A stretch of 64,000 bases of DNA from Oscillospiraceae bacterium (GTDB taxonomy: Bacteria; Bacillota; Clostridia; Oscillospirales; Oscillospiraceae). How positions within the stretch are numbered: the first letter of the stretch is position 1; the number at the start of each line of letters is the position of its first letter. The notes under the pieces were generated by a model that saw nothing but the letters and a program-made list of their open reading frames with translations, was not told the origin of the DNA and made no database searches. Below, piece after piece: positions 1-64,000 of this stretch. The stretch covers positions 1 to 64,000 of the forward strand of contig JAFWDU010000002.1 in the NCBI GenBank assembly GCA_017516005.1, written 5' to 3'. The position numbers and the translations under genes are program-made.

Positions 1-213
1 AAATGAAGGGTAAAAACAAGATTTCGTCAGTAGTTAATGAGTGAGGGAACTGAGGATGTCTAAGTTCGAAAACTAAGTAAATACAAGGGTTTCGGGCAAC
101 AAGGCGGGAGAGTACGGTCTCAAGGCCGCCCGCCGCGCTCCGCAGTTCAGCAAGCGCTGATTTCAAGTCAAGAACACCAAAAACCCTGGAATCTCAACGG
201 TTCCGGGGTTTTT
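1..213 (+). repeat. Element copy E1 (possible structured RNA or decayed short gene) with terminator
   Basis: Positions 1-160 align without gaps to 2783-2942 at about 70% identity. Both copies end in TGA followed by a rho-independent terminator. The best conserved block (97-160) contains GAGTACGG and CTCAAGG. GAACTG near 47 and CAGTTC near 147 could pair in both copies, which favours a structured RNA. In the other direction, many differences fall at third codon positions of a frame reading GNKxxEYGLK...PQFSKR, including an AGC/TCG serine swap. That frame has an in-frame TAA here and no start codon. I do not recognise the family; the raiA-type noncoding RNA is one thing to test. The left boundary may lie outside the window. 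Confidence 0.5.
179..213 (+). terminator. Rho-independent terminator of element E1
   Basis: Arms 179-191 and 201-213 pair as AAAAACCCTGGAA with TTCCGGGGTTTTT, with one U-G wobble and a nine-base loop. The stem runs into a T tract. Confidence 0.8.
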
Positions 214-232
214 CCATTCATATCTTCTGCTG

Positions 233-261
233 TTGACAAAAGTGCGGGGACAGCATATAAT
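233..261 (+). promoter_or_regulatory. Sigma-70 type promoter of the TetR operon
   Basis: TTGACA at 233-238 and TATAAT at 256-261 are separated by 17 bases. Both hexamers match consensus perfectly. It lies directly after terminator 179-213, so the operon is transcribed independently of E1. Confidence 0.88.
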
Positions 262-268
262 AATAGCT

Positions 269-292
269 GTTACATAACGATAATTATATAAC
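269..292 (+). promoter_or_regulatory. Inverted repeat, candidate TetR operator
   Basis: GTTACATAA (269-277) and TTATATAAC (284-292) form 9-bp arms with one mismatch around a 6-bp spacer. The site sits between the -10 box and the ribosome binding site AAAGGAGG (293-300), a position where a bound repressor would block transcription. Binding by the adjacent regulator is inferred. Confidence 0.5.
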
Positions 293-307
293 AAAGGAGG
301 ATCGCGC

Positions 308-872
308 ATGCCGCCAAAAACAAGAGTCACTGCGGAGATGATCCTTGATGCTGCTGTGGAAGTAGCCCGTCAAAGCGGTTTTGAGAATATCAATGCCCGG
401 ACGGTTTCCGGACAGCTGCACTGCTCCACTCAGCCGGTGATGTATCATTTCTCGACGATCGACAGCCTGAAGAAAGCCGCCTACAGGCAGGTTGATCACC
501 TGCATTCGGAATACATGATGAACACGCTTCCCGGACAGGATCCAATCCTTGGGATCGGCCTGAACTATATCCGCTTTGCCGTGGAGGAGCCGCAGCTGTT
601 CCGCTTCCTGTTTCAATCCGGATATGCGGAGGAGAACAATTTTCTGGAAAGGGGATTCCGAAGAGCTGATCCCGGTGCTGACGGCGATGCAGGAAGGTGC
701 CGGCCTGACCATGCAGAAGACCAGAAATGTATTCATCACTGTCGCGCTATTTGCCCACGGATATGCAAGCATCATCGCCAACAATCATTTGGAATTCGAC
801 GAAAAGCTGATTGCGCAACACCTTGAACGGACGTGGAACGGCGCAGTGTTCGCAGCGGCACAGGAGGAATAA
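308..872 (+). pseudogene. TetR/AcrR-family regulator, frameshifted
   Basis: The start ATG follows AAAGGAGG by seven bases. The first ~115 residues read as a TetR-type DNA-binding domain (helix-turn-helix about residues 8-50, with MYHFSTIDSLKKAAY) and the start of the ligand-binding domain. In the GGGG run near 651-655 the frame breaks. Skipping one base restores a second frame (EELIPVLTAMQEGAG...) that runs to TAA at 870-872 and completes a normal-length protein of about 187 residues. Either the gene is inactivated by a 1-bp insertion or this is an assembly or sequencing error. It is first in an operon with two flavodoxin-like genes and a CPBP protease, so it is presumably the local repressor. 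Confidence 0.75.
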
Positions 873-873
873 G

Positions 874-1362
874 ATGAAGGTCATCCTTTACGACCTGGGT
901 CCGGAGTACGAAGACCTGATCAAAGAAAAATGCGGCCGCGCGGTCGCGGCGGACGGGAAATATGCGCCCTGCCAGGGCTGCTTCGGCTGCTGGACCAAAC
1001 ATCCGGCGGAGTGCTTCATGAAGGACAAACTGCAGCAGATCTGCCGCGTGATCGGCCAGGCGGACGAACTCGTGATCGTCACGAAGAATCTCTATGGCGC
1101 GTACAGCGCCGCGGTCAAGAACGTTCTGGACCGTTCCATCGGGACCTCCACGCCCTTCAGCACCTACCGCGGCCGGCAGATGCACCATACGCTCCGTTAC
1201 GGAAAACACGATCTCTGGAAAGTGGTCGTTTACGGAGAAGTGAGCGAGGCGGAGAAGGCCGCGTTCCGCTGTATGGCTGAGCGGAACGCGGTTAACGACG
1301 GCTATGCGCGGTCCGAAGTCATTTTCCTGAAAGATCTTGCGGAACTGGAGGCGGCGTTATGA
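874..1362 (+). CDS. Flavodoxin-like protein with compact cysteine motif (iron-sulfur flavoprotein-like)
   Basis: The protein has 162 residues. The start is ATG at 874, one base after the regulator's stop, with AGGAGGAA upstream; a longer upstream reading frame is not needed. It contains a C-X2-C-X2-C-X7-C cluster at about residues 31-47 (core CQGCFGCWTK). This spacing is the compact cysteine motif known from iron-sulfur flavoproteins of the NADPH-dependent FMN reductase superfamily. A following segment, TKNLYGAYSAAVKNVLDRS, fits the flavin-binding loop of that fold. A redox role with FMN and possibly a 4Fe-4S cluster is inferred from family knowledge; substrate unknown. Its stop overlaps the next start (ATGA), indicating translational coupling. 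Confidence 0.7.
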   Translation: MKVILYDLGPEYEDLIKEKCGRAVAADGKYAPCQGCFGCWTKHPAECFMKDKLQQICRVIGQADELVIVTKNLYGAYSAAVKNVLDRSIGTSTPFSTYRGRQMHHTLRYGKHDLWKVVVYGEVSEAEKAAFRCMAERNAVNDGYARSEVIFLKDLAELEAAL

Positions 1363-2093
1363 AGACGGTACTCATCAACTGCAGTCCCAAAAAACGCTTC
1401 TGCGCTTCCGCATATTTCCTCTTTCTGCAGCGTCTCTTCGTCTGCGAGGAAAAAGTGAATGAAAAGCTGCGTACGCCCGCCGACTGCGCCCGCATTCTGG
1501 AGCAGCTCCGGGATGCGCAGGCGGTGGTATTCGGATTGCCGCTCTATGTGGATGGCGTTCCGTCCCACGTACTGCGCTTTCTGGAGGAGATGGAGGTCTT
1601 CTGCCGCGAGAACGGCTTGAAATTCCGCGTTTACTGCGTCGCCAACAACGGCTTTATCGAAGGAAAGCAGAACGAACCGCTGATGCAGGTCTTTGAAAAC
1701 TTCTGTGTGCGGGCAGGCCTTGCCTGGGGCGGCGGCGTGGGGATCGGCGGCGGCGTCATGCTGAACGTGACCCGGATCCTCTTTTTCGTGGAGATCGCGC
1801 TGCTGGCGCTCAATACCGTGCTGAGTGCGGTAAGTACCGGAAATTTCTTCCCGAAGGAAGCCTGGCTCAGTTTCGCCGAGAGTACAGCGTTGTTGCTGTA
1901 TTTTAACCTGGGCGTACTGTTTTACCTCTTTGGCATGGGCAGAGCAATAGGGAAGGGAACGGCTTTCGGCAAGAAATACACCCGTATCCTGATCCCTTCT
2001 TTTGTTTTCATCCTGTTTGCCGATATTTTTTTCACCATCATTTCTCTGCTGCAGGGCGGCATCTTCCGCGGATGGCTGGCAAAGAAAGAATAA
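1359..2093 (+). CDS. Flavodoxin-like domain fused to a three-helix membrane domain
   Basis: The protein has 244 residues and starts in the ATGA overlap with the previous gene. Residues 1-130 resemble NAD(P)H-dependent FMN reductases: VLINCSPKK at the N-terminus fits a phosphate-binding loop and FGLPLYVDGVPSHVL fits the flavin loop. Residues from about 135 to 240 hold three hydrophobic stretches (starting near ILFFVEIALLALN, ALLLYFNLGVLFYLF and ILIPSFVFILFADIFF), typical of membrane helices. A flavodoxin fold fused to a membrane anchor is not a textbook architecture. The fold could pass electrons to or from a membrane partner, but this is inference. It shares its operon with the cysteine-rich flavoprotein upstream and the CPBP protease downstream. 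Confidence 0.6.
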   Translation: MKTVLINCSPKKRFCASAYFLFLQRLFVCEEKVNEKLRTPADCARILEQLRDAQAVVFGLPLYVDGVPSHVLRFLEEMEVFCRENGLKFRVYCVANNGFIEGKQNEPLMQVFENFCVRAGLAWGGGVGIGGGVMLNVTRILFFVEIALLALNTVLSAVSTGNFFPKEAWLSFAESTALLLYFNLGVLFYLFGMGRAIGKGTAFGKKYTRILIPSFVFILFADIFFTIISLLQGGIFRGWLAKKE

Positions 2094-2105
2094 GGAGCCA
2101 TATCT

Positions 2106-2777
2106 ATGTTTGATTCCATAAAAAATGACAAGGTCAAGATCATTACACTCATCGGCATGGCTGTCATGCTCATCGCGGTCGCGGTCAAAGCCGCGACATC
2201 CTCCGTTATTGCCGCCGCAGTGATCCACATCGCGGGACTGGCAGGTTTCTTCATCATCGAGGGCATTGAGAAAACGCCCGATGCCGAATCCGGGCTCAGC
2301 TTCAAACGTTTCTTTTCGGATATAAAGAAACCGTGGGTCATCCCTCTGATCCTTTTCATGCTCGTATTGTCCCCCGCAGAAATCCTTCTGAGCAAGGCGG
2401 TGTTCGGCAGCGCCTATATAGACCATGTGCTGGGACGGGTAAATGTGCCCGGTCTTGATCAGCTTCTCCTGCTGCTGTTCAATCAGATCGTTTCTGTTCT
2501 CGGAGAAGAGATCGAATTCCGCGCGTTTTTTGTGGGAAAGGGCATGAAGCGCTTTTCGTTCTGGCCGGTGGCTATTGTCGGGGCTGTAATCTTTGCCGCA
2601 GCGCACTATGCCGCAGGCCCTGCCGGGATCGTTGCGTGGGACCTTGCCGGAATCTTTATCGACGCGATCCTTTTCGCGATCCTGTATCGCAGGACCGGCA
2701 ACTGCCTGATCAGCTTCATTCCGCATTTCCTCAACAATATGATTGGATTTTTCCTTGTGCCGATTCTGTTCGGGTAA
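2106..2777 (+). CDS. CPBP (Abi) family intramembrane metalloprotease
   Basis: This is a 223-residue hydrophobic protein with about six membrane segments. It carries the CPBP motifs: EExxxR (Glu134-Glu135, Arg139 in GEEIEFRA), a histidine in FAAAHY (His167) and a histidine plus Asn in PHFLNN (His207). Members of this family are Rce1-like intramembrane proteases, often linked to bacteriocin immunity or regulated proteolysis; the substrate here is unknown. Start ATG at 2106 follows AAGGAG by a short spacer and lies 12 bp after the preceding stop, so it is the last gene of the TetR operon. No terminator separates it from element E2, which starts five bases after the stop. Confidence 0.8.
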   Translation: MFDSIKNDKVKIITLIGMAVMLIAVAVKAATSSVIAAAVIHIAGLAGFFIIEGIEKTPDAESGLSFKRFFSDIKKPWVIPLILFMLVLSPAEILLSKAVFGSAYIDHVLGRVNVPGLDQLLLLLFNQIVSVLGEEIEFRAFFVGKGMKRFSFWPVAIVGAVIFAAAHYAAGPAGIVAWDLAGIFIDAILFAILYRRTGNCLISFIPHFLNNMIGFFLVPILFG

Positions 2778-2782
2778 AAAAG

Positions 2783-2997
2783 GCATGAAGAGTAAAAGCC
2801 GGTTTCAGACAGTAGTTAATTACTGAGGGAACTGATCGGGAGGACACCGAAAAAGCAGGTAAACACCTTGGCTTCCGGCAACAAGTCGCGCGAGTACGGC
2901 CTCAAGGTTGCACGTCGTGCCCCGCAGTTCTCGAAGCGCTGATTGCAGCTTCAAACAGTCAAAATGCTCCGGAACCATTGGTTTCCGGGGCATTTTT
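2783..2997 (+). repeat. Element copy E2 (possible structured RNA or decayed short gene) with terminator
   Basis: This is the second copy of the element at 1-213, at a constant offset of 2782 bases through position 2942 with no indels. Here the candidate reading frame is open from 2822 to the TGA at 2940-2942 (40 codons), ending ...EYGLKxARRAPQFSKR, but it has no ATG or GTG start. A 13-codon ATG frame (2785-2826) precedes it and has a counterpart in E1 (3-44). It starts straight after the CPBP gene and ends in its own terminator, just before the MerR promoter. Not identified. Confidence 0.5.
2961..2997 (+). terminator. Rho-independent terminator of element E2
   Basis: AAAATGCTCCGGAA (2961-2974) pairs with TTCCGGGGCATTTT (2983-2996) with one U-G wobble, ending in a T run. 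The design matches the terminator of E1. Confidence 0.8.
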
Positions 2998-3062
2998 ATG
3001 CCTGGATCTTAGAGAAACTGATACTATCAGCCAAAAATGAAAAAATCCCCCTGCGCAAGGTA

Positions 3063-3093
3063 TTGCTTGTTACGCAGCGTTATATTGTAGAAT
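3063..3093 (+). promoter_or_regulatory. Promoter with 19-bp spacer, candidate MerR-controlled promoter
   Basis: TTGCTT (3063-3068) and TAGAAT (3088-3093) are separated by 19 bases. A long spacer is the hallmark of promoters that MerR-type regulators activate by DNA distortion. The spacer contains an imperfect dyad, TTACGC-A-GCGTTA. Autoregulation by the MerR gene that follows is inferred. Confidence 0.5.
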
Positions 3094-3118
3094 AGATGAC
3101 GAAAGGAGGCAAAACGCT

Positions 3119-3844
3119 ATGCCAAAATATACGACGGGAGAGCTTGCAAAGCTTTGCGGCGTCACTGTCCGAACAGTTCAGTATTATGATACCCGCGGCA
3201 TCCTGATCCCCAGTGAGCTTTCCGAAGGTGGGAGACGGCTCTATTCGGAAGACGATCTGAAGCGCATGAAGATCATCTGCTTTCTGCGTGAATTAGATCT
3301 TCCGATCGACGCGATTTCTCAGATCCTGAAAGAAGAACATCCAGAGAAAGTAATCTCATTGCTGATCGAACAGCAGGAAAAATCTCTTTCAGATGATATC
3401 TCCAAGAAACAGGAAAAGCTGGAAAAGCTCCGCGAACTGAAAAACGGACTGAGTAGCAAAGCAGAATTTTCACTTGAAACCATCAGTGACATAGCGGTAA
3501 TCATGGAAGGCAAGAAAAAACTGAAACACATGCGCTGGATGATGATTCTGACCGGAACCCCGGTCACGGCGCTGCAATGGTTTTCCATCATTTTCTGGAG
3601 CGTCAGGGGCATCTGGTGGCCGTTCGTTGTCTGGGTGGTGACGGCTGCTGTCTGGGGCACACTGATCAGCCGGTACTACTTCAATCATGTGAAATACATC
3701 TGCCCGGAATGCCACGATATATTCAAACCTACACTGAAGGATGCGTTCTTTGCGAATCATACCCCGACAGCCCGCAAGCTGACCTGCACTTCCTGCGGTC
3801 ACAATGGTTTCTGCGTGGAGATCTGGGGAGGAAACGATAAATGA
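3119..3844 (+). CDS. MerR-family regulator with membrane helices and C-terminal zinc ribbon
   Basis: The protein has 241 residues; start ATG follows GAAAGGAGG. Residues 4-70 are a MerR winged-helix domain (TTGELAKLCGVTVRTVQYYD, then the GGRRLYSEDDL wing). Residues 75-115 are a charged coiled-coil-like helix as in MerR dimers. Two hydrophobic stretches at about 138-160 and 164-184 look like membrane helices, and the tail has two CxxC pairs (Cys195/198 and Cys223/226), a zinc-ribbon pattern. A MerR protein tethered to the membrane is unusual; it could sense a membrane or envelope signal. The gene overlaps the next one by ATGA, so the two products are probably made together. Confidence 0.8.
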   Translation: MPKYTTGELAKLCGVTVRTVQYYDTRGILIPSELSEGGRRLYSEDDLKRMKIICFLRELDLPIDAISQILKEEHPEKVISLLIEQQEKSLSDDISKKQEKLEKLRELKNGLSSKAEFSLETISDIAVIMEGKKKLKHMRWMMILTGTPVTALQWFSIIFWSVRGIWWPFVVWVVTAAVWGTLISRYYFNHVKYICPECHDIFKPTLKDAFFANHTPTARKLTCTSCGHNGFCVEIWGGNDK

Positions 3845-4680
3845 GCGCATTTGAAAATATCGTCATCGGCAAAAGCAGCATCCCGTCGCTGATCATTACG
3901 GTCATTCTGATGATCGCGATTCCCGTAATCTCTTTCCTTTACTGGCGCAAAAGGCATAAACAGCAGACAAGAATGAGCTGGCTCATTGCCGGCGCTGTCG
4001 GATTTCTTGTTTCCGCCCGTGTGCTTGAACTGGGCATTCATTACTTCTGCATCATTGCGGATAATCCCGTTTCCCGGTTCATTAACGGAAACACAGCAGC
4101 CTTTGTCCTTTACGGGATCACCATGGCCGGCGTTTTTGAGGAGTGCGGAAAACATATCATTCTGAAATATATTCTGAAGAAAAACCGTACCCGGGAAAAT
4201 GCGGTTCTGTACGGGATCGGCCACGGCGGAATAGAGATATTGGCAGTCATTCTGCCTCCGATGATCACCTATCTTGCTGTTGCTGTACTGTTTTCCCGGG
4301 GAGATACTGAAAACGCGCTCAGGACGCTGAATATCACCGAAGAAACAGCTGCAGCAGCGCTTCCGTCTGTTCAGGCGGCTGCTGCATTTCACTACGGGGC
4401 GATGGCTATGAACGTCATCGAGCGTTTGTTTGCGCTGCTGCTCCACATCGGGCTTACTGTCACCGTATATTATGGTGTCGTAAAAGTAAGAAAAGCCTGT
4501 CTGCCGATGGCGATCCTGCTGCATATGCTGATGGATACGTTCCCGGCGCTGTATCAGAGAGGTCTTGTGCCGCTGTGGAATGTTGAGGTATGGGCGTCTG
4601 TGTGGACTGTCGTAGTCGTGTTCATTGCTGTGAAGCTTTACAGGAAAATGAAATTGCCATCTCAAACCGAGAACGTATAA
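3841..4680 (+). CDS. YhfC-family intramembrane glutamic protease-like protein
   Basis: This 279-residue protein has about seven hydrophobic segments. Conserved-looking motifs are FEECGKH (Glu100, Glu101), GIGHGGIE (His128) and HMLMD near residue 225. They match the pattern of YhfC proteins, a PrsW/CPBP-related family of predicted membrane proteases. Its start lies in the ATGA overlap with the membrane-anchored MerR gene. A working idea is that this protease cleaves or senses together with that regulator; this is inference and the substrate is unknown. The operon ends at the terminator at 4752-4791. Confidence 0.75.
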   Translation: MSAFENIVIGKSSIPSLIITVILMIAIPVISFLYWRKRHKQQTRMSWLIAGAVGFLVSARVLELGIHYFCIIADNPVSRFINGNTAAFVLYGITMAGVFEECGKHIILKYILKKNRTRENAVLYGIGHGGIEILAVILPPMITYLAVAVLFSRGDTENALRTLNITEETAAAALPSVQAAAAFHYGAMAMNVIERLFALLLHIGLTVTVYYGVVKVRKACLPMAILLHMLMDTFPALYQRGLVPLWNVEVWASVWTVVVVFIAVKLYRKMKLPSQTENV

Positions 4681-4751
4681 CAAACCGCAGTCTCAACTTC
4701 CCTTCGAGTCAGGAGAATGGGATAGATTCGGACTTTTAGGTTCTATAATAA

Positions 4752-4791
4752 ATGCTGAGGTCAGGAAAATAACTGACCCCAGCATTTTTTT
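4752..4791. terminator. Bidirectional terminator between convergent operons
   Basis: ATGCTGAGGTCAG (4752-4764) pairs with CTGACCCCAGCAT (4773-4785) with one mismatch or wobble and is followed by seven T. It serves the MerR/YhfC operon on plus and probably the pilus operon on minus. Confidence 0.8.
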
Positions 4792-4852
4792 GGAACCTTT
4801 ATTATGCCCTACTTGACACTAACACCAACAACTATGCTAAGAAAGATTTGTG

Positions 4853-5761
4853 CTATTCTACTTTTCGCTCCCTTGCCACAACTACGAATCGACCATCTTC
4901 TGTGTGATAATTGCATGTTGACAGTACAAGAATTGCATCTCCAAATTCAGCGTCTACTCCAGTATCATATAGTGCGGATTGTTTTACAAGACGAATATAC
5001 TCTTTGAATGTGTCCTCATCAGCCAGATCATAATACTCGTAATAACGAAATGCATTCTGGTATTCCTCATCGAGATAATAGACTTTGCTGAGGAACACCG
5101 CCATCACTTCATATTCGTGGCGTTCATGAAGGGTATCAAACTGAATAACAGGATGCTCTTTTTGATATGCAGCGTTCATATAAGGAAGAAGCTGACCAAA
5201 CATGGTTCCATTCTTCATATTATGACCATAGATCAGGAAATAGTTTTCATTCCCGGACCAGTTTCCGTCAAGAAATGGAACACCGCTGTTGGAATAAGTA
5301 CCGTCAAAAGCAAGATGCAGATAGTGTTCCGGCTCTTCCGGGGTGAAAACAACCGGATAATCAAACGCAGTTCCTTCAATGGATAGCCATCCAAAATAAT
5401 CTGGATTCAATTCATAGATAGGTTGATACTCAGGCAGAAGATCCTCCGTTGTGTTTTCCGGATCTACCAATGGTTCACTTGAGTGATCCTGCACTTCGTG
5501 CTCGATATTTACTGGTTCCTCTTCCCTTTGCATTCCAGATGCATCGATCGTTTCTTTTGGTGATTGGCTATTATTCTCAGATTGCGCATGACGTTTTATT
5601 GCTGCCAATTCCAGGAATGCGTTATTCTCATTTCTTGCCTGGATTAGTTCAGATGCCACCTTGTAACCGGAAAAACAAAAAATCCCAACAAACAGAATTA
5701 GTAGAATTGTAAGGATCGGGCTAATGCGGTGCTTCACACCGGAATGTCTTCCCTGATACAC
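4853..5761 (-). CDS. Class B sortase (second sortase of the pilus locus)
   Basis: A GTG start at 5761 follows AGGAAG at a good distance and gives about 302 residues; a longer frame to 5821 has no clear ribosome site. The N-terminus carries one signal-anchor helix (ILTILLILFVGIFCFSGY), then a charged linker rich in Glu and Asp. The catalytic domain has the sortase histidine in LIYGHNMKNGTMFG, the cysteine in LVLSTCNYHTEDG and the arginine in RFVVVAR. The ~300-residue length and spacing fit class B. It is the last gene of the pilus operon, separated from the upstream pilin by a terminator-like hairpin (5793-5829), so it may be expressed at a lower level. Likely role: pilin polymerisation or wall anchoring. 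Confidence 0.85.
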   Translation of the reverse strand: MYQGRHSGVKHRISPILTILLILFVGIFCFSGYKVASELIQARNENNAFLELAAIKRHAQSENNSQSPKETIDASGMQREEEPVNIEHEVQDHSSEPLVDPENTTEDLLPEYQPIYELNPDYFGWLSIEGTAFDYPVVFTPEEPEHYLHLAFDGTYSNSGVPFLDGNWSGNENYFLIYGHNMKNGTMFGQLLPYMNAAYQKEHPVIQFDTLHERHEYEVMAVFLSKVYYLDEEYQNAFRYYEYYDLADEDTFKEYIRLVKQSALYDTGVDAEFGDAILVLSTCNYHTEDGRFVVVARERKVE

Positions 5762-5792
5762 AACATCAAACTTCCTTTCGTGTGTCAAGTGG

Positions 5793-5829
5793 AAAATGCG
5801 GCGGCAGCAATATGCCACCACCGCATTTT
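5793..5829 (-). terminator. Terminator-like hairpin between pilin and last sortase
   Basis: On the minus strand AAAATGCGGTGG pairs with CCGCCGCATTTT, with one U-G wobble, and the stem ends in TTTT. Partial termination here would lower expression of the last sortase relative to the pilins. Confidence 0.55.
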
Positions 5830-5858
5830 AAGTCATAATTGCCTGATTGCGTCGGTGA

Positions 5859-6920
5859 TTAACCGCGCTGACGCTTTCTTCTGATAACCAGAATGGCGCA
5901 AATTGCTGCTGCACTGATAACAAGCAAAGCAATCCAAAGAATCAGATTCGTGTTATCTCCGGTTTTCGGAGTTGGGGTGACTGGCGGTCTAGGTGGTATA
6001 TCAATGCCACGATAGACATTCGTAAACACCGCTTTATCCACTTCATTACCAGTGGCATCCTGATATTCCACATCCACATAGACCTGATATCCGATAAGAT
6101 AAACCTGAATCGTCATGGTATATATCATCGAATCATAGCTGTAACTGGTATTATCACCGGGGATTTCGCGAATCGTATAAGTATAGGTACTGCCAGCATC
6201 AGATTCATAGAAATACATAGTGCCAAACTCATACTCGCCCGGTCCATATTTCGTCATATAGAGGGCACCTGTGTTTGAATCCACTTTTGCATCAGGATTA
6301 ATCGGCATTGGGGCACTAGGCTGATTTGGAATCATCACAAAAGTAAAAGGATCATTCGCTGGTGCAACACCGTTTCTGGAAGTAACGATCTTCTTCACAG
6401 GAGGATCATACGTGGTTGGAGGAATATAGGGTTTTTTATAAACGTTGTGGAACAAAGCAACGTCAACCTTATTCCCCTTATCATCTTCCAGAACAACAGT
6501 AGACGTGACAACATCATCTTCGTTAAGAATATATACGGTCAGTTTGTATGTCGTCTTGTCATAAGAAACGGCATATGGATCATTGCCGGGTAGTTGTGTA
6601 ATCGTATAGGTATAAACACCCAGTTCGGAGAAATCCAAGCTTAAATCAAATTTGCCGACACCTTTGACAGTTTTTTCATAAACGCCGTCGCTTGATCCTT
6701 CTGGAAGCGGCGCACCTGTACTTTCTGCTTCAACTTTAATTGTGACAGTGTCATTTTGACCAGGTCCTTCAATTGTAACCTGAACAGGAACCTTGACATT
6801 CAACACAGTCTCTGTTGAAGCAGTTTCTCCTGTTTCACCGTCAGCAGCATATACTGATACCGAAAGCAAAGACAACATCAGTAAAACTGCAAGGGTAAGA
6901 CTTACAATTCTTTTATTCAT
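5859..6920 (-). CDS. Spy0128/FctA-type pilin with sortase sorting signal
   Basis: The protein has 353 residues with a signal peptide (residues 1-25, ending SVSVYAAD). Two Spy0128-like beta-sandwich domains follow at about 40-165 and 175-310; each ends in a similar strand (VALFHNVYKK and KAVFTNVYRG). The C-terminus has TPKTGD, a hydrophobic helix and the basic tail RRKRQRG, a standard cell-wall sorting signal of xPxTG type. Spy0128-like domains often form internal isopeptide bonds. The start ATG follows an AGGAGGAG site that overlaps the stop of the upstream sortase gene. It is probably a minor or basal pilin; the order alone does not prove which. Confidence 0.85.
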   Translation of the reverse strand: MNKRIVSLTLAVLLMLSLLSVSVYAADGETGETASTETVLNVKVPVQVTIEGPGQNDTVTIKVEAESTGAPLPEGSSDGVYEKTVKGVGKFDLSLDFSELGVYTYTITQLPGNDPYAVSYDKTTYKLTVYILNEDDVVTSTVVLEDDKGNKVDVALFHNVYKKPYIPPTTYDPPVKKIVTSRNGVAPANDPFTFVMIPNQPSAPMPINPDAKVDSNTGALYMTKYGPGEYEFGTMYFYESDAGSTYTYTIREIPGDNTSYSYDSMIYTMTIQVYLIGYQVYVDVEYQDATGNEVDKAVFTNVYRGIDIPPRPPVTPTPKTGDNTNLILWIALLVISAAAICAILVIRRKRQRG

Positions 6921-6933
6921 ACCAGAACTCCTC

Positions 6934-7695
6934 CTATTCGGGCTTTCTATGTCGAATCATTTGTGTAATTACAACTGTTCTTGCATCTGAAAAATCCGAA
7001 GAACAAGTAGATAGCGCAAGAAATTGAGTATTCTCATCCGGTTGTGGTAAAACATCCCGACAGAAAACTGAATTATCCTTTATGAATGAAAGCAAAACGT
7101 CAGCATTTTGATTCATGTTGACATCAAATATGATATCATCAGAAGCTGAAACAACTACAAGTGCAAGCACTTCTAAATCATAGACCGCACTGACAGTCAT
7201 CAATTGGCCGGTAGTATTATTCTGAAAAAACTTTTCATCCCGATATAGGTCCAAATCTCCAAACATATTGCTGTTAGCCATATGATGTCCGTAAATAAGG
7301 TTATATGTATCAGAAAAATCCTTATTGTTGGAACAGTCAAGGAAAATGCTTCCAGCGAGAGCAAAATTTCCATAGACATCCGTATTGATATAAGTAAAAT
7401 TGGAATCTCCTTGCAGAATAGGAAAATCAATGCTAGTTCCGTCTAAAGTAACCCATCCTCGAACATCCTGATTGATCGCCAAAAGCTCGTCAAAAGTAGG
7501 GCCAGATTCAATATCTTCAATCAATACCGGTTTGAGTTCTTGCATCTGAATCATAACACTTCGAGCCTCATTATAGACATGATTATTGTCCCAAAGTGCA
7601 TAAGCGGAATATGATCCAAAAAGCAATATTGCCAAAATCAAGATAAGGCTCACAAAGGAATTAACCAAACGAACACAAGTCCGTCCAAATGACAT
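6934..7695 (-). CDS. Class B sortase (first sortase of the pilus locus)
   Basis: The start ATG at 7695 follows AAAGGAG, giving 253 residues; an ORF extending to 7782 would read through the hairpin at 7730-7766 and is less likely. One N-terminal signal-anchor helix (LILILAILLFGSYSAYAL) precedes the catalytic domain. The catalytic histidine lies in LIYGHHMANSNMFGDL, the cysteine in LALSTCSSDF and a basic residue in ARTVV. It lies between the major pilin gene and the second pilin gene, the usual place for a pilus-specific sortase, and probably polymerises the pilins of this operon through their xPxTG motifs. Confidence 0.85.
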   Translation of the reverse strand: MSFGRTCVRLVNSFVSLILILAILLFGSYSAYALWDNNHVYNEARSVMIQMQELKPVLIEDIESGPTFDELLAINQDVRGWVTLDGTSIDFPILQGDSNFTYINTDVYGNFALAGSIFLDCSNNKDFSDTYNLIYGHHMANSNMFGDLDLYRDEKFFQNNTTGQLMTVSAVYDLEVLALVVVSASDDIIFDVNMNQNADVLLSFIKDNSVFCRDVLPQPDENTQFLALSTCSSDFSDARTVVITQMIRHRKPE

Positions 7696-7729
7696 GTTTG
7701 GTAAACTCCTTTCTGGGTCTTTTCCCTTT

Positions 7730-7766
7730 CTTGTCTGCCAGCGGGAGTAACCCACTGGCAGACAAG
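7730..7766 (-). promoter_or_regulatory. Strong intergenic hairpin after the major pilin gene
   Basis: Arms 7730-7741 and 7755-7766 are perfect 12-bp inverted repeats (CTTGTCTGCCAG / CTGGCAGACAAG), with a further GGG/CCC pairing inside the loop. There is no T run on either side, so it is more likely an mRNA stabiliser or processing site that keeps the pilin message abundant than a terminator. Confidence 0.6.
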
Positions 7767-7817
7767 AGGAAAGAACAATCAATCGGTTAGTAATAGGAAG
7801 AATAAATGATATCTAAC

Positions 7818-8813
7818 TCAAACTTCAGCGTTATGACGCTTTTTCAGCAGCATAACAATTACAGCAGCCACAACGACAAGTGCAATAAGGATGTACGGCA
7901 GGCTATCGAGGGAAATGCCTGTGTCTGGAGTGGTATCATAATCATTGGTGAACGCTGCAGTTACTTCAGCAGCCTCAATCTTACCACTATCATTTGTTTT
8001 TGTGGGGGTATAGTTCTCTACTGCAGTTTCAACAACAGTGTATTCAACACCATATGGAATATTGTCGATGATGAAAGTTTCACCATGCTTCAAATAGATT
8101 GTGTCGCCGCTCTTAACTGTAGTTACAGCAGCATCATTTCCGGTTGCACCATCCGCACTATCTTTATTCACAGGATATTCAGCATTCGCATCTCCACCAG
8201 TAAAGGTAATCGTGAATTCGAAATCCATGGTCTTATCGCCGAGTTTACCAGTAACGGTCTTAGAAATCTTCAGCGTACCAGCGGAATACGTGTTTTCGAT
8301 GCTAGTGACCTTAGTGCTGGTAGCGCCTTCTGCAGGAACCGTATTGAGAGAAACGGTATCCACTTTCAGCGCACCAGGAGCAGCACCCTCGGTTTCATCA
8401 TTGAAGACCGTAACCTTCAGAGTGTAAGAATTGGCATCATATGTAACACCGGGGGTTGCAGCAGTGCTGTCTTCCTTCAGTGTATACTCATAAACACCGG
8501 GCTTGGTGAATTTAGTCACATCAACAGAAACAACAAATGAACCAGCTGTACCGTTTTCAGAAGCAGCACCTGCCTGGAATGATGCTGGGGCAATAGTAAC
8601 GGCATCATCAGGTGCTTCACCAACAGCCACGGGATCACTAAATTCAAAATCTTCAGCAGGGCTGGTTCCAGCACTTACCAGTTTGTAGACTTTCCCTATT
8701 GTCCATGTCCCATTTTCACCGGCAGGAAGTGTATTTGTTGTAGCTGCAAATGCAACAACACTAAAGCTAAGCATCAAGGCGATGGCCAGGATAATCGAGA
8801 GTACCTTTTTCAT
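7818..8813 (-). CDS. Major pilin candidate, Spy0128-type with DUF7601-like domain and sorting signal
   Basis: The protein has 331 residues; the start ATG follows AAAGGAGG. Residues 1-23 are a signal peptide. A Spy0128-like domain spans about 45-175 (GVYEYTLKED and YTLKVTVFND are typical strands) and a DUF7601-like domain spans about 178-290, starting LKISKTVTGKLGDK and ending AAFTNDY. The C-terminus carries TPDTG, a hydrophobic helix and LKKRHNAEV. Its place just upstream of a sortase and after a SipA-like gene fits the backbone pilin of FCT-type loci, and the strong hairpin behind it fits high expression. Isopeptide lysines cannot be assigned by eye. Confidence 0.85.
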   Translation of the reverse strand: MKKVLSIILAIALMLSFSVVAFAATTNTLPAGENGTWTIGKVYKLVSAGTSPAEDFEFSDPVAVGEAPDDAVTIAPASFQAGAASENGTAGSFVVSVDVTKFTKPGVYEYTLKEDSTAATPGVTYDANSYTLKVTVFNDETEGAAPGALKVDTVSLNTVPAEGATSTKVTSIENTYSAGTLKISKTVTGKLGDKTMDFEFTITFTGGDANAEYPVNKDSADGATGNDAAVTTVKSGDTIYLKHGETFIIDNIPYGVEYTVVETAVENYTPTKTNDSGKIEAAEVTAAFTNDYDTTPDTGISLDSLPYILIALVVVAAVIVMLLKKRHNAEV

Positions 8814-8898
8814 ATTGAAATTTCCTCCTTTAGAATCTCTCTAAAATAAATGCTATTTCAAACATCCATTCGGATGGATAAAAGGGTTTCAAGGAGTC

Positions 8899-9462
8899 TC
8901 ACAACTCCCTTCGGCGTAAGATCGTAATAACTTTTCCCTGCACCTGTGTAAAGCTAATTGCCCCAAAGTCTCGACTGTCGTAAGATTCCGTCCGGTGATC
9001 TCCCAAAAGGAAAACCGCGTTTTCAGGAACCCTAAAAGGATATGTAAGAGGCTCACGTGCATATGTCGGATATACAATTTCACCGCTTTGCACGGTGCCA
9101 TTCACAATTAGCGATCCGGTATCACTGAGCGATACGACATCCGTGGAGTTTGCAGCTATCCGACCAATGTACTGCTGACCATTCACAATGCAAACAACTA
9201 CATCACCTTTGACATATTCCTTCTGCATTCTGAAAGCAATCACGAGGTCGCCATCCTTCAGTGCGGGAAACATGTCCTGGCCCTTGACCTGAGTAATCAG
9301 AAACACATGAGTCAACAGATACCATCCCACAAGAACAATCAGGCCAATGCGAAGAATTAATTGAAACAGTTCCGTACGGAACCGAACCGATTCCAACCGC
9401 ATTGAAATGATCTTCGCAGGTGTTAGGGATGCATTTACACGTTTGTTAGTCGAGGCGATCAC
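8899..9462 (-). CDS. SipA-like signal peptidase homologue lacking the catalytic dyad
   Basis: The protein has 187 residues with a GTG start that overlaps the end of the upstream gene. A single N-terminal membrane helix (about 34-56) precedes signal peptidase I boxes. Box B reads VKGQDMFPALKDGDLV, where the catalytic serine is replaced by Asp63. Box D reads YIGRIAANSTDVV, where the catalytic lysine is replaced by Gly100. Box E (GDHRTESYDSRDFG) is intact. The same Ser-to-Asp and Lys-to-Gly replacement is known in SipA of streptococcal FCT pilus loci, a protein needed for pilus assembly without peptidase activity. By analogy this is a pilus chaperone rather than a peptidase. Confidence 0.85.
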   Translation of the reverse strand: MIASTNKRVNASLTPAKIISMRLESVRFRTELFQLILRIGLIVLVGWYLLTHVFLITQVKGQDMFPALKDGDLVIAFRMQKEYVKGDVVVCIVNGQQYIGRIAANSTDVVSLSDTGSLIVNGTVQSGEIVYPTYAREPLTYPFRVPENAVFLLGDHRTESYDSRDFGAISFTQVQGKVITILRRREL

Positions 9463-9766
9463 CGCCTTCTTCGAGCCAATCTATCTGATAGTTAGATTCG
9501 GATCTATTTGCAGATCGTTTGGCTTCTTCAATCAGAGTATTGCAGCGTATACGCTCCGCTTCCAATGCTTTCGTATAGAGAGCATCAAGTTCAGATATTT
9601 TTCTCCATACTGTCCGTTCATCCACGCCGCCAAAGATACGGCGGCGGAAATGAACATTCTTCAACCAATTAATGATCTCGGTGCGTTCTTCAAGCAAAGA
9701 CTCAGAACCTTGTTCCTCCCTAGATGTGCTTGAGATGCGCTTACCTGAATATTTTGAGCCTGCCAT
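9446..9766 (-). CDS. Small DivIVA-like protein of the pilus locus, function unknown
   Basis: This 106-residue, highly charged protein has no signal peptide or membrane helix. The core FRRRIFGGVDERTVWRKI followed by a Leu/Tyr-spaced helix resembles the N-terminal DivIVA motif (F..xF.GYD..EVD.FL..I). The C-terminal half is predicted helical (ALYTKALEAERIRCNTLIEE). It overlaps the SipA-like gene by 17 bp and lies 6 bp after the adhesin stop, so all three are coupled. A DivIVA-like protein could recruit the pilus machinery to the pole or septum; that is only inference from the motif. Confidence 0.55.
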   Translation of the reverse strand: MAGSKYSGKRISSTSREEQGSESLLEERTEIINWLKNVHFRRRIFGGVDERTVWRKISELDALYTKALEAERIRCNTLIEEAKRSANRSESNYQIDWLEEGGDRLD

Positions 9767-9772
9767 AGGTTG

Positions 9773-12700
9773 TTATCGAACTGTTCTGCGACGGCGATTA
9801 ACAATCATCACAACAAAAGCAGTCGCGCACAGTGTGAGGATCAAAACAAACGGAAGGGAAGCAAGCGAAATACCGGTATCGGGAATTGTATTCTTAGTGT
9901 TGATAACAGTGATTGTACCAGCTTCTGTGACCTCAAAAGCAGTTGCATCTGAGATATCAGTCACTGCACCACCATCTGTTGCTTTAAAAGTAAAGCTTTT
10001 ATCGTAATCGTCTGCGCCCGTTTCAGATATCGAAAGAACTGCACCAATAGGAACATCAGTCAATGCAATAGGCTCGTCACCGTCAGCAAGTTCGATTGTC
10101 TTCGTCGTTACGGCTGTTTCACCATCCATAAAAGCTTTACTGCTCGTAATAGTGATTGAGAATTTCTTGGTTTTATCGCCCATTAATCCATTGACAACCT
10201 TATCAATCGTCAAGTCAACAACATTACGAGTGTTGGTACACACAACAACAGATGGATTATTACTGTCGATAGTGCCTGTAGCGGTTGTTCTTCCTTCGTC
10301 ATCAAATGAACTTGTGAAATTATTTGGCTGGTTTTCCGTAATACGGAAATTCAGGCCTTCAGGTAACCCAGAAATTGTAATAGTCTGACCGTCTGTTAAC
10401 ACTACCTGTGCTTCACTATTGGCATTAAACGTAACGGGATCAGCTGCTTGATCGTTGATCTTCGCTTGGAACGTACCATTGAGACGACCATCCACAGCAA
10501 TCGTGAATGAGAACCTTACCGCTTTATCCTCTTCAACTTTGGATACAACTGTCTTGGTGATGCTTAAATCACCGGTCTTCCGTGTGTTAGTAAAAGCAGC
10601 AGCAGACTGAGTGGTTGAAATAGTACCTTCCTCGCCTTGGGCTACGATATTAAAGTAATTGAGAGAAGTGTCTGCTGTGGAAGTTTCTGCAACAGTATAA
10701 CCGATTCCAGCAGGTAATCCGATGATATTAACAGTATCTCCATGCTTCAACAAAATGCTAGCTTTACCATTCGTAAAAGTAACGTCTTCTCTGGGAGCCG
10801 TATTGAGAGTTGCATCAAAACTACCATTTAGTGTATTGTCACCCAAAGTTATCGTGAATTCAAAATATCTACTACTGTCTGAAGTTACAGGACTTGATAC
10901 AGTCTTGCTAATTGAAAGATTGCCAACCTCACGAGTGTTTGTAAATAAAATTGTATTTGTCGGTTCAGAAACGGTGCAGCTATAAGAACTATCATTCTCC
11001 GTTGTATCGCCGCATGTGACGCTAGTTGTAAAGAGCTCTGCATCCGCTTCAGTAACTGTCAAAACGGCACCAACAGGCACAGTCAATACTTTTTCTCCAT
11101 TATGCTTTAATGAGAATGTAATTGTAGTGCCTGGATTCTCACCATAGACAGCAGTAAAATCAAAGGACTTATCATCAGGATTATATCCTTCGACAACCTT
11201 TTTTACAGTAACATCAGTGGTCTGTTTGCGATTAACGATCTTGCCACCGTCAACATTAGTCTGATAGACAGAAATCGTCGAACCATTATACATTGGATTC
11301 TGATCCACATACGGCTTGTAATCATCCGGCCATATCGACTCAGCAACCATATAATGTAACTGATGGCCAGCTTCAGATAACAAGGGTAGTCTCGGCCACA
11401 AAGCAGTCCATGCCTCAGATTCACCATTCGTATCTGCCTCGCCATTCAGCTCGATTGGAGAAATGGTGATTGTTTCTGTCTGAAGCACATCATCAACATA
11501 AAGAAGTTCGCCGTTATCATCTAGCTTTGGCACGTTTACTTCCGTTACCTCAGTAATCTCTCCATCATCGCCCTCTTGACAATACAACTTAAACGTGACT
11601 GTTGTGTCTTTAGGAGCATCGATTGTATTTCCGTTATAATCTGCCCACGCCTTCTTTGCTTCCGCATGAGTAATGCTTGCGTGATACGCGTATTTGTTTG
11701 TAACGGTAACCGAAGGAGATGATGTGCTCGGTAAAGTTACAAAGCCACTTGTAGAGACTTTATTAATCTCAACAGCTGGATCTTGATCCGTTGCAGGATC
11801 GATTATAGTATGAGCTTTAACAGCTTGGATCGTATATCGAACGTTGCCGTCATCATCAACATACTGATTTCCTGTATTTGTATGTTCCCAAACAGACCAG
11901 GTACCTGCTGGAACCTTTTCAAACGTTACCGATGAGACAAATGTCCCATCGTCATTTGTCAGGTAGCCGCCCGCTCCGTCCGGAATTCGAACTTCGCCAT
12001 TTACGACACGAATCTCTTTGCAGATAATTGTTCCGGTTGCACCTGGATACCCATCAGTCCAATACATTCCGTTGCCGTATAATGCCAGATAATACGTCCC
12101 ATCGATTCTGTTTTTGTTGATGTCTTCAGGAATATCGACTTCCTTGATAACTGTAATCCTGTTTTCAGTATTTACGATTTTCCAATTATTCTCGTAGGAG
12201 TAAATATCATTAGCCGATGGTTCATGTGAAATGTACTCTGGCCATGAAGTATAGCCGATATTAAGTTCCAGATCCGACGCACCATTGTATCCTTCAGGCA
12301 CTGTTGTTTCACTCAATAAATAAGTGCCCCACGGTAATCCGGTAAATGTAAACTTGTTGCCATTTTTTGTGGGTACTGTTCCATCACTTAAGGAGAACAT
12401 GGCATCCGTTAACGCATTTCCTTTATCATCAACCTTCTCAAAGCTAAAGTCGTACAGTGTGCCTAAAACAGTCGGAACAGGGAATGTAACACTTCCTCCA
12501 ACATAATTGAGAACTGTTGGACCATTTACATTATATATGTCACCGCTATTAAATCCGCTCTTCGTTACATCCAGCTTGACCTTATAAAGAATCTCAACAA
12601 CATTATAGGCCCACCAACTTGTCCTGATTACTGTGGTTTCTACTTCCTTAATTGGTTCTTTTGTCGTATCCTCATTTTCGGTTTCATATGTACTACCATC

Positions 12701-14359
12701 TTCATTTTGATATGTATAAACATACGATGTCTCAGGATCGGATTGGACTTTAGGCGATATTAGGGGATCATTTTTTGGATTAATAGTCCAGGTAACTGTC
12801 GTTCCAGGTTCAGTTGCAGCAGAACTCGGTTCTGTAACGTTGCTATTGCCATCGGAAAGGCCTTGGTAGGTAATATACGAACCCATAGGATCATTGATCT
12901 CAATTGGGTTTTCGGAATCACCAATAATCACTGAAGTCGATACAGTGGTGGCTGGCTTAATCACATGTTTGAACAGCGCATTATATGACATTTCTGTCAG
13001 ATAGCAATTCGCTATGGGCAATCCATCCTCACCTATTGGCAGTATTGCAGCATCTCCAGAAAGATCATAATCGTTTCCGTGAAAATAATTAAACAGAATA
13101 ATCCAATTGTTATCATCGATTTTCAGATACAGCACACCGTTAGGATTTCTCTGCCGAATTACTGGACTTGCGATCAGTTTTCCATTATACCAGATATTCA
13201 CCCTATATCCCGGTGCTTCGTTATCAACCGGAATCTGATCTACGCTTCCTTGGTACTTCTTTGAAAGTTCACCAGCATGTGTCCCATTTGGTTTGTGTGG
13301 ATCATATGCCTCATTATTTTCCTCTGTCGTACTGTCATATATAGTTTTAGGATAGACATTAGATGAGCCAGACCAGTAAAGACCACTTTCTACACTAATC
13401 ATTTCCGTAATAGATTCCGTTGTCACTATCTGTTCATACAATGCATCCGCAGACAGGTAAACAAGAAACTCATTCTCGGTACCAGTTGGAATCACGTTCT
13501 TCTGGACCCTAACAACTTCTTTCTCAGGTTTGGCATCAAGAAAACCTGACACGGTCTTATCGATGTGCGTATTGCTTTCATATTCTCCGCTATTGATCTG
13601 CCATTCATTGGCATTATTGATATTGCGCCCAACCATAATGGATCCTTGAGTGCCGCCACCATCATCACCTTTGCTGCCTACCGCAGTCCACTGGGTCGGA
13701 GTTGCGTCAGCAGAAATGGATGTAATCGCAAATGTCGAGAATTCTTTTGTGTCAAACTCCATGGTGCTGTCGGATACTGTGACAACTTCATCCACTACGC
13801 TGGCATTGTCTTCGTCATCTACATGAACGATAATTGATTCATCTGCCTCTGCAATCAAATCAGAAGTCAGAATCACTGTTACAGGAATGAACGGCTTGAT
13901 TTCTTTCCCTGCATACCAGAAAGAGATATCTACCGCTAAGATTTTCTCTACAGTGCCATCCACCGCGTCCTCAACTGCAGAATAGACGTTTTCATCATAG
14001 ACTGGAGCGACTGCCATTTTTGTATTCTCTGGAAGTGCACCTTCCGGTGCATATACGAACACGTCCACGCCGTTCGCGCTATCTTCGAAACGCTGTACCG
14101 GCTTGGCAAGAGTTTCGACATCAACAGCCTCGTCCTCAGAAGATAAAACATCTCCCTCCACAGGCGTGGCTACCTCATCGTCGATCTGCTCTCCATCCGG
14201 AGTGCCGACTATCACTTCTTCGACTGGGTCGTTTTCTCCGTCCGCTGCACGGACACTATTCGCCAGTCCCATAGCACCAAACAGCAGCACGGCAACAAGC
14301 AGAAGACTCATCAGCCTCTCGAAAGGAGCATTTTTCTTTTTGTGAGTTGCTCTCTTCAT
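9773..14359 (-). CDS. Large wall-anchored adhesin, probable pilus tip protein
   Basis: The protein has 1528 residues; the start ATG follows TGGAGGATGACATT. An extended signal peptide (basic MKRATHKKK, hydrophobic core to about residue 38) leads into an N-terminal region of about 600 residues that I cannot assign. A SpaA/Cna-B-like domain lies near 640-700 (FEKVDDKGNALTDAMFSL and LSETTVPEGYN). Further beta domains follow, then four DUF7601-like units in the last ~450 residues, each ending FTNTR or a variant (VCTNTR, INTKN). The end is IPDTG, a hydrophobic helix and RRRRTVR. Being the largest protein and first gene, it fits a tip adhesin. Base composition is AT-richer than the flanking genes. 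Confidence 0.85.
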   Translation of the reverse strand: MKRATHKKKNAPFERLMSLLLVAVLLFGAMGLANSVRAADGENDPVEEVIVGTPDGEQIDDEVATPVEGDVLSSEDEAVDVETLAKPVQRFEDSANGVDVFVYAPEGALPENTKMAVAPVYDENVYSAVEDAVDGTVEKILAVDISFWYAGKEIKPFIPVTVILTSDLIAEADESIIVHVDDEDNASVVDEVVTVSDSTMEFDTKEFSTFAITSISADATPTQWTAVGSKGDDGGGTQGSIMVGRNINNANEWQINSGEYESNTHIDKTVSGFLDAKPEKEVVRVQKNVIPTGTENEFLVYLSADALYEQIVTTESITEMISVESGLYWSGSSNVYPKTIYDSTTEENNEAYDPHKPNGTHAGELSKKYQGSVDQIPVDNEAPGYRVNIWYNGKLIASPVIRQRNPNGVLYLKIDDNNWIILFNYFHGNDYDLSGDAAILPIGEDGLPIANCYLTEMSYNALFKHVIKPATTVSTSVIIGDSENPIEINDPMGSYITYQGLSDGNSNVTEPSSAATEPGTTVTWTINPKNDPLISPKVQSDPETSYVYTYQNEDGSTYETENEDTTKEPIKEVETTVIRTSWWAYNVVEILYKVKLDVTKSGFNSGDIYNVNGPTVLNYVGGSVTFPVPTVLGTLYDFSFEKVDDKGNALTDAMFSLSDGTVPTKNGNKFTFTGLPWGTYLLSETTVPEGYNGASDLELNIGYTSWPEYISHEPSANDIYSYENNWKIVNTENRITVIKEVDIPEDINKNRIDGTYYLALYGNGMYWTDGYPGATGTIICKEIRVVNGEVRIPDGAGGYLTNDDGTFVSSVTFEKVPAGTWSVWEHTNTGNQYVDDDGNVRYTIQAVKAHTIIDPATDQDPAVEINKVSTSGFVTLPSTSSPSVTVTNKYAYHASITHAEAKKAWADYNGNTIDAPKDTTVTFKLYCQEGDDGEITEVTEVNVPKLDDNGELLYVDDVLQTETITISPIELNGEADTNGESEAWTALWPRLPLLSEAGHQLHYMVAESIWPDDYKPYVDQNPMYNGSTISVYQTNVDGGKIVNRKQTTDVTVKKVVEGYNPDDKSFDFTAVYGENPGTTITFSLKHNGEKVLTVPVGAVLTVTEADAELFTTSVTCGDTTENDSSYSCTVSEPTNTILFTNTREVGNLSISKTVSSPVTSDSSRYFEFTITLGDNTLNGSFDATLNTAPREDVTFTNGKASILLKHGDTVNIIGLPAGIGYTVAETSTADTSLNYFNIVAQGEEGTISTTQSAAAFTNTRKTGDLSITKTVVSKVEEDKAVRFSFTIAVDGRLNGTFQAKINDQAADPVTFNANSEAQVVLTDGQTITISGLPEGLNFRITENQPNNFTSSFDDEGRTTATGTIDSNNPSVVVCTNTRNVVDLTIDKVVNGLMGDKTKKFSITITSSKAFMDGETAVTTKTIELADGDEPIALTDVPIGAVLSISETGADDYDKSFTFKATDGGAVTDISDATAFEVTEAGTITVINTKNTIPDTGISLASLPFVLILTLCATAFVVMIVNRRRRTVR

Positions 14360-14654
14360 AATGTCATCCTCCAGTCACTATCTTATATCTGTCACACGAT
14401 CGGTCCTCCGCAGACGCTAGGACTCGTTCGCAGATTGTTTACCAGTTCAAAGATTTTTCCCATCAAAATTTCGTTTCAAAACTACTCTCTTGAGCGAAAA
14501 ACCATTACAGTGATTATTCCGCACAACTTATCTGTTGAATTATACTCTGATCAAAATATCCGCGTTTCCGAATAATGCATCCTATCTGTTTCAATCCATA
14601 AAGTTTCGACTAAATCTGTTAGATTAAACACTAAAATCAAAATGAATTATACGT

Positions 14655-14692
14655 AGCTGCCAAAAACAGGTTTAACCTGTCCTGTTCGTGGC
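14655..14692 (-). promoter_or_regulatory. Overlapping hairpins in the pilus leader
   Basis: ACAGGTTTAACCTGT at 14666-14680 is a 15-bp palindrome. On the minus strand it runs into TTTT, like a small terminator. A wider alternative pairing between GCCAxxAACAGG-type arms would use the same bases. Mutually exclusive hairpins in a leader suggest attenuation or a protein-binding site; unproven. Confidence 0.35.
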
Positions 14693-14819
14693 TTCCTTTC
14701 GGCTTGAACACTCTGCATGTTACATAACGTGCTTTGAAAGTTCTCATACAGCACGAAACTGCTACTGTCTTTAACATGTAGAGAGCACGAAATAGCAAAC
14801 CGCACCCTTGTTACAATTT

Positions 14820-14848
14820 AATATACAACACAAACAATCTGAAGTCAA
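14820..14848 (-). promoter_or_regulatory. Candidate promoter of the pilus operon
   Basis: On the minus strand TTGACT (14843-14848) and TATATT (14820-14825) are 17 bases apart, each one mismatch from consensus. Transcription from here would give a leader of about 450 nt before the adhesin start at 14359. Confidence 0.5.
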
Positions 14849-15194
14849 CAATGGATTATGTGAAGTCGAAGCCAATACGCTGACTAAAAACAAATAAAGT
14901 GGATAATATAATTTACATGAAACACATATTGTAGTCATATTTCAGCAGACATACCAAATAATGGAGCACTAGACATGGAAGAATGCTTCATGCTCATTGA
15001 TGTTTTTCAAATGAGTTGCATTTAAGCAAAAACACAGTTATGTTAACCATTAATTTGGGTTCAAATCATCGACTACTTATTCTAAATCAGACGTATATCC
15101 GCATAGCCTTATTATCCTCGGAATTGAAGAAACGATGATGAGAGTTATTGTGTTCTTATACCAATTTGCTGGATATGATGAGGGCTTTGAAGCG

Positions 15195-15233
15195 ATTCAG
15201 CTATTGTCTGTGATCTTCAGACAATAGCTGAAT
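15195..15233. repeat. 16-bp perfect inverted repeat
   Basis: Arms 15195-15210 and 15218-15233 (ATTCAGCTATTGTCTG and its complement) surround a 7-base loop. There is no T run after the stem on either strand, so it is not a standard terminator. It may be a regulatory or transposon-derived hairpin. Confidence 0.6.
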
Positions 15234-15381
15234 AAAAACGGGGTCTGAAAAAGCGTGTCTAATGACGAGGAGCCAAGACTCATCATCCATCTCATACAAA
15301 TCAAGCAAAATGCAGGATGATGTAATTCACTTAAGCTGCTTCTCCTTCTGGAAATCAGTTCCTCTTCGGCCAATAACGTAG

Positions 15382-15421
15382 ACATACAGAGAAACTGCAA
15401 ATTACAGTTCCCCTGTATGTC
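15382..15421 (-). terminator. Hairpin after the lysine-type ABC transporter operon
   Basis: AGACATACAG and CTGTATGTCT pair, with inner AACTG/CAGTT pairing. It lies eight bases beyond the stop of the ATPase gene. The T tract on the minus strand is weak, so efficiency is uncertain. Confidence 0.5.
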
Positions 15422-15428
15422 TCTTCCT

Positions 15429-16166
15429 TTATTTGCGGAATCTGGAGAGGAAATCAATTGTTTCCTGCTTTTGGGGATGTCCGAACATATCTTCCGGGCT
15501 TCCCTGCTCGCAGATGACACCATCGTTCATATATACTACCCGGCTGCTTACTTCCCGGGCAAATGCCATCTCATGGGTCACCACCAGCATAGTCATGCCG
15601 CTCTCAGCCAGTGTCTGCATAACGCTCAGAACTTCTCCAACCATTTCCGGATCCAATGCTGAAGTCGGTTCGTCAAACAGCAACACTTCTGGATCCATTG
15701 CCATGGCGCGGGCAATTGCGACGCGCTGTTTCTGACCGCCGGAGATCTGTCTGGGTTTGGCATTCACATAAGGCGCCATGCCGACCTTCTCCAGATACTC
15801 CATTGCCCTGTCGCGGGCTTCTTCCCTGCTTCTTTTCAGAACACGGAGCTGTCCTACCATGCAGTTGTCCAGAACCGTCATGTTGTTGAACAGATTGAAT
15901 GACTGGAATACCATTCCCACATGGGAGCGATAGCTTGCTGGTTTCGTACCGCGCTCCAGGACATTCTTCCCATGATACCGGATCTCTCCCGATGTCGGTG
16001 TCTCCAGCAGATTGATGCATCGCAGAAGCGTGGATTTTCCGGATCCGGACGCACCAATAATACTGATCACATCACCGGTGCTCACCGTAAAATCAATGTC
16101 ACGGAGGACCAGATTGGACCCAAAGGATTTGGAAAGGTGGTTGATCTGCAGAATCGGATCACTCAT
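15429..16166 (-). CDS. Amino-acid (probably lysine) ABC transporter ATP-binding protein
   Basis: The protein has 245 residues, with start ATG at 16166 chosen because AAAGGAGG precedes it. It has Walker [10 protein letters not shown], the Q-loop VFQSFNLF, the ABC signature [14 protein letters not shown], Walker [13 protein letters not shown] and the switch histidine VVTHEM. These and its length match the GlnQ/ArtP-type polar amino-acid ATPases. It energises the permease encoded just upstream: the permease stop at 16168 lies one base before this start. The operon's lysine riboswitch makes lysine the likely substrate. Confidence 0.92.
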
Positions 16167-16167
16167 T

Positions 16168-17124
16168 TCACCGTTCCTCCTTTCGGTCTGCTCCCAGCTC
16201 GCTGACACCGCTTTCCAGACGTCTGTCCGTCTTGCGGCCCTGCCGGATTGCCTCGTCCTGTTCAGCCTGCCGGCGGAGATTCTCGCGCATCATGCTCTTT
16301 ACCGCTTCCGGATTCTGCTCATCAAACGGTGTGCCTCTGCCTGGGAAGTTATAGGTTCCGGCTGTCATGGTCAGTTGATCCGTCTGAACCAGCTCGTAGC
16401 TTCCCGCACCGTCCATCTTCTTCTCCATCCACCGGAGAAGGAAGGACGCAATCAGGGTCATGGTAAGATAGCCCACCATTTCAATGGTGGCTGACGGGAA
16501 ATACAGATAGCTTGCTCCGACCGCTGCGCGGTGTGCCGCAAAGAACTCCGTAAATCCGATGATAAACATGACGGACGTGTCTTTTACATTGATAATGAAG
16601 TTGTTGCCGATCTGCGGCATAATGTTCCGCAGCGCCTGCGGGAGGATGACGCTGGTCATGGTCTGCACATGATTCATGCCGATCGCCATGGCACCTTCCG
16701 TCTGTCCGGGATCCACGCTGATGATACCGCCTCGGACGGACTCCGCCATATAGGCGCCGGTGTTGATGGAAACCACGACGATTGCCGCCGCCCAGACGGA
16801 AGTGAACTTCAGCGCGTTATCGGTAAAGTACGGCAGGCCGTAGTACAGGAATACTGCCTGCAGAACCATGGGGGTTCCGCGGAACACTTCCACATAAACC
16901 CGTATGATCACCTGGATCAGCTTCAGGACAAACCGCTTGAGCGGATGATCTGATTTGCTGTAGGGAATCGTGTTCAGAACACCGCAGATGAAGCCGATGA
17001 CACAGCCGATCAGCGTGCCGACCAGTGCCAGGATCAGGGTATTCCGGATGCCGCCCAGATAGGCTCCGCCGTACTTGGCCCAGAGCTTCGCAATATCAGA
17101 CAGCAGCTGCACAAACTTATTCAC
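16168..17124 (-). CDS. Amino-acid (probably lysine) ABC transporter permease with long hydrophilic tail
   Basis: The GTG start at 17124 follows GAAAGGAG by seven bases and gives 318 residues. The HisM/GlnP-type core has about five membrane helices, an N-terminal [13 protein letters not shown] segment and the EAA-like loop with [19 protein letters not shown], which docks to the ATPase. FRGTPMVLQ is typical of polar amino-acid permeases. The last ~65 residues (from about 255) are hydrophilic and charged, unlike the usual short permease end. It lies between the binding protein gene and the ATPase gene, and likely imports lysine with them. Confidence 0.9.
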
Positions 17125-17157
17125 TGGAATGCTCCTTTCGAGCTGATAAAATGTCAA

Positions 17158-17199
17158 GACACCGCGGCAGACGGAGTATGTCCTTCCTGCCGCGATGTC
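17158..17199 (-). promoter_or_regulatory. Intergenic hairpin between binding protein and permease genes
   Basis: Arms 17158-17170 and 17187-17199 pair over 13 bp with a single U-G wobble in minus-strand RNA. Such hairpins after a binding-protein gene commonly raise its mRNA level over that of the membrane components. No T run, so readthrough is expected. Confidence 0.55.
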
Positions 17200-17211
17200 T
17201 GAGGACATCCA

Positions 17212-18081
17212 TTATTCTTCGCTCAGAGGCTGAACGGAAATCGCCTGATCCATCAGGGCATTGAAGTCGTCCGCAGTCATGGGTGCCAGAACCGCGTCGA
17301 TGGCTTTCTTGAGTTCGGTGTTGCCCTTCTGCATGGAGATGCCGATGTTGACTTCGCCTTCATCCACTTCGAAGTTGTCCTCGCTTCCCGTGAAGTCCAG
17401 AACAACCATATCGCTGTAGGCGGCAACTGCGCCGAGCGCGGTGGGCATATCCGTGCAGATGAAGTCCACCATACCGGTTTCCAGAGCCATCAGCATGGCA
17501 GGCGCGCTCTCCGCCGCGGTGAGTCTGTTTGCGCCGGGAATCTGGGGCAGCATGTTGTCATACCAGATGGTCGCGTTCTGTGCGGTGCAGGATGCACCCG
17601 AGAGATCAGAGATGCCCTTCGCGTTGGCATAGGGGCTGCTTTTCAGAGTGACGCAGACAATGGAGGCGTAAAAATACGGGCCAGCGAAATCCACCTGCTC
17701 GGAACGCTCCTTGGTCATGGACTGACCGGCAATAACCGCGTCAAATGTTCCGGTCTGTACGCCGGGAACCAGCGAATCCCAGTCGGACTGGATCACTTCC
17801 AGTTTCCAGCCGTTGGCTTCGCAGATCTTCTTGCCGATCATGATGTCGTAGCCGTTTGCGTAGGAGTCGGGAACATTGGCAACCGGAACAGCTCCGTTAG
17901 AGTCATCACCCTGGATCCAGTTGTAAGGAGGATATGCGCACTCCATTGCGATGGTAAGAACGCCGTCCTCCAGGCCCTTCGGCACAGTTGTCGTCTCATT
18001 CGCCGGTGCGGCCGGTTTGGCACATGCTGCCAGTGACAGCAGCATCAGAAGCGCCAGAGCAATTGCTGCAATCTTTCTCAT
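17212..18081 (-). CDS. Amino-acid (probably lysine) ABC transporter substrate-binding lipoprotein
   Basis: The protein has 289 residues from ATG at 18081 (site AAAGGAAAA). A lipoprotein signal peptide ends LLSLAAC with the lipidated cysteine at 20. The mature part is a family 3 solute-binding protein: LTIAMECAYPPYNW, NGYDIMIGKKICEANGWKL, TGTFDAVIAGQSMTKERSEQVDFAGPY-type blocks and the C-terminal NIGISMQKGN. An ORF running further upstream crosses the riboswitch terminator and is not coding. The gene is directly controlled by the lysine riboswitch (18138-18358), so lysine or a close analogue is the likely ligand. Confidence 0.93.
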   Translation of the reverse strand: MRKIAAIALALLMLLSLAACAKPAAPANETTTVPKGLEDGVLTIAMECAYPPYNWIQGDDSNGAVPVANVPDSYANGYDIMIGKKICEANGWKLEVIQSDWDSLVPGVQTGTFDAVIAGQSMTKERSEQVDFAGPYFYASIVCVTLKSSPYANAKGISDLSGASCTAQNATIWYDNMLPQIPGANRLTAAESAPAMLMALETGMVDFICTDMPTALGAVAAYSDMVVLDFTGSEDNFEVDEGEVNIGISMQKGNTELKKAIDAVLAPMTADDFNALMDQAISVQPLSEE

Positions 18082-18137
18082 TTGTTTTCCTTTCCGAGCC
18101 TTTCCGCTCTCCGGCGTGTTCTCCCGCCGGCAGGTGA

Positions 18138-18168
18138 AATAAAAAGCGAACCGCTTTGCGGGCGGTTC
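18138..18168 (-). terminator. Riboswitch-controlled terminator
   Basis: On the minus strand GAACCGC and GCGGTTC pair around CCGCAAA and are followed by GCTTTTTATTT. It lies between the lysine aptamer and the binding-protein start, the expected place for lysine-induced premature termination. Confidence 0.8.
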
Positions 18169-18194
18169 ACAGACAATCGAAAGCAATCGTTTAT

Positions 18195-18360
18195 CGATGA
18201 TAGCGCACCACAAAGAATTGTGACAGTCCGGAAGATCTTTTCTTCCGGCCCAGTACCGGTTCTGCAGGCACATCACCGGCACTTCGGCGACATCCCCTTT
18301 CCCCTGCTCCTTGCTGCCTGGCACGGAAGCCGGTACTGATGAATATCGCGCCTCTATCTC
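18195..18360 (-). ncRNA. Lysine riboswitch (L box)
   Basis: Read 5' to 3' on the minus strand the leader shows the conserved L-box blocks in order: GAUAGAGGCGCGA, UUCAUCAGUACC, AAAGGGGAUGUCGCCGAAG, CUGGGCCGG, CCGGACUGUCAC and UGGUGCGCUAUC closing the P1 helix. These match the lysC-type lysine aptamer known from Bacillus subtilis. A terminator (18138-18168) follows, so lysine binding should switch the downstream ABC transporter off. Confidence 0.93.
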
Positions 18361-18381
18361 TATGCGATTCAGTTTGGCTGA

Positions 18382-18410
18382 ATCGTATCATTCCTCTTTA
18401 CCGCTGTCAA
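18382..18410 (-). promoter_or_regulatory. Promoter of the lysine riboswitch operon
   Basis: On the minus strand TTGACA (18405-18410) and TACGAT (18382-18387) are 17 bases apart. The predicted start lies about 10-15 bases before the aptamer. Confidence 0.7.
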
Positions 18411-18712
18411 GCGTTAAAGTGCTTTTTTCTATATTTTTTCCATTTTTCCACTTTTGACGTTGTTTGTCCCGCCTTGCCTGCCACAACAGCACAAGACTCA
18501 ATGTACTGTTGTACTTGCGCCCATGCATGCTGTGAGTTTGTGATGTAATCCGTGATACAATCCGACAGTTTTCGTTTGAGTACCTGCCGCTTCCCGCTTT
18601 ACTTCCGTACCGCAGTCTGATATGCTTTCATTGAGGACAGAGTGCGATTAGAATTCCTCAAATAAAGGTGTTTAGAACCGAAGCCCGAAGAGGCGTCAGG
18701 AGGTATCATCTC
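18411..18712. other. Intergenic region between divergent transcripts
   Basis: This ~300-bp region lies between the lysine operon promoter (minus) and the DUF2804 gene (plus). It must hold the plus promoter, but only a weak TACAAT-like -10 near 18558 is visible. No gene is seen. Confidence 0.4.
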
Positions 18713-19735
18713 ATGAGAAACCACGAAATCACCGCGCAGGGCATGCTGCTGGATCAAAACGGAGCGCTCACCGAGCCCGGCTGGGCCAGATCCCAGCTGC
18801 TTCAGTACAAACGCAGCATGATTCATGCGCCATCCTTCCGAATCAAGGAGTGGGATTATTATCTGGTCCCGTCCGACGGCTTCGCCGGTGCGTTCACCAT
18901 CTCCGATGACGGCTATATCGGTCTTCAGTCCGTATCTCTACTGGTCTTCGGAGATCAGCCGTGGGAACATACGCAAACCGTTCTCAAACCCTTCCCCCTC
19001 GGCAAGCTCAAGCTTCCGGAAGACTCTTCCTCCGGAACCACCGAATACGCGGATAAACGCCTTCAGATGCGTTTCTCCCTTGAAGACGGAACCCGACGGA
19101 TCCGCTGCCACTTTGAGGACTTTCTCCAGGGAAAGCCCTTCGACTGCGACATCTCCCTTGCACAGCCGCCCATGGACACCATGGTAATCGCAACGCCGTG
19201 GAACAGGAAGCACGCTTTCTACTACAACCAGAAAATCAACTGCATGCGCGCAAGCGGCTGGATGCAGTATGACGGCAGGCGGTATGAATTCAATCCCGGA
19301 ACGGATTTCGGCACACTGGACTGGGGCCGCGGCGTGTGGACCTACGACAACACCTGGTACTGGGGTTCCGGCAACTGTGATCTGAACGGCAAGGCGTTCG
19401 GGTTCAACATCGGCTACGGCTTCGGGGATACCTCCGCGGCAAGCGAGAACATCCTGTTCTACGACGGAACCGCCCATAAACTGGACGACATCGTATTTCA
19501 TATTCCGGAGGACAGCTACCTGAAACCCTGGACCTTCACCTCCTCGGACGGACGGTTTGAGATGGACTTCGTTCCCGTTCTGGATCGTGCCGCCAAACTG
19601 GACTTCAAGCTGCTCGTCTCGGATCAGCATCAGGTCTTCGGCCGGATGACGGGCAAAGCCGTCCTGGATGACGGAACCGTAATCGAAGTCCGCGACATGA
19701 TGTGCTTTGCGGAGAAAGTGCATAACCGGTATTGA
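18713..19735 (+). CDS. DUF2804 domain protein
   Basis: The protein has 340 residues; start ATG at 18713 follows CAGGAGGT. The whole length reads as a DUF2804 family protein: conserved-looking blocks are ITAQGMLLDQNG, MVIATPWNRKHAFYYNQKIN, TFGTLDWGRG-like DFGTLDWGRGVW and WYWGSGN. The family is widespread in anaerobes and its structure suggests a lipocalin/hydroxyneurosporene-synthase-like beta barrel, but no biochemical role is established to my knowledge. No signal peptide is present, so it is cytoplasmic. It stands alone between the divergent lysine operon and a bidirectional terminator. Confidence 0.8.
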   Translation: MRNHEITAQGMLLDQNGALTEPGWARSQLLQYKRSMIHAPSFRIKEWDYYLVPSDGFAGAFTISDDGYIGLQSVSLLVFGDQPWEHTQTVLKPFPLGKLKLPEDSSSGTTEYADKRLQMRFSLEDGTRRIRCHFEDFLQGKPFDCDISLAQPPMDTMVIATPWNRKHAFYYNQKINCMRASGWMQYDGRRYEFNPGTDFGTLDWGRGVWTYDNTWYWGSGNCDLNGKAFGFNIGYGFGDTSAASENILFYDGTAHKLDDIVFHIPEDSYLKPWTFTSSDGRFEMDFVPVLDRAAKLDFKLLVSDQHQVFGRMTGKAVLDDGTVIEVRDMMCFAEKVHNRY

Positions 19736-19820
19736 ACTGCTGTTTCACCCGCTCCGTGCGATTTCCCGTTATGGCGTGGTCCCACCGCGGAAACCCTCGT
19801 GCTTTTTCTCCCTCAGGATA

Positions 19821-19862
19821 AAGAATACCCGTGGAAATCTTCCGGTTTCCACGGGTATTCTT
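19821..19862. terminator. Bidirectional terminator
   Basis: AAGAATACCCGTGGAAA (19821-19837) pairs perfectly with its complement at 19846-19862 around an 8-base loop, with A and T tracts on the two sides. It separates the DUF2804 gene from the convergent YunG-like gene. Confidence 0.85.
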
Positions 19863-19895
19863 TGTCCTGACGCTGTCCTTTGCAGGCACCTGTCC

Positions 19896-20321
19896 TTAAC
19901 ACTCACCGGTTCCGAGTGCTTCCGCAAGCGCCTTCCGAAGAGATTCATATCTCAGGCGTTTTTCTTCCTTCGCAAAGTGAATGTCTCTAGACTGTTCTTT
20001 CGCCTCTCCATACGCAAGCGCGCGATTTCCGAACTGGGCGCTGGTTAAATCAAACACGGCGCCGTCCACGCTGTTAAAGCAATGAATGCTTCCATCTTCC
20101 AGTGTGATTCCCTTCACCTCGCCGCCGAAGCGATCCTGCATCAGGAAAGCCGTAACAGAGCACTGCCCGAGTGTCGGATTCTCCGGCTTCCAGTCGCTGC
20201 GCATTCTCGGTGCGCATGTATCCGCCGACCAGATCTTCAGAAGCAGCTCAAAGTAATCTGCCGGCGATCTGCCGAAAGCATCCCGGATCTGAGCCGTTTT
20301 CTCCCCGTAAAATCGTTCCAT
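19896..20321 (-). CDS. YunG-family protein
   Basis: The protein has 141 residues and no signal peptide. The central block PTLGQCSVTAFLMQDRFGG followed by HCFN and FDLTSAQFG matches the YunG family of Bacillus, with a Cys (in GQCSV), a His and an Asp in the order expected of a papain-like or transglutaminase-like fold. Catalytic activity has not been shown for the family as far as I know. The start ATG has AGAAGGAAA close upstream. It lies between two strong terminators (19821-19862 and 20338-20380), so it is expressed on its own. Confidence 0.7.
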   Translation of the reverse strand: MERFYGEKTAQIRDAFGRSPADYFELLLKIWSADTCAPRMRSDWKPENPTLGQCSVTAFLMQDRFGGEVKGITLEDGSIHCFNSVDGAVFDLTSAQFGNRALAYGEAKEQSRDIHFAKEEKRLRYESLRKALAEALGTGEC

Positions 20322-20337
20322 TTTCCTTCTCCCTTTG

Positions 20338-20380
20338 AAGAAGGCCGTGACAGGTTCTCATGCCCTGTCACGGCCTTCTT
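20338..20380. terminator. Strong terminator after the M16 protease gene
   Basis: AAGGCCGTGACAGG pairs with CCTGTCACGGCCTT around a short loop, with T-rich ends on both strands. Confidence 0.8.
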
Positions 20381-20419
20381 GAGCATTGGTTTTTTGCGGA
20401 ATCTGCTGTTTCCCGTCTG

Positions 20420-23400
20420 TTACAGGGCGTTCACATACTCCATCAGGATCTCAGCAAGTTCTCCGCGGGTCAGAACGTCCTCGGAGGCATCTTCATCCGA
20501 CTCGTACTCCACTTCCGCCGCCTCACTGAAAGCGGTCAGGATCTTGTCGGCCTTCTTTCCGGTCAGTGTGTCATCCGCGTGCGTCTTCTTCGATACGATG
20601 CTGTATCCGGCAAGGAACTCCACCGCTTCGTCCGGAGCAGATGCATCTCCGCCGATCAGGGCGTAGAGTGTGGCTGCCAGATCACCGACGGTCGCTTCGT
20701 CATCCACGCCGAAACGGGTCTCTTCCGCCGGCAGCATCAGCAGGTTTTCAAACATGAACCGGGCCGCCTCATAATGGGAATGGTCTTCCGGCAGATCGTC
20801 AAAAGCGATCTGACTGGAATCCACCGCGCCGAACGGATTGCGGACAATCTCATAAAGCTCCTCGTTCTGGGAAATGGTAGAGGCACCGCCGGCTGTGAAG
20901 CGAACGCCGTTCTCAACCAGTTTCTGGTAGAGCGATGCATAGGCCGCCAGTTTCTCCGGGGTCAGCGTCTTCAGATCCCGCATATACTGGAGCTTGAGAT
21001 CCTTCGGTTCCTTGGTCAGCACGGAAAGTGCTGCACTTACGGCTCCGCTGAGCTCTCCTTCCGGCATTGCGTAATACGAATACGAGGAGAGAATATATCC
21101 GTTAATGGTATCCTGGTCGATTTCCAGATTCGTAATATAATCCGGCAGGTCATCGTATACGTCAAACGTCTCCTTGACGTTGGGATCCCGATAGGAAACG
21201 ATATAGACGCCCACATCCTCCGATGCCGCGTGGAACACGCCGTAGGCGCCGTACTGATCGCGGAGCATGGGATACAGATACAGGTCTGTCACCAGGGCAC
21301 TGACTGCATCCAGGTCGGCGGAATAGCCTTCCAGTCCGAGCTGTGCAAAGTCGGCCACAACACCGTTGAAGGAAACAGTGCTGTCAACCACCAGTCCCTC
21401 ACTTGCTGCAGGTGCCTCAAAGGAGAGCGTTGCAGCCTCGATCGGTTTTGCATCCAGTTTCTGAAGGAAAGCCTCAGAAAGGGGCGCATTGGTCTTGATG
21501 CCGTTATCGCTGCCCGCGTAGAGCGTGATCGCACCTGTGCGGTTGTGGAAATAATCCCGGATCTGCTCCAGCTTCTCCACGGCGGCATCCGGATTCTCCT
21601 GCAGGAGCAGTTCCGTATTCTCCAGGAATGCGTAGAAATCCAGATAATTGTAGTAATAGTAGTACGCATACAGGTCAGAGTATCCGCTGAATGCATGATA
21701 GAGCGCTGCCTGATACGGAGCGTTTGTAATCGCGGTCTTCAAGGAAGCCTTGTTGCGCTGTACCAGGCCGAGGAGGGTATCCGTATCCGAGAAATCACTT
21801 TCAAAGAGGATCTCGTACATCAGATTGTAGCCCGCCTCCAGATCTTCATCGGAAGAGATCCAGCCGGCCCGCAGATACGGCGTGAAGCTGTCGCTGCCGT
21901 ACTCATTGAGCAGGGAAAGGCGAATCTCGCCGCTGTAGAGATAACGGGTCATCTGCACAGCCAGTTCCTCACTGGTATGCTTCGCCGTATTCAGTTCACC
22001 CAGAATGGAAGTATAGAGGGCAAACCAGTGGATATCCTCCTGCGCCAGTCCGGATGCATCCAGGAACAGAACGTTCTGCCCCACTCCGTCGACGCCGGCT
22101 TTTGCCGTCAGAACCCGGACTCCGTCATCCACGACTTTTTCGCTGACGTCGTAGCTGCTGGTTTCTTCCGGAAGAGAATCCACGGTAACCGCCTGAAGCT
22201 GCGCCACATAGGCGGATGCGTCGTCTTCCTCTTCTGCGGCATTGGTCTGATCAACCAGCGCCTGCAGCTCCTCCTGCGTCATGGAAGCCTTGACGCCCGC
22301 AAGGCGCTCGGCCTCTGCCGCGTCCAGGGTTTCACGAAGGCCAGCTTCCGGATGGGTAATTGCCAGAACTGTGGTCTCGCAGCCGACCAGCCAGTCGGAG
22401 ATTGCCTTCTTGTAAAGGCCCTGCGCGTTCCAATCGTCCAGCTTGTTCAGAGCGTCCACATAGTCCATGTAGTTGAAGTGGTCGCCGGAAGTCGAATAAG
22501 AAAACGCGATGCTCGAGATCAGATCCACACCGACCTCGTCCCCTTCACCGGTCAGCTTTGCGCTCATGGCAAGAGACGCCATGATGCCATCCACCAGATC
22601 CTGCGCGAATCCCTGTTCTGCCAGATCGGCCAGAACGCTGTCCACCGTCTCACGGAAAACAGTCGCGTCCTCCGGATCCACATTGCTCGCCATGAAGACA
22701 ATGGCGTCCTCCGGGCCGGATGTCTCAATATAAGTCGCAAAGGTGCCGGTCGGCAGGGCCTTCTTCAGGCTCTGCATCAGGGGCGATGCGTCCGCAACCA
22801 GAAGATCCGTCAGCGTATTGAGGATCATCTCCTCCTGCAGATCCTTCTTCAGGCCGGGGCACAGGAAACCATAATAGATATCCGAGCTGTCCGTGGTGGT
22901 GGAAGAGGCTTCCACGGGATAGGCGTAATCCTTTTCCACGCTGCCCTGAATTGCCTGATAGCCTGCATCTTCAAAGCTGAACTCATGCTTCTCGTAGGGA
23001 GAGAAAGCCTCGTTGAGGAGCTTCAGGAACGCTTTATAGTCGTCAAACTGTCCGTACAGATAGGCGACACAGTTGGACGGATGATAGTAAAGATTGTGAT
23101 AGTCCTGCAGACTCTGCCAGGTCATCTCCGGAATATGCTCCGGCTCGCCGCCGGACTCATTGCCGATGGTGGATCCGGGGAATGCAGTGCGAAGGAAATT
23201 ATTGTAGGCGCTGCTGCTCAGAGACATCGCGCCCTGCATTTCGGAATAGACAGTGCCTTCAATGGTCAGATCACTTTCCAGATCCGGCAGGCGGTAGCGC
23301 CAGGCCTCTTCCCGGAAGATGCTCTCATCCTTCATGATCATAGGATGCAGGCAGCTGTCGGTGTAGTAATCCGCATATTTCAGCAGCTGCGCCTCCGACA

Positions 23401-23827
23401 GGCTGGCGACCGGATAGGAGGTCATCAGAGCCTGTGTAAACGCGTTCATGTAGGTGTTGTAAGTCTGATAGGAAAGATTGAAGAACAGCGCCTTGGACGG
23501 ATACTTGTCCGAACCGTCCAGCGTGGAGTGCTCAAATACATGGGGAAGACCCGTGTTGTCGATCGCTCTTGTCAGGAACGTCAGATCGAACACGCGGTTT
23601 GTATCGTTATTGGCAATGTAGACGAGTGCCGCTCCGGTTTTTTCATGTTCAAAACGGACCACCGTCGCGCCAACCAGAGGAAACTCGCGGATCTCCTGAA
23701 CCACAAATCCCTCCACTTTGTTTCCGACTTTCGGAAGCTTTGCACTATTTGCCGTTTTCCCGCCGCTGCAGGCCGCCAGAGAGAGCAGCATGGCAGCAGC
23801 CAGAATCAAAGCAAGCAGCTTTTTCAT
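20420..23827 (-). CDS. M16C (PreP-like) metalloprotease lipoprotein with SLH-like C-terminus
   Basis: The protein has 1135 residues. The signal peptide ends LLSLAAC with a lipidated Cys20, so it is exported. The M16 inverted zinc motif HxxEH is at 96-100 (LPHVFEHSTLDG) and the distal zinc-binding glutamate is Glu196 (YSEMQG), 96 residues after the last histidine as in PreP-type enzymes. The duplicated M16 halves extend to about residue 1000. The last ~130 residues resemble degenerate SLH repeats (ATVGDLAATLYALIGGD and LTRGELAEILMEYVN). An extracellular oligopeptidase held on the wall or membrane is inferred. Most PreP homologues are cytoplasmic or organellar, so export plus SLH is notable. 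Confidence 0.88.
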   Translation of the reverse strand: MKKLLALILAAAMLLSLAACSGGKTANSAKLPKVGNKVEGFVVQEIREFPLVGATVVRFEHEKTGAALVYIANNDTNRVFDLTFLTRAIDNTGLPHVFEHSTLDGSDKYPSKALFFNLSYQTYNTYMNAFTQALMTSYPVASLSEAQLLKYADYYTDSCLHPMIMKDESIFREEAWRYRLPDLESDLTIEGTVYSEMQGAMSLSSSAYNNFLRTAFPGSTIGNESGGEPEHIPEMTWQSLQDYHNLYYHPSNCVAYLYGQFDDYKAFLKLLNEAFSPYEKHEFSFEDAGYQAIQGSVEKDYAYPVEASSTTTDSSDIYYGFLCPGLKKDLQEEMILNTLTDLLVADASPLMQSLKKALPTGTFATYIETSGPEDAIVFMASNVDPEDATVFRETVDSVLADLAEQGFAQDLVDGIMASLAMSAKLTGEGDEVGVDLISSIAFSYSTSGDHFNYMDYVDALNKLDDWNAQGLYKKAISDWLVGCETTVLAITHPEAGLRETLDAAEAERLAGVKASMTQEELQALVDQTNAAEEEDDASAYVAQLQAVTVDSLPEETSSYDVSEKVVDDGVRVLTAKAGVDGVGQNVLFLDASGLAQEDIHWFALYTSILGELNTAKHTSEELAVQMTRYLYSGEIRLSLLNEYGSDSFTPYLRAGWISSDEDLEAGYNLMYEILFESDFSDTDTLLGLVQRNKASLKTAITNAPYQAALYHAFSGYSDLYAYYYYYNYLDFYAFLENTELLLQENPDAAVEKLEQIRDYFHNRTGAITLYAGSDNGIKTNAPLSEAFLQKLDAKPIEAATLSFEAPAASEGLVVDSTVSFNGVVADFAQLGLEGYSADLDAVSALVTDLYLYPMLRDQYGAYGVFHAASEDVGVYIVSYRDPNVKETFDVYDDLPDYITNLEIDQDTINGYILSSYSYYAMPEGELSGAVSAALSVLTKEPKDLKLQYMRDLKTLTPEKLAAYASLYQKLVENGVRFTAGGASTISQNEELYEIVRNPFGAVDSSQIAFDDLPEDHSHYEAARFMFENLLMLPAEETRFGVDDEATVGDLAATLYALIGGDASAPDEAVEFLAGYSIVSKKTHADDTLTGKKADKILTAFSEAAEVEYESDEDASEDVLTRGELAEILMEYVNAL

Positions 23828-23877
23828 GATTTCATCCTCCTTGAATCACGCATGCCCTGCATGCGCGGCTAGGGTGT

Positions 23878-23906
23878 ATTATAGAAGAATCCCCCCTGTG
23901 ATTCAA
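23878..23906 (-). promoter_or_regulatory. Promoter of the M16 protease gene
   Basis: On the minus strand TTGAAT (23901-23906) and TATAAT (23878-23883) are 17 bases apart. Confidence 0.75.
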
Positions 23907-24074
23907 GAGGTAAGATGAAAAAGGCAGGGCTTCCATTTTCGGGAAGCCGATGACTGTCCTCCTCCGGATCAAACTGCCGTTCTGCGGATTCTTTTGGCAA
24001 ATGCCACAAAAGGCTCCGGTGCTCTTTATATGATTTGCACAACTATTAGCATGTATATTTGTAAAGGTTGCGGA

Positions 24075-24103
24075 TTGCCCCGCTTGCAATGTTTTGGTAT
24101 AAT
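24075..24103 (+). promoter_or_regulatory. Promoter of the C-glycoside deglycosidase-like pair
   Basis: TTGCCC (24075-24080) and TATAAT (24098-24103) are 17 bases apart, and TGG before the -10 box makes an extended -10 (TGGTATAAT). Confidence 0.7.
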
Positions 24104-24152
24104 TGCCTCGGAAATTGCCGAAAGGCAAACAAATGAACAAGGAGGAATTATT

Positions 24153-25028
24153 ATGGCTCAGAATGAACCCAAGGGCGTCAAGCGCGGTGTCTCCACCTAC
24201 TGCTATGACAAGTTCCTGTATGTCAACATGGACATGGAGGACATGTTCCGCGACATGTACGACATGGGTGCTACCGGTCTTGAGATCCTTGCTGACGGCG
24301 TGATCGAGGGTTATCCCTATCCTTCCGCTGCATGGCTGGACAAATTCTTTGCTCTGACCGAGCGCTACAACATTGTCCCTGTGGAGTATGGTCACTGGGT
24401 AGAGTCCCGTCTGTTCCCGGATCGGGACGGCACTGTGGAGGAGCAGGCTGAAATGCTCATCCATGACATCAAGCTTGCGCACCTGATGGGCTTCACCTGC
24501 ATGCGCACCAAGCTCGGCGTTATCGATGAGACTCTGTCCCCCTGGCAGGGCTGGCGCGAAATCATTAAGCGCGCACTTCCCTATGCTGAAAAGTTCGATG
24601 TCCGTATGCAGCCCGAGATTCATGCTCCCACCCTGCTGAAGGATCCGATGATGATGGACTACTGCGAGTTCATCGACAAGGAGCAGACCAAGTTCTTCGG
24701 CTTCAACATTGACTTCGGCGTATTCAGAAATGTCGGCGTCATGCACTTCCCCGGCCAGGATCCCAACCGTCCGCTGTGGTCCGAGCCCGAGGACATCGTC
24801 CCCCTGCTGCCCTACATCTACTGCTGCCATGCGAAGTTCTATGACATGGATGAGAACTTCGATGAAGTCACCATCCCCTACAAGAAGGTCGTTCAGCTCA
24901 TGATCGACAACGGCTGGGACGGCTATCTGCTCTCCGAGTACGAAGGCAAGAACAAGGACAACATGTTCCACGTTCAGACTCAGCTGCGTCGCCATCATGT
25001 GATGCTGAAGAACCTGATCGGTTACTAA
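24153..25028 (+). CDS. TIM-barrel sugar isomerase-like protein, candidate C-glycoside deglycosidase large subunit
   Basis: The protein has 291 residues from ATG at 24153 (AAGGAGG upstream); the reading frame extends to 23994 but only through the promoter. It belongs to the xylose isomerase-like/AP-endonuclease-2 TIM-barrel superfamily. Metal-ligand candidates in the usual order are the Glu and His of QPEIHAP, the Asp of NIDFG, the His of CCHAKFYD and the Glu of LSEYEG. The next gene is a DUF6379-type small subunit. In characterised C-glycoside deglycosidases (DgpBC, CarBC) exactly these two proteins form the complex that cleaves the C-C bond of a 3-keto-C-glycoside. Substrate here is inferred only from this pairing. 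Confidence 0.8.
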   Translation: MAQNEPKGVKRGVSTYCYDKFLYVNMDMEDMFRDMYDMGATGLEILADGVIEGYPYPSAAWLDKFFALTERYNIVPVEYGHWVESRLFPDRDGTVEEQAEMLIHDIKLAHLMGFTCMRTKLGVIDETLSPWQGWREIIKRALPYAEKFDVRMQPEIHAPTLLKDPMMMDYCEFIDKEQTKFFGFNIDFGVFRNVGVMHFPGQDPNRPLWSEPEDIVPLLPYIYCCHAKFYDMDENFDEVTIPYKKVVQLMIDNGWDGYLLSEYEGKNKDNMFHVQTQLRRHHVMLKNLIGY

Positions 25029-25047
25029 TTGAAAGGAGCTGAAAACC

Positions 25048-25488
25048 ATGCTTGAAAATGAATTGATCCAGTATCGCGGCTTCCATAACATTGTGGAAAA
25101 CGGCGAAGTCACCGGTTTCCAGGTCTGCATCCGTCAGTGCGTTTACCGCGGCACCTGGCTGAGCCAGTTCCGCTTCGGCGCTCTGGTTGTGGACGGCGTT
25201 GAGTACGGCCCCGATGACTGCACCTTCACTGTGAGCGGCATCGAATACAAGTATGAGGAAATGGCTCCTCTGTGGCGGGTCAAGTTCCCCCTGAACGAAG
25301 TCATGGTCATTAAGGTCAAGAAGCCCGGCGGCCTTGCTCAGGGTGAGCACACCGTGGACATCCGCACTGGCCAGATCCGTTCCTATCTGCCTCCCCGCAT
25401 TGACGCTTCCCTCACTGCTCCCCGGGATCCCAATGGTCCCCGTGACATGATGGGAATGAGCAACCTCAGAAAGCTGATCATCGTCTGA
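25048..25488 (+). CDS. DUF6379 protein, candidate C-glycoside deglycosidase small subunit
   Basis: The protein has 146 residues; the start follows GAAAGGAGC and lies 19 bp after the TIM-barrel gene. Typical DUF6379 blocks are visible: FHNIVENGEVTGFQV near the start, YRGTWLSQF, VDGVEYGPDDCTFTVSG and VKKPGGLAQGEHTVDI. In the known enzymes this all-beta subunit binds the TIM-barrel subunit and completes the active site for C-glycosidic bond cleavage. No signal peptide, so the complex is cytoplasmic. The operon ends at terminator 25502-25535. Confidence 0.82.
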   Translation: MLENELIQYRGFHNIVENGEVTGFQVCIRQCVYRGTWLSQFRFGALVVDGVEYGPDDCTFTVSGIEYKYEEMAPLWRVKFPLNEVMVIKVKKPGGLAQGEHTVDIRTGQIRSYLPPRIDASLTAPRDPNGPRDMMGMSNLRKLIIV

Positions 25489-25501
25489 TCGACCAAAACA
25501 C

Positions 25502-25535
25502 AAGGCGCTCCCGTCATTTAAGGCGGGAGCGCCTT
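25502..25535. terminator. Bidirectional terminator between convergent genes
   Basis: AAGGCGCTCCCG (25502-25513) pairs perfectly with 25524-25535 around a 10-base loop. It separates the deglycosidase pair from the convergent oxidoreductase gene. Confidence 0.85.
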
Positions 25536-25583
25536 TCTATGCTCTGCTGTGTTATATCAGGAATTTCAGATTGGTTTGTTGGA

Positions 25584-26660
25584 TCAGTTTTCAGGATCCG
25601 GATGGAAGTCACGAAGAAGAATGGTTCTGTCTTCCCTGCTGGACTCGAACCCTGCAAGAACAGCACGAAGCGCATTGACGGATCTGGCATCTGCGGCGTC
25701 CGAATAGTCGCCCTTCTCAATTGCGTTCACAAAAGCGCGGATCACACCGGACTGCCTCTGATCCTCGTTGGTCATCATCACATCCAGATCATAGAATATT
25801 TTATCTCCGCGATCTGTGCTGATTGCGATGGTGTGATCCGGATGTTCATACAGACGCATGACGCCCTTGGTGCCGAAGATCACGGTGGAATTGTCCTCAC
25901 TGCCATAGTTCGTCCAGCTGACCGTCATGGTGCCGTATATATTCTTGCTCATACGGTAGATGCACAGCGCATTGTCTTCCAGTTCAATCAGGTTTCCGTC
26001 ACTCGTCCGTTTGTCCAGCGTCAGGATTTTTGCAGTCACTTCCGTAATCTCATCATCCAGAAGATACTGAATCAGGTCTACCTTGTGGATGCCGAGATCC
26101 GCCATGGCTCCCATGGACGCGACATTCTTGTCAAAGAACCAGATATCGCGCTGGATTTCACCATCGTCATTCTCGTAACGGCACCAGTTCTCCGGTCCGC
26201 CATGACAGAAAGAAGTTTTAAAGGTGAGCGGCGTGCCGATTGCTCCTTGGGCGATGAGTTCTTTGGCGCGCATGTGTCCTGTATTATACCTCTGATTCTG
26301 TGCGATCATCAGGAATTTACCGGACTTCTCTGCAGCCCGGAGCATACGCTGACAGTCTTCCACGGTAGTTGCCATAGGTTTCTCGCACAGAACATGTTTT
26401 CCTGCTTCCAGTGCCTGTACGGTTAGATCCGCATGAGCATTATTCGCGGCACAGATACTGACTGCATCAATGGCGGGATCTGCAAACAATTCCTCCAGTG
26501 TCCGGTATACCCTGCCGCCGTATGTGCGTGCAAGCGCCACACCGCGCTCCGGCATATAATCGAAATAGCCCACCAGACGGGCCTTCTGATGCGAGGCATA
26601 TTCCGGTACATGTCTTCGCTGTGCAATTCTTCCGCACCCGATAATTCCGATTCCTGTCAT
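25584..26660 (-). CDS. Gfo/Idh/MocA-family NAD-dependent oxidoreductase, candidate glycoside 3-oxidoreductase
   Basis: The protein has 358 residues. The Rossmann fold starts GIIGCGRIAQ (residues 4-13); the nucleotide-side catalytic-lysine motif is CEKPMA near residue 94; the second-domain motif MADLGIHKVDLI carries the Asp and His typical of sugar dehydrogenases of this family. It faces the C-glycoside deglycosidase pair tail to tail. In the puerarin pathway a Gfo/Idh/MocA enzyme (DgpA) oxidises C3 of the sugar before the deglycosidase acts, so the same role is plausible here. Other sugar substrates cannot be excluded. Confidence 0.8.
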   Translation of the reverse strand: MTGIGIIGCGRIAQRRHVPEYASHQKARLVGYFDYMPERGVALARTYGGRVYRTLEELFADPAIDAVSICAANNAHADLTVQALEAGKHVLCEKPMATTVEDCQRMLRAAEKSGKFLMIAQNQRYNTGHMRAKELIAQGAIGTPLTFKTSFCHGGPENWCRYENDDGEIQRDIWFFDKNVASMGAMADLGIHKVDLIQYLLDDEITEVTAKILTLDKRTSDGNLIELEDNALCIYRMSKNIYGTMTVSWTNYGSEDNSTVIFGTKGVMRLYEHPDHTIAISTDRGDKIFYDLDVMMTNEDQRQSGVIRAFVNAIEKGDYSDAADARSVNALRAVLAGFESSREDRTILLRDFHPDPEN

Positions 26661-26736
26661 ATTTTATTGCCTCCGTTCATCTCGTTTGATTTCATTTCAA
26701 AAAAGCCCCATACCCAGATCAGGTACGAAGCTTTGT

Positions 26737-27783
26737 CTATGAGCGCTCAAGTACGTAATCACAGAACGCATCCACGGAATACGCACGAAAGTACATTTCC
26801 TCCAGCGGAATCCAGCGTTCCCGGAACGCATCCAGCTTGGTGATATCCCGTTTCGCGAGCCGCTGCAGCTGTTGTTCCGGATCAATGGTGAGAAACACCC
26901 GCATGTCATACAGGGAGCGAAGCGACGGATGGCACGAGTAGGAACCTTCCACAATCGTTACCGGTGTTTTCTCAAAGGAAACAGGCTCGGCAATTTCCAT
27001 GACGCTGCAGTCAAACGGACGGTAGGACGAAAGCGCTCCGTCGCGCAGGGGGAGAAGCACTTCCTCCAGGAAACGCTCGTGATCCACATTCTCGCCTGGT
27101 GCGGCATAGCGCTCCGGGGTCCTCTGCTCCGGCCGAAGAAAGAAATCATCCATGTGAATTACGCTCCAGCCGAAACGTCTGTGCAGTTCATCGGCAAAAG
27201 TGCTCTTTCCGGAGGCGCATCTGCCATCAATCGCAAGAATCAGATTCTCACTCCGGCGGGATCTTTCCTGTACTTCCTGAAGCAGAAGCGGAAGGGAAAA
27301 ACGCCTGAGAACAATTCGGTAGGCCGGCTGATAAGCTGTCCTGTAGGGATCGGAATGGGAAACCATGGGATAGCCGGCATTGCGGTAGGCTTCCAGATAA
27401 CGATCCAGAGCTTCCAGTGAAAAAGCGAAGCATCCTTCTTCTGTCACGGCGCGAAGATCCGTCAGTTTCTCCTCAAAGGAGGAAAGATCACCTGATACCG
27501 TCGCGGCAGACCGGATAAAATCCCGATTGAGGAGATCCAGGGGATAATCTCCGCCAAGATTGACCCGGACAATGCCGTTTCCAATGGGCTCAAACTCCTC
27601 GGAAGGAGCGCCGCTTCTCTTGGACGCCTCTTCCGACAGGCGCGAATAAGAAGCATCGGGATCCGAAATGAGATGCCCGCCGCCGAATTCATTCTGATAG
27701 ACCAGTTTCACAGCGTCCTGCGGCTCCATCTGCGGATACTTTTCCCCATTGGCGCGCAAAATCTGTCTCAGTTCCGTATTCAT
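26737..27783 (-). CDS. Uridine kinase-like P-loop protein with extra N-terminal domain
   Basis: The protein has 348 residues. Residues 1-170 form a separate domain containing PQDAVKLVYQNEFGGGHLIS and FSLEALDRYL, which I do not recognise. Residues 178-348 are a uridine-kinase/phosphoribulokinase-like P-loop domain: Walker A GRCASGKST (187-195), then VIHMDDFF, typical of the kinase's second carboxylate motif, and a C-terminal lid with RLAKRDITK. It may phosphorylate a nucleoside or another small substrate; the N-terminal domain may set specificity. It has no clear operon partners and lies convergent to nothing; mreB starts upstream on the same strand. Confidence 0.7.
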   Translation of the reverse strand: MNTELRQILRANGEKYPQMEPQDAVKLVYQNEFGGGHLISDPDASYSRLSEEASKRSGAPSEEFEPIGNGIVRVNLGGDYPLDLLNRDFIRSAATVSGDLSSFEEKLTDLRAVTEEGCFAFSLEALDRYLEAYRNAGYPMVSHSDPYRTAYQPAYRIVLRRFSLPLLLQEVQERSRRSENLILAIDGRCASGKSTFADELHRRFGWSVIHMDDFFLRPEQRTPERYAAPGENVDHERFLEEVLLPLRDGALSSYRPFDCSVMEIAEPVSFEKTPVTIVEGSYSCHPSLRSLYDMRVFLTIDPEQQLQRLAKRDITKLDAFRERWIPLEEMYFRAYSVDAFCDYVLERS

Positions 27784-27832
27784 TCGCGATCAGCTCCGCA
27801 GATTAGGTTAACCATAATATATTCCTGTGAAT

Positions 27833-28867
27833 TTATGCGTCTTCCATCAGTTTCTTCCGTGCAAGGTTGATGGTACCCTCCTGCATGGAATTGAGCCACT
27901 TCAGACTCTTGCCGCAGCCGAGCACGACGCAGCTCTCCGCATCATCCGCCACTCTGGCCTTGATTCCGGTACGCTCCTCAAAGAGCGTTTCCATGCCCCA
28001 GGTCTGGCTTCCGCCGCCTGTCAGAACCACGCCAGCCTCGGAAATATCTGCGACCAGCTCCGGCGGCGTATTCTCCAGCAGTTCCACCACCGCGTCCGTA
28101 ATCTGACGCGCCGGGCGCCGAAGCGCTTCCAGGGTGTCCTCTGAAGTAACCTCCACTTCTCTGGGAAGACCGGTTTTAAGATCTCTGCCCTTGCACAGCA
28201 TTCCAACCCGTTCCGGGCGCTCCACAACGGCGCCGACGGCCATTTTGATCTCTTCCGCCGTGGTCTCGCCCACCAGCAGGTTGTATCTTCTACGAAGGTA
28301 ACGGATGATGGATGCGTCGAATTCATCGCCGGCCACCTTAAGAGAGATGGAGCGGACAATTCCGTTCATGGAGAGAACCGCCGCATCTGTCGTTCCGCCG
28401 CCAATATCCACGACCAGCTTTCCGCTTGCTTCGGACAGATCAAGTCCTGCGCCCAGCGCGGCCGCAAGAGGCTCCTCAATCAGGTAGACCTGCCGTGCGC
28501 CGGCATTGGTCGCCGCCTGGATGACCGCACGCTCCTCCACTTCCGTGATGCCGCTTGGCACGCTGACCAGTACTCTGGGCTTTACCACGGAGTAGCGGGA
28601 AATCTTGCGGAAAAACTGCGTCAGCATCCGCTCCGTCATTTCATAGTCTGAGATGGCGCCTTCACGGAGCGGCCGGATGGCGACCACATTTCCCGGCGTC
28701 CTGCCGAGCATGTTCCGCGCCGCCGCGCCGACCTGAAGAAGCCTTCCGGTATTCTTATCCACAGCAATGACACTGGGCTCACGGAGGACGACGCCTTTCC
28801 GATCCTGGTAGATCAGAACGTTTGCCGTGCCGAGATCTACGCCCAGGTCTGCAGAAAATCCAAACAT
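27833..28867 (-). CDS. mreB: Rod shape-determining protein MreB/Mbl
   Basis: The protein has 344 residues, the standard MreB length. It has the actin-fold phosphate loops DLGVDLGTANVLIY near the start and VDIGGGTTDAAVL in the middle, the adenosine motif VVLTGGGSQTWGM and an N-terminal amphipathic start MFGFSADLG. It forms membrane-associated filaments that guide lateral wall synthesis. It is not next to mreC, mreD or other divisome genes here. A solitary copy is typical of an Mbl/MreBH-type paralogue, so the exact paralogue is uncertain. Confidence 0.92.
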   Translation of the reverse strand: MFGFSADLGVDLGTANVLIYQDRKGVVLREPSVIAVDKNTGRLLQVGAAARNMLGRTPGNVVAIRPLREGAISDYEMTERMLTQFFRKISRYSVVKPRVLVSVPSGITEVEERAVIQAATNAGARQVYLIEEPLAAALGAGLDLSEASGKLVVDIGGGTTDAAVLSMNGIVRSISLKVAGDEFDASIIRYLRRRYNLLVGETTAEEIKMAVGAVVERPERVGMLCKGRDLKTGLPREVEVTSEDTLEALRRPARQITDAVVELLENTPPELVADISEAGVVLTGGGSQTWGMETLFEERTGIKARVADDAESCVVLGCGKSLKWLNSMQEGTINLARKKLMEDA

Positions 28868-28996
28868 TGTTGTACCGCCTTTCCTATTTCCGCCGGCAGT
28901 TCTGTTTCCGAACGGCAGCCCCGGTCATGCGGACACGCCGCCCCTGATCCGGGGTGCAGGCGGAGTATTCCGCCTGTGATAATATTGAAATCGCTT

Positions 28997-31276
28997 TCAG
29001 CCGGCAATTCCCTGCTTTTCCCGGAATGCCTTTTCCAGGCGAAGCTTCAGGCCGCTGTACCGCCTTGTCTGCCGGTCATTTTGCACCATGGCGGCGATTA
29101 CCTGCTCATCTCCCACTACAATCAGGAGTTCTCTTGCTCTGGTAATCGCAGTATAAAGCACGCTTCTTGTGAGGAGAAACGGGGATCCCGGAGTGGCAAC
29201 CAGAAGAACCGCCCGATATTCGCTTCCCTGGCTCTTATGGACCGTCATCGCCCAGGCAGGTTCCAGTTCCGAAAGCTGGCTGAAATCATAATTGGCAAGC
29301 CTTCCGTCATCAAAGAGGACGCTGACCATCTCCATATCGGGGCTGATTTCCTGAATCTGCCCGATATCTCCATTAAAAACGCCGGTTCCCGCTTCTCTCT
29401 CCCCGGGCTTCATCCATATAATATCATAGTTGTTCCGGATTTGCATTACCCGATCTCCCTCACGGAAGAGAATGCTCCCGTAAGTACGCTCCCGCTTTCC
29501 GTTTTCTTTCGGATTGAGCGCTTCCTGCAGGATCTGATTCAGCCGGGCAGTGCCAGTTTCCCCTTTCCGGGTCGGTGAAAGCACCTGAATCTCTGAAGCC
29601 GGAATCCCCATATTGTCCGGCAGCCGCTGGGAGATCAGGTCCCGGATGGTAGTCTGAACGCTTCCCGGATCCCTGCGGCGCAGGAAGAAGCAATCCCGGT
29701 CGCGAATCCCGAGTTCCGGCATCTGTCCCTGATTGACTGCGTGGGCATTCATGATAATGAGGCTCTCCTGTGCCTGACGGAACACCTCTGTCAGGCGCAC
29801 CGTCCGGATGCTGCCGGAGCGAAGCAGATCCGAAAACACATTGCCCGCGCCGACGCTTGGCAGCTGATCCGGATCCCCGACCAGAATCAGCCGGCAATCC
29901 GGCTTCAACGCCCGGAGAAGCGACTGGAAGAGCAGGAGATCCACCATGCTCATCTCATCCACAACCAGAACGTCCGTATCCAAAGGCTCCCTTTCATCAT
30001 GAAAGAACACATGCCCCAGATTCTCACCCTGGAACTGCGGTTCCAGAAGCCGGTGAATGGTCGCCGCCTCCCGCCCGGTCAGTTCGGACAGCCGCTTTGC
30101 GGCACGGCCTGTCGGCGCACAGAGCATGGTTTTCAAACCGATGGCGTCAAACATTTCCAGCATTCCCGCAAGGGTTGTGGTCTTTCCGGTTCCGGGTCCT
30201 CCCGTCAGCGCCATAACCTGACTGGTAGCAGCGGCGCGAATGGCTTCCACCTGCTGTTCCACGTAGGTTACCGCATGATTCCTCGCGATCCTCTCCATGA
30301 TGCGCGCAAAACCCTTCGGCTCCGGGAGAGTCCTACCGGTCATCTCCATAATCCGACCGGTAATGCCGCATTCCGCCTGGTAATACTCCGGAAGATAGCA
30401 GACCTGCAGTCCGGCCACCGTATCCCGGATCATTCTGCTCGTCTCATCCAGCCGGTCGCACGCCTCCTTCAGCCCGTCTCCCTCCAGATTCAGAAGTGAC
30501 GACGTTGCGCCAAGGAGCTTGTCCTCCGGCAGAAACACATGACCGTTGCCGAGATTGTGAATCAGTTCGTACAGAACGGCGGCATCCAGGCGTCTCGGAT
30601 CATCCTCGCTGCAGCCGACGGAGAGCGCAAAGGCGTCAACAGTGGAAAACGGCGCTCCGAACTCCGGATCTGACAGCACATAGGGGTTGGTTTCCAGCTC
30701 GCTTACCGCACGCTCCCCGTACCGCTTGTACAGCCGCACGCCGTATTCTGCCGGCATCTGATAACCGGACAGATACTCGATGAGGCGGCGAAGGCCAAGC
30801 TGGGAACGAAAGCTTTTGGAGATCTCGTTCGCTCTTTTTAATGAGATGCCCGGAATGGCTGTCAGCCGCTCCGGACTGCTTTCAATCACCCGGAGGCTGT
30901 CCTCGCCAAAACGTTCCACGATTTTCTCGGCGGTCCGTTCTCCGACCCCCTTAATGATTCGGGTGGAGAGAAACGCGATGATTCCGTGCCTGGAATCCGG
31001 AAGGAGCCGGTCCAGAAATTCCGCCTGGAACTGGGGGCCGTAGGATGCATGCCGCACCCAGTGCCCCGTCACGATCAGGCGTTCGCCTACTGCCGGCATG
31101 GGAATGGTTCCCACAACGGTGTGCGTATCCCCGTCATCACAGGAGAGGCGAAGAATTGCGTACCCGTTTTCCGCATTCTGAAAGGTAACAGAAGAGATGC
31201 TGCCCGAGAGAATCTCCTGTGCTTCACTGATGCCTGGCAGAACAATCCTCTCCTTTCGCATGCACTTTTCGTTCAT
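28997..31276 (-). CDS. recD2: RecD2-type ATP-dependent DNA helicase
   Basis: The protein has 759 residues. An N-terminal OB/helix-hairpin-helix region (to about 210) contains TRIIKGVGERTAEKIVERFG and ERLTAIPGISLKRANEI. The motor has Walker A GGPGTGKTTT (about residue 360), motif II LVVDEMSMVD, motif III GDPDQLPSVGAGNVF and the C-terminal motif MTVHKSQGSEY. This is the RecD2/RecD-like family of 5'-3' SF1B helicases found in bacteria without RecBC partners. A start at the second ATG (MRKERIV, residue 6) is possible. A palindrome GTGTATxATATACAC-type site lies upstream at 31315-31329. Confidence 0.92.
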   Translation of the reverse strand: MNEKCMRKERIVLPGISEAQEILSGSISSVTFQNAENGYAILRLSCDDGDTHTVVGTIPMPAVGERLIVTGHWVRHASYGPQFQAEFLDRLLPDSRHGIIAFLSTRIIKGVGERTAEKIVERFGEDSLRVIESSPERLTAIPGISLKRANEISKSFRSQLGLRRLIEYLSGYQMPAEYGVRLYKRYGERAVSELETNPYVLSDPEFGAPFSTVDAFALSVGCSEDDPRRLDAAVLYELIHNLGNGHVFLPEDKLLGATSSLLNLEGDGLKEACDRLDETSRMIRDTVAGLQVCYLPEYYQAECGITGRIMEMTGRTLPEPKGFARIMERIARNHAVTYVEQQVEAIRAAATSQVMALTGGPGTGKTTTLAGMLEMFDAIGLKTMLCAPTGRAAKRLSELTGREAATIHRLLEPQFQGENLGHVFFHDEREPLDTDVLVVDEMSMVDLLLFQSLLRALKPDCRLILVGDPDQLPSVGAGNVFSDLLRSGSIRTVRLTEVFRQAQESLIIMNAHAVNQGQMPELGIRDRDCFFLRRRDPGSVQTTIRDLISQRLPDNMGIPASEIQVLSPTRKGETGTARLNQILQEALNPKENGKRERTYGSILFREGDRVMQIRNNYDIIWMKPGEREAGTGVFNGDIGQIQEISPDMEMVSVLFDDGRLANYDFSQLSELEPAWAMTVHKSQGSEYRAVLLVATPGSPFLLTRSVLYTAITRARELLIVVGDEQVIAAMVQNDRQTRRYSGLKLRLEKAFREKQGIAG

Positions 31277-31572
31277 GGTTCGCCGTTCATTTCCGGTGGC
31301 TCAAAATAATGCAGTGTATATCATACACGATAAACGGAAAAATGGGAAGACTAAAGTGAGAACTGCAGGCAAAAGATACGAAAACTGTCATGAAGCCCGA
31401 ATCCTCCGGAGAAACCGATCCGGCAGATCCGAAACATCAGCTGCTCTTTCACAGAGAAAAGCTGCCTCAATCCAAATTGGAAAGAGGCAGCTTTTCAGCT
31501 GCAGATCTCAGCCGCTGTGTCCTTGCGCACAGGTGCGTTCAGACGATCGCAGGCTGTTTTTGCAGGAAAGAA
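31277..31572. other. Gap between recD2 and tuf
   Basis: It contains a 6-3-6 palindrome (GTGTATATCATACAC, 31315-31329) near the recD2 start and the tuf terminator (31457-31495). No gene is seen. Confidence 0.5.
31457..31495. terminator. Terminator of the str-type operon after tuf
   Basis: AAAAGCTGCCTC (31457-31468) pairs with GAGGCAGCTTTT (31484-31495). The T-rich ends allow termination in both directions. Confidence 0.8.
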
Positions 31573-32778
31573 TTAGTTGTTCTCGATGCCGATGACAACG
31601 CCGGAACCGACGGTACGGCCGCCTTCACGGATAGCGAAGCGGAGGCCCTGCTCGATAGCGATCGGAGTGATCAGCTCAACGCTCATATCGATGTTGTCGC
31701 CGGGCATGCACATCTCAACACCCTCGGGCAGGGAGATGATGCCGGTAACGTCAGTGGTACGGAAATAGAACTGGGGACGATAGTTGTTGAAGAACGGAGT
31801 ATGACGGCCGCCTTCTTCCTTGGACAGGACGTAAACCTGGCCAACGAACTTAGTGTGGGGATGGATGGAGCCGGGCTTCGCAAGAACCTGGCCACGCTCG
31901 ATGCCCTTGCGGTCAACGCCGCGGAGCAGTGCGCCGATGTTGTCGCCGGCTTCTGCGAAGTCGAGCAGCTTGTGGAACATTTCGATGTCGGTAACGACGG
32001 TGTTCTTGGTCTCTTCGGTCAGGCCAACGATCTCAACAGGCTCGTTCTTCTTGATCACGCCACGCTCAACACGGCCGGTAGCGACGGTGCCGCGTCCGGA
32101 AATGGTGAAGACGTCCTCGACGGGCATCAGGAAAGGCATATCCTGCTTGCGGTCGGGAGTGGGGATGTAGGAGTCAACAGCGTCCATAAGTTCCTTGATG
32201 GAAGCATACTCAGGAGCGTTGGGATCGGTGGAAGAGCTCTGCAGAGCCTCCAGAGCGCTGCCGCGAATGATGGGGATTTCGTCGCCGGGGAAGTCATAGT
32301 AGGACAGAGTATCACGGACTTCCATCTCAACCAGCTCGAGCAGCTCCTCGTCGTCAACCTGGTCAACCTTGTTCAGGTAAACAACGATAGCGGGAACGCC
32401 GACCTGACGGGCCAGAAGGATGTGCTCCTTGGTCTGAGCCATGGGGCCGTCGGAAGCAGCGATAACGAGGATAGCGCCGTCCATCTGAGCAGCACCGGTG
32501 ATCATGTTCTTGATGTAGTCAGCGTGTCCCGGGCAGTCAACGTGAGCATAGTGACGAGCTTCGGTCTCATACTCAACGTGAGCAGTGTTGATGGTAATGC
32601 CGCGCTCGCGCTCTTCGGGAGCCTTATCGATGTTGGCATAGTCGGTGTACTCAGCCTTGCCCTGGAAGGACAGCCACTTGGTGATTGCAGCGGTCAGGGT
32701 GGTCTTGCCATGGTCAACGTGACCGATGGTGCCGATGTTTACGTGGGGTTTGGTTCTTTCAAATTTCTGCTTTCCCAT
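31573..32778 (-). CDS. tuf: Elongation factor Tu
   Basis: The protein has 401 residues, with G1 [11 protein letters not shown]2 [13 protein letters not shown]3 [12 protein letters not shown] and G4 LNKVDQVDD in order, followed by domains 2 and 3 ([23 protein letters not shown], then the C-terminal VIGIEN). It carries aminoacyl-tRNA to the ribosome. The start follows GGAGGATACTTCAAATG-type spacing. It is the last gene of the L7Ae-rpsL-rpsG-fusA-tuf operon, 70 bp after fusA, and is followed by a terminator. The third codon positions are strongly biased as expected for a highly expressed gene. Confidence 0.98.
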
Positions 32779-32847
32779 TTGAAGTATCCTCCTTGAAAAT
32801 GGTGTTTGTTTTATTTCTTACTTTAAATTTGACTTATGATGGGATGA

Positions 32848-34926
32848 TCAGCCCATGTTGCGCTTTGCCACGATCTCCTCCTGGAGACTCTTGGGCAGCT
32901 CAACATAGTGGCTGGGCTCCATGGTGTACTGGCCACGGCCCTGGGTCTTGGAACGAAGATCCGTGGCGTAGCCGAACATGTTTGCCAGAGGAACAAATGC
33001 GTCAACCTGCTGGGAACCGTTGCGGGCTTCCATGCCGGTGACATTGCCGCGGCGTGCGGAAATATCGCCGATGACATCGCCCATGTACTCTTCCGGCACA
33101 ATCACGGAAACCTTCATGATCGGTTCAAGAATCACGGGCTGCGCCTTGCGGCAGGCCTCCTTGAAGGCCATGGAACCGGCGATCTTGAACGCCATTTCGG
33201 AAGAGTCCACCTCGTGATAGGAGCCGTCATACAGGGTGACCTTGACGTCCACCACGGGATATCCGGCAAGCACGCCTGCCTCCATTGCGCCCTGGATACC
33301 GGAGTCAACCGCCGGAATGTATTCCTTCGGGATGACGCCGCCCACAATGGCGTTCTCGAACACGTAGCCCTTGCCGGACTCGTTGGGTTCGAGGCGGATC
33401 TTGACGTGGCCGTACTGGCCCTTGCCGCCGGACTGGCGGGCATATTTCGTTTCCTGCTCCACGCTCTTGCGGATTGTTTCCTTGTAGGCGACCTGAGGTG
33501 CGCCGACATTGGCTTCCACTTTGAACTCGCGCAGCAGACGGTCCACAATGATTTCCAGATGGAGCTCGCCCATGCCGGCGATGATGGTCTGACCCGTTTC
33601 CTCATCGGTATACGTGCGGAAAGTGGGATCTTCTTCAGCCAGCTTTGAAAGGGCAATGCCCATCTTTTCCTGACCGGCTTTCGTCTTGGGCTCAATTGCC
33701 ACGCGAATGACCGGTTCGGGGAATTCCATGGACTCAAGAATAATCGGATGCTTCTCGTCACAAAGGGTGTCACCCGTTGTGGTGTTCTTCAGACCGACCG
33801 CGGAAGCGATATCGCCGGAATAAACTCTGTCGATATCTTCGCGGTGGTTGGCATGCATCCGGAGGATGCGTCCCAGACGCTCACGATTTCCTTTGGTGGA
33901 GTTGAGTACGGTGGAACCAGCGTCCACAGTACCAGAATACACGCGGAAGAAGCAGAGCTTGCCGACATAAGGGTCAGTCGCAATCTTGAATGCGAGCGCG
34001 CTGAACGGCTCTTCATCCGAAGACGGGCGCTCCTCTTCCTCATCGGTGTCCGGGTTGATTCCCTTGATGTGGGGGATATCCGTCGGAGCGGGCATGTAAT
34101 CAACAATGGCATCCAGAAGTTCCTGCACGCCCTTGTTCTTGTAGGAAGTACCGCAGGTCACCGGAACCATGCGCACGCCGATGGTGGCGCGGCGGATGGC
34201 TGCCTTGATGTCATCCACGGGAACTTCCTCTCCCTCGAGGTACTTCTCCATGATGGTTTCGTCCTCATCGGAAACGGACTCAAGGAGCTTTTCCCGGTAT
34301 TCCTCTGCCATTTCCTGCAGATCCTCGGGAATCTCTTCCTCCCGCATGTCCTTGCCGAGCTCATCATAGAAGACATAGGCCTTCATCTTGATCAGATCGA
34401 TGACACCGCGGAAGTCCGCTTCCTTGCCGATCGGGAGCTGAATGGGAACCGCATTGCACTTCAGGCGATCATGCATCATCCGCAGAACATTGAAAAAGTC
34501 AGCGCCTGTGATGTCCATCTTGTTGATGTACACCATGCGGGGAACATTGTACTTGTCCGCCTGACGCCAGACCGTTTCCGTCTGGGGTTCAACGCCGCCC
34601 TTGGCACAGAGGACCGTCACAGAGCCGTCCAGTACGCGAAGGGATCTTTCCACTTCCACAGTGAAGTCCACGTGACCCGGTGTATCAATAATGTTGATCC
34701 GCTTTCCCTTCCAGAAACAGGTTGTTGCAGCGGAGGTGATGGTGATGCCTCTCTCCTGCTCCTGCTCCATCCAGTCCATGGTGGCAGTGCCTTCATGGGT
34801 TTCGCCGATCTTGTAGTTTACACCGGTATAATACAGGATGCGTTCCGTGGTTGTGGTCTTGCCGGCGTCAATATGCGCCATAATGCCAATGTTTCTTGTG
34901 TTTTCAAGCGAGTATTCTCTTGGCAT
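32848..34926 (-). CDS. fusA: Elongation factor G
   Basis: The protein has 692 residues, the normal size. G1 is [20 protein letters not shown]3 is [21 protein letters not shown] and G4 is [12 protein letters not shown]; domain IV contains [11 protein letters not shown] and the C-terminus has [16 protein letters not shown]. It drives ribosome translocation. It lies 20 bp after rpsG in the conserved order rpsL-rpsG-fusA-tuf. No unusual insertion is seen. Confidence 0.98.
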
Positions 34927-34946
34927 TCAAAAAAAACTCCTTAAAA

Positions 34947-35417
34947 TTACCAGCGATAATGGGAGAATGCCTTGTTGGCTTCCGCCATCTTGTGGGTATC
35001 CTCACGCTTCTTCACAGAAGAGCCGGTGTTGTTGCAGGCGTCCATGATCTCGCCGGCCAGGCGTTCCTTCATGGTGAGCTCAGAGCGCTTGCGGGCATAG
35101 TCGGTCATCCAGCGCAGACCCAGGGTCTGACGGCGGGCGGGACGGACTTCAATGGGGACCTGATAGGTCGCGCCGCCAACGCGGCGGGATTTGACTTCCA
35201 GGGAAGGCATGATGTTTTCCATTGCTTCCTTGAAAGCGTCCAGGCCGTTCTTGCCTGTCTTTTCTTCAACGATGGCAAATGCGTCGTAAACGACCTTCTG
35301 GGCAACGCCCTTCTTGCCATCCAGCATAATGCTGTTGATGAGCTTCGTAACCAGAGTAGAATTATAAATGGGGTCCGGAAGGATCTCTCTCTTCGGAACA
35401 TTACCTCTTCTGGGCAC
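34947..35417 (-). CDS. rpsG: 30S ribosomal protein S7
   Basis: The protein has 156 residues starting at GTG 35417, chosen because AAGGAGG precedes it by a short spacer and 156 residues is the usual bacterial length (a longer ORF to 35435 is possible but unnecessary). Typical blocks: [15 protein letters not shown], the loop [16 protein letters not shown] and the C-terminal NKAFSHYRW. It organises the 3' domain of 16S rRNA. It lies between rpsL and fusA. Confidence 0.97.
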
Positions 35418-35557
35418 TTCGCTTCCCTCCTTCAAATAAAGAATTCATAGGTACTCCGACTGACTTCGCAGCCGGATGGCGCCCTTGCCGAGGTTTTGAG
35501 CGAATATGTCAAAAACCAATGGCAAGGCTTCGCCTTGCGATGTGAAGTGTTCCGGAA

Positions 35558-35980
35558 TTACTTCTTGCCGGCTTTGGGCCGCTTTGCGCCGTACTTGGAA
35601 CGGCTCTGCATACGGCCGGACACGCCCTGAGTATCCAGGGTGCCGCGGATGATGTGGTAACGGACACCGGGCAGGTCCTTGACACGGCCGCCGCGGATCA
35701 GCACGACGGAGTGCTCCTGCAGGTTGTGGCCCACACCAGGAATGTAAGCGGACACTTCATAGCCATTTGTCAGACGAACACGAGCGATCTTCCGCAGTGC
35801 GGAGTTCGGCTTCTTGGGAGTCGTGGTACGGACTGCGGTGCAGACGCCTCTCTTCTGGGGGGAAGACAGATTGTTGGTTCTGTTCTTCAGGGTGTTGAGA
35901 TTCTTCTGCAGGGCGGGTGCGGTGGACTTGTAGGTTGCCTGCTCTCTGCCCTTTCTGACCAGCTGGTTAAAGGTAGGCAT
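35558..35980 (-). CDS. rpsL: 30S ribosomal protein S12
   Basis: The protein has 140 residues: [13 protein letters not shown] at the start, [13 protein letters not shown] and [26 protein letters not shown]-type loop (seen as [10 protein letters not shown] and [12 protein letters not shown]), ending [13 protein letters not shown]. The two lysines where streptomycin-resistance changes usually arise (in PKKPNS and VKDLPG) are wild type. It decodes in the ribosomal A site. A 140-bp gap with a GCAAGGC/GCCTTGC hairpin separates it from rpsG. Confidence 0.98.
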
Positions 35981-36045
35981 TGGTTTTCTCCTTTCTTTAA
36001 AGAATGTGCCGGAAACCGGCGATATCCAGAATCGGATGACTCCGA

Positions 36046-36297
36046 CTATGGCAACGGGAGCGCATCGAAGGCGACGGCTGCGCCGACTTCAAGGCCGCAG
36101 AGTTTTCCAAGTTCCCGCATGGTGGGAATCTTCTCCACGGAACTGCCGTTTTTCCGGGCCAGTTCTAGGATCGGCTCTGTCAGTGCCGGATCTGCGTCAA
36201 GAGCGAACAGGAGCATTCCCTGTCTGCCCTTCTGAAGTGCTTTCCGCACCTGGTTTGCACCCACAATCCGGCTGGAAGAAAGCGTTTTCTGCTTCAT
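36046..36297 (-). CDS. L7Ae/L30e-family ribosomal protein-like K-turn binder (YbxF type)
   Basis: The protein has 83 residues from ATG at 36297, which follows GGAGGGAAGG; the frame extends further upstream without a better site. The fold signature of L7Ae proteins is visible: [17 protein letters not shown] at the start, [19 protein letters not shown] in the middle and [12 protein letters not shown] near the end. In Bacillus the equivalent gene (ybxF/rplGB) sits at this same place between rpoC and rpsL and binds kink-turn RNA. It has its own promoter at 36343-36371. Confidence 0.85.
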
Positions 36298-36342
36298 TTC
36301 CTTCCCTCCGAACATAAGATGCACAGACCTGCGCGAATATGG

Positions 36343-36371
36343 ATTATAACAGATAAACAGAACTCCGTCAA
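36343..36371 (-). promoter_or_regulatory. Internal promoter for L7Ae-rpsL-rpsG-fusA-tuf
   Basis: On the minus strand TTGACG (36366-36371) and TATAAT (36343-36348) are 17 bases apart. It gives the ribosomal protein and elongation factor genes a strong start independent of rpoBC. Confidence 0.8.
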
Positions 36372-36448
36372 TGATTTTTCCCCTGAAAAACGTGGAAAAT
36401 CCGAGAGTCCGGCGGAAAAAAAGCGTATAATTTGACGAATATGGATCG

Positions 36449-36477
36449 GGCGGGAGGATTTTGCTCCTCCCGCCCGC
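36449..36477 (-). promoter_or_regulatory. GC-rich hairpin after rpoC
   Basis: GGGCGGGAGGA pairs with TCCTCCCGCCC around a short loop just after the rpoC stop. No T run follows on the minus strand, so partial termination or mRNA stabilisation is more likely than a full stop. Confidence 0.5.
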
Positions 36478-36489
36478 CGGATTCGGATA

Positions 36490-39400
36490 TTACATCCGCT
36501 CAAACTCAATCATTTCCTCGGTTACGGAAGACTCAGGCGTTGCCAGCGTGTCATAGTCACGGTAGCAGGTCATTCCGGAACCGGCAGGAATCAGTTTGCC
36601 GATGATGACGTTTTCTTTCAGGCCGACCAGATGGTCTACCTTGCCCTTGATGGCAGCTTCGGTCAGCACCTTCGTGGTCTCCTGGAAGGAGCACGCGGAC
36701 AGGAAGCTTTCCGTAGAGAGCGCCGCCTTGGAAATGCCCATCAGAACCAGGCTCTCGGTCGCAAGCCTCAGCTCGCTGCCGTCCTCCGCCTTTTCGCCGG
36801 CGTCGATTCTCGCCTGGACTTCCGCGTTGGCGTCGTTGAATTCATTCTCGCCCACGATGGTGCCCACAAGCAACGTGGTGTCGCCGGGATCCTCCACACG
36901 GACCTTGCGCATCATCTGACGGATAATGACTTCAATGTGCTTGTCGTTGATATCAACACCCTGCTGACGATAAACAGCCTGTACTTCCTGTGTCAGATAG
37001 TACTGAACCGCTTCCTCGCCGGAGATGCGGAGAATATCATGGGGTGACAGGGAGCCGTCCGTAATGCGGTCGCCCTTGCTGACATGCTGTCCGTTTTCAA
37101 CACGCAGGCCGATGGAATACGGAACCGTGTATTCCTTCACCTCTCCGTCCTCATCTCCGATAATGGAGATTACGCGCTGAGCCGTACGGCGGGATTCATC
37201 AATGGAAATTTTGCCGGAAATCTCAGCCAGAAGCGCCTGCTTGCGGGGTTTTCTGGCCTCGAAGAGTTCCTCAACACGGGGAAGACCCTGTGTGATGTCG
37301 TCGCCGGCAACACCGCCGGTATGGAAGGTACGCATGGTCAGCTGGGTGCCGGGTTCGCCGATGGACTGTGCGGCAATGATGCCGACCGCTTCGCCCAGGT
37401 TGACTTCTTCGGACGTGGCAAGGTTCATGCCGTAGCAGGTTGCGCACACGCCGGAGCGGCTGCGGCAGCCAAGAACCGTGCGGATATAAACCTTATGAAT
37501 GCCGTGTGCCTCAAGCACTTTGGCGTCTTCCGGCTGAAGCAGATGCGTCTTGGGGAACAGGAGCTCGCCGGTCTCCGGATCACAGAGATCATTGACCGGG
37601 TAACGGCCGCGGATGCGGTTGCCGAAGGTGTCGATAACCTGTCCCTTCTCCACGACTTCTCCAACCCAGATGCCCTTCGTGGTGCCGCAGTTCTTCTCGC
37701 GGATAATCACGCTCTGGGAGACGTCCACCAGACGGCGGGTCAGATAACCGGAGTCGGCGGTACGCAGCGCGGTATCCGTCAGGCCCTTGCGCGCGCCTCT
37801 GGAGGAGATGAAGTACTCCAGAACGCTCAGGCCTTCACGGAAGTTCGCCTTGACCGGGATTTCGATGGTACGGCCGGAGGTGTCCGCCATCAGGCCGCGC
37901 ATGCCGGCGAGCTGACGAATCTGGTTCATGCTGCCGCGGGCGCCGGAATCGGCCATCATGTAAATCGGGTTGTAGCGGTCCAGATTGGACTGCAGCGCAT
38001 CGGTGACCTGCTTGATGGTATCCTCCCACTGGGAGACAACCAGGCGATAGCGTTCGTCGTTGGTCAGCATGCCCTTCTTGTAAAGGCGCTCGATCTTGAC
38101 GACTTCCTGCTCAGCCTCATCAATCAGCTCGTACTTCTTGGGCGGGATGGTCATATCCGCAATGGAAACCGTGATGGCGCCCTGCGTGGAATACTTGTAG
38201 CCCAGCGCTTTCACCCGGTCGAGCATCTCCGTAGCAATGGTGAAGCCGTTGCGGCGGATGCAGCGGTCGATCAGGTCGGACAGCTGCTTCTTGCCGGTGG
38301 TAAAGGTGATCTCCAGATCAAAGATCTTGTCCGGATCCGTGCGGTCCACGTAACCCAGATTCTGCGGAATGGGCTCGTTGAAAATCAGACGGCCGACTGT
38401 AGCGTTAATGAGCTTGTGCTGCATGACGCCGTCCACTTCCCGCTCCACAAGGACACGGATGGGTGCATGGATGCCGACTGCCTTTTCGTTGTAGGCCAGC
38501 ATCGCCTCATCGACAGAGGAGAACGCCTTGCCGGAGCCAGGCTCGTCATCCTTCTCATAGGTCAGGTAGTAGGTGCCGAGGATCATATCCTGCGTCGGCA
38601 CGGTTACCGGCATGCCGTCCTGGGGACGGAGCAGGTTGTTGGCCGAAAGCATGAGCATTCTTGCTTCCGCCTGTGCCTCCACGGACAGAGGAACGTGCAC
38701 GGCCATCTGGTCGCCGTCGAAGTCAGCGTTGAACGCGGTGCAGCAGAGGGGGTGCAGCTTGATGGCGCGGCCCTCGACGAGAACCGGCTCAAAGGCCTGA
38801 ATGCCGAGACGGTGCAGGGTCGGCGCGCGGTTCAGAAGCACGGGACGATCCTTGATGATGTCTTCCAGTGCGTCCCAGACTTCCGTCTTGCCCTTGTCGA
38901 TCATCTTCTTGGCAGACTTGATGTTGTTCGCCAGACCGTCCTCCACCAGTTTCTTCATCACGAAGGGGCGGAAGAGCTCGATGGCCATTTCCTTGGGCAG
39001 GCCGCACTGATACAGCTTCAGTTCAGGGCCGACCACGATAACGCTACGGCCGGAATAGTCGACGCGCTTGCCCAGAAGGTTCTGACGGAAACGGCCCTGC
39101 TTGCCTTTGAGCATATCAGACAGGCTCTTGAGTGCACGGTTGTTTGCTCCGGTGACGGCGCGGCCGCGGCGGCCGTTGTCAATCAGGGCATCAACCGCTT
39201 CCTGCAGCATGCGCTTCTCATTGCGAACAATGATGTCCGGTGCGCTGAGCTGAATCAGGCGCTTCAGACGGTTGTTGCGGTTGATAACGCGGCGGTACAG
39301 ATCATTCAGATCGGAGGTGGCAAAACGGCCTCCGTCCAGCTGAACCATGGGACGGAGCTCCGGCGGAATGACGGGGAGCACATCCAGGATCATCCAGGAA

Positions 39401-40068
39401 GGATCATTGCCGGAAAGGCGGAAAGACTCCACGACTTCCAGGCGCTTGACAATGCGGAGTTTCTTCTGGCCGGACGCCACTTTGAGCTCCTCATAGAGTT
39501 CCTGAGACAGTTCTTCCAGATTGATATCCTGCAGCAGTTTCTTCACCGCTTCTGCGCCCATTCCGGCCTGGAAATCATCCTCGTACTTCTCCCGCATATC
39601 GCGGTATTCCTTCTCGGAAAGGACCTGATTCTTGGTCAGGCCGGTACCGTCGCCGGGATCTGTTACGATGTAGCTTGCGAAATAGAGCACTTTCTCCAGA
39701 ATTCTTGGGCTGATGTCCAGCAGGATGCCCATGCGGGACGGGATGCCCTTGAAATACCAGATATGGCTGACAGGAGCCGCCAGTTCAATATGGCCCATGC
39801 GCTCACGGCGCACCTTGGCCTTTGTGACCTCGACGCCGCAGCGGTCGCAGATCTTGCCCTTGTAGCGAATCTTCTTGTACTTGCCGCAGTGGCACTCCCA
39901 GTCCTTAGTCGGCCCGAAAATTCTCTCGCAGTAAAGGCCGTCGCGTTCCGGTTTGAGTGTGCGGTAGTTGATGGTCTCCGGCTTCTTCACTTCGCCGTAG
40001 GACCATTCACGAATCTTCTCCGGGGAGGCGATTCCGATTTTAATTGCATCAAATGCCACATTCGCCAT
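36490..40068 (-). CDS. rpoC: DNA-directed RNA polymerase subunit beta'
   Basis: The protein has 1192 residues. The N-terminal zinc finger is [20 protein letters not shown]-like (cysteines near residue 60-78), the catalytic magnesium loop is [12 protein letters not shown], the rudder and bridge helix regions contain [24 protein letters not shown]-type sequence (start [13 protein letters not shown]), and the second zinc site is [13 protein letters not shown]. No large lineage-specific insertion is visible, as usual for Firmicutes. It starts 17 bp after the rpoB stop and is co-transcribed with it. Confidence 0.98.
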
Positions 40069-40085
40069 AATTATCTGCCTCCTCC

Positions 40086-43000
40086 TTAAAATTCATCGTC
40101 TTCGGCTTCATAAGCAGCCGAATCATCCAGATCATCGAAGCTGTCCGTCATGTCGAGATCTTCATCTTCCTCGGACTCATCGATGATTTCGTCTCCGTTT
40201 TCATCCTGGATCACATAGCCGGCAGCCGTAATCTCGGAATCATCCGAAGCATAGGTCTCACGCATGGAGCCGCTGTAGGTGTTCTCATCCTCGTCCTCGT
40301 CACGGAGCTCAATCTCATCGCCGTTTTCGTCAAGCACCTTGACGTCCAGGCACAGGGACTGCAGTTCCTTGACCATGACTTTGAAGCTCTCCGGTACGCC
40401 GGGAGTCGGGACATTGTGACCCTTGACAATGGCTTCGTACGTCTTGACACGGCCGGTCACGTCGTCTGACTTGACGGTCATGATCTCCTGCAGCGTGTAG
40501 GCAGCGCCGTATGCTTCCAGCGCCCAGACTTCCATCTCGCCGAAACGCTGTCCGCCGAACTGGGCCTTGCCGCCGAGAGGCTGCTGGGTGACCAAGCTGT
40601 ACGGACCGGTGGAACGGGCATGGATCTTGTCATCCACCAGATGGTGGAGCTTCAGGAAGTAGACATAGCCGACTGTGACGGAGTTGTCGAACTTCTCGCC
40701 GGTACGGCCGTCGTACAGTTCGGACTTGCCGTCCTCGCGGAGGCCTGCCAGCTTCAGGGTTTCACGGATATCTCTTTCGTTTGCGCCGTCGAAAATCGGC
40801 GTAGCGACTTTCCAGCCCAGTGCCTGTGCCGCGTAGCCCAGGTGAACATCCAGAACCTGTCCGATGTTCATACGGCTGGGAACGCCCAGAGGATTGAGCA
40901 CGATGTCCAGGGGTGTGCCGTCCGGCAGGAAGGGCATATCCTCCTCCGGAAGGACGCGGGAAACAACGCCCTTGTTTCCGTGACGGCCGGCCATCTTGTC
41001 GCCCACGGAGATCTTGCGCTTCTGGGCGATGTAAACGCGGACAGCCCTGTTGACGCCGGGAGACAGCTCGTCGCCCGCTTCTCTTGTGAAGACCTTTACG
41101 TCCACAACAATGCCGCTTTCGCCGTGAGGCACTTTCAGGGAGGTGTCGCGGACTTCTCTTGCCTTCTCGCCGAAGATCGCACGGAGCAGGCGCTCTTCTG
41201 CGGTCAGTTCGGTTTCGCCCTTCGGCGTTACCTTGCCGACCAGATAGTCGCCGGAATTCACTTCTGCGCCGATGCGGATAATGCCGTTCTCATCCAGATC
41301 CTTCAGGGTATCCTCGCCGACGTTGGGAATGTCGCGGGTGATCTCCTCCGCGCCAAGCTTGGTGTCGCGGGCTTCGGTCTCGTGCTCCTCGATATGGATG
41401 GAAGTAAACACGTCCTCACGGACAAGACGCTCGTTGAGCAGAATGGCGTCCTCGTAGTTGTAGCCTTCCCAGGTCATGAAGCCGATGAGCACGTTCTTGC
41501 CCAGGGCGATTTCGCCGTTCGCGCAGCTGGGGCCGTCGGCAATGACCTGCCCGGCCTCAATTCTGTCACCCGCCGCCACGATGGGTCTCTGGTTCACGCA
41601 GGTGTTCTGGTTGCTGCGGGTGAATTTGGTCAGCTTGTGCGTGGTCAGATCGCCGTCATCATAACGGACCACGATCTCATCCGCACTGACACGGGTTACC
41701 GTGCCGGGTTTCTGCGCCACGACACAGACTTCGGAGTCGACAGCGCATTTGTGCTCGATGCCGGTGGCAACGATCGGCGCTTCCGTGACCATCAGAGGCA
41801 CGGCCTGGCGCTGCATGTTGGCGCCCATCAGGGCACGGTTCGCGTCATCGTTCTCCAGGAACGGAATGAACGCTGTGGCAACGGATGTCATTTCTCTGGG
41901 AGAAACGTCCATGTAGTCAATCGTCTCACGGTCTACCGCGATGATTTCATTGCGGTGGCGGCAGGTGACGCGGGCGTTGGCAAGACGGCCGTCTTCTCCG
42001 ATGGGTTCCGTTGCCTGGCAGACATAGTAATCGTCTTCCACGTCAGCCGTCATATACTCGACCTGATCCGTAACCTTTCCGGTTTCCTTGTCGATTTTCC
42101 GGAACGGCGCCTCGATAAAGCCGTACTCGTTGATCTTGGCATAGGCGGAGAGGTAGTTGATCAGACCGATGTTCGGGCCTTCAGGCGTCTCAATGGGGCA
42201 CATACGGCCGTAATGGCTGTAGTGAACGTCGCGCACTTCTAAGGAAGCACGGTCTCTGCTCAGACCGCCGGGGCCGAGGGCGGACAGACGGCGCTTGTGG
42301 GTCAGCTCCGCCAGAGGATTGTTCTGGTCCATAAACTGGCTCAGGGGGGATGAACCGAAGAACTCCTTGATCACCGCCGTTACGGGGCGGATATTGATCA
42401 GGCTCTGGGGCGTGACCGCGTCCATATCCTGAATCGTCATGCGCTCGCGAACCACACGCTCCAGGCGGGTGAAACCGACGCGGAACTGATTCTGAAGCAG
42501 TTCACCGACGCAGCGAAGGCGGCGGTTGCCCAGATGGTCGATATCATCGGTCGTTCCCACATTGTGAGAAACGCAGAACAGGTAGTTGATGGATGCGAGA
42601 ATATCGTCCTTGGTAATGGTCTTGGGGATCAGCTGGTCACGGCGCTCTTCAATCGCCTCTTCCCAGCCGTCAGCCGGGACAGTCTCCAGCATCTCTTTCA
42701 GGACAGCAAAACTGACCTTCTCGCGGATGCCGTACTGTGCCGGATCAAAGTCAACGAAGCCGGCCATGTTGACCATGCCGTTGGAGATCACTTTGACACG
42801 TGTGCCCTCCAGATCCAGCACTGCTTCACTGACGCCGCGGTCAGAAATCTCATGTGCCTTTGCGCGGTTGATCATCTCTCCCGCTTCGGCAAGAACCTCA
42901 CCGGTCAGCGGATCTGCAATGGGTTCGGCGAGGCGGTGGCCGGAAAGGCGCGCCCAAATATCAAGCTTCTTATTAAACTTGTAGCGTCCCACTTTGCTCA

Positions 43001-43802
43001 GATCATAACGTCTGGGATCGAAGAACAGGCTGTCCAGATAGCTCTGCGCATTTTCGACCGTTGGAGGCTCGCCGGGACGAAGGCGGCGGTAGATCTCGAG
43101 AAGGCTGTCTTCCTGTGTTTTGCAGGAATCCTTTTCAATGGTTGCAAGCAGCCGCTTCTCTTCTCCGAAGAGTTCCTTCATCGCAGCGTCGGTACCGATG
43201 CCCATGGCACGGATCAGGCATGTGATGGGAATCTTGCGGTTCTTGTCGATGCGCACGTATGCAATGTCGTTTGCATCCGTCTCATATTCCAGCCAGGCGC
43301 CGCGGTAAGGAATCACCGTGGTGGAATAGGTATGGATATCGGCCTTGTCAGCCGTATCTCCGTAATAGACGCCGGGAGAACGCACCAGCTGAGAAACGAT
43401 GACACGTTCCGCACCATTGATGACAAAGGTTCCGCCCTGTGTCATGATGGGGAAATCTCCCATGAAGATTTCCTGCTCCTTAATCTCCTCGGTTTCCTTG
43501 TTGCGAAGACGCACGCGCACTTTGATCGGGCGCGCATAGGTCGCATCTCTCTCCTTGCACTCCTCGACCGAATACTTCGGGGGATCATCCATGGAATAAT
43601 CAAGGAATGACAGTTCAAGGTTGCCGGAGAAATCAGAGATCACGTCTACATCCTGAAATACCTCGCGAAGACCGTCCTTCAGAAACCAGTCATAGGAGTC
43701 ACGCTGGATTTTCAGAAGATTCGGCATCTCCAGGATTTCGTCGTGTTTGGAAAAACTCTTTCGCAGTGTCTTTCCGTACATGACGTCTTTTACCATCTCC
43801 AT
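40086..43802 (-). CDS. rpoB: DNA-directed RNA polymerase subunit beta
   Basis: The protein has 1238 residues. The rifampicin region reads [20 protein letters not shown] and [19 protein letters not shown], wild type at the main resistance positions. The active-site block [20 protein letters not shown] is present. The last ~50 residues are very acidic (rich in D and E), an extension beyond the usual end. The start is uncertain by a few codons: ATG codons at 1, 3 and 8 are all possible. It has its own promoter (43972-44000); no rplJ-rplL genes precede it here. Confidence 0.97.
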
Positions 43803-43971
43803 GTCGTATCACCACAGCCTTTCTATGGGCATTCTGCCCAATTCTCAAAAATGGAACGCACGGCAGCGTTTTGTTTTATTTTCTCAAACTCTTGCAAACT
43901 GCAATCAATCATGCTATATTATTCGTAGGAAGTGAAGTTTCGCTTGTTTGGCTGCAGACATGCGGGTCATT

Positions 43972-44000
43972 ATTTTAGCATTGTTTTCCTCCTTTGTCAA
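43972..44000 (-). promoter_or_regulatory. Promoter of rpoB-rpoC
   Basis: On the minus strand TTGACA (43995-44000) and TAAAAT (43972-43977) are 17 bases apart. The predicted leader is about 160 nt. Confidence 0.8.
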
Positions 44001-44104
44001 TATTGTTTTTCTGTCTTATCGCCGGTGTACTACCGGTTTTTTTCTTTTTCTGATCCGCTGGATTCCGTTCTATGCTTTCTCTCTGGAATTCTCTCTTTTT
44101 GGTG

Positions 44105-44133
44105 TTGACAAAGGCATTTGCGCGGGATATAAT
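44105..44133 (+). promoter_or_regulatory. Promoter of tRNA-Leu
   Basis: TTGACA (44105-44110) and TATAAT (44128-44133) are perfect hexamers 17 bases apart, ending about 25 bases before the tRNA. Confidence 0.88.
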
Positions 44134-44158
44134 GATCGAGCTTCACGGAAGCGTTTAT

Positions 44159-44243
44159 GCGAGAGTGCTGGAACAGGTAGACAGGCACGTTTGAGGTGCG
44201 TGTGTCGAACGGCGTGTGGGTTCGAGTCCCATCTCTCGCACCA
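44159..44243 (+). tRNA. tRNA-Leu (anticodon GAG)
   Basis: The 7-bp acceptor stem GCGAGAG/CTCTCGC is perfect, followed by discriminator A and an encoded CCA. The anticodon loop is TTGAGGT on stem CACGT/GCGTG, giving GAG, which reads CUC and CUU leucine codons. A long variable arm and the T loop GGTTCGAGTCC fit a class II tRNA. It has its own promoter and terminator. Confidence 0.95.
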
Positions 44244-44249
44244 AAGGCG

Positions 44250-44285
44250 GCCACTGGAAACGATTTGTTTCCAGTGGCTTTTTTG
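44250..44285 (+). terminator. Terminator of tRNA-Leu
   Basis: GCCACTGGAAAC (44250-44261) pairs with GTTTCCAGTGGC (44267-44278), followed by six T. Confidence 0.88.
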
Positions 44286-44447
44286 TTTCCTGAAACTCAT
44301 AATATTTTACTTGCTGTTATCCTGCAGCTTTGCTAAACTATTCTCGAATTCGGTTCTCTGTTCGTCTGGTCCTTGACGCCAAGCATACAGCGGGCTGGTT
44401 TTCTTCCCCTGTTTTCCAATTATTATTGTTTTAGGAGTGTTGTCCTC

Positions 44448-45614
44448 ATGCGTAAGGAATGGAAAATTGTTGTCTGTGTCTTCTTGATCGCGATGGCTTT
44501 CGGCCTGAACATTACCGGTATTGCTCCCGTTCTTGGAATGGTGCAGGAGAATTACAGTTCGAAGAGCACCAGTGTCGTGCAGCTGATGCAGACTCTGCCG
44601 TATGGCCTGCTGATCGTCAGTTCTCTGATGCTGGGCTGGCTGACTGCCAGAGTTACAAAAAAGAAGCTTGCTCTTCTGTCTCTTGTGATTATCGGCCTGA
44701 TTGGTTTCCTCCCTTTCCTGTCTGAAAGCTTTTCTGTTCTTCTGATTTCGCGTCTTCTGATCGGCTTCGGTTTTGGTATTGTCGGTCCCATAAACTCCGC
44801 CATCATCACGGATTTCATTCCTGCGGAGCGCCGCGCGAAATACTTCGGACTGAATGTCATCGGCATGGGAATCGGCGCCATGATCGGCAACCTTCTCGGC
44901 GGCATCCTCGCAAAATCCGGGCTGCGTTATTTCTATCTGGTCTATCTGATGGCCATTATCAGTTTTATCGTTGTTCTTGCCATTCTTCCGGAACTGCCCA
45001 TTACCAACGAGCAGAAAACCTCCCGCCAGAGGCTGAATTTCCAGGTTTTCCTGATCTCTGGTGTCGCGTTCATGCATACGCTGTTCATCAACGTCTACAT
45101 GACCAACGTCAGCATGTACATTACGCAGAATATCACAGAGGATCCCAGTGTATCCGGCATTGCAACCGCTCTGATGTCTGTTGCCCAGCTGATCATGGGA
45201 ATTTCCTTCTACCGGATTACAAGGCTTCTGAAGCGTGCGACGCTTCCCGCCTCCCTTTTCATTGCCGTTGCAGGCTTTGCCGCCGTTCTGTTTATTCCGG
45301 GCATGGGGGGTGTCGTCATTGCAAGTTTCTTCTGCGGTGCATCCCTGAGCTGCTTCAACGCCATGGGCGCCTTTATGATGAGCACGCTTGTCAAGCCGGA
45401 AGCCGTTGCGAAGGCAAGCGGCGTTTTCTCCATCCTTGGCGGAATCGGCGGTCTGATCTCCCCCATTGTGCTCAACGCAGCTTCCTCCGGCATGCTTGGA
45501 TCCAGCGCTCCAAAAAACCAGTTTATGCTGGCGATGATCGGCATGCTGATTGTCGGCGCGATTCTCTCCGTCCTGATCGCCAAAGGATACGACAAAGCAA
45601 AGCCTCAGGAATAA
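44448..45614 (+). CDS. Major facilitator superfamily transporter
   Basis: The protein has 388 residues from ATG at 44448 (AGGAG ten bases upstream; the frame extends to 44373 without a ribosome site). About twelve hydrophobic helices are visible. The loop between helices 2 and 3 reads GWLTARVTKKKLALL, a variant of the MFS motif A, and helix 4-5 has IGFGFGIVGPINSAIITDF and AERRAKYFGLNVIGMGIGAM-like sequence. It is probably a drug or metabolite exporter; substrate unknown. It stands alone between the tRNA terminator and a convergent SGNH hydrolase gene. Confidence 0.85.
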   Translation: MRKEWKIVVCVFLIAMAFGLNITGIAPVLGMVQENYSSKSTSVVQLMQTLPYGLLIVSSLMLGWLTARVTKKKLALLSLVIIGLIGFLPFLSESFSVLLISRLLIGFGFGIVGPINSAIITDFIPAERRAKYFGLNVIGMGIGAMIGNLLGGILAKSGLRYFYLVYLMAIISFIVVLAILPELPITNEQKTSRQRLNFQVFLISGVAFMHTLFINVYMTNVSMYITQNITEDPSVSGIATALMSVAQLIMGISFYRITRLLKRATLPASLFIAVAGFAAVLFIPGMGGVVIASFFCGASLSCFNAMGAFMMSTLVKPEAVAKASGVFSILGGIGGLISPIVLNAASSGMLGSSAPKNQFMLAMIGMLIVGAILSVLIAKGYDKAKPQE

Positions 45615-45629
45615 ACTCATTTCATTCTA

Positions 45630-45674
45630 TCAGCAGAAGCCGGAAGAACGGGACAGTTCTTCCGGCTTCTGCTG
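45630..45674. terminator. Bidirectional terminator
   Basis: AGCAGAAGCCGGAAGAAC pairs over 18 bp with GTTCTTCCGGCTTCTGCT around GGGACA. It separates the MFS gene from the convergent SGNH hydrolase gene. Confidence 0.85.
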
Positions 45675-45698
45675 CTTCCTATTCTGATGTATCTCAAA

Positions 45699-46355
45699 TT
45701 ACAGATATTCAGCCAGCTGGTCCAGAACCAGTTCATATCCAGCTGCTGAGAAATGAATCGGATCCAGAGCAATGTCGCTTCTAAGATAGCCTTCCGCATC
45801 CATGAGCGGAGCATTCAGATTCAGGGAACGGAATCCCATCTCCCCGGCAAGGCTCCGCACTACCTCGTTCGCTTTATTCACATTCTCCATTGTTCTTGGC
45901 ATTCTCCCCTCCTGAAGTGGTTCATTCGGGTCCACCTTCATGCAGGGATAGTACTCCAGAAGCGTGATCTCACAAGCGGGCAGCGCGGAATGAATCCTCT
46001 GAAGAAGAGCGCGGTATCCGCGTTCCAGGTTCCCCAGCGTATCTCCCGGAAGATTCAGATCATTGGAACCAATGTTGATAAACAGCTTCGCCGGCGCCAG
46101 ATCCAGCACGCAGATATCCAATACTTCATCGTACTGTGCAATGGTAAATCCGGACATTCCGCGGTTGTAGACTGTCTTCCAGATTCCCCGGGACATCAGC
46201 TGTTCATTGATCGGGAAATTCTCCATTAATGAAGATCCTGCGCAGACCGTTGCACCTTTCACTGCAGTCTGATTCAGCTCCCGGAAACTGCGAAGACGGC
46301 GCTCCGACATCATTTTCATCATGTTTTCCGGCGAAAATCTCGGTTGCTGAGCCAT
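45699..46355 (-). CDS. SGNH/GDSL-family hydrolase
   Basis: The protein has 218 residues from ATG at 46355 (GGGGGAT upstream). The four family blocks are visible: the nucleophile serine in CAGSSLMENFP (block I), glycine in YNRGMSGFTIA (II), asparagine in FINIGSNDLN (III) and the Asp-x-x-His pair in ALDPIHFSAAGY (V). There is no signal peptide, so it acts in the cytoplasm. Lipolytic or deacetylase activity is likely; substrate unknown. The Ser-x-x-x spacing in block I differs slightly from the strict GDS form (GSS). Confidence 0.85.
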   Translation of the reverse strand: MAQQPRFSPENMMKMMSERRLRSFRELNQTAVKGATVCAGSSLMENFPINEQLMSRGIWKTVYNRGMSGFTIAQYDEVLDICVLDLAPAKLFINIGSNDLNLPGDTLGNLERGYRALLQRIHSALPACEITLLEYYPCMKVDPNEPLQEGRMPRTMENVNKANEVVRSLAGEMGFRSLNLNAPLMDAEGYLRSDIALDPIHFSAAGYELVLDQLAEYL

Positions 46356-46652
46356 TGTTAATCCCCCTATCATTCAATATCTTCTATGGCAAGCATATCA
46401 GATTATGCTCTGATCAGCAAGTGAAAAACCTGATGATTCAAATTCTTTTTGTCCTCTTCCCCTGCCTTTCCGGCATTTGTGTCTCGGGATAGGAATATAA
46501 TCGCAAAAGTCAATCATTTTCAACAAAATCCAAATGAAAACGGATTCTGTTTTTGCGGTTTTGTACAAGTCATATTTGACAAGAAAAGCGCCTTTTGGTA
46601 TGATTATGATACAGCAGGAACATCCTGCAGATCTCATCAAAGGAGTGGTTCC
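46356..46652. other. Divergent intergenic region
   Basis: It holds the promoter of the phosphoribosyltransferase-like gene (46576-46604). A weak TTGCTG/TATGCT pair lies near the SGNH hydrolase start. No gene is seen. Confidence 0.5.
46576..46604 (+). promoter_or_regulatory. Promoter of the phosphoribosyltransferase-like gene
   Basis: TTGACA (46576-46581) and TATGAT (46599-46604) are 17 bases apart. Confidence 0.8.
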
Positions 46653-47294
46653 ATGGCAATCCAACTCATGAATTATCCCACCTCATCCTCTGATCTTGTG
46701 CTCCGAGTGGCGAAGGGTCATTTTGCCACGAGCCACAGTCATATCAACTACTACATTGATTTGACTTTGACGAAACACCGTCTTTCCGAGGCCAAATCTG
46801 CTGCGAAAAAACTTGTGTCGCAGTTGAATCTTTCGACTGTAATTGATACCATTCTCTGCCTGGACGGAACGGAAGTTGTGGGCGCCTGCATGGCAGAGGA
46901 ACTGACCCGCGCCGGTTTTTCAAACATGAATGCGCACCGGACCATCTATGTGGTCACGCCGGAGCACACTTCCGGAAGCCAGCTCCTTTTCCGTGACAAT
47001 TCCGCTCCTATGATTGTCGGCAAGCATGTCCTTGTCCTCGCCGCATCTGTTACAACCGGCTATACCGCGCAGGCCGCTTTCGAAGCGATCCGCTATTACT
47101 GCGGTCTCGCTGCTGGAATCTGTTCTCTTTTCACATGTGTGGATGAGTGCTGCGGATATCCGGTTCATGCGATTTTCAATGCAAATGAGATTCTGGAGGA
47201 TTACGAAAGCAGAAGCAGTCTTGATTGTCCTCTGTGCAAGGCCGGCGTCAAGCTTGACGCACTGGTGAACGCCCACGGCATTTCCAGCTTCTAG
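46653..47294 (+). CDS. Phosphoribosyltransferase-like protein (orotate type)
   Basis: The protein has 213 residues from ATG at 46653 (AAGGAGTGG upstream). A type I phosphoribosyltransferase fold is suggested by VIDTILCLDGTEVVGACMAEEL and by HVLVLAASVTTGYTAQAAFE, which takes the place of the PRPP loop. In canonical enzymes that loop begins with two acidic residues (VDD.ITTG.T); here they are AA, so activity is uncertain. A cysteine-rich C-terminal patch (FTCVDECCGYPVH and DCPLCKAG) could bind metal. It is monocistronic, with its own promoter and terminator. Confidence 0.65.
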   Translation: MAIQLMNYPTSSSDLVLRVAKGHFATSHSHINYYIDLTLTKHRLSEAKSAAKKLVSQLNLSTVIDTILCLDGTEVVGACMAEELTRAGFSNMNAHRTIYVVTPEHTSGSQLLFRDNSAPMIVGKHVLVLAASVTTGYTAQAAFEAIRYYCGLAAGICSLFTCVDECCGYPVHAIFNANEILEDYESRSSLDCPLCKAGVKLDALVNAHGISSF

Positions 47295-47309
47295 TCTGAC
47301 CTGAATATA

Positions 47310-47345
47310 AAAGTCTCTGCCATGCAAAACGGCAGAGACTTTTTG
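47310..47345. terminator. Terminator between convergent genes
   Basis: AAAGTCTCTGCC pairs with GGCAGAGACTTT around ATGCAAAAC, followed by a T run. Confidence 0.82.
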
Positions 47346-47346
47346 T

Positions 47347-48222
47347 TTACTTCGTGCGGACTCCTTCCGCACCCTGAAAGAAAAGTGCGAGCGTGCCCGG
47401 CCCTACGTGCGCCCCTGTCACGGGTTCGAAACATACCGTAATGATACTTTTCGGCGGGTGATTTTTCATAATCAGCGCCTTCAGTTCCGCTGCATCTTCC
47501 GGACAGTCGGCATGAGCGATGCCGACAATCTGATCTTCCGGATGCTCCGCCAGCTCCTCATACTTCTCTGCCAGTGCCTCGATGGATCGTCTCCGTCCCC
47601 GAAGTTTGGTCAGCGCCACAATCTGGCCGTTTTCATTTCCCTTTAAAAGCGGTTTAATCTGGAGAACCGTCCCGACCGCAGCCGCGGAATTGGAGAGCCG
47701 GCCTGATTTCCGCAGGTATTTCAGATTATCCACCGTCAGAACCTGATAGATCCGGTTCCGCATGGAAAGCAGCTGGTGCTGAACCACTCTCAGCGTTGCA
47801 CCCATTGCGCGAAGCTTTGCCGCCTGAAGAACCAGAAGGCCTTCCCCGAGAGACGCTCCGAGGGAATCAATCACACAGATGCTTCGCTCCGGATAGCTTT
47901 CCCGGAGCATAGCCGCTGCAATCTGGGCAGAACCGAAGGAGCCGCTGACCCCGGAGGAAAGGCCGATAAAAAGAACATTCTCACCGGATTCCAAAATCGG
48001 TTCCAGATAGGCACAGTATTTGGCAGGGTTGATCTGCGAGGTAGTCACATCTTCTCCGGCGCGCATTTTTTCATAATAGCGTCTCCCGTTAAAGCCTGTG
48101 TTTTCCTCGAACTCCTGTCCGCCGATATAATATGAAAAAGGGATCACGTGAATGTTGTAATCCCGTACCAGTTCAGATGGAAGATTCGCTGATGTGTCTG
48201 TAACGATAGCGTATTGGTCCAT
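47347..48222 (-). CDS. DegV-family fatty-acid-binding protein
   Basis: The protein has 291 residues. It begins YAIVTDTSANLPSEL, the classic DegV start, then TTSQINPAKY, GLSSGVSGSFGSA and DSLGASLGEGLLV. LKYLRKSGRLSNSAA is the second conserved block. DegV proteins bind a fatty acid; the FakB members supply fatty acids to FakA kinase. Which type this is cannot be told from sequence alone. The promoter lies at 48257-48285. Confidence 0.9.
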   Translation of the reverse strand: MDQYAIVTDTSANLPSELVRDYNIHVIPFSYYIGGQEFEENTGFNGRRYYEKMRAGEDVTTSQINPAKYCAYLEPILESGENVLFIGLSSGVSGSFGSAQIAAAMLRESYPERSICVIDSLGASLGEGLLVLQAAKLRAMGATLRVVQHQLLSMRNRIYQVLTVDNLKYLRKSGRLSNSAAAVGTVLQIKPLLKGNENGQIVALTKLRGRRRSIEALAEKYEELAEHPEDQIVGIAHADCPEDAAELKALIMKNHPPKSIITVCFEPVTGAHVGPGTLALFFQGAEGVRTK

Positions 48223-48256
48223 ATGACACCGCCTCCCCTATCTAATATTATGAATC

Positions 48257-48285
48257 ATATTACTTCGTTCTTCCGATTATGTCAA
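48257..48285 (-). promoter_or_regulatory. Promoter of the DegV gene
   Basis: On the minus strand TTGACA (48280-48285) and TAATAT (48257-48262) are 17 bases apart. It ends seven bases from the left copy of the 25-bp direct repeat. Confidence 0.65.
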
Positions 48286-48291
48286 GACGCC

Positions 48292-48316
48292 TGTTTTAGC
48301 AGGTATAGTAAACGCC
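48292..48316 (+). repeat. 25-bp direct repeat, left copy
   Basis: TGTTTTAGCAGG then TATAGTAAACGCC (48292-48316) is identical to 55706-55730. The two copies bound a 7.4-kb segment holding the surface protein, GT2 and GH5 genes. It may mark the left junction of an inserted segment. Confidence 0.8.
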
Positions 48317-48464
48317 AGGATGAGCTGAGACGCCGTTTTCCGGATCGCGGGGAACGCTGCCAGAAACGGCCTGCCGCTCAATGGCAGCAGAGCATGTGTT
48401 CCCCAAAGACTGCCGCGAACGCCTGTTTACTGCCGTGTCAGCGCCTGAGGGCCTGTAATGAAGA

Positions 48465-48495
48465 AGGAGGTCACCCGGCAAGCGGGTGACCTCCT
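48465..48495 (-). terminator. Terminator of the LRR/SLH-GT2-GH5 operon
   Basis: AGGAGGTCACCCG (48465-48477) pairs with CGGGTGACCTCCT (48483-48495). The minus strand continues into TCTTCATT, a weak T tract. Confidence 0.65.
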
Positions 48496-48513
48496 GAAAG
48501 AATGCTTAACGGT

Positions 48514-51500
48514 TTAATCTGCGAAGAAGCGATGAAGAATGGCTACAATCTGACTGCGCAGACAGGGATCGTTGGGCAGAAGCTTTCCGCCGGTGCCGTA
48601 GATAATGCCTTCTTTGGTCAGATAGCAGAATGCTTCATAGGCGTAGTTCGGCACGTCATTCGCGTCAGCGTAATCCAGCGGGAAGAACCAGAGACCCTTG
48701 AAGCCGCCTCCGTTAGCCTGCTCATAACGATACAGGAACGCAGCTACCTGTGCCCGGGTGACGGGGTCGTCAGGAGAGAACTTGCCATTTCCTGTACCGG
48801 CGGTGATTCCGTTTTCAGCAGCCCACAGCACGGCCTCGTAGTAATACCGGTTCTCGGTAACGTCATCAAACGGACTGGTCTTGCTGATTGGAGCCGGACG
48901 CCCGGCAGCCCGCCAGAGGAAGGTTACCATCTGGGCGCGGCTTACTATCCCGTCAGGGGAGAAGTGCAAGAGATCGGTACCGGAAACGATATCGTTTTCC
49001 CAGGCCCACTGTACGGAATCCGCGTAATACGCAGTATCCGGAACATCGACGAACGGCGCTTCAGATTCTGGTACAACGGGCGGGACATACGGCGCGGGAT
49101 CCGTATTCATGAGCCATCTGGCATAGAGCGTAATATCACCGGTCACAGGTGTGGAGAAGTCATACTTTGTCTTGCAGGACGGTTCTGTGTACCAGCCGAG
49201 GAAGATATAGCCGTCAGCGGAAGGTCTGGCGGGTTCTGAAGCCGTACCGTTTACCTCAACCTCCTGTGCGTCGGGCGCGGTGCCGTGCCCGTTGACGTCA
49301 AAGGTGACAATGCAGGTTGAAGAATCTGCGGACAATGGGCCGAACACGGCAAAATAAGGTCTGCTGTGGTCAGAAACCTCTTCTCCGTTGACAGTCACAT
49401 TGGTTTTGTCATCAACGGAATAGCCGGGAACCAGGATGGTTTCCAGGAAGGGGTCGCTGGCGAATGCGAAATAGTACTTGCCTTCTTCGAAGGTTTCCGA
49501 AGTCATGGGGCCCGAAGAAAGGTAATCATCCGTTGTGTTTTCTTCCCACCTGACGCCCACCGTATCTCCGGTAAGCGCATCGGCGGGATCGGTGATTACA
49601 GTCACAGCGTCGCACGGCGTCTCACCGATTTTCGGTTCCGTAACGGTAAAGGCGACCGAATCAAGCGCACCGGGATCGCGCTCCCGTTCAATCTTCCAGT
49701 TGTTTTCGCCAAAAACAAGGCCGGCAGCCGTGAGCTTCGTCACGTAGTCATCGATCGCGCCGTCGGTTGTGTCGGCGGGGACATAGACGATTCCCGCATC
49801 GCTCAGGAACTCGAAAACGTTGTCGGCAAAGGAGTAACCGTCAGAATTGTTCGTGGCAAAATGCAGCTCGTTGACCGCCCCACATCCGTAGAACGGGTAT
49901 ACCGATTCCTTGATGCCATATGACAAGATGGTCTCCCTTACGACAGATTCAAGCGTTTCGGGGAAGTATACGCATGTAAGTTTCGGGTTGTTTTCCAATG
50001 CGTCATCAATCTTGACAATCCGGCTGCCGCGCAGATCGACTGTCGTCAGTTCGTCGTTATTGGAGAAGACGCCGCCGTCCAGTTCCGTCAGCTGGCAGCC
50101 TTCTTCGCAGACGATCTTCTCAGCCTGAAGATAGCGGAAGCATCCACTATTCAATTGAGTCATGCTAACGGGGAGAACAAGCGTTCCGATGCCGGCCGAC
50201 CTGCTCTCGTCGATTCCTTTTTCCACCAGATAGGCATTGTTGCCCGCGCCGATGAACACGCCGTAGTCGATTGTGAGATCGTTAACCGGCGTGCCGAAGT
50301 CGATCTCAGTCAGATGGCTCTGGTTCTTGAAGGAGCCACTGTTGATGATTTTGAGACTGTTGTTGGCACCGAATTTGACCGACTCAAGGCAGTTGGCGGC
50401 ATTGACGGCGGATGCAAAAGACTCATAGCCTGCAGCGGGCTTACCGTCTTCTCCATCGACCACCAGGAACGAAGAGTTGATCTTCTCAAGTTTGCAGTTG
50501 TCGCTGAATACGAGATTCTTCACACGCGCTAAACGGAAAGCACCGTTACTCAGCGTCGTCAGGTTCTCGGGCATTATCAGCGTATCGATCCCGTCGTTCA
50601 GGGCAGAATCGATTCCGTTTTCGACCAGGTAGCCGTTGTTGCCCGCGGCAAGGAATGCGGCGTAGCTGATTGATAAATCGTTTACCGGCGTTCCGAAGTC
50701 GATCTCGGTCAGATGGCTCTGGTTTCTAAAGGTACCATCCTTAATGGTTTTGAGACTGTTGTTCGCGCCGAATTTGACCGACTCAAGGCAGTTGGCGGCA
50801 AGGTTAACGGCTGCAAGTGAAGGCTTGCCGTCATCGCCTTCAACCACCATGAAACCGGTGTTGATCGTCTCAAGTTTGCAGTTGTCGCTGAATACGATGT
50901 TCTTCACTCGTGCCAAACGGAAACAACCGGAACTCAGCGTCGTCAGATTCGCGGGGAATACCACCGTATCGATCCCGTCGTTCAGGTCGGAATCGATTCC
51001 GTTTTCAACCAGAAGAGCATTGTTGCCGACGCCAAGGAACGCGCCGCTGCCGATTGTGAGATCGTTTGCCGTCGCGCCGAAGTCGATCTCGGTCATATGA
51101 CTCTGGTTCTTAAAGGAAGCTTCCCCAATTCTTTTGAGACTGTTGTTCGCGCCGAATTTGACCGACTCAAGGCAGTTGGCGGCAAGGTCAACGGCTGCAA
51201 GTGAAGGCCTGCCGTCATCGCCGTTAATCACCATGAAACTGTTGCCGATCGTCTCAAGTTTGCAGTTATCGCTGAAGACAACCTTCTTCACACGGGAAAG
51301 ATAGAAACAGCCGTTATCCAGCATCGTCAGGTTCGCGGGGAATACAAGTGTATCAATCCCGTCGTTCAGCGAAGTATCGATTCCCTTTTCGACCAGATAA
51401 GCATTGTTTCCGACGCCAAGGAACGCGCCGGCTCCGATTGTGAGCTCGTTTACCGTCGTACCGAAGTCGATCTCGGTCAGATGGCTCTGGTTCTTGAAGG

Positions 51501-52659
51501 AACCCCCGCTGATGTATTTGAGACTGTTGTTATTGCCGAATTTGACTGACTCAAGGCAGTTGGCGGCAAGGTCAACGGCTGCAGGTGAAGGCCTGCCGTC
51601 ATTGCCGTTGATCACCATGAAACTGGCACAGATCGTCTCAAGCTTGCAGTTATCGCTGAAGACAACGTTCTTCACACGGGAAAGATAGAAACAGCCGTAA
51701 TTCATCTGCTTCAGATTGGCGGGGAATACAAGGGTAGCAATCCCGTCGCACAGCTTAGTGTCAATTTCCTTATCGACAAAGTAGGCGTTGTTGCCCGCGC
51801 CGACGAATGCGCCGGATCCGATTGTGAGCTCGTTCATCGGATTGCCGAAGTTAATGGCAGTCAGATGACCCTGATTCTTAAACGCACCGTCTCCAATCCG
51901 CACCAGGGAGTTGGACGCGCCCAGATCGATGCTTTCCAGGCAGGAGCAGGCTTGAGCGAGCGGTTCCGGAGTAAACGGATACGGTTCTGAAGTAAAGAAG
52001 ACTAGGACGTTGTTGATATAATCGATAGCGCTGGTAGTTTTCGTGTCGACACCCGGCTTGGCGTCTGCGCCGTCAGCGGCAAGGAAGCCGTTCGGGATCG
52101 CTTCAAGCAGGCTTCCGTCTTCCAGAGCGAAGTGCTTGACCGGGCGGCACTGGAACGCTCCGTCTGCCATGGCTTCCAGGCTGGCAGGAAGCGTCAGATT
52201 CTCGATCGTTTTGGGCACACTGCCGTCTTTTTTCGTATAGGCAAAGGCGGCGCGGCCGATCTCGCGGAGTGTCGAGCCGGAAGCGAACGTGATGGTGGTC
52301 AGATTTGGACAGTTTTCAAAGGCACGGTCCCTGATATACGTGACAGTCTTGGGAATTGTGACGCTTTCCAGAACCGAGTTTCCAGAGAACGCAAACTTCG
52401 CGATTTGTATGACGGTGTAGGTCTCGCCGCCATACGTCACTTGTTCCGGAATCACAACATTGCTTACAGGGGGCGAACCGTCGCCCATGTCAAGGCAACG
52501 GTATGCCGCAACAGTCTTGTCCGATTCGCTCAGAATGGTGTATTCCAGCGAATCGTACTCGAAGGTTCTCGGCGCGGCGATTGCCGTCACAGCGAACAGG
52601 CCTGCTAGTACGGCAACCGCAAGCAGGACGCCAATCAGCCTTTTTCTCGAATGTCTCAT
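48514..52659 (-). CDS. Large surface protein: BspA-like leucine-rich repeats, InlB-type repeat and SLH domains
   Basis: The protein has 1381 residues from ATG at 52659 (GGGAGG upstream). A signal peptide (about 1-28, ending TAIAAP) is followed by BspA/TpLRR-like leucine-rich repeats, including five tandem ~128-residue units (see 50090-51950). An InlB B-repeat-like segment follows (FDVNGHGTAPDAQEVEVNG to TLYARW), then three SLH domains (FVDVPDTAYYADSVQWA, FDDVTENRYYYEAVLWA and a third ending at the C-terminus). SLH domains bind secondary wall polymers, so it is a surface adhesin or scaffold. It is the third gene of the operon with the cellulose-synthase-like and GH5 genes. Confidence 0.88.
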   Translation of the reverse strand: MRHSRKRLIGVLLAVAVLAGLFAVTAIAAPRTFEYDSLEYTILSESDKTVAAYRCLDMGDGSPPVSNVVIPEQVTYGGETYTVIQIAKFAFSGNSVLESVTIPKTVTYIRDRAFENCPNLTTITFASGSTLREIGRAAFAYTKKDGSVPKTIENLTLPASLEAMADGAFQCRPVKHFALEDGSLLEAIPNGFLAADGADAKPGVDTKTTSAIDYINNVLVFFTSEPYPFTPEPLAQACSCLESIDLGASNSLVRIGDGAFKNQGHLTAINFGNPMNELTIGSGAFVGAGNNAYFVDKEIDTKLCDGIATLVFPANLKQMNYGCFYLSRVKNVVFSDNCKLETICASFMVINGNDGRPSPAAVDLAANCLESVKFGNNNSLKYISGGSFKNQSHLTEIDFGTTVNELTIGAGAFLGVGNNAYLVEKGIDTSLNDGIDTLVFPANLTMLDNGCFYLSRVKKVVFSDNCKLETIGNSFMVINGDDGRPSLAAVDLAANCLESVKFGANNSLKRIGEASFKNQSHMTEIDFGATANDLTIGSGAFLGVGNNALLVENGIDSDLNDGIDTVVFPANLTTLSSGCFRLARVKNIVFSDNCKLETINTGFMVVEGDDGKPSLAAVNLAANCLESVKFGANNSLKTIKDGTFRNQSHLTEIDFGTPVNDLSISYAAFLAAGNNGYLVENGIDSALNDGIDTLIMPENLTTLSNGAFRLARVKNLVFSDNCKLEKINSSFLVVDGEDGKPAAGYESFASAVNAANCLESVKFGANNSLKIINSGSFKNQSHLTEIDFGTPVNDLTIDYGVFIGAGNNAYLVEKGIDESRSAGIGTLVLPVSMTQLNSGCFRYLQAEKIVCEEGCQLTELDGGVFSNNDELTTVDLRGSRIVKIDDALENNPKLTCVYFPETLESVVRETILSYGIKESVYPFYGCGAVNELHFATNNSDGYSFADNVFEFLSDAGIVYVPADTTDGAIDDYVTKLTAAGLVFGENNWKIERERDPGALDSVAFTVTEPKIGETPCDAVTVITDPADALTGDTVGVRWEENTTDDYLSSGPMTSETFEEGKYYFAFASDPFLETILVPGYSVDDKTNVTVNGEEVSDHSRPYFAVFGPLSADSSTCIVTFDVNGHGTAPDAQEVEVNGTASEPARPSADGYIFLGWYTEPSCKTKYDFSTPVTGDITLYARWLMNTDPAPYVPPVVPESEAPFVDVPDTAYYADSVQWAWENDIVSGTDLLHFSPDGIVSRAQMVTFLWRAAGRPAPISKTSPFDDVTENRYYYEAVLWAAENGITAGTGNGKFSPDDPVTRAQVAAFLYRYEQANGGGFKGLWFFPLDYADANDVPNYAYEAFCYLTKEGIIYGTGGKLLPNDPCLRSQIVAILHRFFAD
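50090..51950 (-). repeat. Tandem ~384-bp repeats inside the surface protein gene
   Basis: The landmark GACTCAAGGCAGTTGGCGGC recurs at 50381, 50780, 51164 and 51548, spacing 399, 384 and 384 bp. Each unit codes 128 residues (one has 133) containing LESVKFGANNSLK, NQSHLTEIDFG and VVFSDNCKLE. Five units are recognisable; the first and last are diverged. Confidence 0.85.
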
Positions 52660-52743
52660 ATGAATCCTCCCTAATCGTTTCTGATATGATAAAACAGGCA
52701 AGTGATTGTCTGTCGATTTTTGCTGTATGAACAGGTTTGCCGC

Positions 52744-54531
52744 TCAACGGTTGAAAAGGAAGTAGATATACTCCTGGTAGTCGTCCGGCGCGGCGGCCGC
52801 GTCGATGGACCATGTGCCGTTCTTCTCATACCGGACAGGGAGTTCGATACAGCCGTTTCCATACCCCTGACGCGAGATGCGCAGCGTACCGACCGTCCAA
52901 TTGTCATCGTATGTGGCAGTTTGGATGGTATCCTCGCCCAGCGCGGTGCTCCTGATGTTCACGAAGTCCTCTTCTGCACAGTCGCGGTACTGCATGCTCT
53001 CCTGAATGTCGAAAAGCGCGCCTTCAGAATTGGCGGAGCTTCCCACTACGATGCGGCAGGCGGTATAGAGGTAAAGGCAGTTCACAAGCAGGTATGCGAA
53101 CAGAAGCACATAGTGATATCCAGCCTCAAGATAGGAACGCAGCAGCACCATCGCGAGCGAGAGCACGTTGAGGGCAAGCAGCACAACAAATGGCGAAAGA
53201 TGGCGGATCAGTTTCTTTCTGTCCTTCGAAGCCTGTTTCTTGCTCGTCACGTCGAAGGTCTTCTGGTGGAATCCAAAGAGCTCCTGGATGACTGCAGGCA
53301 GGAGGAAGGGCATCAGAACGGTTTCATAGATATTTGTCCAGTACAGGCTGCGGATCTTACCGGACAAGTGGTAGACGCACAGACTGATGCAGCCGTACAG
53401 CGGGAACCAGAAAAGCGCGATCTCCCACGGTTCGCAGCGCATCACGCCGATTCCGGCCAGGCAGAAGAGCATGGGAGCGAGCATATAGATGATTCTCTTG
53501 AGGGAACTGTACCAGTAGATGATGGATGAAAAGTAGTTCATCTTCTGCCGGAGGGACAGCGTCCTGCACCGCAGATACTTCGTTTTCCTGCCGGACTGGA
53601 TGCAGCCCTTCGCCCAGCGACGGCGCTGTTTGATGAGCGATTCGAAATCCATCGGGGGAAGACCGTCTGCAAGAACCTCGTCAATGGAGATGCCGACGTA
53701 ACCCTTCTTCTCAAGCTCTATGCCAGTGGAAAAGTCCTCCGTAAGCGTCCCTGTGACGAAGCCGCCAATGTCTTCCACCGCAGCTCGGCGGAGCAACGTG
53801 TTTGAACCCGCGAGAATGACGCTGTTGGAAGCGTTCTTCGTCCGCTGGATTACCTGATAGAAATAATCCTGTTCGTTGTGTGGAACGTTTTTCCGCGGCA
53901 GAGAGCGCTGGAAGATATCCTTTCGGTAGAAATGCTGGGGTGTCTGGACGAAGCCGACCCTCTCATCTGCCACGCAGTAGGGGACAGTGTGCAGAAGAAA
54001 GTTTTCCTTCGGCATCATGTCCGCGTCGAAAATTGCGATCAGGGGCGAACGGGACTTGATGAGCGCATAGTTGAAGTTTCCCGCCTTCGCGTCGGTATTG
54101 ACGCCGCGGCACAGATAGTTGACGCCCATCCTCTCCGCGAGATCGCGCATGGAATCACGTCCGCCGTCATCACAGAGGTAAACATGGATTTTGTGACGGT
54201 CGGGATAATGCATCCTTTTGCAGGCATAGACGGTTTTTGCCAGCAGTTCCTCCGGCTCGTTGATCGTGAATACAAACACGTCAACGTCCGGAAACGCCGC
54301 CTCGTCGACAGCGGGGAGCGTTACATCCCTCTGCTTCACGAATTCATAGAGGAACACTGCAAGCTCAAAGAGGCCGACGAATTCGACTGCCGTCAGCACA
54401 ATCCAGCACACAACCGGAACTGGGCCCTTGCCGGACGGGATCGTCCAGCCGAGACGCCAGGTCAGATAGGGGACCAGAAACATGGCTGTGGCAAGGATCA
54501 GAAGCCGCTCTCTTTTTTTGTGTTGTTTCAA
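52744..54531 (-). CDS. Cellulose synthase-like glycosyltransferase (GT2)
   Basis: The protein has 595 residues. A TTG start at 54531 is used, with AAAGG ten bases upstream inside the end of the GH5 gene. Two membrane helices precede the GT2 domain: DDG at 121-123, DAD at 169-171, TED at 264-266 and the product-binding QRRRW at 302-306, the D,D,D,QxxRW set of processive beta-glycan synthases. Four or more membrane helices follow (330-490). There is no recognisable PilZ domain; the last ~100 residues are soluble and unassigned. Clostridial cellulose (Ccs) operons pair such a GT2 with a GH5 glucanase, as here. Confidence 0.88.
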   Translation of the reverse strand: MKQHKKRERLLILATAMFLVPYLTWRLGWTIPSGKGPVPVVCWIVLTAVEFVGLFELAVFLYEFVKQRDVTLPAVDEAAFPDVDVFVFTINEPEELLAKTVYACKRMHYPDRHKIHVYLCDDGGRDSMRDLAERMGVNYLCRGVNTDAKAGNFNYALIKSRSPLIAIFDADMMPKENFLLHTVPYCVADERVGFVQTPQHFYRKDIFQRSLPRKNVPHNEQDYFYQVIQRTKNASNSVILAGSNTLLRRAAVEDIGGFVTGTLTEDFSTGIELEKKGYVGISIDEVLADGLPPMDFESLIKQRRRWAKGCIQSGRKTKYLRCRTLSLRQKMNYFSSIIYWYSSLKRIIYMLAPMLFCLAGIGVMRCEPWEIALFWFPLYGCISLCVYHLSGKIRSLYWTNIYETVLMPFLLPAVIQELFGFHQKTFDVTSKKQASKDRKKLIRHLSPFVVLLALNVLSLAMVLLRSYLEAGYHYVLLFAYLLVNCLYLYTACRIVVGSSANSEGALFDIQESMQYRDCAEEDFVNIRSTALGEDTIQTATYDDNWTVGTLRISRQGYGNGCIELPVRYEKNGTWSIDAAAAPDDYQEYIYFLFNR

Positions 54532-54534
54532 AGG

Positions 54535-55569
54535 TCATGATCCTTTCAATTGGTTTAGGAACGTCTCTTGGCGGAACGATGAGAAGATCAGCTTGCCGAC
54601 GTCGGTCAGGTCGTCCTCCTCCCAGCCGCTGAGTTTGCCGCAGTCCGGCCTGATGGCGGAATATACCTCGTCCTTGTTGCTGAGAGACCAGGCAGCCCAG
54701 CTGATCTTCCGGCGATTCAAGACGGTGACAAACTTCTCCGCCTGAGCAAGCGCCGGCTTTCCGTTCATCCCGTAGTTGACGCCCCACTCAGTCACAAAGA
54801 GCGCGACGTCCTTTTTTTCGGCCAAATTGAAGACATCGTTGAAGTGATCGTCAAATTGCCCGGCATAAAAATGAAAGCTGTACATGACGTTCTCGAACGC
54901 CAGAGGACGGTCGATGGCCCACTCAGCCGCGTAGCTGAATTCCGGCGTTCCGACAATGACAACAGCATTCGGTGCGTTCTTCCGAATGACGGGGATGACC
55001 TGTTCGGCATAGGCACAGATCTCGTCCCATGTCGTTCCGCCATTCGGTTCGTTGCAGATTTCATAGAGAAGATTCGGACAGTCCCCGTAGTGGGCGGAGA
55101 CTTCCTCGAAAAAGGACAGCGCGCTGTCAGTGTTGTTCAGGGGACTGGCGTCCTGAAGAACATGCCAGTCTACAACGGCGTACATGTCCATGCAGATCGC
55201 ATTTTCCACAGCAAGATAGAGCAGCTGCATCGTCTCCTGCGGCTTCTGGACATAGCCGCCCGCCTCGTCGTCGGAATAGACCGCGATGCGGAACGTGTTC
55301 GCACCGTACTCCTTAAGAGTCTGCATCGCACCGGAATTGACGTATCCCGGGTACCACAGCAGCCCGTGGCTGCTCATCCCGGTCAGCTGAACGGTCTGGC
55401 CGTCTTCGTCCTTCAGTTTGCCGTATTCTATATGGAGTGCGCTGATGTGTCCGGCCTCGACCGGTGCCTGACTGTTTTTCGGCCTGAGAAGGAGATATTC
55501 AATGAACACCACGGCAAGAAGCAATACCAGGAAAAGAATCCATGAAACCAGCTTTTTCGGCACTTGCAT
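54535..55569 (-). CDS. Membrane-anchored GH5-family glucanase
   Basis: The protein has 344 residues from ATG at 55569 (AAAGG upstream; the GTG at 55572 is an alternative). One N-terminal signal-anchor helix is followed by a GH5 catalytic domain. The acid/base Glu174 lies in YEICNEPNGG and the nucleophile Glu261 in FVTEWGVNYG; VVDWHVL is the typical third-strand motif. It probably trims the polymer made by the adjacent GT2 enzyme, as BcsZ/CcsZ do. Its stop overlaps the GT2 start region, so the two are coupled. Substrate (cellulose or another beta-glucan) is inferred. Confidence 0.88.
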   Translation of the reverse strand: MQVPKKLVSWILFLVLLLAVVFIEYLLLRPKNSQAPVEAGHISALHIEYGKLKDEDGQTVQLTGMSSHGLLWYPGYVNSGAMQTLKEYGANTFRIAVYSDDEAGGYVQKPQETMQLLYLAVENAICMDMYAVVDWHVLQDASPLNNTDSALSFFEEVSAHYGDCPNLLYEICNEPNGGTTWDEICAYAEQVIPVIRKNAPNAVVIVGTPEFSYAAEWAIDRPLAFENVMYSFHFYAGQFDDHFNDVFNLAEKKDVALFVTEWGVNYGMNGKPALAQAEKFVTVLNRRKISWAAWSLSNKDEVYSAIRPDCGKLSGWEEDDLTDVGKLIFSSFRQETFLNQLKGS

Positions 55570-55646
55570 CACAACCTTTAGGTGTTTTTCAAACGCTTTT
55601 CATTGGCTGGAGCGTGTACAGAGAACACCTTTAATCAATTGAATAT

Positions 55647-55675
55647 ATTATACATTACATTTTTGGAAAACTCAA
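55647..55675 (-). promoter_or_regulatory. Promoter of the GH5-GT2-surface protein operon
   Basis: On the minus strand TTGAGT (55670-55675) and TATAAT (55647-55652) are 17 bases apart, inside an AT-rich stretch. Confidence 0.75.
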
Positions 55676-55705
55676 TGGATTATATGTGTTAATTGCTTTT
55701 TTTCA

Positions 55706-55730
55706 TGTTTTAGCAGGTATAGTAAACGCC
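55706..55730 (+). repeat. 25-bp direct repeat, right copy
   Basis: Identical to 48292-48316. Its last bases AAACGCC form the left arm of the terminator at 55724-55761. This copy therefore looks like the original sequence and the left copy like the one gained at insertion. Confidence 0.8.
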
Positions 55731-55761
55731 GGCAGTTCCAATTTCTGAACTGCCGGCGTTT
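55724..55761. terminator. Terminator of the 22-residue-repeat protein gene
   Basis: AAACGCCGGCAGTTC (55724-55738) pairs with GAACTGCCGGCGTTT (55747-55761) around CAATTTCT. It lies beyond the stop of the minus-strand gene at 55791 and includes the end of the direct repeat. Confidence 0.8.
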
Positions 55762-55790
55762 ATGCCGTATACGATACCGTTTTCCTTTGT

Positions 55791-56318
55791 TCAGCGGCCG
55801 AACAGGCCGGAAACGTTGGAGAACCCGTTTGCAATTCCCTGAAGCCGCTCCGCTGCCGCACTCAGTGATTTAATCACTTCATTGAACGACTCCACATCCA
55901 GTGCGCTGAGCTGATTCGCTGCGTCCTTCAAGGCGGTAATGGTCCGGTTCAGGCTGTCAACATCCAATCCGGCCAGGCTGTCTGCCGCTCCTTTTAAAGA
56001 GGCAACCGTTTGATTCAAGCTGTCCATTTCAAGCGCACCAAGCTGTCCTGCCGCTTCCTGAAATGAAACCGCCGCCTGATTGAAAGCATCCATATCCACA
56101 TCGTCCAGTTTATCCGCCGCGATCGCGAGTGCTTTCATGGCATTGGAGACCTCGTCCATGTCAACGGAATTCATGACCTGATGGACGGAGCGATCAATCT
56201 CCGTAACACTCCTGGACAGGAGAATAAAAGCGATGGTCAGCAGCAAAAGAATGCAGGCAAGAAGAATTGTCTGAATACGCATTAGCCGCATCTGCGGAGT
56301 TTTGGCACTCATGTCCAT
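55791..56318 (-). CDS. Membrane-anchored protein with five 22-residue helical repeats
   Basis: The protein has 175 residues from ATG at 56318 (AAAGGCGG upstream; the frame goes on to 56426 without a site). One membrane helix (about 14-35) is followed by five tandem 22-residue units, with repeated pattern L-x-x-LDVDSLN-x-T-x-x-x-LK-x-AA-x-x-L (for example LAGLDVDSLNRTITALKDAA). The period of 22 fits two 11-residue turns of a long amphipathic helix or coiled coil. The C-terminus is GFSNVSGLFGR. No family recognised. It is transcribed divergently from rsmE. Confidence 0.65.
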   Translation of the reverse strand: MDMSAKTPQMRLMRIQTILLACILLLLTIAFILLSRSVTEIDRSVHQVMNSVDMDEVSNAMKALAIAADKLDDVDMDAFNQAAVSFQEAAGQLGALEMDSLNQTVASLKGAADSLAGLDVDSLNRTITALKDAANQLSALDVESFNEVIKSLSAAAERLQGIANGFSNVSGLFGR

Positions 56319-56556
56319 AAATGAAAACCGCCTTTCATTTTTTATTAATTGTAATTCTTTTTGGTGTTCTGTGTCAAGCATTCCTATGCAGTACCGTTCC
56401 CTTATTCCGCCGCTGACGGATACCATTCACTCCCTGCCTGAAGAAGCGGAATTCTGTGTCCTGATTCTCAGAAACGTTTTATTCCCAAAGAAAAACAGTT
56501 GCAAGCAATTGTTTTTTTTGTTAGAATATGTAGGATCATTCTCAGCGGAGGGAAGT

Positions 56557-57294
56557 ATGAGCCGATTCTTTATATCTCCTGACGAACTGGAGCGCGGCTC
56601 ATGCGTGCTGACCGGTGAAAATGCAGACCACGCCAAGGTCCTGCGGCTCCGCGTCGGAGAAAACGTTACCGTTTCCGATGCAATGGGCCGGGAAAGCAGC
56701 GGTACAGTCGTCTCTGTCGGACAGGAATACCAGATTGAATTCGGTGCGCCTGTGCTCAGCAGATCGGAACCGCAATGCAAAGTCGGTTTGTTTCTGGCCT
56801 ATGCAAAAGCAGACAAGCTGGAGCATGTCGTGCAGAAAGCAACGGAACTGGGTGCCGCTTCCATCTCCTTTTTCCCTTCTGTCTACTGTGTCTCCCGTCC
56901 TGATGCGAAGGGTGCAAGGGCGAAGGTGGATCGCGCAAAAAGGATCTGCCTGAGTGCAGCGGAACAGTCCGGACGCGGCATCATTCCGGAGATCAGGGCT
57001 TTTGACAGCTATCAGGCAGCGCTGCAGGCCGCTTCCGAAGCGGAACGTTTTCTGTTTCTTTACGAAGGGGAACGTCAGCTGAGTCTCGGACGCGCGCTTG
57101 CGGATGCAAAGCCGAAAACCCTCTCCCTGATGAGCGGACCGGAAGGCGGATTCGCTGAGGAGGAAGTTGCGGGAGCTGTCTCTTCCGGTGCTGAGATCTG
57201 CACACTTGGTCCCAGAATTCTCCGCTGTGAAACCGCACCGCTGTGTGCACTGACCTGCGCTTTGTTTGCGTTGGGTGAATATGATGAATACTGA
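56557..57294 (+). CDS. rsmE: 16S rRNA (uracil-1498-N3)-methyltransferase
   Basis: The protein has 245 residues from ATG at 56557 (GGAGGGAAG upstream). RsmE landmarks: HAKVLRLRVGE near the start (PUA-like domain), LAYAKADKLEHVVQKATELG, the SPOUT trefoil knot with LMSGPEGGFAEEEV and LGPRILRCETAPLCAL at the C-terminus. It methylates U1498 of 16S rRNA. The next gene follows 18 bp later and may be co-transcribed. Confidence 0.95.
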   Translation: MSRFFISPDELERGSCVLTGENADHAKVLRLRVGENVTVSDAMGRESSGTVVSVGQEYQIEFGAPVLSRSEPQCKVGLFLAYAKADKLEHVVQKATELGAASISFFPSVYCVSRPDAKGARAKVDRAKRICLSAAEQSGRGIIPEIRAFDSYQAALQAASEAERFLFLYEGERQLSLGRALADAKPKTLSLMSGPEGGFAEEEVAGAVSSGAEICTLGPRILRCETAPLCALTCALFALGEYDEY

Positions 57295-57312
57295 GCGAAT
57301 GCTCGGATAAGG

Positions 57313-58092
57313 ATGGATACTGAAATGGCGAAGAAAAAGCCGGTCGCCGTGCCGGCAAGCAGTAATGACGATACTGTCGTCTACAAAGTCATGGCAGCTT
57401 TGATTGCAGCTTGTCTGGAGGTTCTGGTTACCCAGCGGGTCTGCAAAGTCTATGCAACCATTGAGAAAATGGATGTAATGAAACATGCCCTCGGGATTGC
57501 CGGAATTGTTCTCGCAGTTCTGTCCGCTGCAGCTCTGGTTGTCGCGATTATTCTTCGCAAGCATCCGAAAGCCGTATTTCCGAGCGTGTTCGTATTTGTG
57601 AATCTCGCCCTGTGCTGTGCAGCTGCTTTCGTGCTGTATCATTTCTGGACTGGCCCTGCGATTCTTCTCTATTTCGTCTATTTCTCCCTGGCGGTTCTGG
57701 TTGCAGTCTACTATCTCTATCAGCCCGAGTTCTTCCTTTTGACCATTGACTGCATGACAGCGGCATTTGGTTTCTATTGTCTCAGCCAGACCTACCACAG
57801 TTCCCGCTCTCTGAGCATTCTGGTCGGGATCTGCATGGCTGCTGTATTTCTCATCATCGGCGGTCTCGCCTTCTCCGCATCGAAGAAGCACGGATACCTG
57901 AAGCTGAAAAACACAAAGATCCGGGTGCTTCGGCACGAAACGCCCCTGATCCTGTATATCACCAGCCTTGTTTGGCTTCTTTGCCTGATCGCCGGTGCTG
58001 TCTTCGGATCATTCTTCTGCTATCTTTGCGTGTTCGCCGCCATCGCCTGGGCATTTGTCTTCGCAATCTACTATACCATTAAGCTGAAATAA
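57313..58092 (+). CDS. Integral membrane protein, function unknown
   Basis: The protein has 259 residues with about seven hydrophobic helices (for example IAGIVLAVLSAAALVVAII, FVFVNLALCCAAAFVLYHF, FVYFSLAVLVAVYYLY). A hydrophilic N-terminus (MAKKKPVAVPASS) and a short basic C-terminus flank them. I do not recognise the family. It lies 18 bp after rsmE. Its natural terminator (58111-58123 with 59418-59430) is now split by an IS element. Confidence 0.65.
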   Translation: MDTEMAKKKPVAVPASSNDDTVVYKVMAALIAACLEVLVTQRVCKVYATIEKMDVMKHALGIAGIVLAVLSAAALVVAIILRKHPKAVFPSVFVFVNLALCCAAAFVLYHFWTGPAILLYFVYFSLAVLVAVYYLYQPEFFLLTIDCMTAAFGFYCLSQTYHSSRSLSILVGICMAAVFLIIGGLAFSASKKHGYLKLKNTKIRVLRHETPLILYITSLVWLLCLIAGAVFGSFFCYLCVFAAIAWAFVFAIYYTIKLK

Positions 58093-58162
58093 GCATCCTG
58101 TTAATATGAAATGCCGCGCTGCTCACGATTGAAGTGAACCCCAAAAGTTAGACAAAATTTAG

Positions 58163-59010
58163 TTAAGCGACCTGAAGGGTCTGGTATCTGTGTTGAGCAG
58201 GTGTCAGGCCCTTTAGTTTTAGCTTGATCCTGCGGTTATTGTAGTAGTCGAGGTAGTCGATGAGCTCGGCCATGAAGTGTTCAATTGAATCGAAGTCTTG
58301 CAAGTAAAGCAGTTCAGTTTTGAGTAGGCCGAAGAAATTCTCCATAACAGCATTGTCCAAACAGTTGCCTTTCCGACTCATGCTCTGCCGTATGCCTTTG
58401 TCCTCCAGCATTCGCTGGTAGAGCTTATGCTGGTACTGCCAGCCCTGATCGGAGTGAAGGATCAGCTTTGTGCCATCCGGAACCATTTCAAAGGCTTTCT
58501 CTAACATCGAGGTGACCATGCCAAGCACCGGTCGATCAGAAATCGTATAGCTAACCAAGTCCTCGCTGCAAAGGTCAAGGATTGGGGACAGATACAGCTT
58601 TTCCCCGAATAAGGAGAACTCAGTCACGTCGGTGACCCATTTCTGGTTTGGCTTCTCAGCATTGAAGTCTCTTTCCAGAAGATTTGGAACGATCTTCCCA
58701 ACTTCACCTTTGTACGAATGATACTTTTTCATCCGTACCTTGCTGCTCAAACCCATCTGTTTCATGAGCTTCATAATGAGCTTGTGGTTGTAATGGAAGC
58801 CTCGGTTTCGTAGCTCCTGAGTTACTCGACGGTAGCTATATCTACCTTTGTTCTCGGCAACAATGGAACAGATTTCTTCTCTTAACTCCGCATATTTGTC
58901 TGGTTCTTTCTGCTTATTCGTGTAGTAATAATATGTGCTGCGAGGGAGACCGGCAACATCCAGCAACAGCGACAGCTTGTGTTCATGCCTCAGTTCCCAT
59001 ATTACTTTTG
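58163..59010 (-). CDS. IS3-family transposase OrfB (DDE integrase domain)
   Basis: The rve/DDE domain shows the first Asp in WVTDVTEFSLFGEKLYL, the second in LILHSDQGWQYQ and the Glu in NAVMENFFGLLKTELLY. The open frame extends upstream of the TTG near 58966 through IWELRHEHKLSLLLDVAG into the end of OrfA, the usual layout for a product made by -1 frameshifting. The upper coordinate given is the approximate frameshift region. An HTH_21-like segment (EICSIVAENKGRYSYRRVTQEL) precedes the catalytic core. Confidence 0.92.
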
Positions 59011-59367
59011 CTTTCTCTCTTGCCGTACCCTCTCGGCAACCAAGGCATTCAATTTTTTTAGGTATGCATTCTCTGCCCTCAGTCGCTGTACTTCCGCCAG
59101 TAAATCTTCTTCGACTTCTGGCTTAAGCCTCTTTGCAGAGCGTCCTTTACGACCGCGTCCTCGTCGCTCGATATACAACCCTTCTGGGCCTTCTTCCAGG
59201 TAAATTCGCTCCCATGCGGCTACCCGCTTGTCGTCGCCTACTTCAAATTGCCGAGTTGCTTCACGGTAGCTCAGTTTCTCTTTCATCATGGTCTCTACGA
59301 CTCTTTGCTTGAATTCTCCTGTGTATCTCTTATTTGGTACTCCTTTTGGCATAAAACAACACCCCAT
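59002..59367 (-). CDS. IS3-family transposase OrfA (helix-turn-helix)
   Basis: The protein has 121 residues: PNKRYTGEFKQRVVETMM with the HTH segment SYREATRQFEVGDDKRVAAWERIYL, a basic stretch RRGRGRKGRSAK and a C-terminal leucine zipper-like helix (LLAEVQRLRAENAYLKKLNALV). This is the DNA-binding half of an IS150-group transposase. The end of the gene contains A-AAA-G just before the TAA, a typical -1 slippage site leading into OrfB. Confidence 0.92.
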   Translation of the reverse strand: MGCCFMPKGVPNKRYTGEFKQRVVETMMKEKLSYREATRQFEVGDDKRVAAWERIYLEEGPEGLYIERRGRGRKGRSAKRLKPEVEEDLLAEVQRLRAENAYLKKLNALVAERVRQERKQK

Positions 59368-59459
59368 TCGTTATCAGTATACCATACTGTCTAACAAATG
59401 GGGTGCAGTTCAGATTTAGCAGCGCGGCATTTTTCTTTTTGTCAGTGTTTTTCAGATGA

Positions 59460-60863
59460 TCAGCAGCAAAGCTCCAGAATGGTCTGTGCGTAGATTTTTC
59501 CCATGGCAATCAGATCGTCGATTCTGGCAAACTCATCCGCGCCGTGCATCCGGTTATCCACGCCGGGCATTGCGGCGCCGAACGCGACACCGTGCTTGAG
59601 CATATGCACATAGGTGCCGCCGCCGATATAGAGGCACTTCCCCTCGTCTCCCGTCCACTCTTCGTAGCAGCGCAGAAGGGTCTTGATAAAGTCCGAATCT
59701 GCGGAGACATGGTGGGGCGGGAAAATCCTGGTCTCATCAATGGTCAGTCCGACACTGGCCGCAGCGGCAGACGCGGCCTTGACGAGATTGTCCTCTGTTG
59801 CGCACAGCGGGCAGCGGCAGTCGTACTGAAGCTGAAGCTCGCCGTCCACCGTTTTGCACATATTCAGGCTCAGCGTCAGTTCTCCCGAAATGGAATCGCT
59901 CTGTGCCACACCGAGTGCCTCGCCCAGATAGTCTCCATGGGGGAAGAGCCAGTTGAGCGCCTGCATCCGTTTATGGTCCTCGCCCTGCACCGGCAGATTC
60001 GCCAGTGCAGCAATCAGAGCGGTGAGCGCATTGTTTCCGGTTTCCGGAGAAGCGGCATGCGCGCCTTCGCCTGTGCAGATCAGGCGGATTTTCCCGTCAT
60101 CCATGGGACCGATCGCGTAGGTGCAGTCCGTTTCCCTTGCGACCATGCGGATATAGGGAGCAATCTCTTTGGGATCAACGCCCTGCAGCACTGCCTGTGC
60201 CGTATCCGGCACCACATTGAGTTTAAAGCCGGCTTCCACGCTGACAATTCCGCTGTCTCCGGACAGAGGAACATGAACCATGGAGCGGTACATTCCCTTT
60301 TCCACATTAATCACCGGGAATTCCGCATCCGGGGAGACTGTCATGGGTGCTTCCTCATTGGACGCATAGTAATGTGCAATGTCACCGCCGCCGCACTCCT
60401 CGTCTGTGCCGAGAATCAGGCGGCAGCGTCTTTTCAGCGGAACGCCGAGCTCCTTGACACAAGCCATTGCCCACAGGGCTGCAACTGCCGGCCCTTTGTC
60501 ATCTGCAGTGCCTCTGCCATACAGCTTCCCTTCCTTTTCGACAGGTTCAAAGGGATCGCAAACCGTCCAGTTGTCCGCAACCGGCACAACATCCAGATGC
60601 GCAAGAATGTCCAGACCGGGTTCTTCCGGTCCCAGATCCGCAGTGAGAACATAGTTGTCCATATTCTCTGTCTGCATGCCTCTCTCGCGGCAGAGATCAA
60701 CCGCCTCCAGCAGTGCCGCCTTGGGCGCTTCACCGAACGGCGCGTCCTGCGCCGGATCTCCCCGATCGGAACGGATGCGCACAAGGCGCTTCACGTCCTC
60801 AACGAGCTGGTTTCTGTTCTTTTCAAAATACTGCTCAATTTGCTGTTTCTGTTTCGGATCCAT
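59460..60863 (-). CDS. M20-family dipeptidase (PepV/Sapep-like)
   Basis: The protein has 467 residues. Metal-ligand blocks of M20 enzymes are visible: LAHLDVVPV (His and Asp), GRGTADDKGPAVAALWAM (bridging Asp), GTDEECGGGD (catalytic Glu pair), SPDAEFPVINVEKG and, near the end, YIGGGTYVHMLKHGVAFG. The size and the YIGGGTY block fit PepV/Sapep-type Mn/Zn dipeptidases rather than small M20D enzymes. It lies 3 bp after pepT, so the two peptidases are co-expressed and probably finish peptide breakdown in the cytoplasm. Confidence 0.9.
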   Translation of the reverse strand: MDPKQKQQIEQYFEKNRNQLVEDVKRLVRIRSDRGDPAQDAPFGEAPKAALLEAVDLCRERGMQTENMDNYVLTADLGPEEPGLDILAHLDVVPVADNWTVCDPFEPVEKEGKLYGRGTADDKGPAVAALWAMACVKELGVPLKRRCRLILGTDEECGGGDIAHYYASNEEAPMTVSPDAEFPVINVEKGMYRSMVHVPLSGDSGIVSVEAGFKLNVVPDTAQAVLQGVDPKEIAPYIRMVARETDCTYAIGPMDDGKIRLICTGEGAHAASPETGNNALTALIAALANLPVQGEDHKRMQALNWLFPHGDYLGEALGVAQSDSISGELTLSLNMCKTVDGELQLQYDCRCPLCATEDNLVKAASAAAASVGLTIDETRIFPPHHVSADSDFIKTLLRCYEEWTGDEGKCLYIGGGTYVHMLKHGVAFGAAMPGVDNRMHGADEFARIDDLIAMGKIYAQTILELCC

Positions 60864-60866
60864 TTT

Positions 60867-62078
60867 CTATTCCTCCGTAAAACTGTATACCAGATCCCGC
60901 AGCATCTCCGGCATCACCTGGAGTGCCCGGACCGGAATGAATTCAAATACGCCGTGGAACTGATATCCGCCGGTGGAAAGATTCGGGCATGGGAGGCCCA
61001 TGTAGCTCAGGGCTGCGCCGTCCGTTCCTCCGCGAATGGGCTGGGTCACCGGTTCCACACCGTTTTTCCGGAATGCCGCTTCCGCGCGGCGGATCAGGTG
61101 CATATGGGGTTCGATGCACTCGCGCATGTTGCGGTAGTTGTCGCGGATTGCCACGCTGACCACTTCGTCTCCGTCGAAGAGGCTGTTGATCTGAGCGGCC
61201 GCGTCCAGAAGGATCTGCTTGAGTTCCTCGAGTTTTCCAAGATCATGATCCCTGAGAATGTAGAAAGCCTTCAGCTCCTGGACCGATCCGGCAACATGAA
61301 TCAGATGAATGAAGCCCTCGTAGCCCTCTGTTCTTTCCGGCGTCTTGTCCTCCGGCAGAAGGGAGTGGAGCTTGGTAAATATCGTTCCTGCGTTCCGCAT
61401 CACGCCTTTCGCCGTTCCTGGATGTACGCTTCTTCCGTGTACCGTGACTTCGGCAGAGGCGGCGTTGAAGTTTTCATATTCCAGTTCTCCCAGTGCCCCG
61501 CCGTCCACGGTATATGCATACTCACATCCGAACTGCTTCAGGTCAAATCCTTCCGTTCCCCGTCCGACTTCCTCATCTGTGCAGATGGCAATCCCGATTT
61601 TGCCGTGAGCCCTGTTTTCCGCAAGGATCTGCTCGGCCGCTTCGAGGATCTCGGCGATTCCCGCCTTGTCATCCGCGCCGAGAAGCGTCGTTCCGTCCGT
61701 AACAATCAGATCTTCGCCGATTACCCGGTCGAGTTCCGGTACCGCACTCCGATCCATCACGATTCCGGGAGAAAGTTCAATCGGTCCCCCTTCATAATGG
61801 AGGATGCGCGGTTTGATGTCCTTGCCGGATACTGCATTGGAAGTATCCATGTGGGCAACCAGTCCAACCGCCGGAATCCCCTCCGTGTTTGCGGGGATCT
61901 CCCCGAACACATTGCCGGATTCGTCCATACGGACGTTTTTCAGTCCGAGCTGCTCCATTTCCTTCATCAGCTCTTCGCCCAGAACTTTCTGCTTCAGCGT
62001 GGACGGAGATGTTTCAGAGTTTTCCGCGGACTGGGTGTCAAAGGAAACATAGTGCAAAAACCGATCCAAAGCGCTCAA
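60867..62078 (-). CDS. pepT: Peptidase T (tripeptide aminopeptidase)
   Basis: The protein has 403 residues, the normal PepT length. Landmarks: GLVAHMDTSNAVSG (metal His and Asp), DGTTLLGADDKAGIAEI (bridging Asp), CTDEEVGRGTEGFD (catalytic Glu), YTVDGGALGELEYENFNAA and PIRGGTDGAALSYMGLPCPNL (late His/Thr block). It removes the N-terminal residue of tripeptides. It is first in the operon with the PepV-like gene and is divergent from the BMP-family gene. Confidence 0.95.
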   Translation of the reverse strand: MSALDRFLHYVSFDTQSAENSETSPSTLKQKVLGEELMKEMEQLGLKNVRMDESGNVFGEIPANTEGIPAVGLVAHMDTSNAVSGKDIKPRILHYEGGPIELSPGIVMDRSAVPELDRVIGEDLIVTDGTTLLGADDKAGIAEILEAAEQILAENRAHGKIGIAICTDEEVGRGTEGFDLKQFGCEYAYTVDGGALGELEYENFNAASAEVTVHGRSVHPGTAKGVMRNAGTIFTKLHSLLPEDKTPERTEGYEGFIHLIHVAGSVQELKAFYILRDHDLGKLEELKQILLDAAAQINSLFDGDEVVSVAIRDNYRNMRECIEPHMHLIRRAEAAFRKNGVEPVTQPIRGGTDGAALSYMGLPCPNLSTGGYQFHGVFEFIPVRALQVMPEMLRDLVYSFTEE

Positions 62079-62153
62079 ATGCGAACACTCCTTTCCATTG
62101 CAGTGTCCGTCATCCGCCGGCTTTCATGTCGGCTGGAAGGTTGCCTTCCTACA

Positions 62154-62182
62154 TTGACGATAACTGCTTCTGTCTATATAAT
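62154..62182 (+). promoter_or_regulatory. Promoter of the BMP-family gene
   Basis: TTGACG (62154-62159) and TATAAT (62177-62182) are 17 bases apart. A small hairpin GATTGC-AAGA-GCAATC (62198-62213) lies in the leader. Confidence 0.8.
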
Positions 62183-62244
62183 ATGAAAATACAGAAAGAT
62201 TGCAAGAGCAATCAGATGTTTTACATTAAAAAGAGGTGAAGCCC

Positions 62245-64000
62245 ATGTCTATGGACGATTATGAACGGGCCCGAAAACTCGGAGATAAAGAACTGCACAT
62301 CCGCATGCAGAAAAATGAATCTCCCTATCTGCCCGTCCTGGACGACATCCTAGACGGTATCACAATTGAATCCCATATTTCCCTTGGCCTGATTGATGTT
62401 CCCCTGGACCGCATTGTCGGAACCGCGACAGCCGGCCGAACCTCCGCATTCGCCGCCAATTTCATGCCGCTCCTGGGCAGTGACACGGAGTTTGCCTCCA
62501 AATGGGGCCGTCTGTACGATTCCATGGTTTCCGACGGCCTGCGGGATCCGGTTGTGCTTCTTGAGTACCTGAACCGCTTTTATGTCGTGGAGGGCAATAA
62601 GCGCGTCAGCGTGAGCAAGTATCTGGGCGGCATCAATGTGGAGGCGACCGTAACCCGCTACATTCCCCGCCGCACAGAGGAAAAGGAAAACCGGATTTAC
62701 TTTGAGTTTCTTGACTTCTACAAGGCAACCAGAATCAACTTCCTCTGGTTCCTCGAACCAGGCCGCTTCCCGGAACTGACCCTGCATGTCGGATACCGTC
62801 CCGGTGAAGCGTGGTCGGAGCAGGACATTCAGGATTTCCGTATGGCCTATTTCCGCTGGCGTGATACGTACAAACAGGTAATCGGTGCGAATCAGGAACT
62901 TCCCCCGGAAGATGCCATGCTACTGTACATGGATCTGTACGGTTACAAAGGGGTCAAAGACGGATCACCGTCTGAGCTCAAGGCCAACATCGGTAAACTT
63001 CGGAATGAGTTTGCTGCCCGTACCCGTTTTATGCCGGCCGTGTCCATGATGCCTCAGGCGGAAAGCAAATGGAAGATCAGTGATCTGTGGAAGAGCACCC
63101 CGACAAAAGTCAAGGCTGCCTTCCTGTATGACTCTTCCGCAGACGATTCCGGTTGGGTGCTTGCCCATGAGATGGGCCGTCATCACCTGGAAGAGGTATT
63201 CGGAGATCAGGTGCAGACCGTCTCCAGAGAGCATGTGCGTCCATATCAGGCGGAGAGTGTGGTCGCAGATCTGATCAAAGACGGATATGATGTGATTTTC
63301 TCCGCCTCACCTGTTTTTCAGTTCTCTATCGGACGGCTCGCGATGGATCATCCGGAAGTCAAGTTTCTTCTCTGCTCCCACTTTTCCATCTATTCCAATA
63401 TCCGCTCCTACTATCTGCGCATGTTTGAGGCCAAATATCTCACCGGAATCATCGCAGGCATCATGGCGCGGGACGGGCGGATCGGCTATGTCGCGGATTA
63501 TCCCATTGCCGGAACCATTGCGAACATCAACGCCTTTGCGCTGGGTGTGCAGTCTGTCAACCCGGATGCGGAGGTCTTTCTCACTTGGGACTGCCTTGCA
63601 GACGATACACCGCGGGACTATATGGTTCGGGAAGGCATCACCACTATTTCCAACCGTGACTTAAGTGCGCCTTCCAAAAGTTCCCGCCATTTCGGCCTGT
63701 ATCAGATGGACGGACTGGATCAGATCAACCTGGCCATGCCTCTCTGGAACTGGGGTGCCCTGTATGAATCCCTGATTCATTCCATTCTCCGGGGAAACTG
63801 GAACGATCTCACAGACGGGTCCCAGTCACTAAACTATTGGTGGGGTCTTTCCTCCGGAGCGATTGACATTGCCATGTCCCACAATGTACCCGCTGTAACC
63901 CAGAATCTGGTCAATGCTGTCCGGGATCAGCTGCAGGCAAACCGCTTCAGCATTTTCGCCGGTCCGCTCTACGATCAGAAGGGCACTTTACGGAGCGATA
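62245..64000 (+). CDS. BMP-family substrate-binding-like protein with extra N-terminal domain (incomplete, runs off the window)
   Basis: The start ATG at 62245 follows AAGAGGTGAA. 585 codons are present before the window ends. There is no signal peptide. The first ~150 residues include YVVEGNKRVSVSKYLGG (about 113-130), reminiscent of the ParB/Srx-type EGN-R motif. From about residue 285 the sequence reads like a BMP/Med/PnrA-type binding fold (KVKAAFLYDSSADDSGWVLA, ISASP-like FSASPVFQFS, SYVADY-like GYVADYPIAGTIANINAFA). BMP proteins normally bind nucleosides outside the cell; a leaderless version with an N-terminal domain is probably a cytoplasmic sensor. This is inference. Confidence 0.7.
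   Translation, partial: MSMDDYERARKLGDKELHIRMQKNESPYLPVLDDILDGITIESHISLGLIDVPLDRIVGTATAGRTSAFAANFMPLLGSDTEFASKWGRLYDSMVSDGLRDPVVLLEYLNRFYVVEGNKRVSVSKYLGGINVEATVTRYIPRRTEEKENRIYFEFLDFYKATRINFLWFLEPGRFPELTLHVGYRPGEAWSEQDIQDFRMAYFRWRDTYKQVIGANQELPPEDAMLLYMDLYGYKGVKDGSPSELKANIGKLRNEFAARTRFMPAVSMMPQAESKWKISDLWKSTPTKVKAAFLYDSSADDSGWVLAHEMGRHHLEEVFGDQVQTVSREHVRPYQAESVVADLIKDGYDVIFSASPVFQFSIGRLAMDHPEVKFLLCSHFSIYSNIRSYYLRMFEAKYLTGIIAGIMARDGRIGYVADYPIAGTIANINAFALGVQSVNPDAEVFLTWDCLADDTPRDYMVREGITTISNRDLSAPSKSSRHFGLYQMDGLDQINLAMPLWNWGALYESLIHSILRGNWNDLTDGSQSLNYWWGLSSGAIDIAMSHNVPAVTQNLVNAVRDQLQANRFSIFAGPLYDQKGTLRSD

Follow-up and report, generated by a model that had tools for sequence, protein, structure and literature searches.

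The 3′ end of rpsI is a described target of mobile elements. In Macrococcus caseolyticus, the mecD islands (McRImecD) insert at the 3′ end of rpsI, carry a tyrosine integrase, and lie between imperfect repeats, 160-163 bp long and including the end of rpsI, with the native rpsI tail displaced (PMC5341023). ICEs with a tyrosine integrase target rpsI in Streptococcus (PMC4701971), a streptococcal IME at this gene has been designated IMESag-rpsI (PMC5704250), and a putative ICE, ICE_RhoA2-183_rpsI, occupies rpsI in Roseburia (PMC12904643). CIMEs, in turn, have no integration or transfer genes, keep their att sites and accrete in tandem with other elements (PMC5704250).

Here we analyzed a 64,000-nt stretch of DNA from an Oscillospiraceae bacterium (the window), in which two similar stretches of ~160 nt had been noticed around a TetR operon. 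We consider it very likely that each copy is an attR-like attachment-site junction, in which an element arm is joined to the end of rpsI, and that the two copies bracket an integrase-less unit of ~2.8 kb. This arrangement resembles McRImecD in the insertion at the rpsI 3′ end, in the ~160-nt repeats that include the rpsI end, in the displaced tail and, in relatives of the window, in the tyrosine integrase. However, the McRImecD integrase is rpsI-proximal, whereas the integrases of the relatives lie at the far end, by an orphan tail, and the McRImecD islands measure 16-18 kb and include the integrase, while the window unit is only ~2.8 kb long and has none. The streptococcal and Roseburia elements share their target gene, rpsI, with the window unit, but ICEs and IMEs at rpsI are larger and carry transfer or mobilization genes, none of which was recognized in the window unit; nor does the unit have an integrase of its own, as an autonomous IME or ICE does. 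It resembles a CIME in having att-like sites on both sides, no integration or transfer genes and a tandem position with other units, although CIMEs are described as decayed (PMC5704250), whereas the units here are reshuffled and one of them is >99% identical in diverged hosts. Copies of the rpsI 3′ end are present at the junctions in the window, as expected of insertions at this gene, and the window is a clostridial member of the known class of rpsI-inserted elements.

Organization of the repeats and of the unit between them

Positions 1-160 and 2783-2942 align over 160 nt without a gap at about 70-73% identity, and a search of the host genome with copy 2 recovered copy 1 at 73% identity (E = 8.9e-21) and no further stretch of comparable similarity, so the ungapped similarity of about 70% reported in the first-pass annotation is real. 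The window opens at the very first base of contig C2; the start of copy 1 is therefore an assembly break and not a biological boundary. In two relatives (L055 and L059), the identical end runs further upstream, into an alpha/beta-hydrolase gene. Each copy had also been described as followed by a terminator and a promoter for a regulator gene. GC-rich hairpins with a T-run (184-213 and 2963-2998; all features up to position 4680 are on the + strand) and a regulator gene do follow both copies, and the TetR operon has a promoter at 233-261 that matches the sigma-70 consensus at 12/12 positions, but no sigma-70 match was found on the + strand upstream of the MerR gene. Both hairpins were read directly from the sequence, a simple terminator scan having listed neither.

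The second half of each copy, its last 51 nt (110-160 and 2892-2942), consists of the final codons and stop of rpsI, reading EYGLKxARRAPQFSKR overall and EYGLKAARRAPQFSKR and EYGLKVARRAPQFSKR in the two orphan ends, respectively. In a phmmer search of the PDB, a 26-residue query matched the uS9 C-terminus (E 0.0011), the best chains carrying ERKKYGLKGARRAPQFSKR, while a Pfam search with the 40-aa frame gave no match. Complete rpsI genes of relatives are mostly open frames of 135-142 codons that end likewise, in ERKKYGLKAARRAPQFSKR and a stop, and the identification of this half as rpsI is directly supported. The tail and terminator of the window also resemble the DNA that follows intact rpsI genes in relatives, namely in L043, L057 and L059 for the first copy and in L041 for the second, so that both hairpins are of the rpsI type. 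The match of window 2893-4670 to L041 begins inside the intact rpsI of the latter. Such tails are often present more than once: about 46 of the 300 sampled genomes of the family have two or more exact uS9 tails, as counted by eye and with only part of these tails checked for orphan status.

The ~107 nt before the rpsI tail, which form the first half of each copy, are very probably a distal end of mobile-element DNA. When genome contigs were scanned with a first-half motif, nine loci were obtained in genomes of gut Clostridia, several from rumen or ruminant-gut samples, and this half was near-identical among most of them; a scan of viral contigs with the end motif gave no match. The end in copy 1 (1-109, type A, a distal arm beside the junction, cut on its left by the contig end) recurs in L055 and L059 with 100% identity over 112 nt, and in L056 and L058 with 98% and 94% identity, respectively; in L058 a tyrosine-integrase gene (PF00589, E = 1.7e-22) lies immediately upstream of it. 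The end in copy 2 (2785-2891, type B, the distal arm of the TetR-CAAX unit), taken with 24 preceding nt, matches L060 over 134 nt at 100% identity and L054 at 98%, with a partial copy in L040/L041. At most loci the shared arm gives way, around GAGTACGG, to a locus-specific rpsI tail and downstream sequence or terminators, and the exchange is placed within the TACGG...CAGTTC interval and no finer; the exceptions among the nine are L053, without a recognizable tail, L060, in which the tail is truncated, and L057, which ends within the arm. Direct repeats in pairs, of a kind that might serve as integrase arm sites, were clear and above chance in five integrase-bearing relatives but not in the ends in the window.

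The unit is thus flanked by rpsI-tail copies on its left (110-160) and, together with the type B end, on its right (2785-2942). It holds a TetR-family regulator (308-872), two cargo genes with FMN-reductase-like domains (PF03358; 874-1362 and 1359-2093, the second with a C-terminal hydrophobic region) and a CAAX (Rce1-like) membrane protease (PF02517; 2106-2777). Compared with its intact 188-aa counterpart in L059, the TetR gene is frameshifted by a 2-nt deletion near position 650, and it is a pseudogene or carries an assembly error. The next unit opens with a MerR-family regulator (PF13411; 3119-3844), which in L041 lies directly behind intact rpsI, and continues with a YhfC-like intramembrane metalloprotease (PF10086; 3841-4680); its right end was not found. 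Pfam searches gave no integration or transfer genes among the cargo of the TetR-CAAX unit, and the first 8 kb of the window likewise yielded no close integrase. The assembly to which the window belongs is 70% complete; neither rpsI nor rplM was found intact in it, nor was a close integrase, and therefore the array cannot be read from its start; a proximal intact rpsI is present in the relatives L041, L055 and L059. Downstream of the array, at 4853-6920 (- strand), ORF translations suggest two proteins, one of them sortase-like and the other a surface protein that has repeated domains and is anchored in the membrane by its C-terminus.

Exchange of units among genomes and the integrases of relatives

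A 1.5-kb unit with a single hydrolase gene is, past its own tail, 99.3-99.6% identical in L055, L057 and L059. The rpsI bodies of these genomes are far more diverged, with 63-65% identity between L055 and L057/L059 in a global alignment (72% over 361 nt by BLAST for L055 and L057) and 89% between L057 and L059. From this comparison, it would appear that at least one unit was recently transferred between hosts. No close integrase was found in these three assemblies, which is weak evidence as their completeness is not given. In a wider search with the hydrolase unit, the genome of the window held the type A end only, and four others gave weaker or partial matches. An improbable alternative, though the one that deserves most weight among those considered here, is that this near-identity is an artefact of metagenome assembly or binning, since the host genomes are uncultured and many contigs end at these tails. 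However, the sample series behind the contigs bear different names (RGIG sheep omasum and RUG), and in L055 and L059 the unit is continuous with rplM-rpsI on the left and with different DNA on the right. Such an artefact could in any case inflate the result for the hydrolase unit only, leaving the identity of the two copies in the window unaffected.

Units also occur in different combinations. The MerR-YhfC unit lies behind intact rpsI in G109 and G263 (88% over 1778 nt, from window 2893), and the TetR-CAAX unit lies behind an integrase-bearing element in G011 (86% over 2677 nt, window 110-2778). In L059 the order is rplM, rpsI, the hydrolase unit with a type A end, a tail and the TetR-CAAX unit; in both L059 and G011 the type B end is missing after the CAAX gene, a point against the junction reading. 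L057 has a LytTR/DUF3021 unit with another end type between rpsI and the hydrolase unit, and L061 has a single-gene M24 peptidase unit flanked by two tails. Several genomes have an intact rpsI and, kilobases away, an orphan tail on the same strand, and in L042, L123 and L124 the interval between the two is integrase-less. This exchange of neighbors at the rpsI tail is seen directly, and the sequences suggest that units have recombined among genomes with breakpoints there. The integrase-less interval in L123 (765-4500) holds a Fic-family gene (PF02661), and in L127 (693-1008) an intact rpsI and a second uS9 tail are 268 bp apart with no gene between them. In L158, L160, L161 and L162 we observed TetR and CAAX genes like the window cargo, without FMN-reductase genes and without nearby uS9 tails, indicating that such cargo also exists outside rpsI.

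Tyrosine integrases lie beside equivalent ends in relatives. When the L058-type integrase was searched for in 300 genomes of the family, matches were obtained in 33 genomes. A uS9 tail was present 75-275 nt past the integrase stop codon, on the same strand, at 22 of 25 loci with close integrases (L091-L115) and at none of five loci with remote ones. In full-length integrases, a SAM-like N-terminal domain accompanies the catalytic one, and a C-terminal stretch matches the Int protein of PDB 6emy. Where a contig held both an integrase-side tail and a second tail, the two lay between about 10 kb (G084) and more than 40 kb (G118, G149 and G144) apart. Several of the elements that carry an integrase at rpsI have two tyrosine-integrase genes in tandem, as in L130 (2265-4842) and L132 (3406-6033).

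Tandem segmental duplication or ordinary homologous recombination at rpsI, acting without a site-specific recombinase, could in principle use the ~50 nt of shared tail. It would leave unexplained the conserved arm that is not rpsI sequence and is placed behind integrase genes, and many genomes show sharp borders at one and the same place; we regard this explanation as quite unlikely.

RNA and protein readings of the repeats

The first-pass annotation had suggested that the repeats are either a structured RNA or a translated sequence, and we find both very improbable. A conserved structured RNA with its own terminator would fit the gapless conserved blocks and the terminator that follows both copies. 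Nevertheless, covariance-model searches of the two copies gave no relevant Rfam family, including any raiA-type RNA, at gathering or relaxed thresholds, and the consensus fold of ten ends had a covariation term of only -0.11 kcal/mol. The long-range GAACTG/CAGTTC helix that had been proposed crosses the recombination seam, with one strand in element DNA and the other in that of rpsI, and L056, L091 and L092 have lost it; moreover, the second half of each copy is rpsI coding sequence. The sole Rfam match in the window was a lysine riboswitch (RF00168, 97.9 bits) at 18193-18364 (- strand).

A small protein ending in ARRAPQFSKR was suggested by the last 16 codons, which differ between the copies mostly synonymously, but copy 1 has an in-frame stop and no start codon is shared, just as had been described, the frame before the tail varies with element type, and the synonymous pattern is inherited from rpsI and confined to its tail. 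The coding signature of the EYGLKxARRAPQFSKR frame is real, and belongs to the uS9 C-terminus in an orphan rpsI remnant. Among the changes in the rpsI part, which are otherwise synonymous, a single one alters the protein (Ala/Val), a pattern to be expected if the two rpsI ends differ in origin, and such a remnant explains the third-position and AGC/TCG changes, the absent start and the upstream stop. Frameshifting or readthrough from a short ATG frame at position 3 was also considered, and was dropped after the rpsI tail was recognized.

A possible route of insertion and its implications

Returning to the attachment-site junctions, we infer that integrases of the L058 type act on the rpsI tail as their site of recombination, and that elements bearing an integrase at this site carry, in cis or in trans, the units that have none. 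Most likely, a site-specific tyrosine integrase would join the attachment site of an element to the conserved rpsI end by recombination. With the tail and terminator brought in by the element, rpsI would remain whole, its previous tail would come to lie at the far end, and later insertions at a tail would build up a tandem stack of units. Units without an integrase may move via a related element acting on the same ends.

More tentatively, rumen and gut Clostridia may have an rpsI-based cassette system, in which integrase-free units are inserted in trans by rpsI-specific tyrosine integrases and pass between distant species. A unit in this sense comprises an rpsI tail with its terminator, between one and four genes, in many cases including one for a regulator, and the ~107-nt arm. 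Such units might, with some reserve, be likened to gene cassettes whose recombination site is the end of a ribosomal gene.

These results remove a candidate new RNA and put a testable mechanism in its place. The site is of a known kind, and the part worth following is how modular units without an integrase are shuffled in rumen Clostridia. In this family of Clostridia the end of rpsI is often occupied, and orphan ARRAPQFSKR tails provide an easy signature for small mobile units that annotation would miss. If integrase-free units are mobilized in trans, single genes could travel as minimal cassettes between distant gut bacteria.
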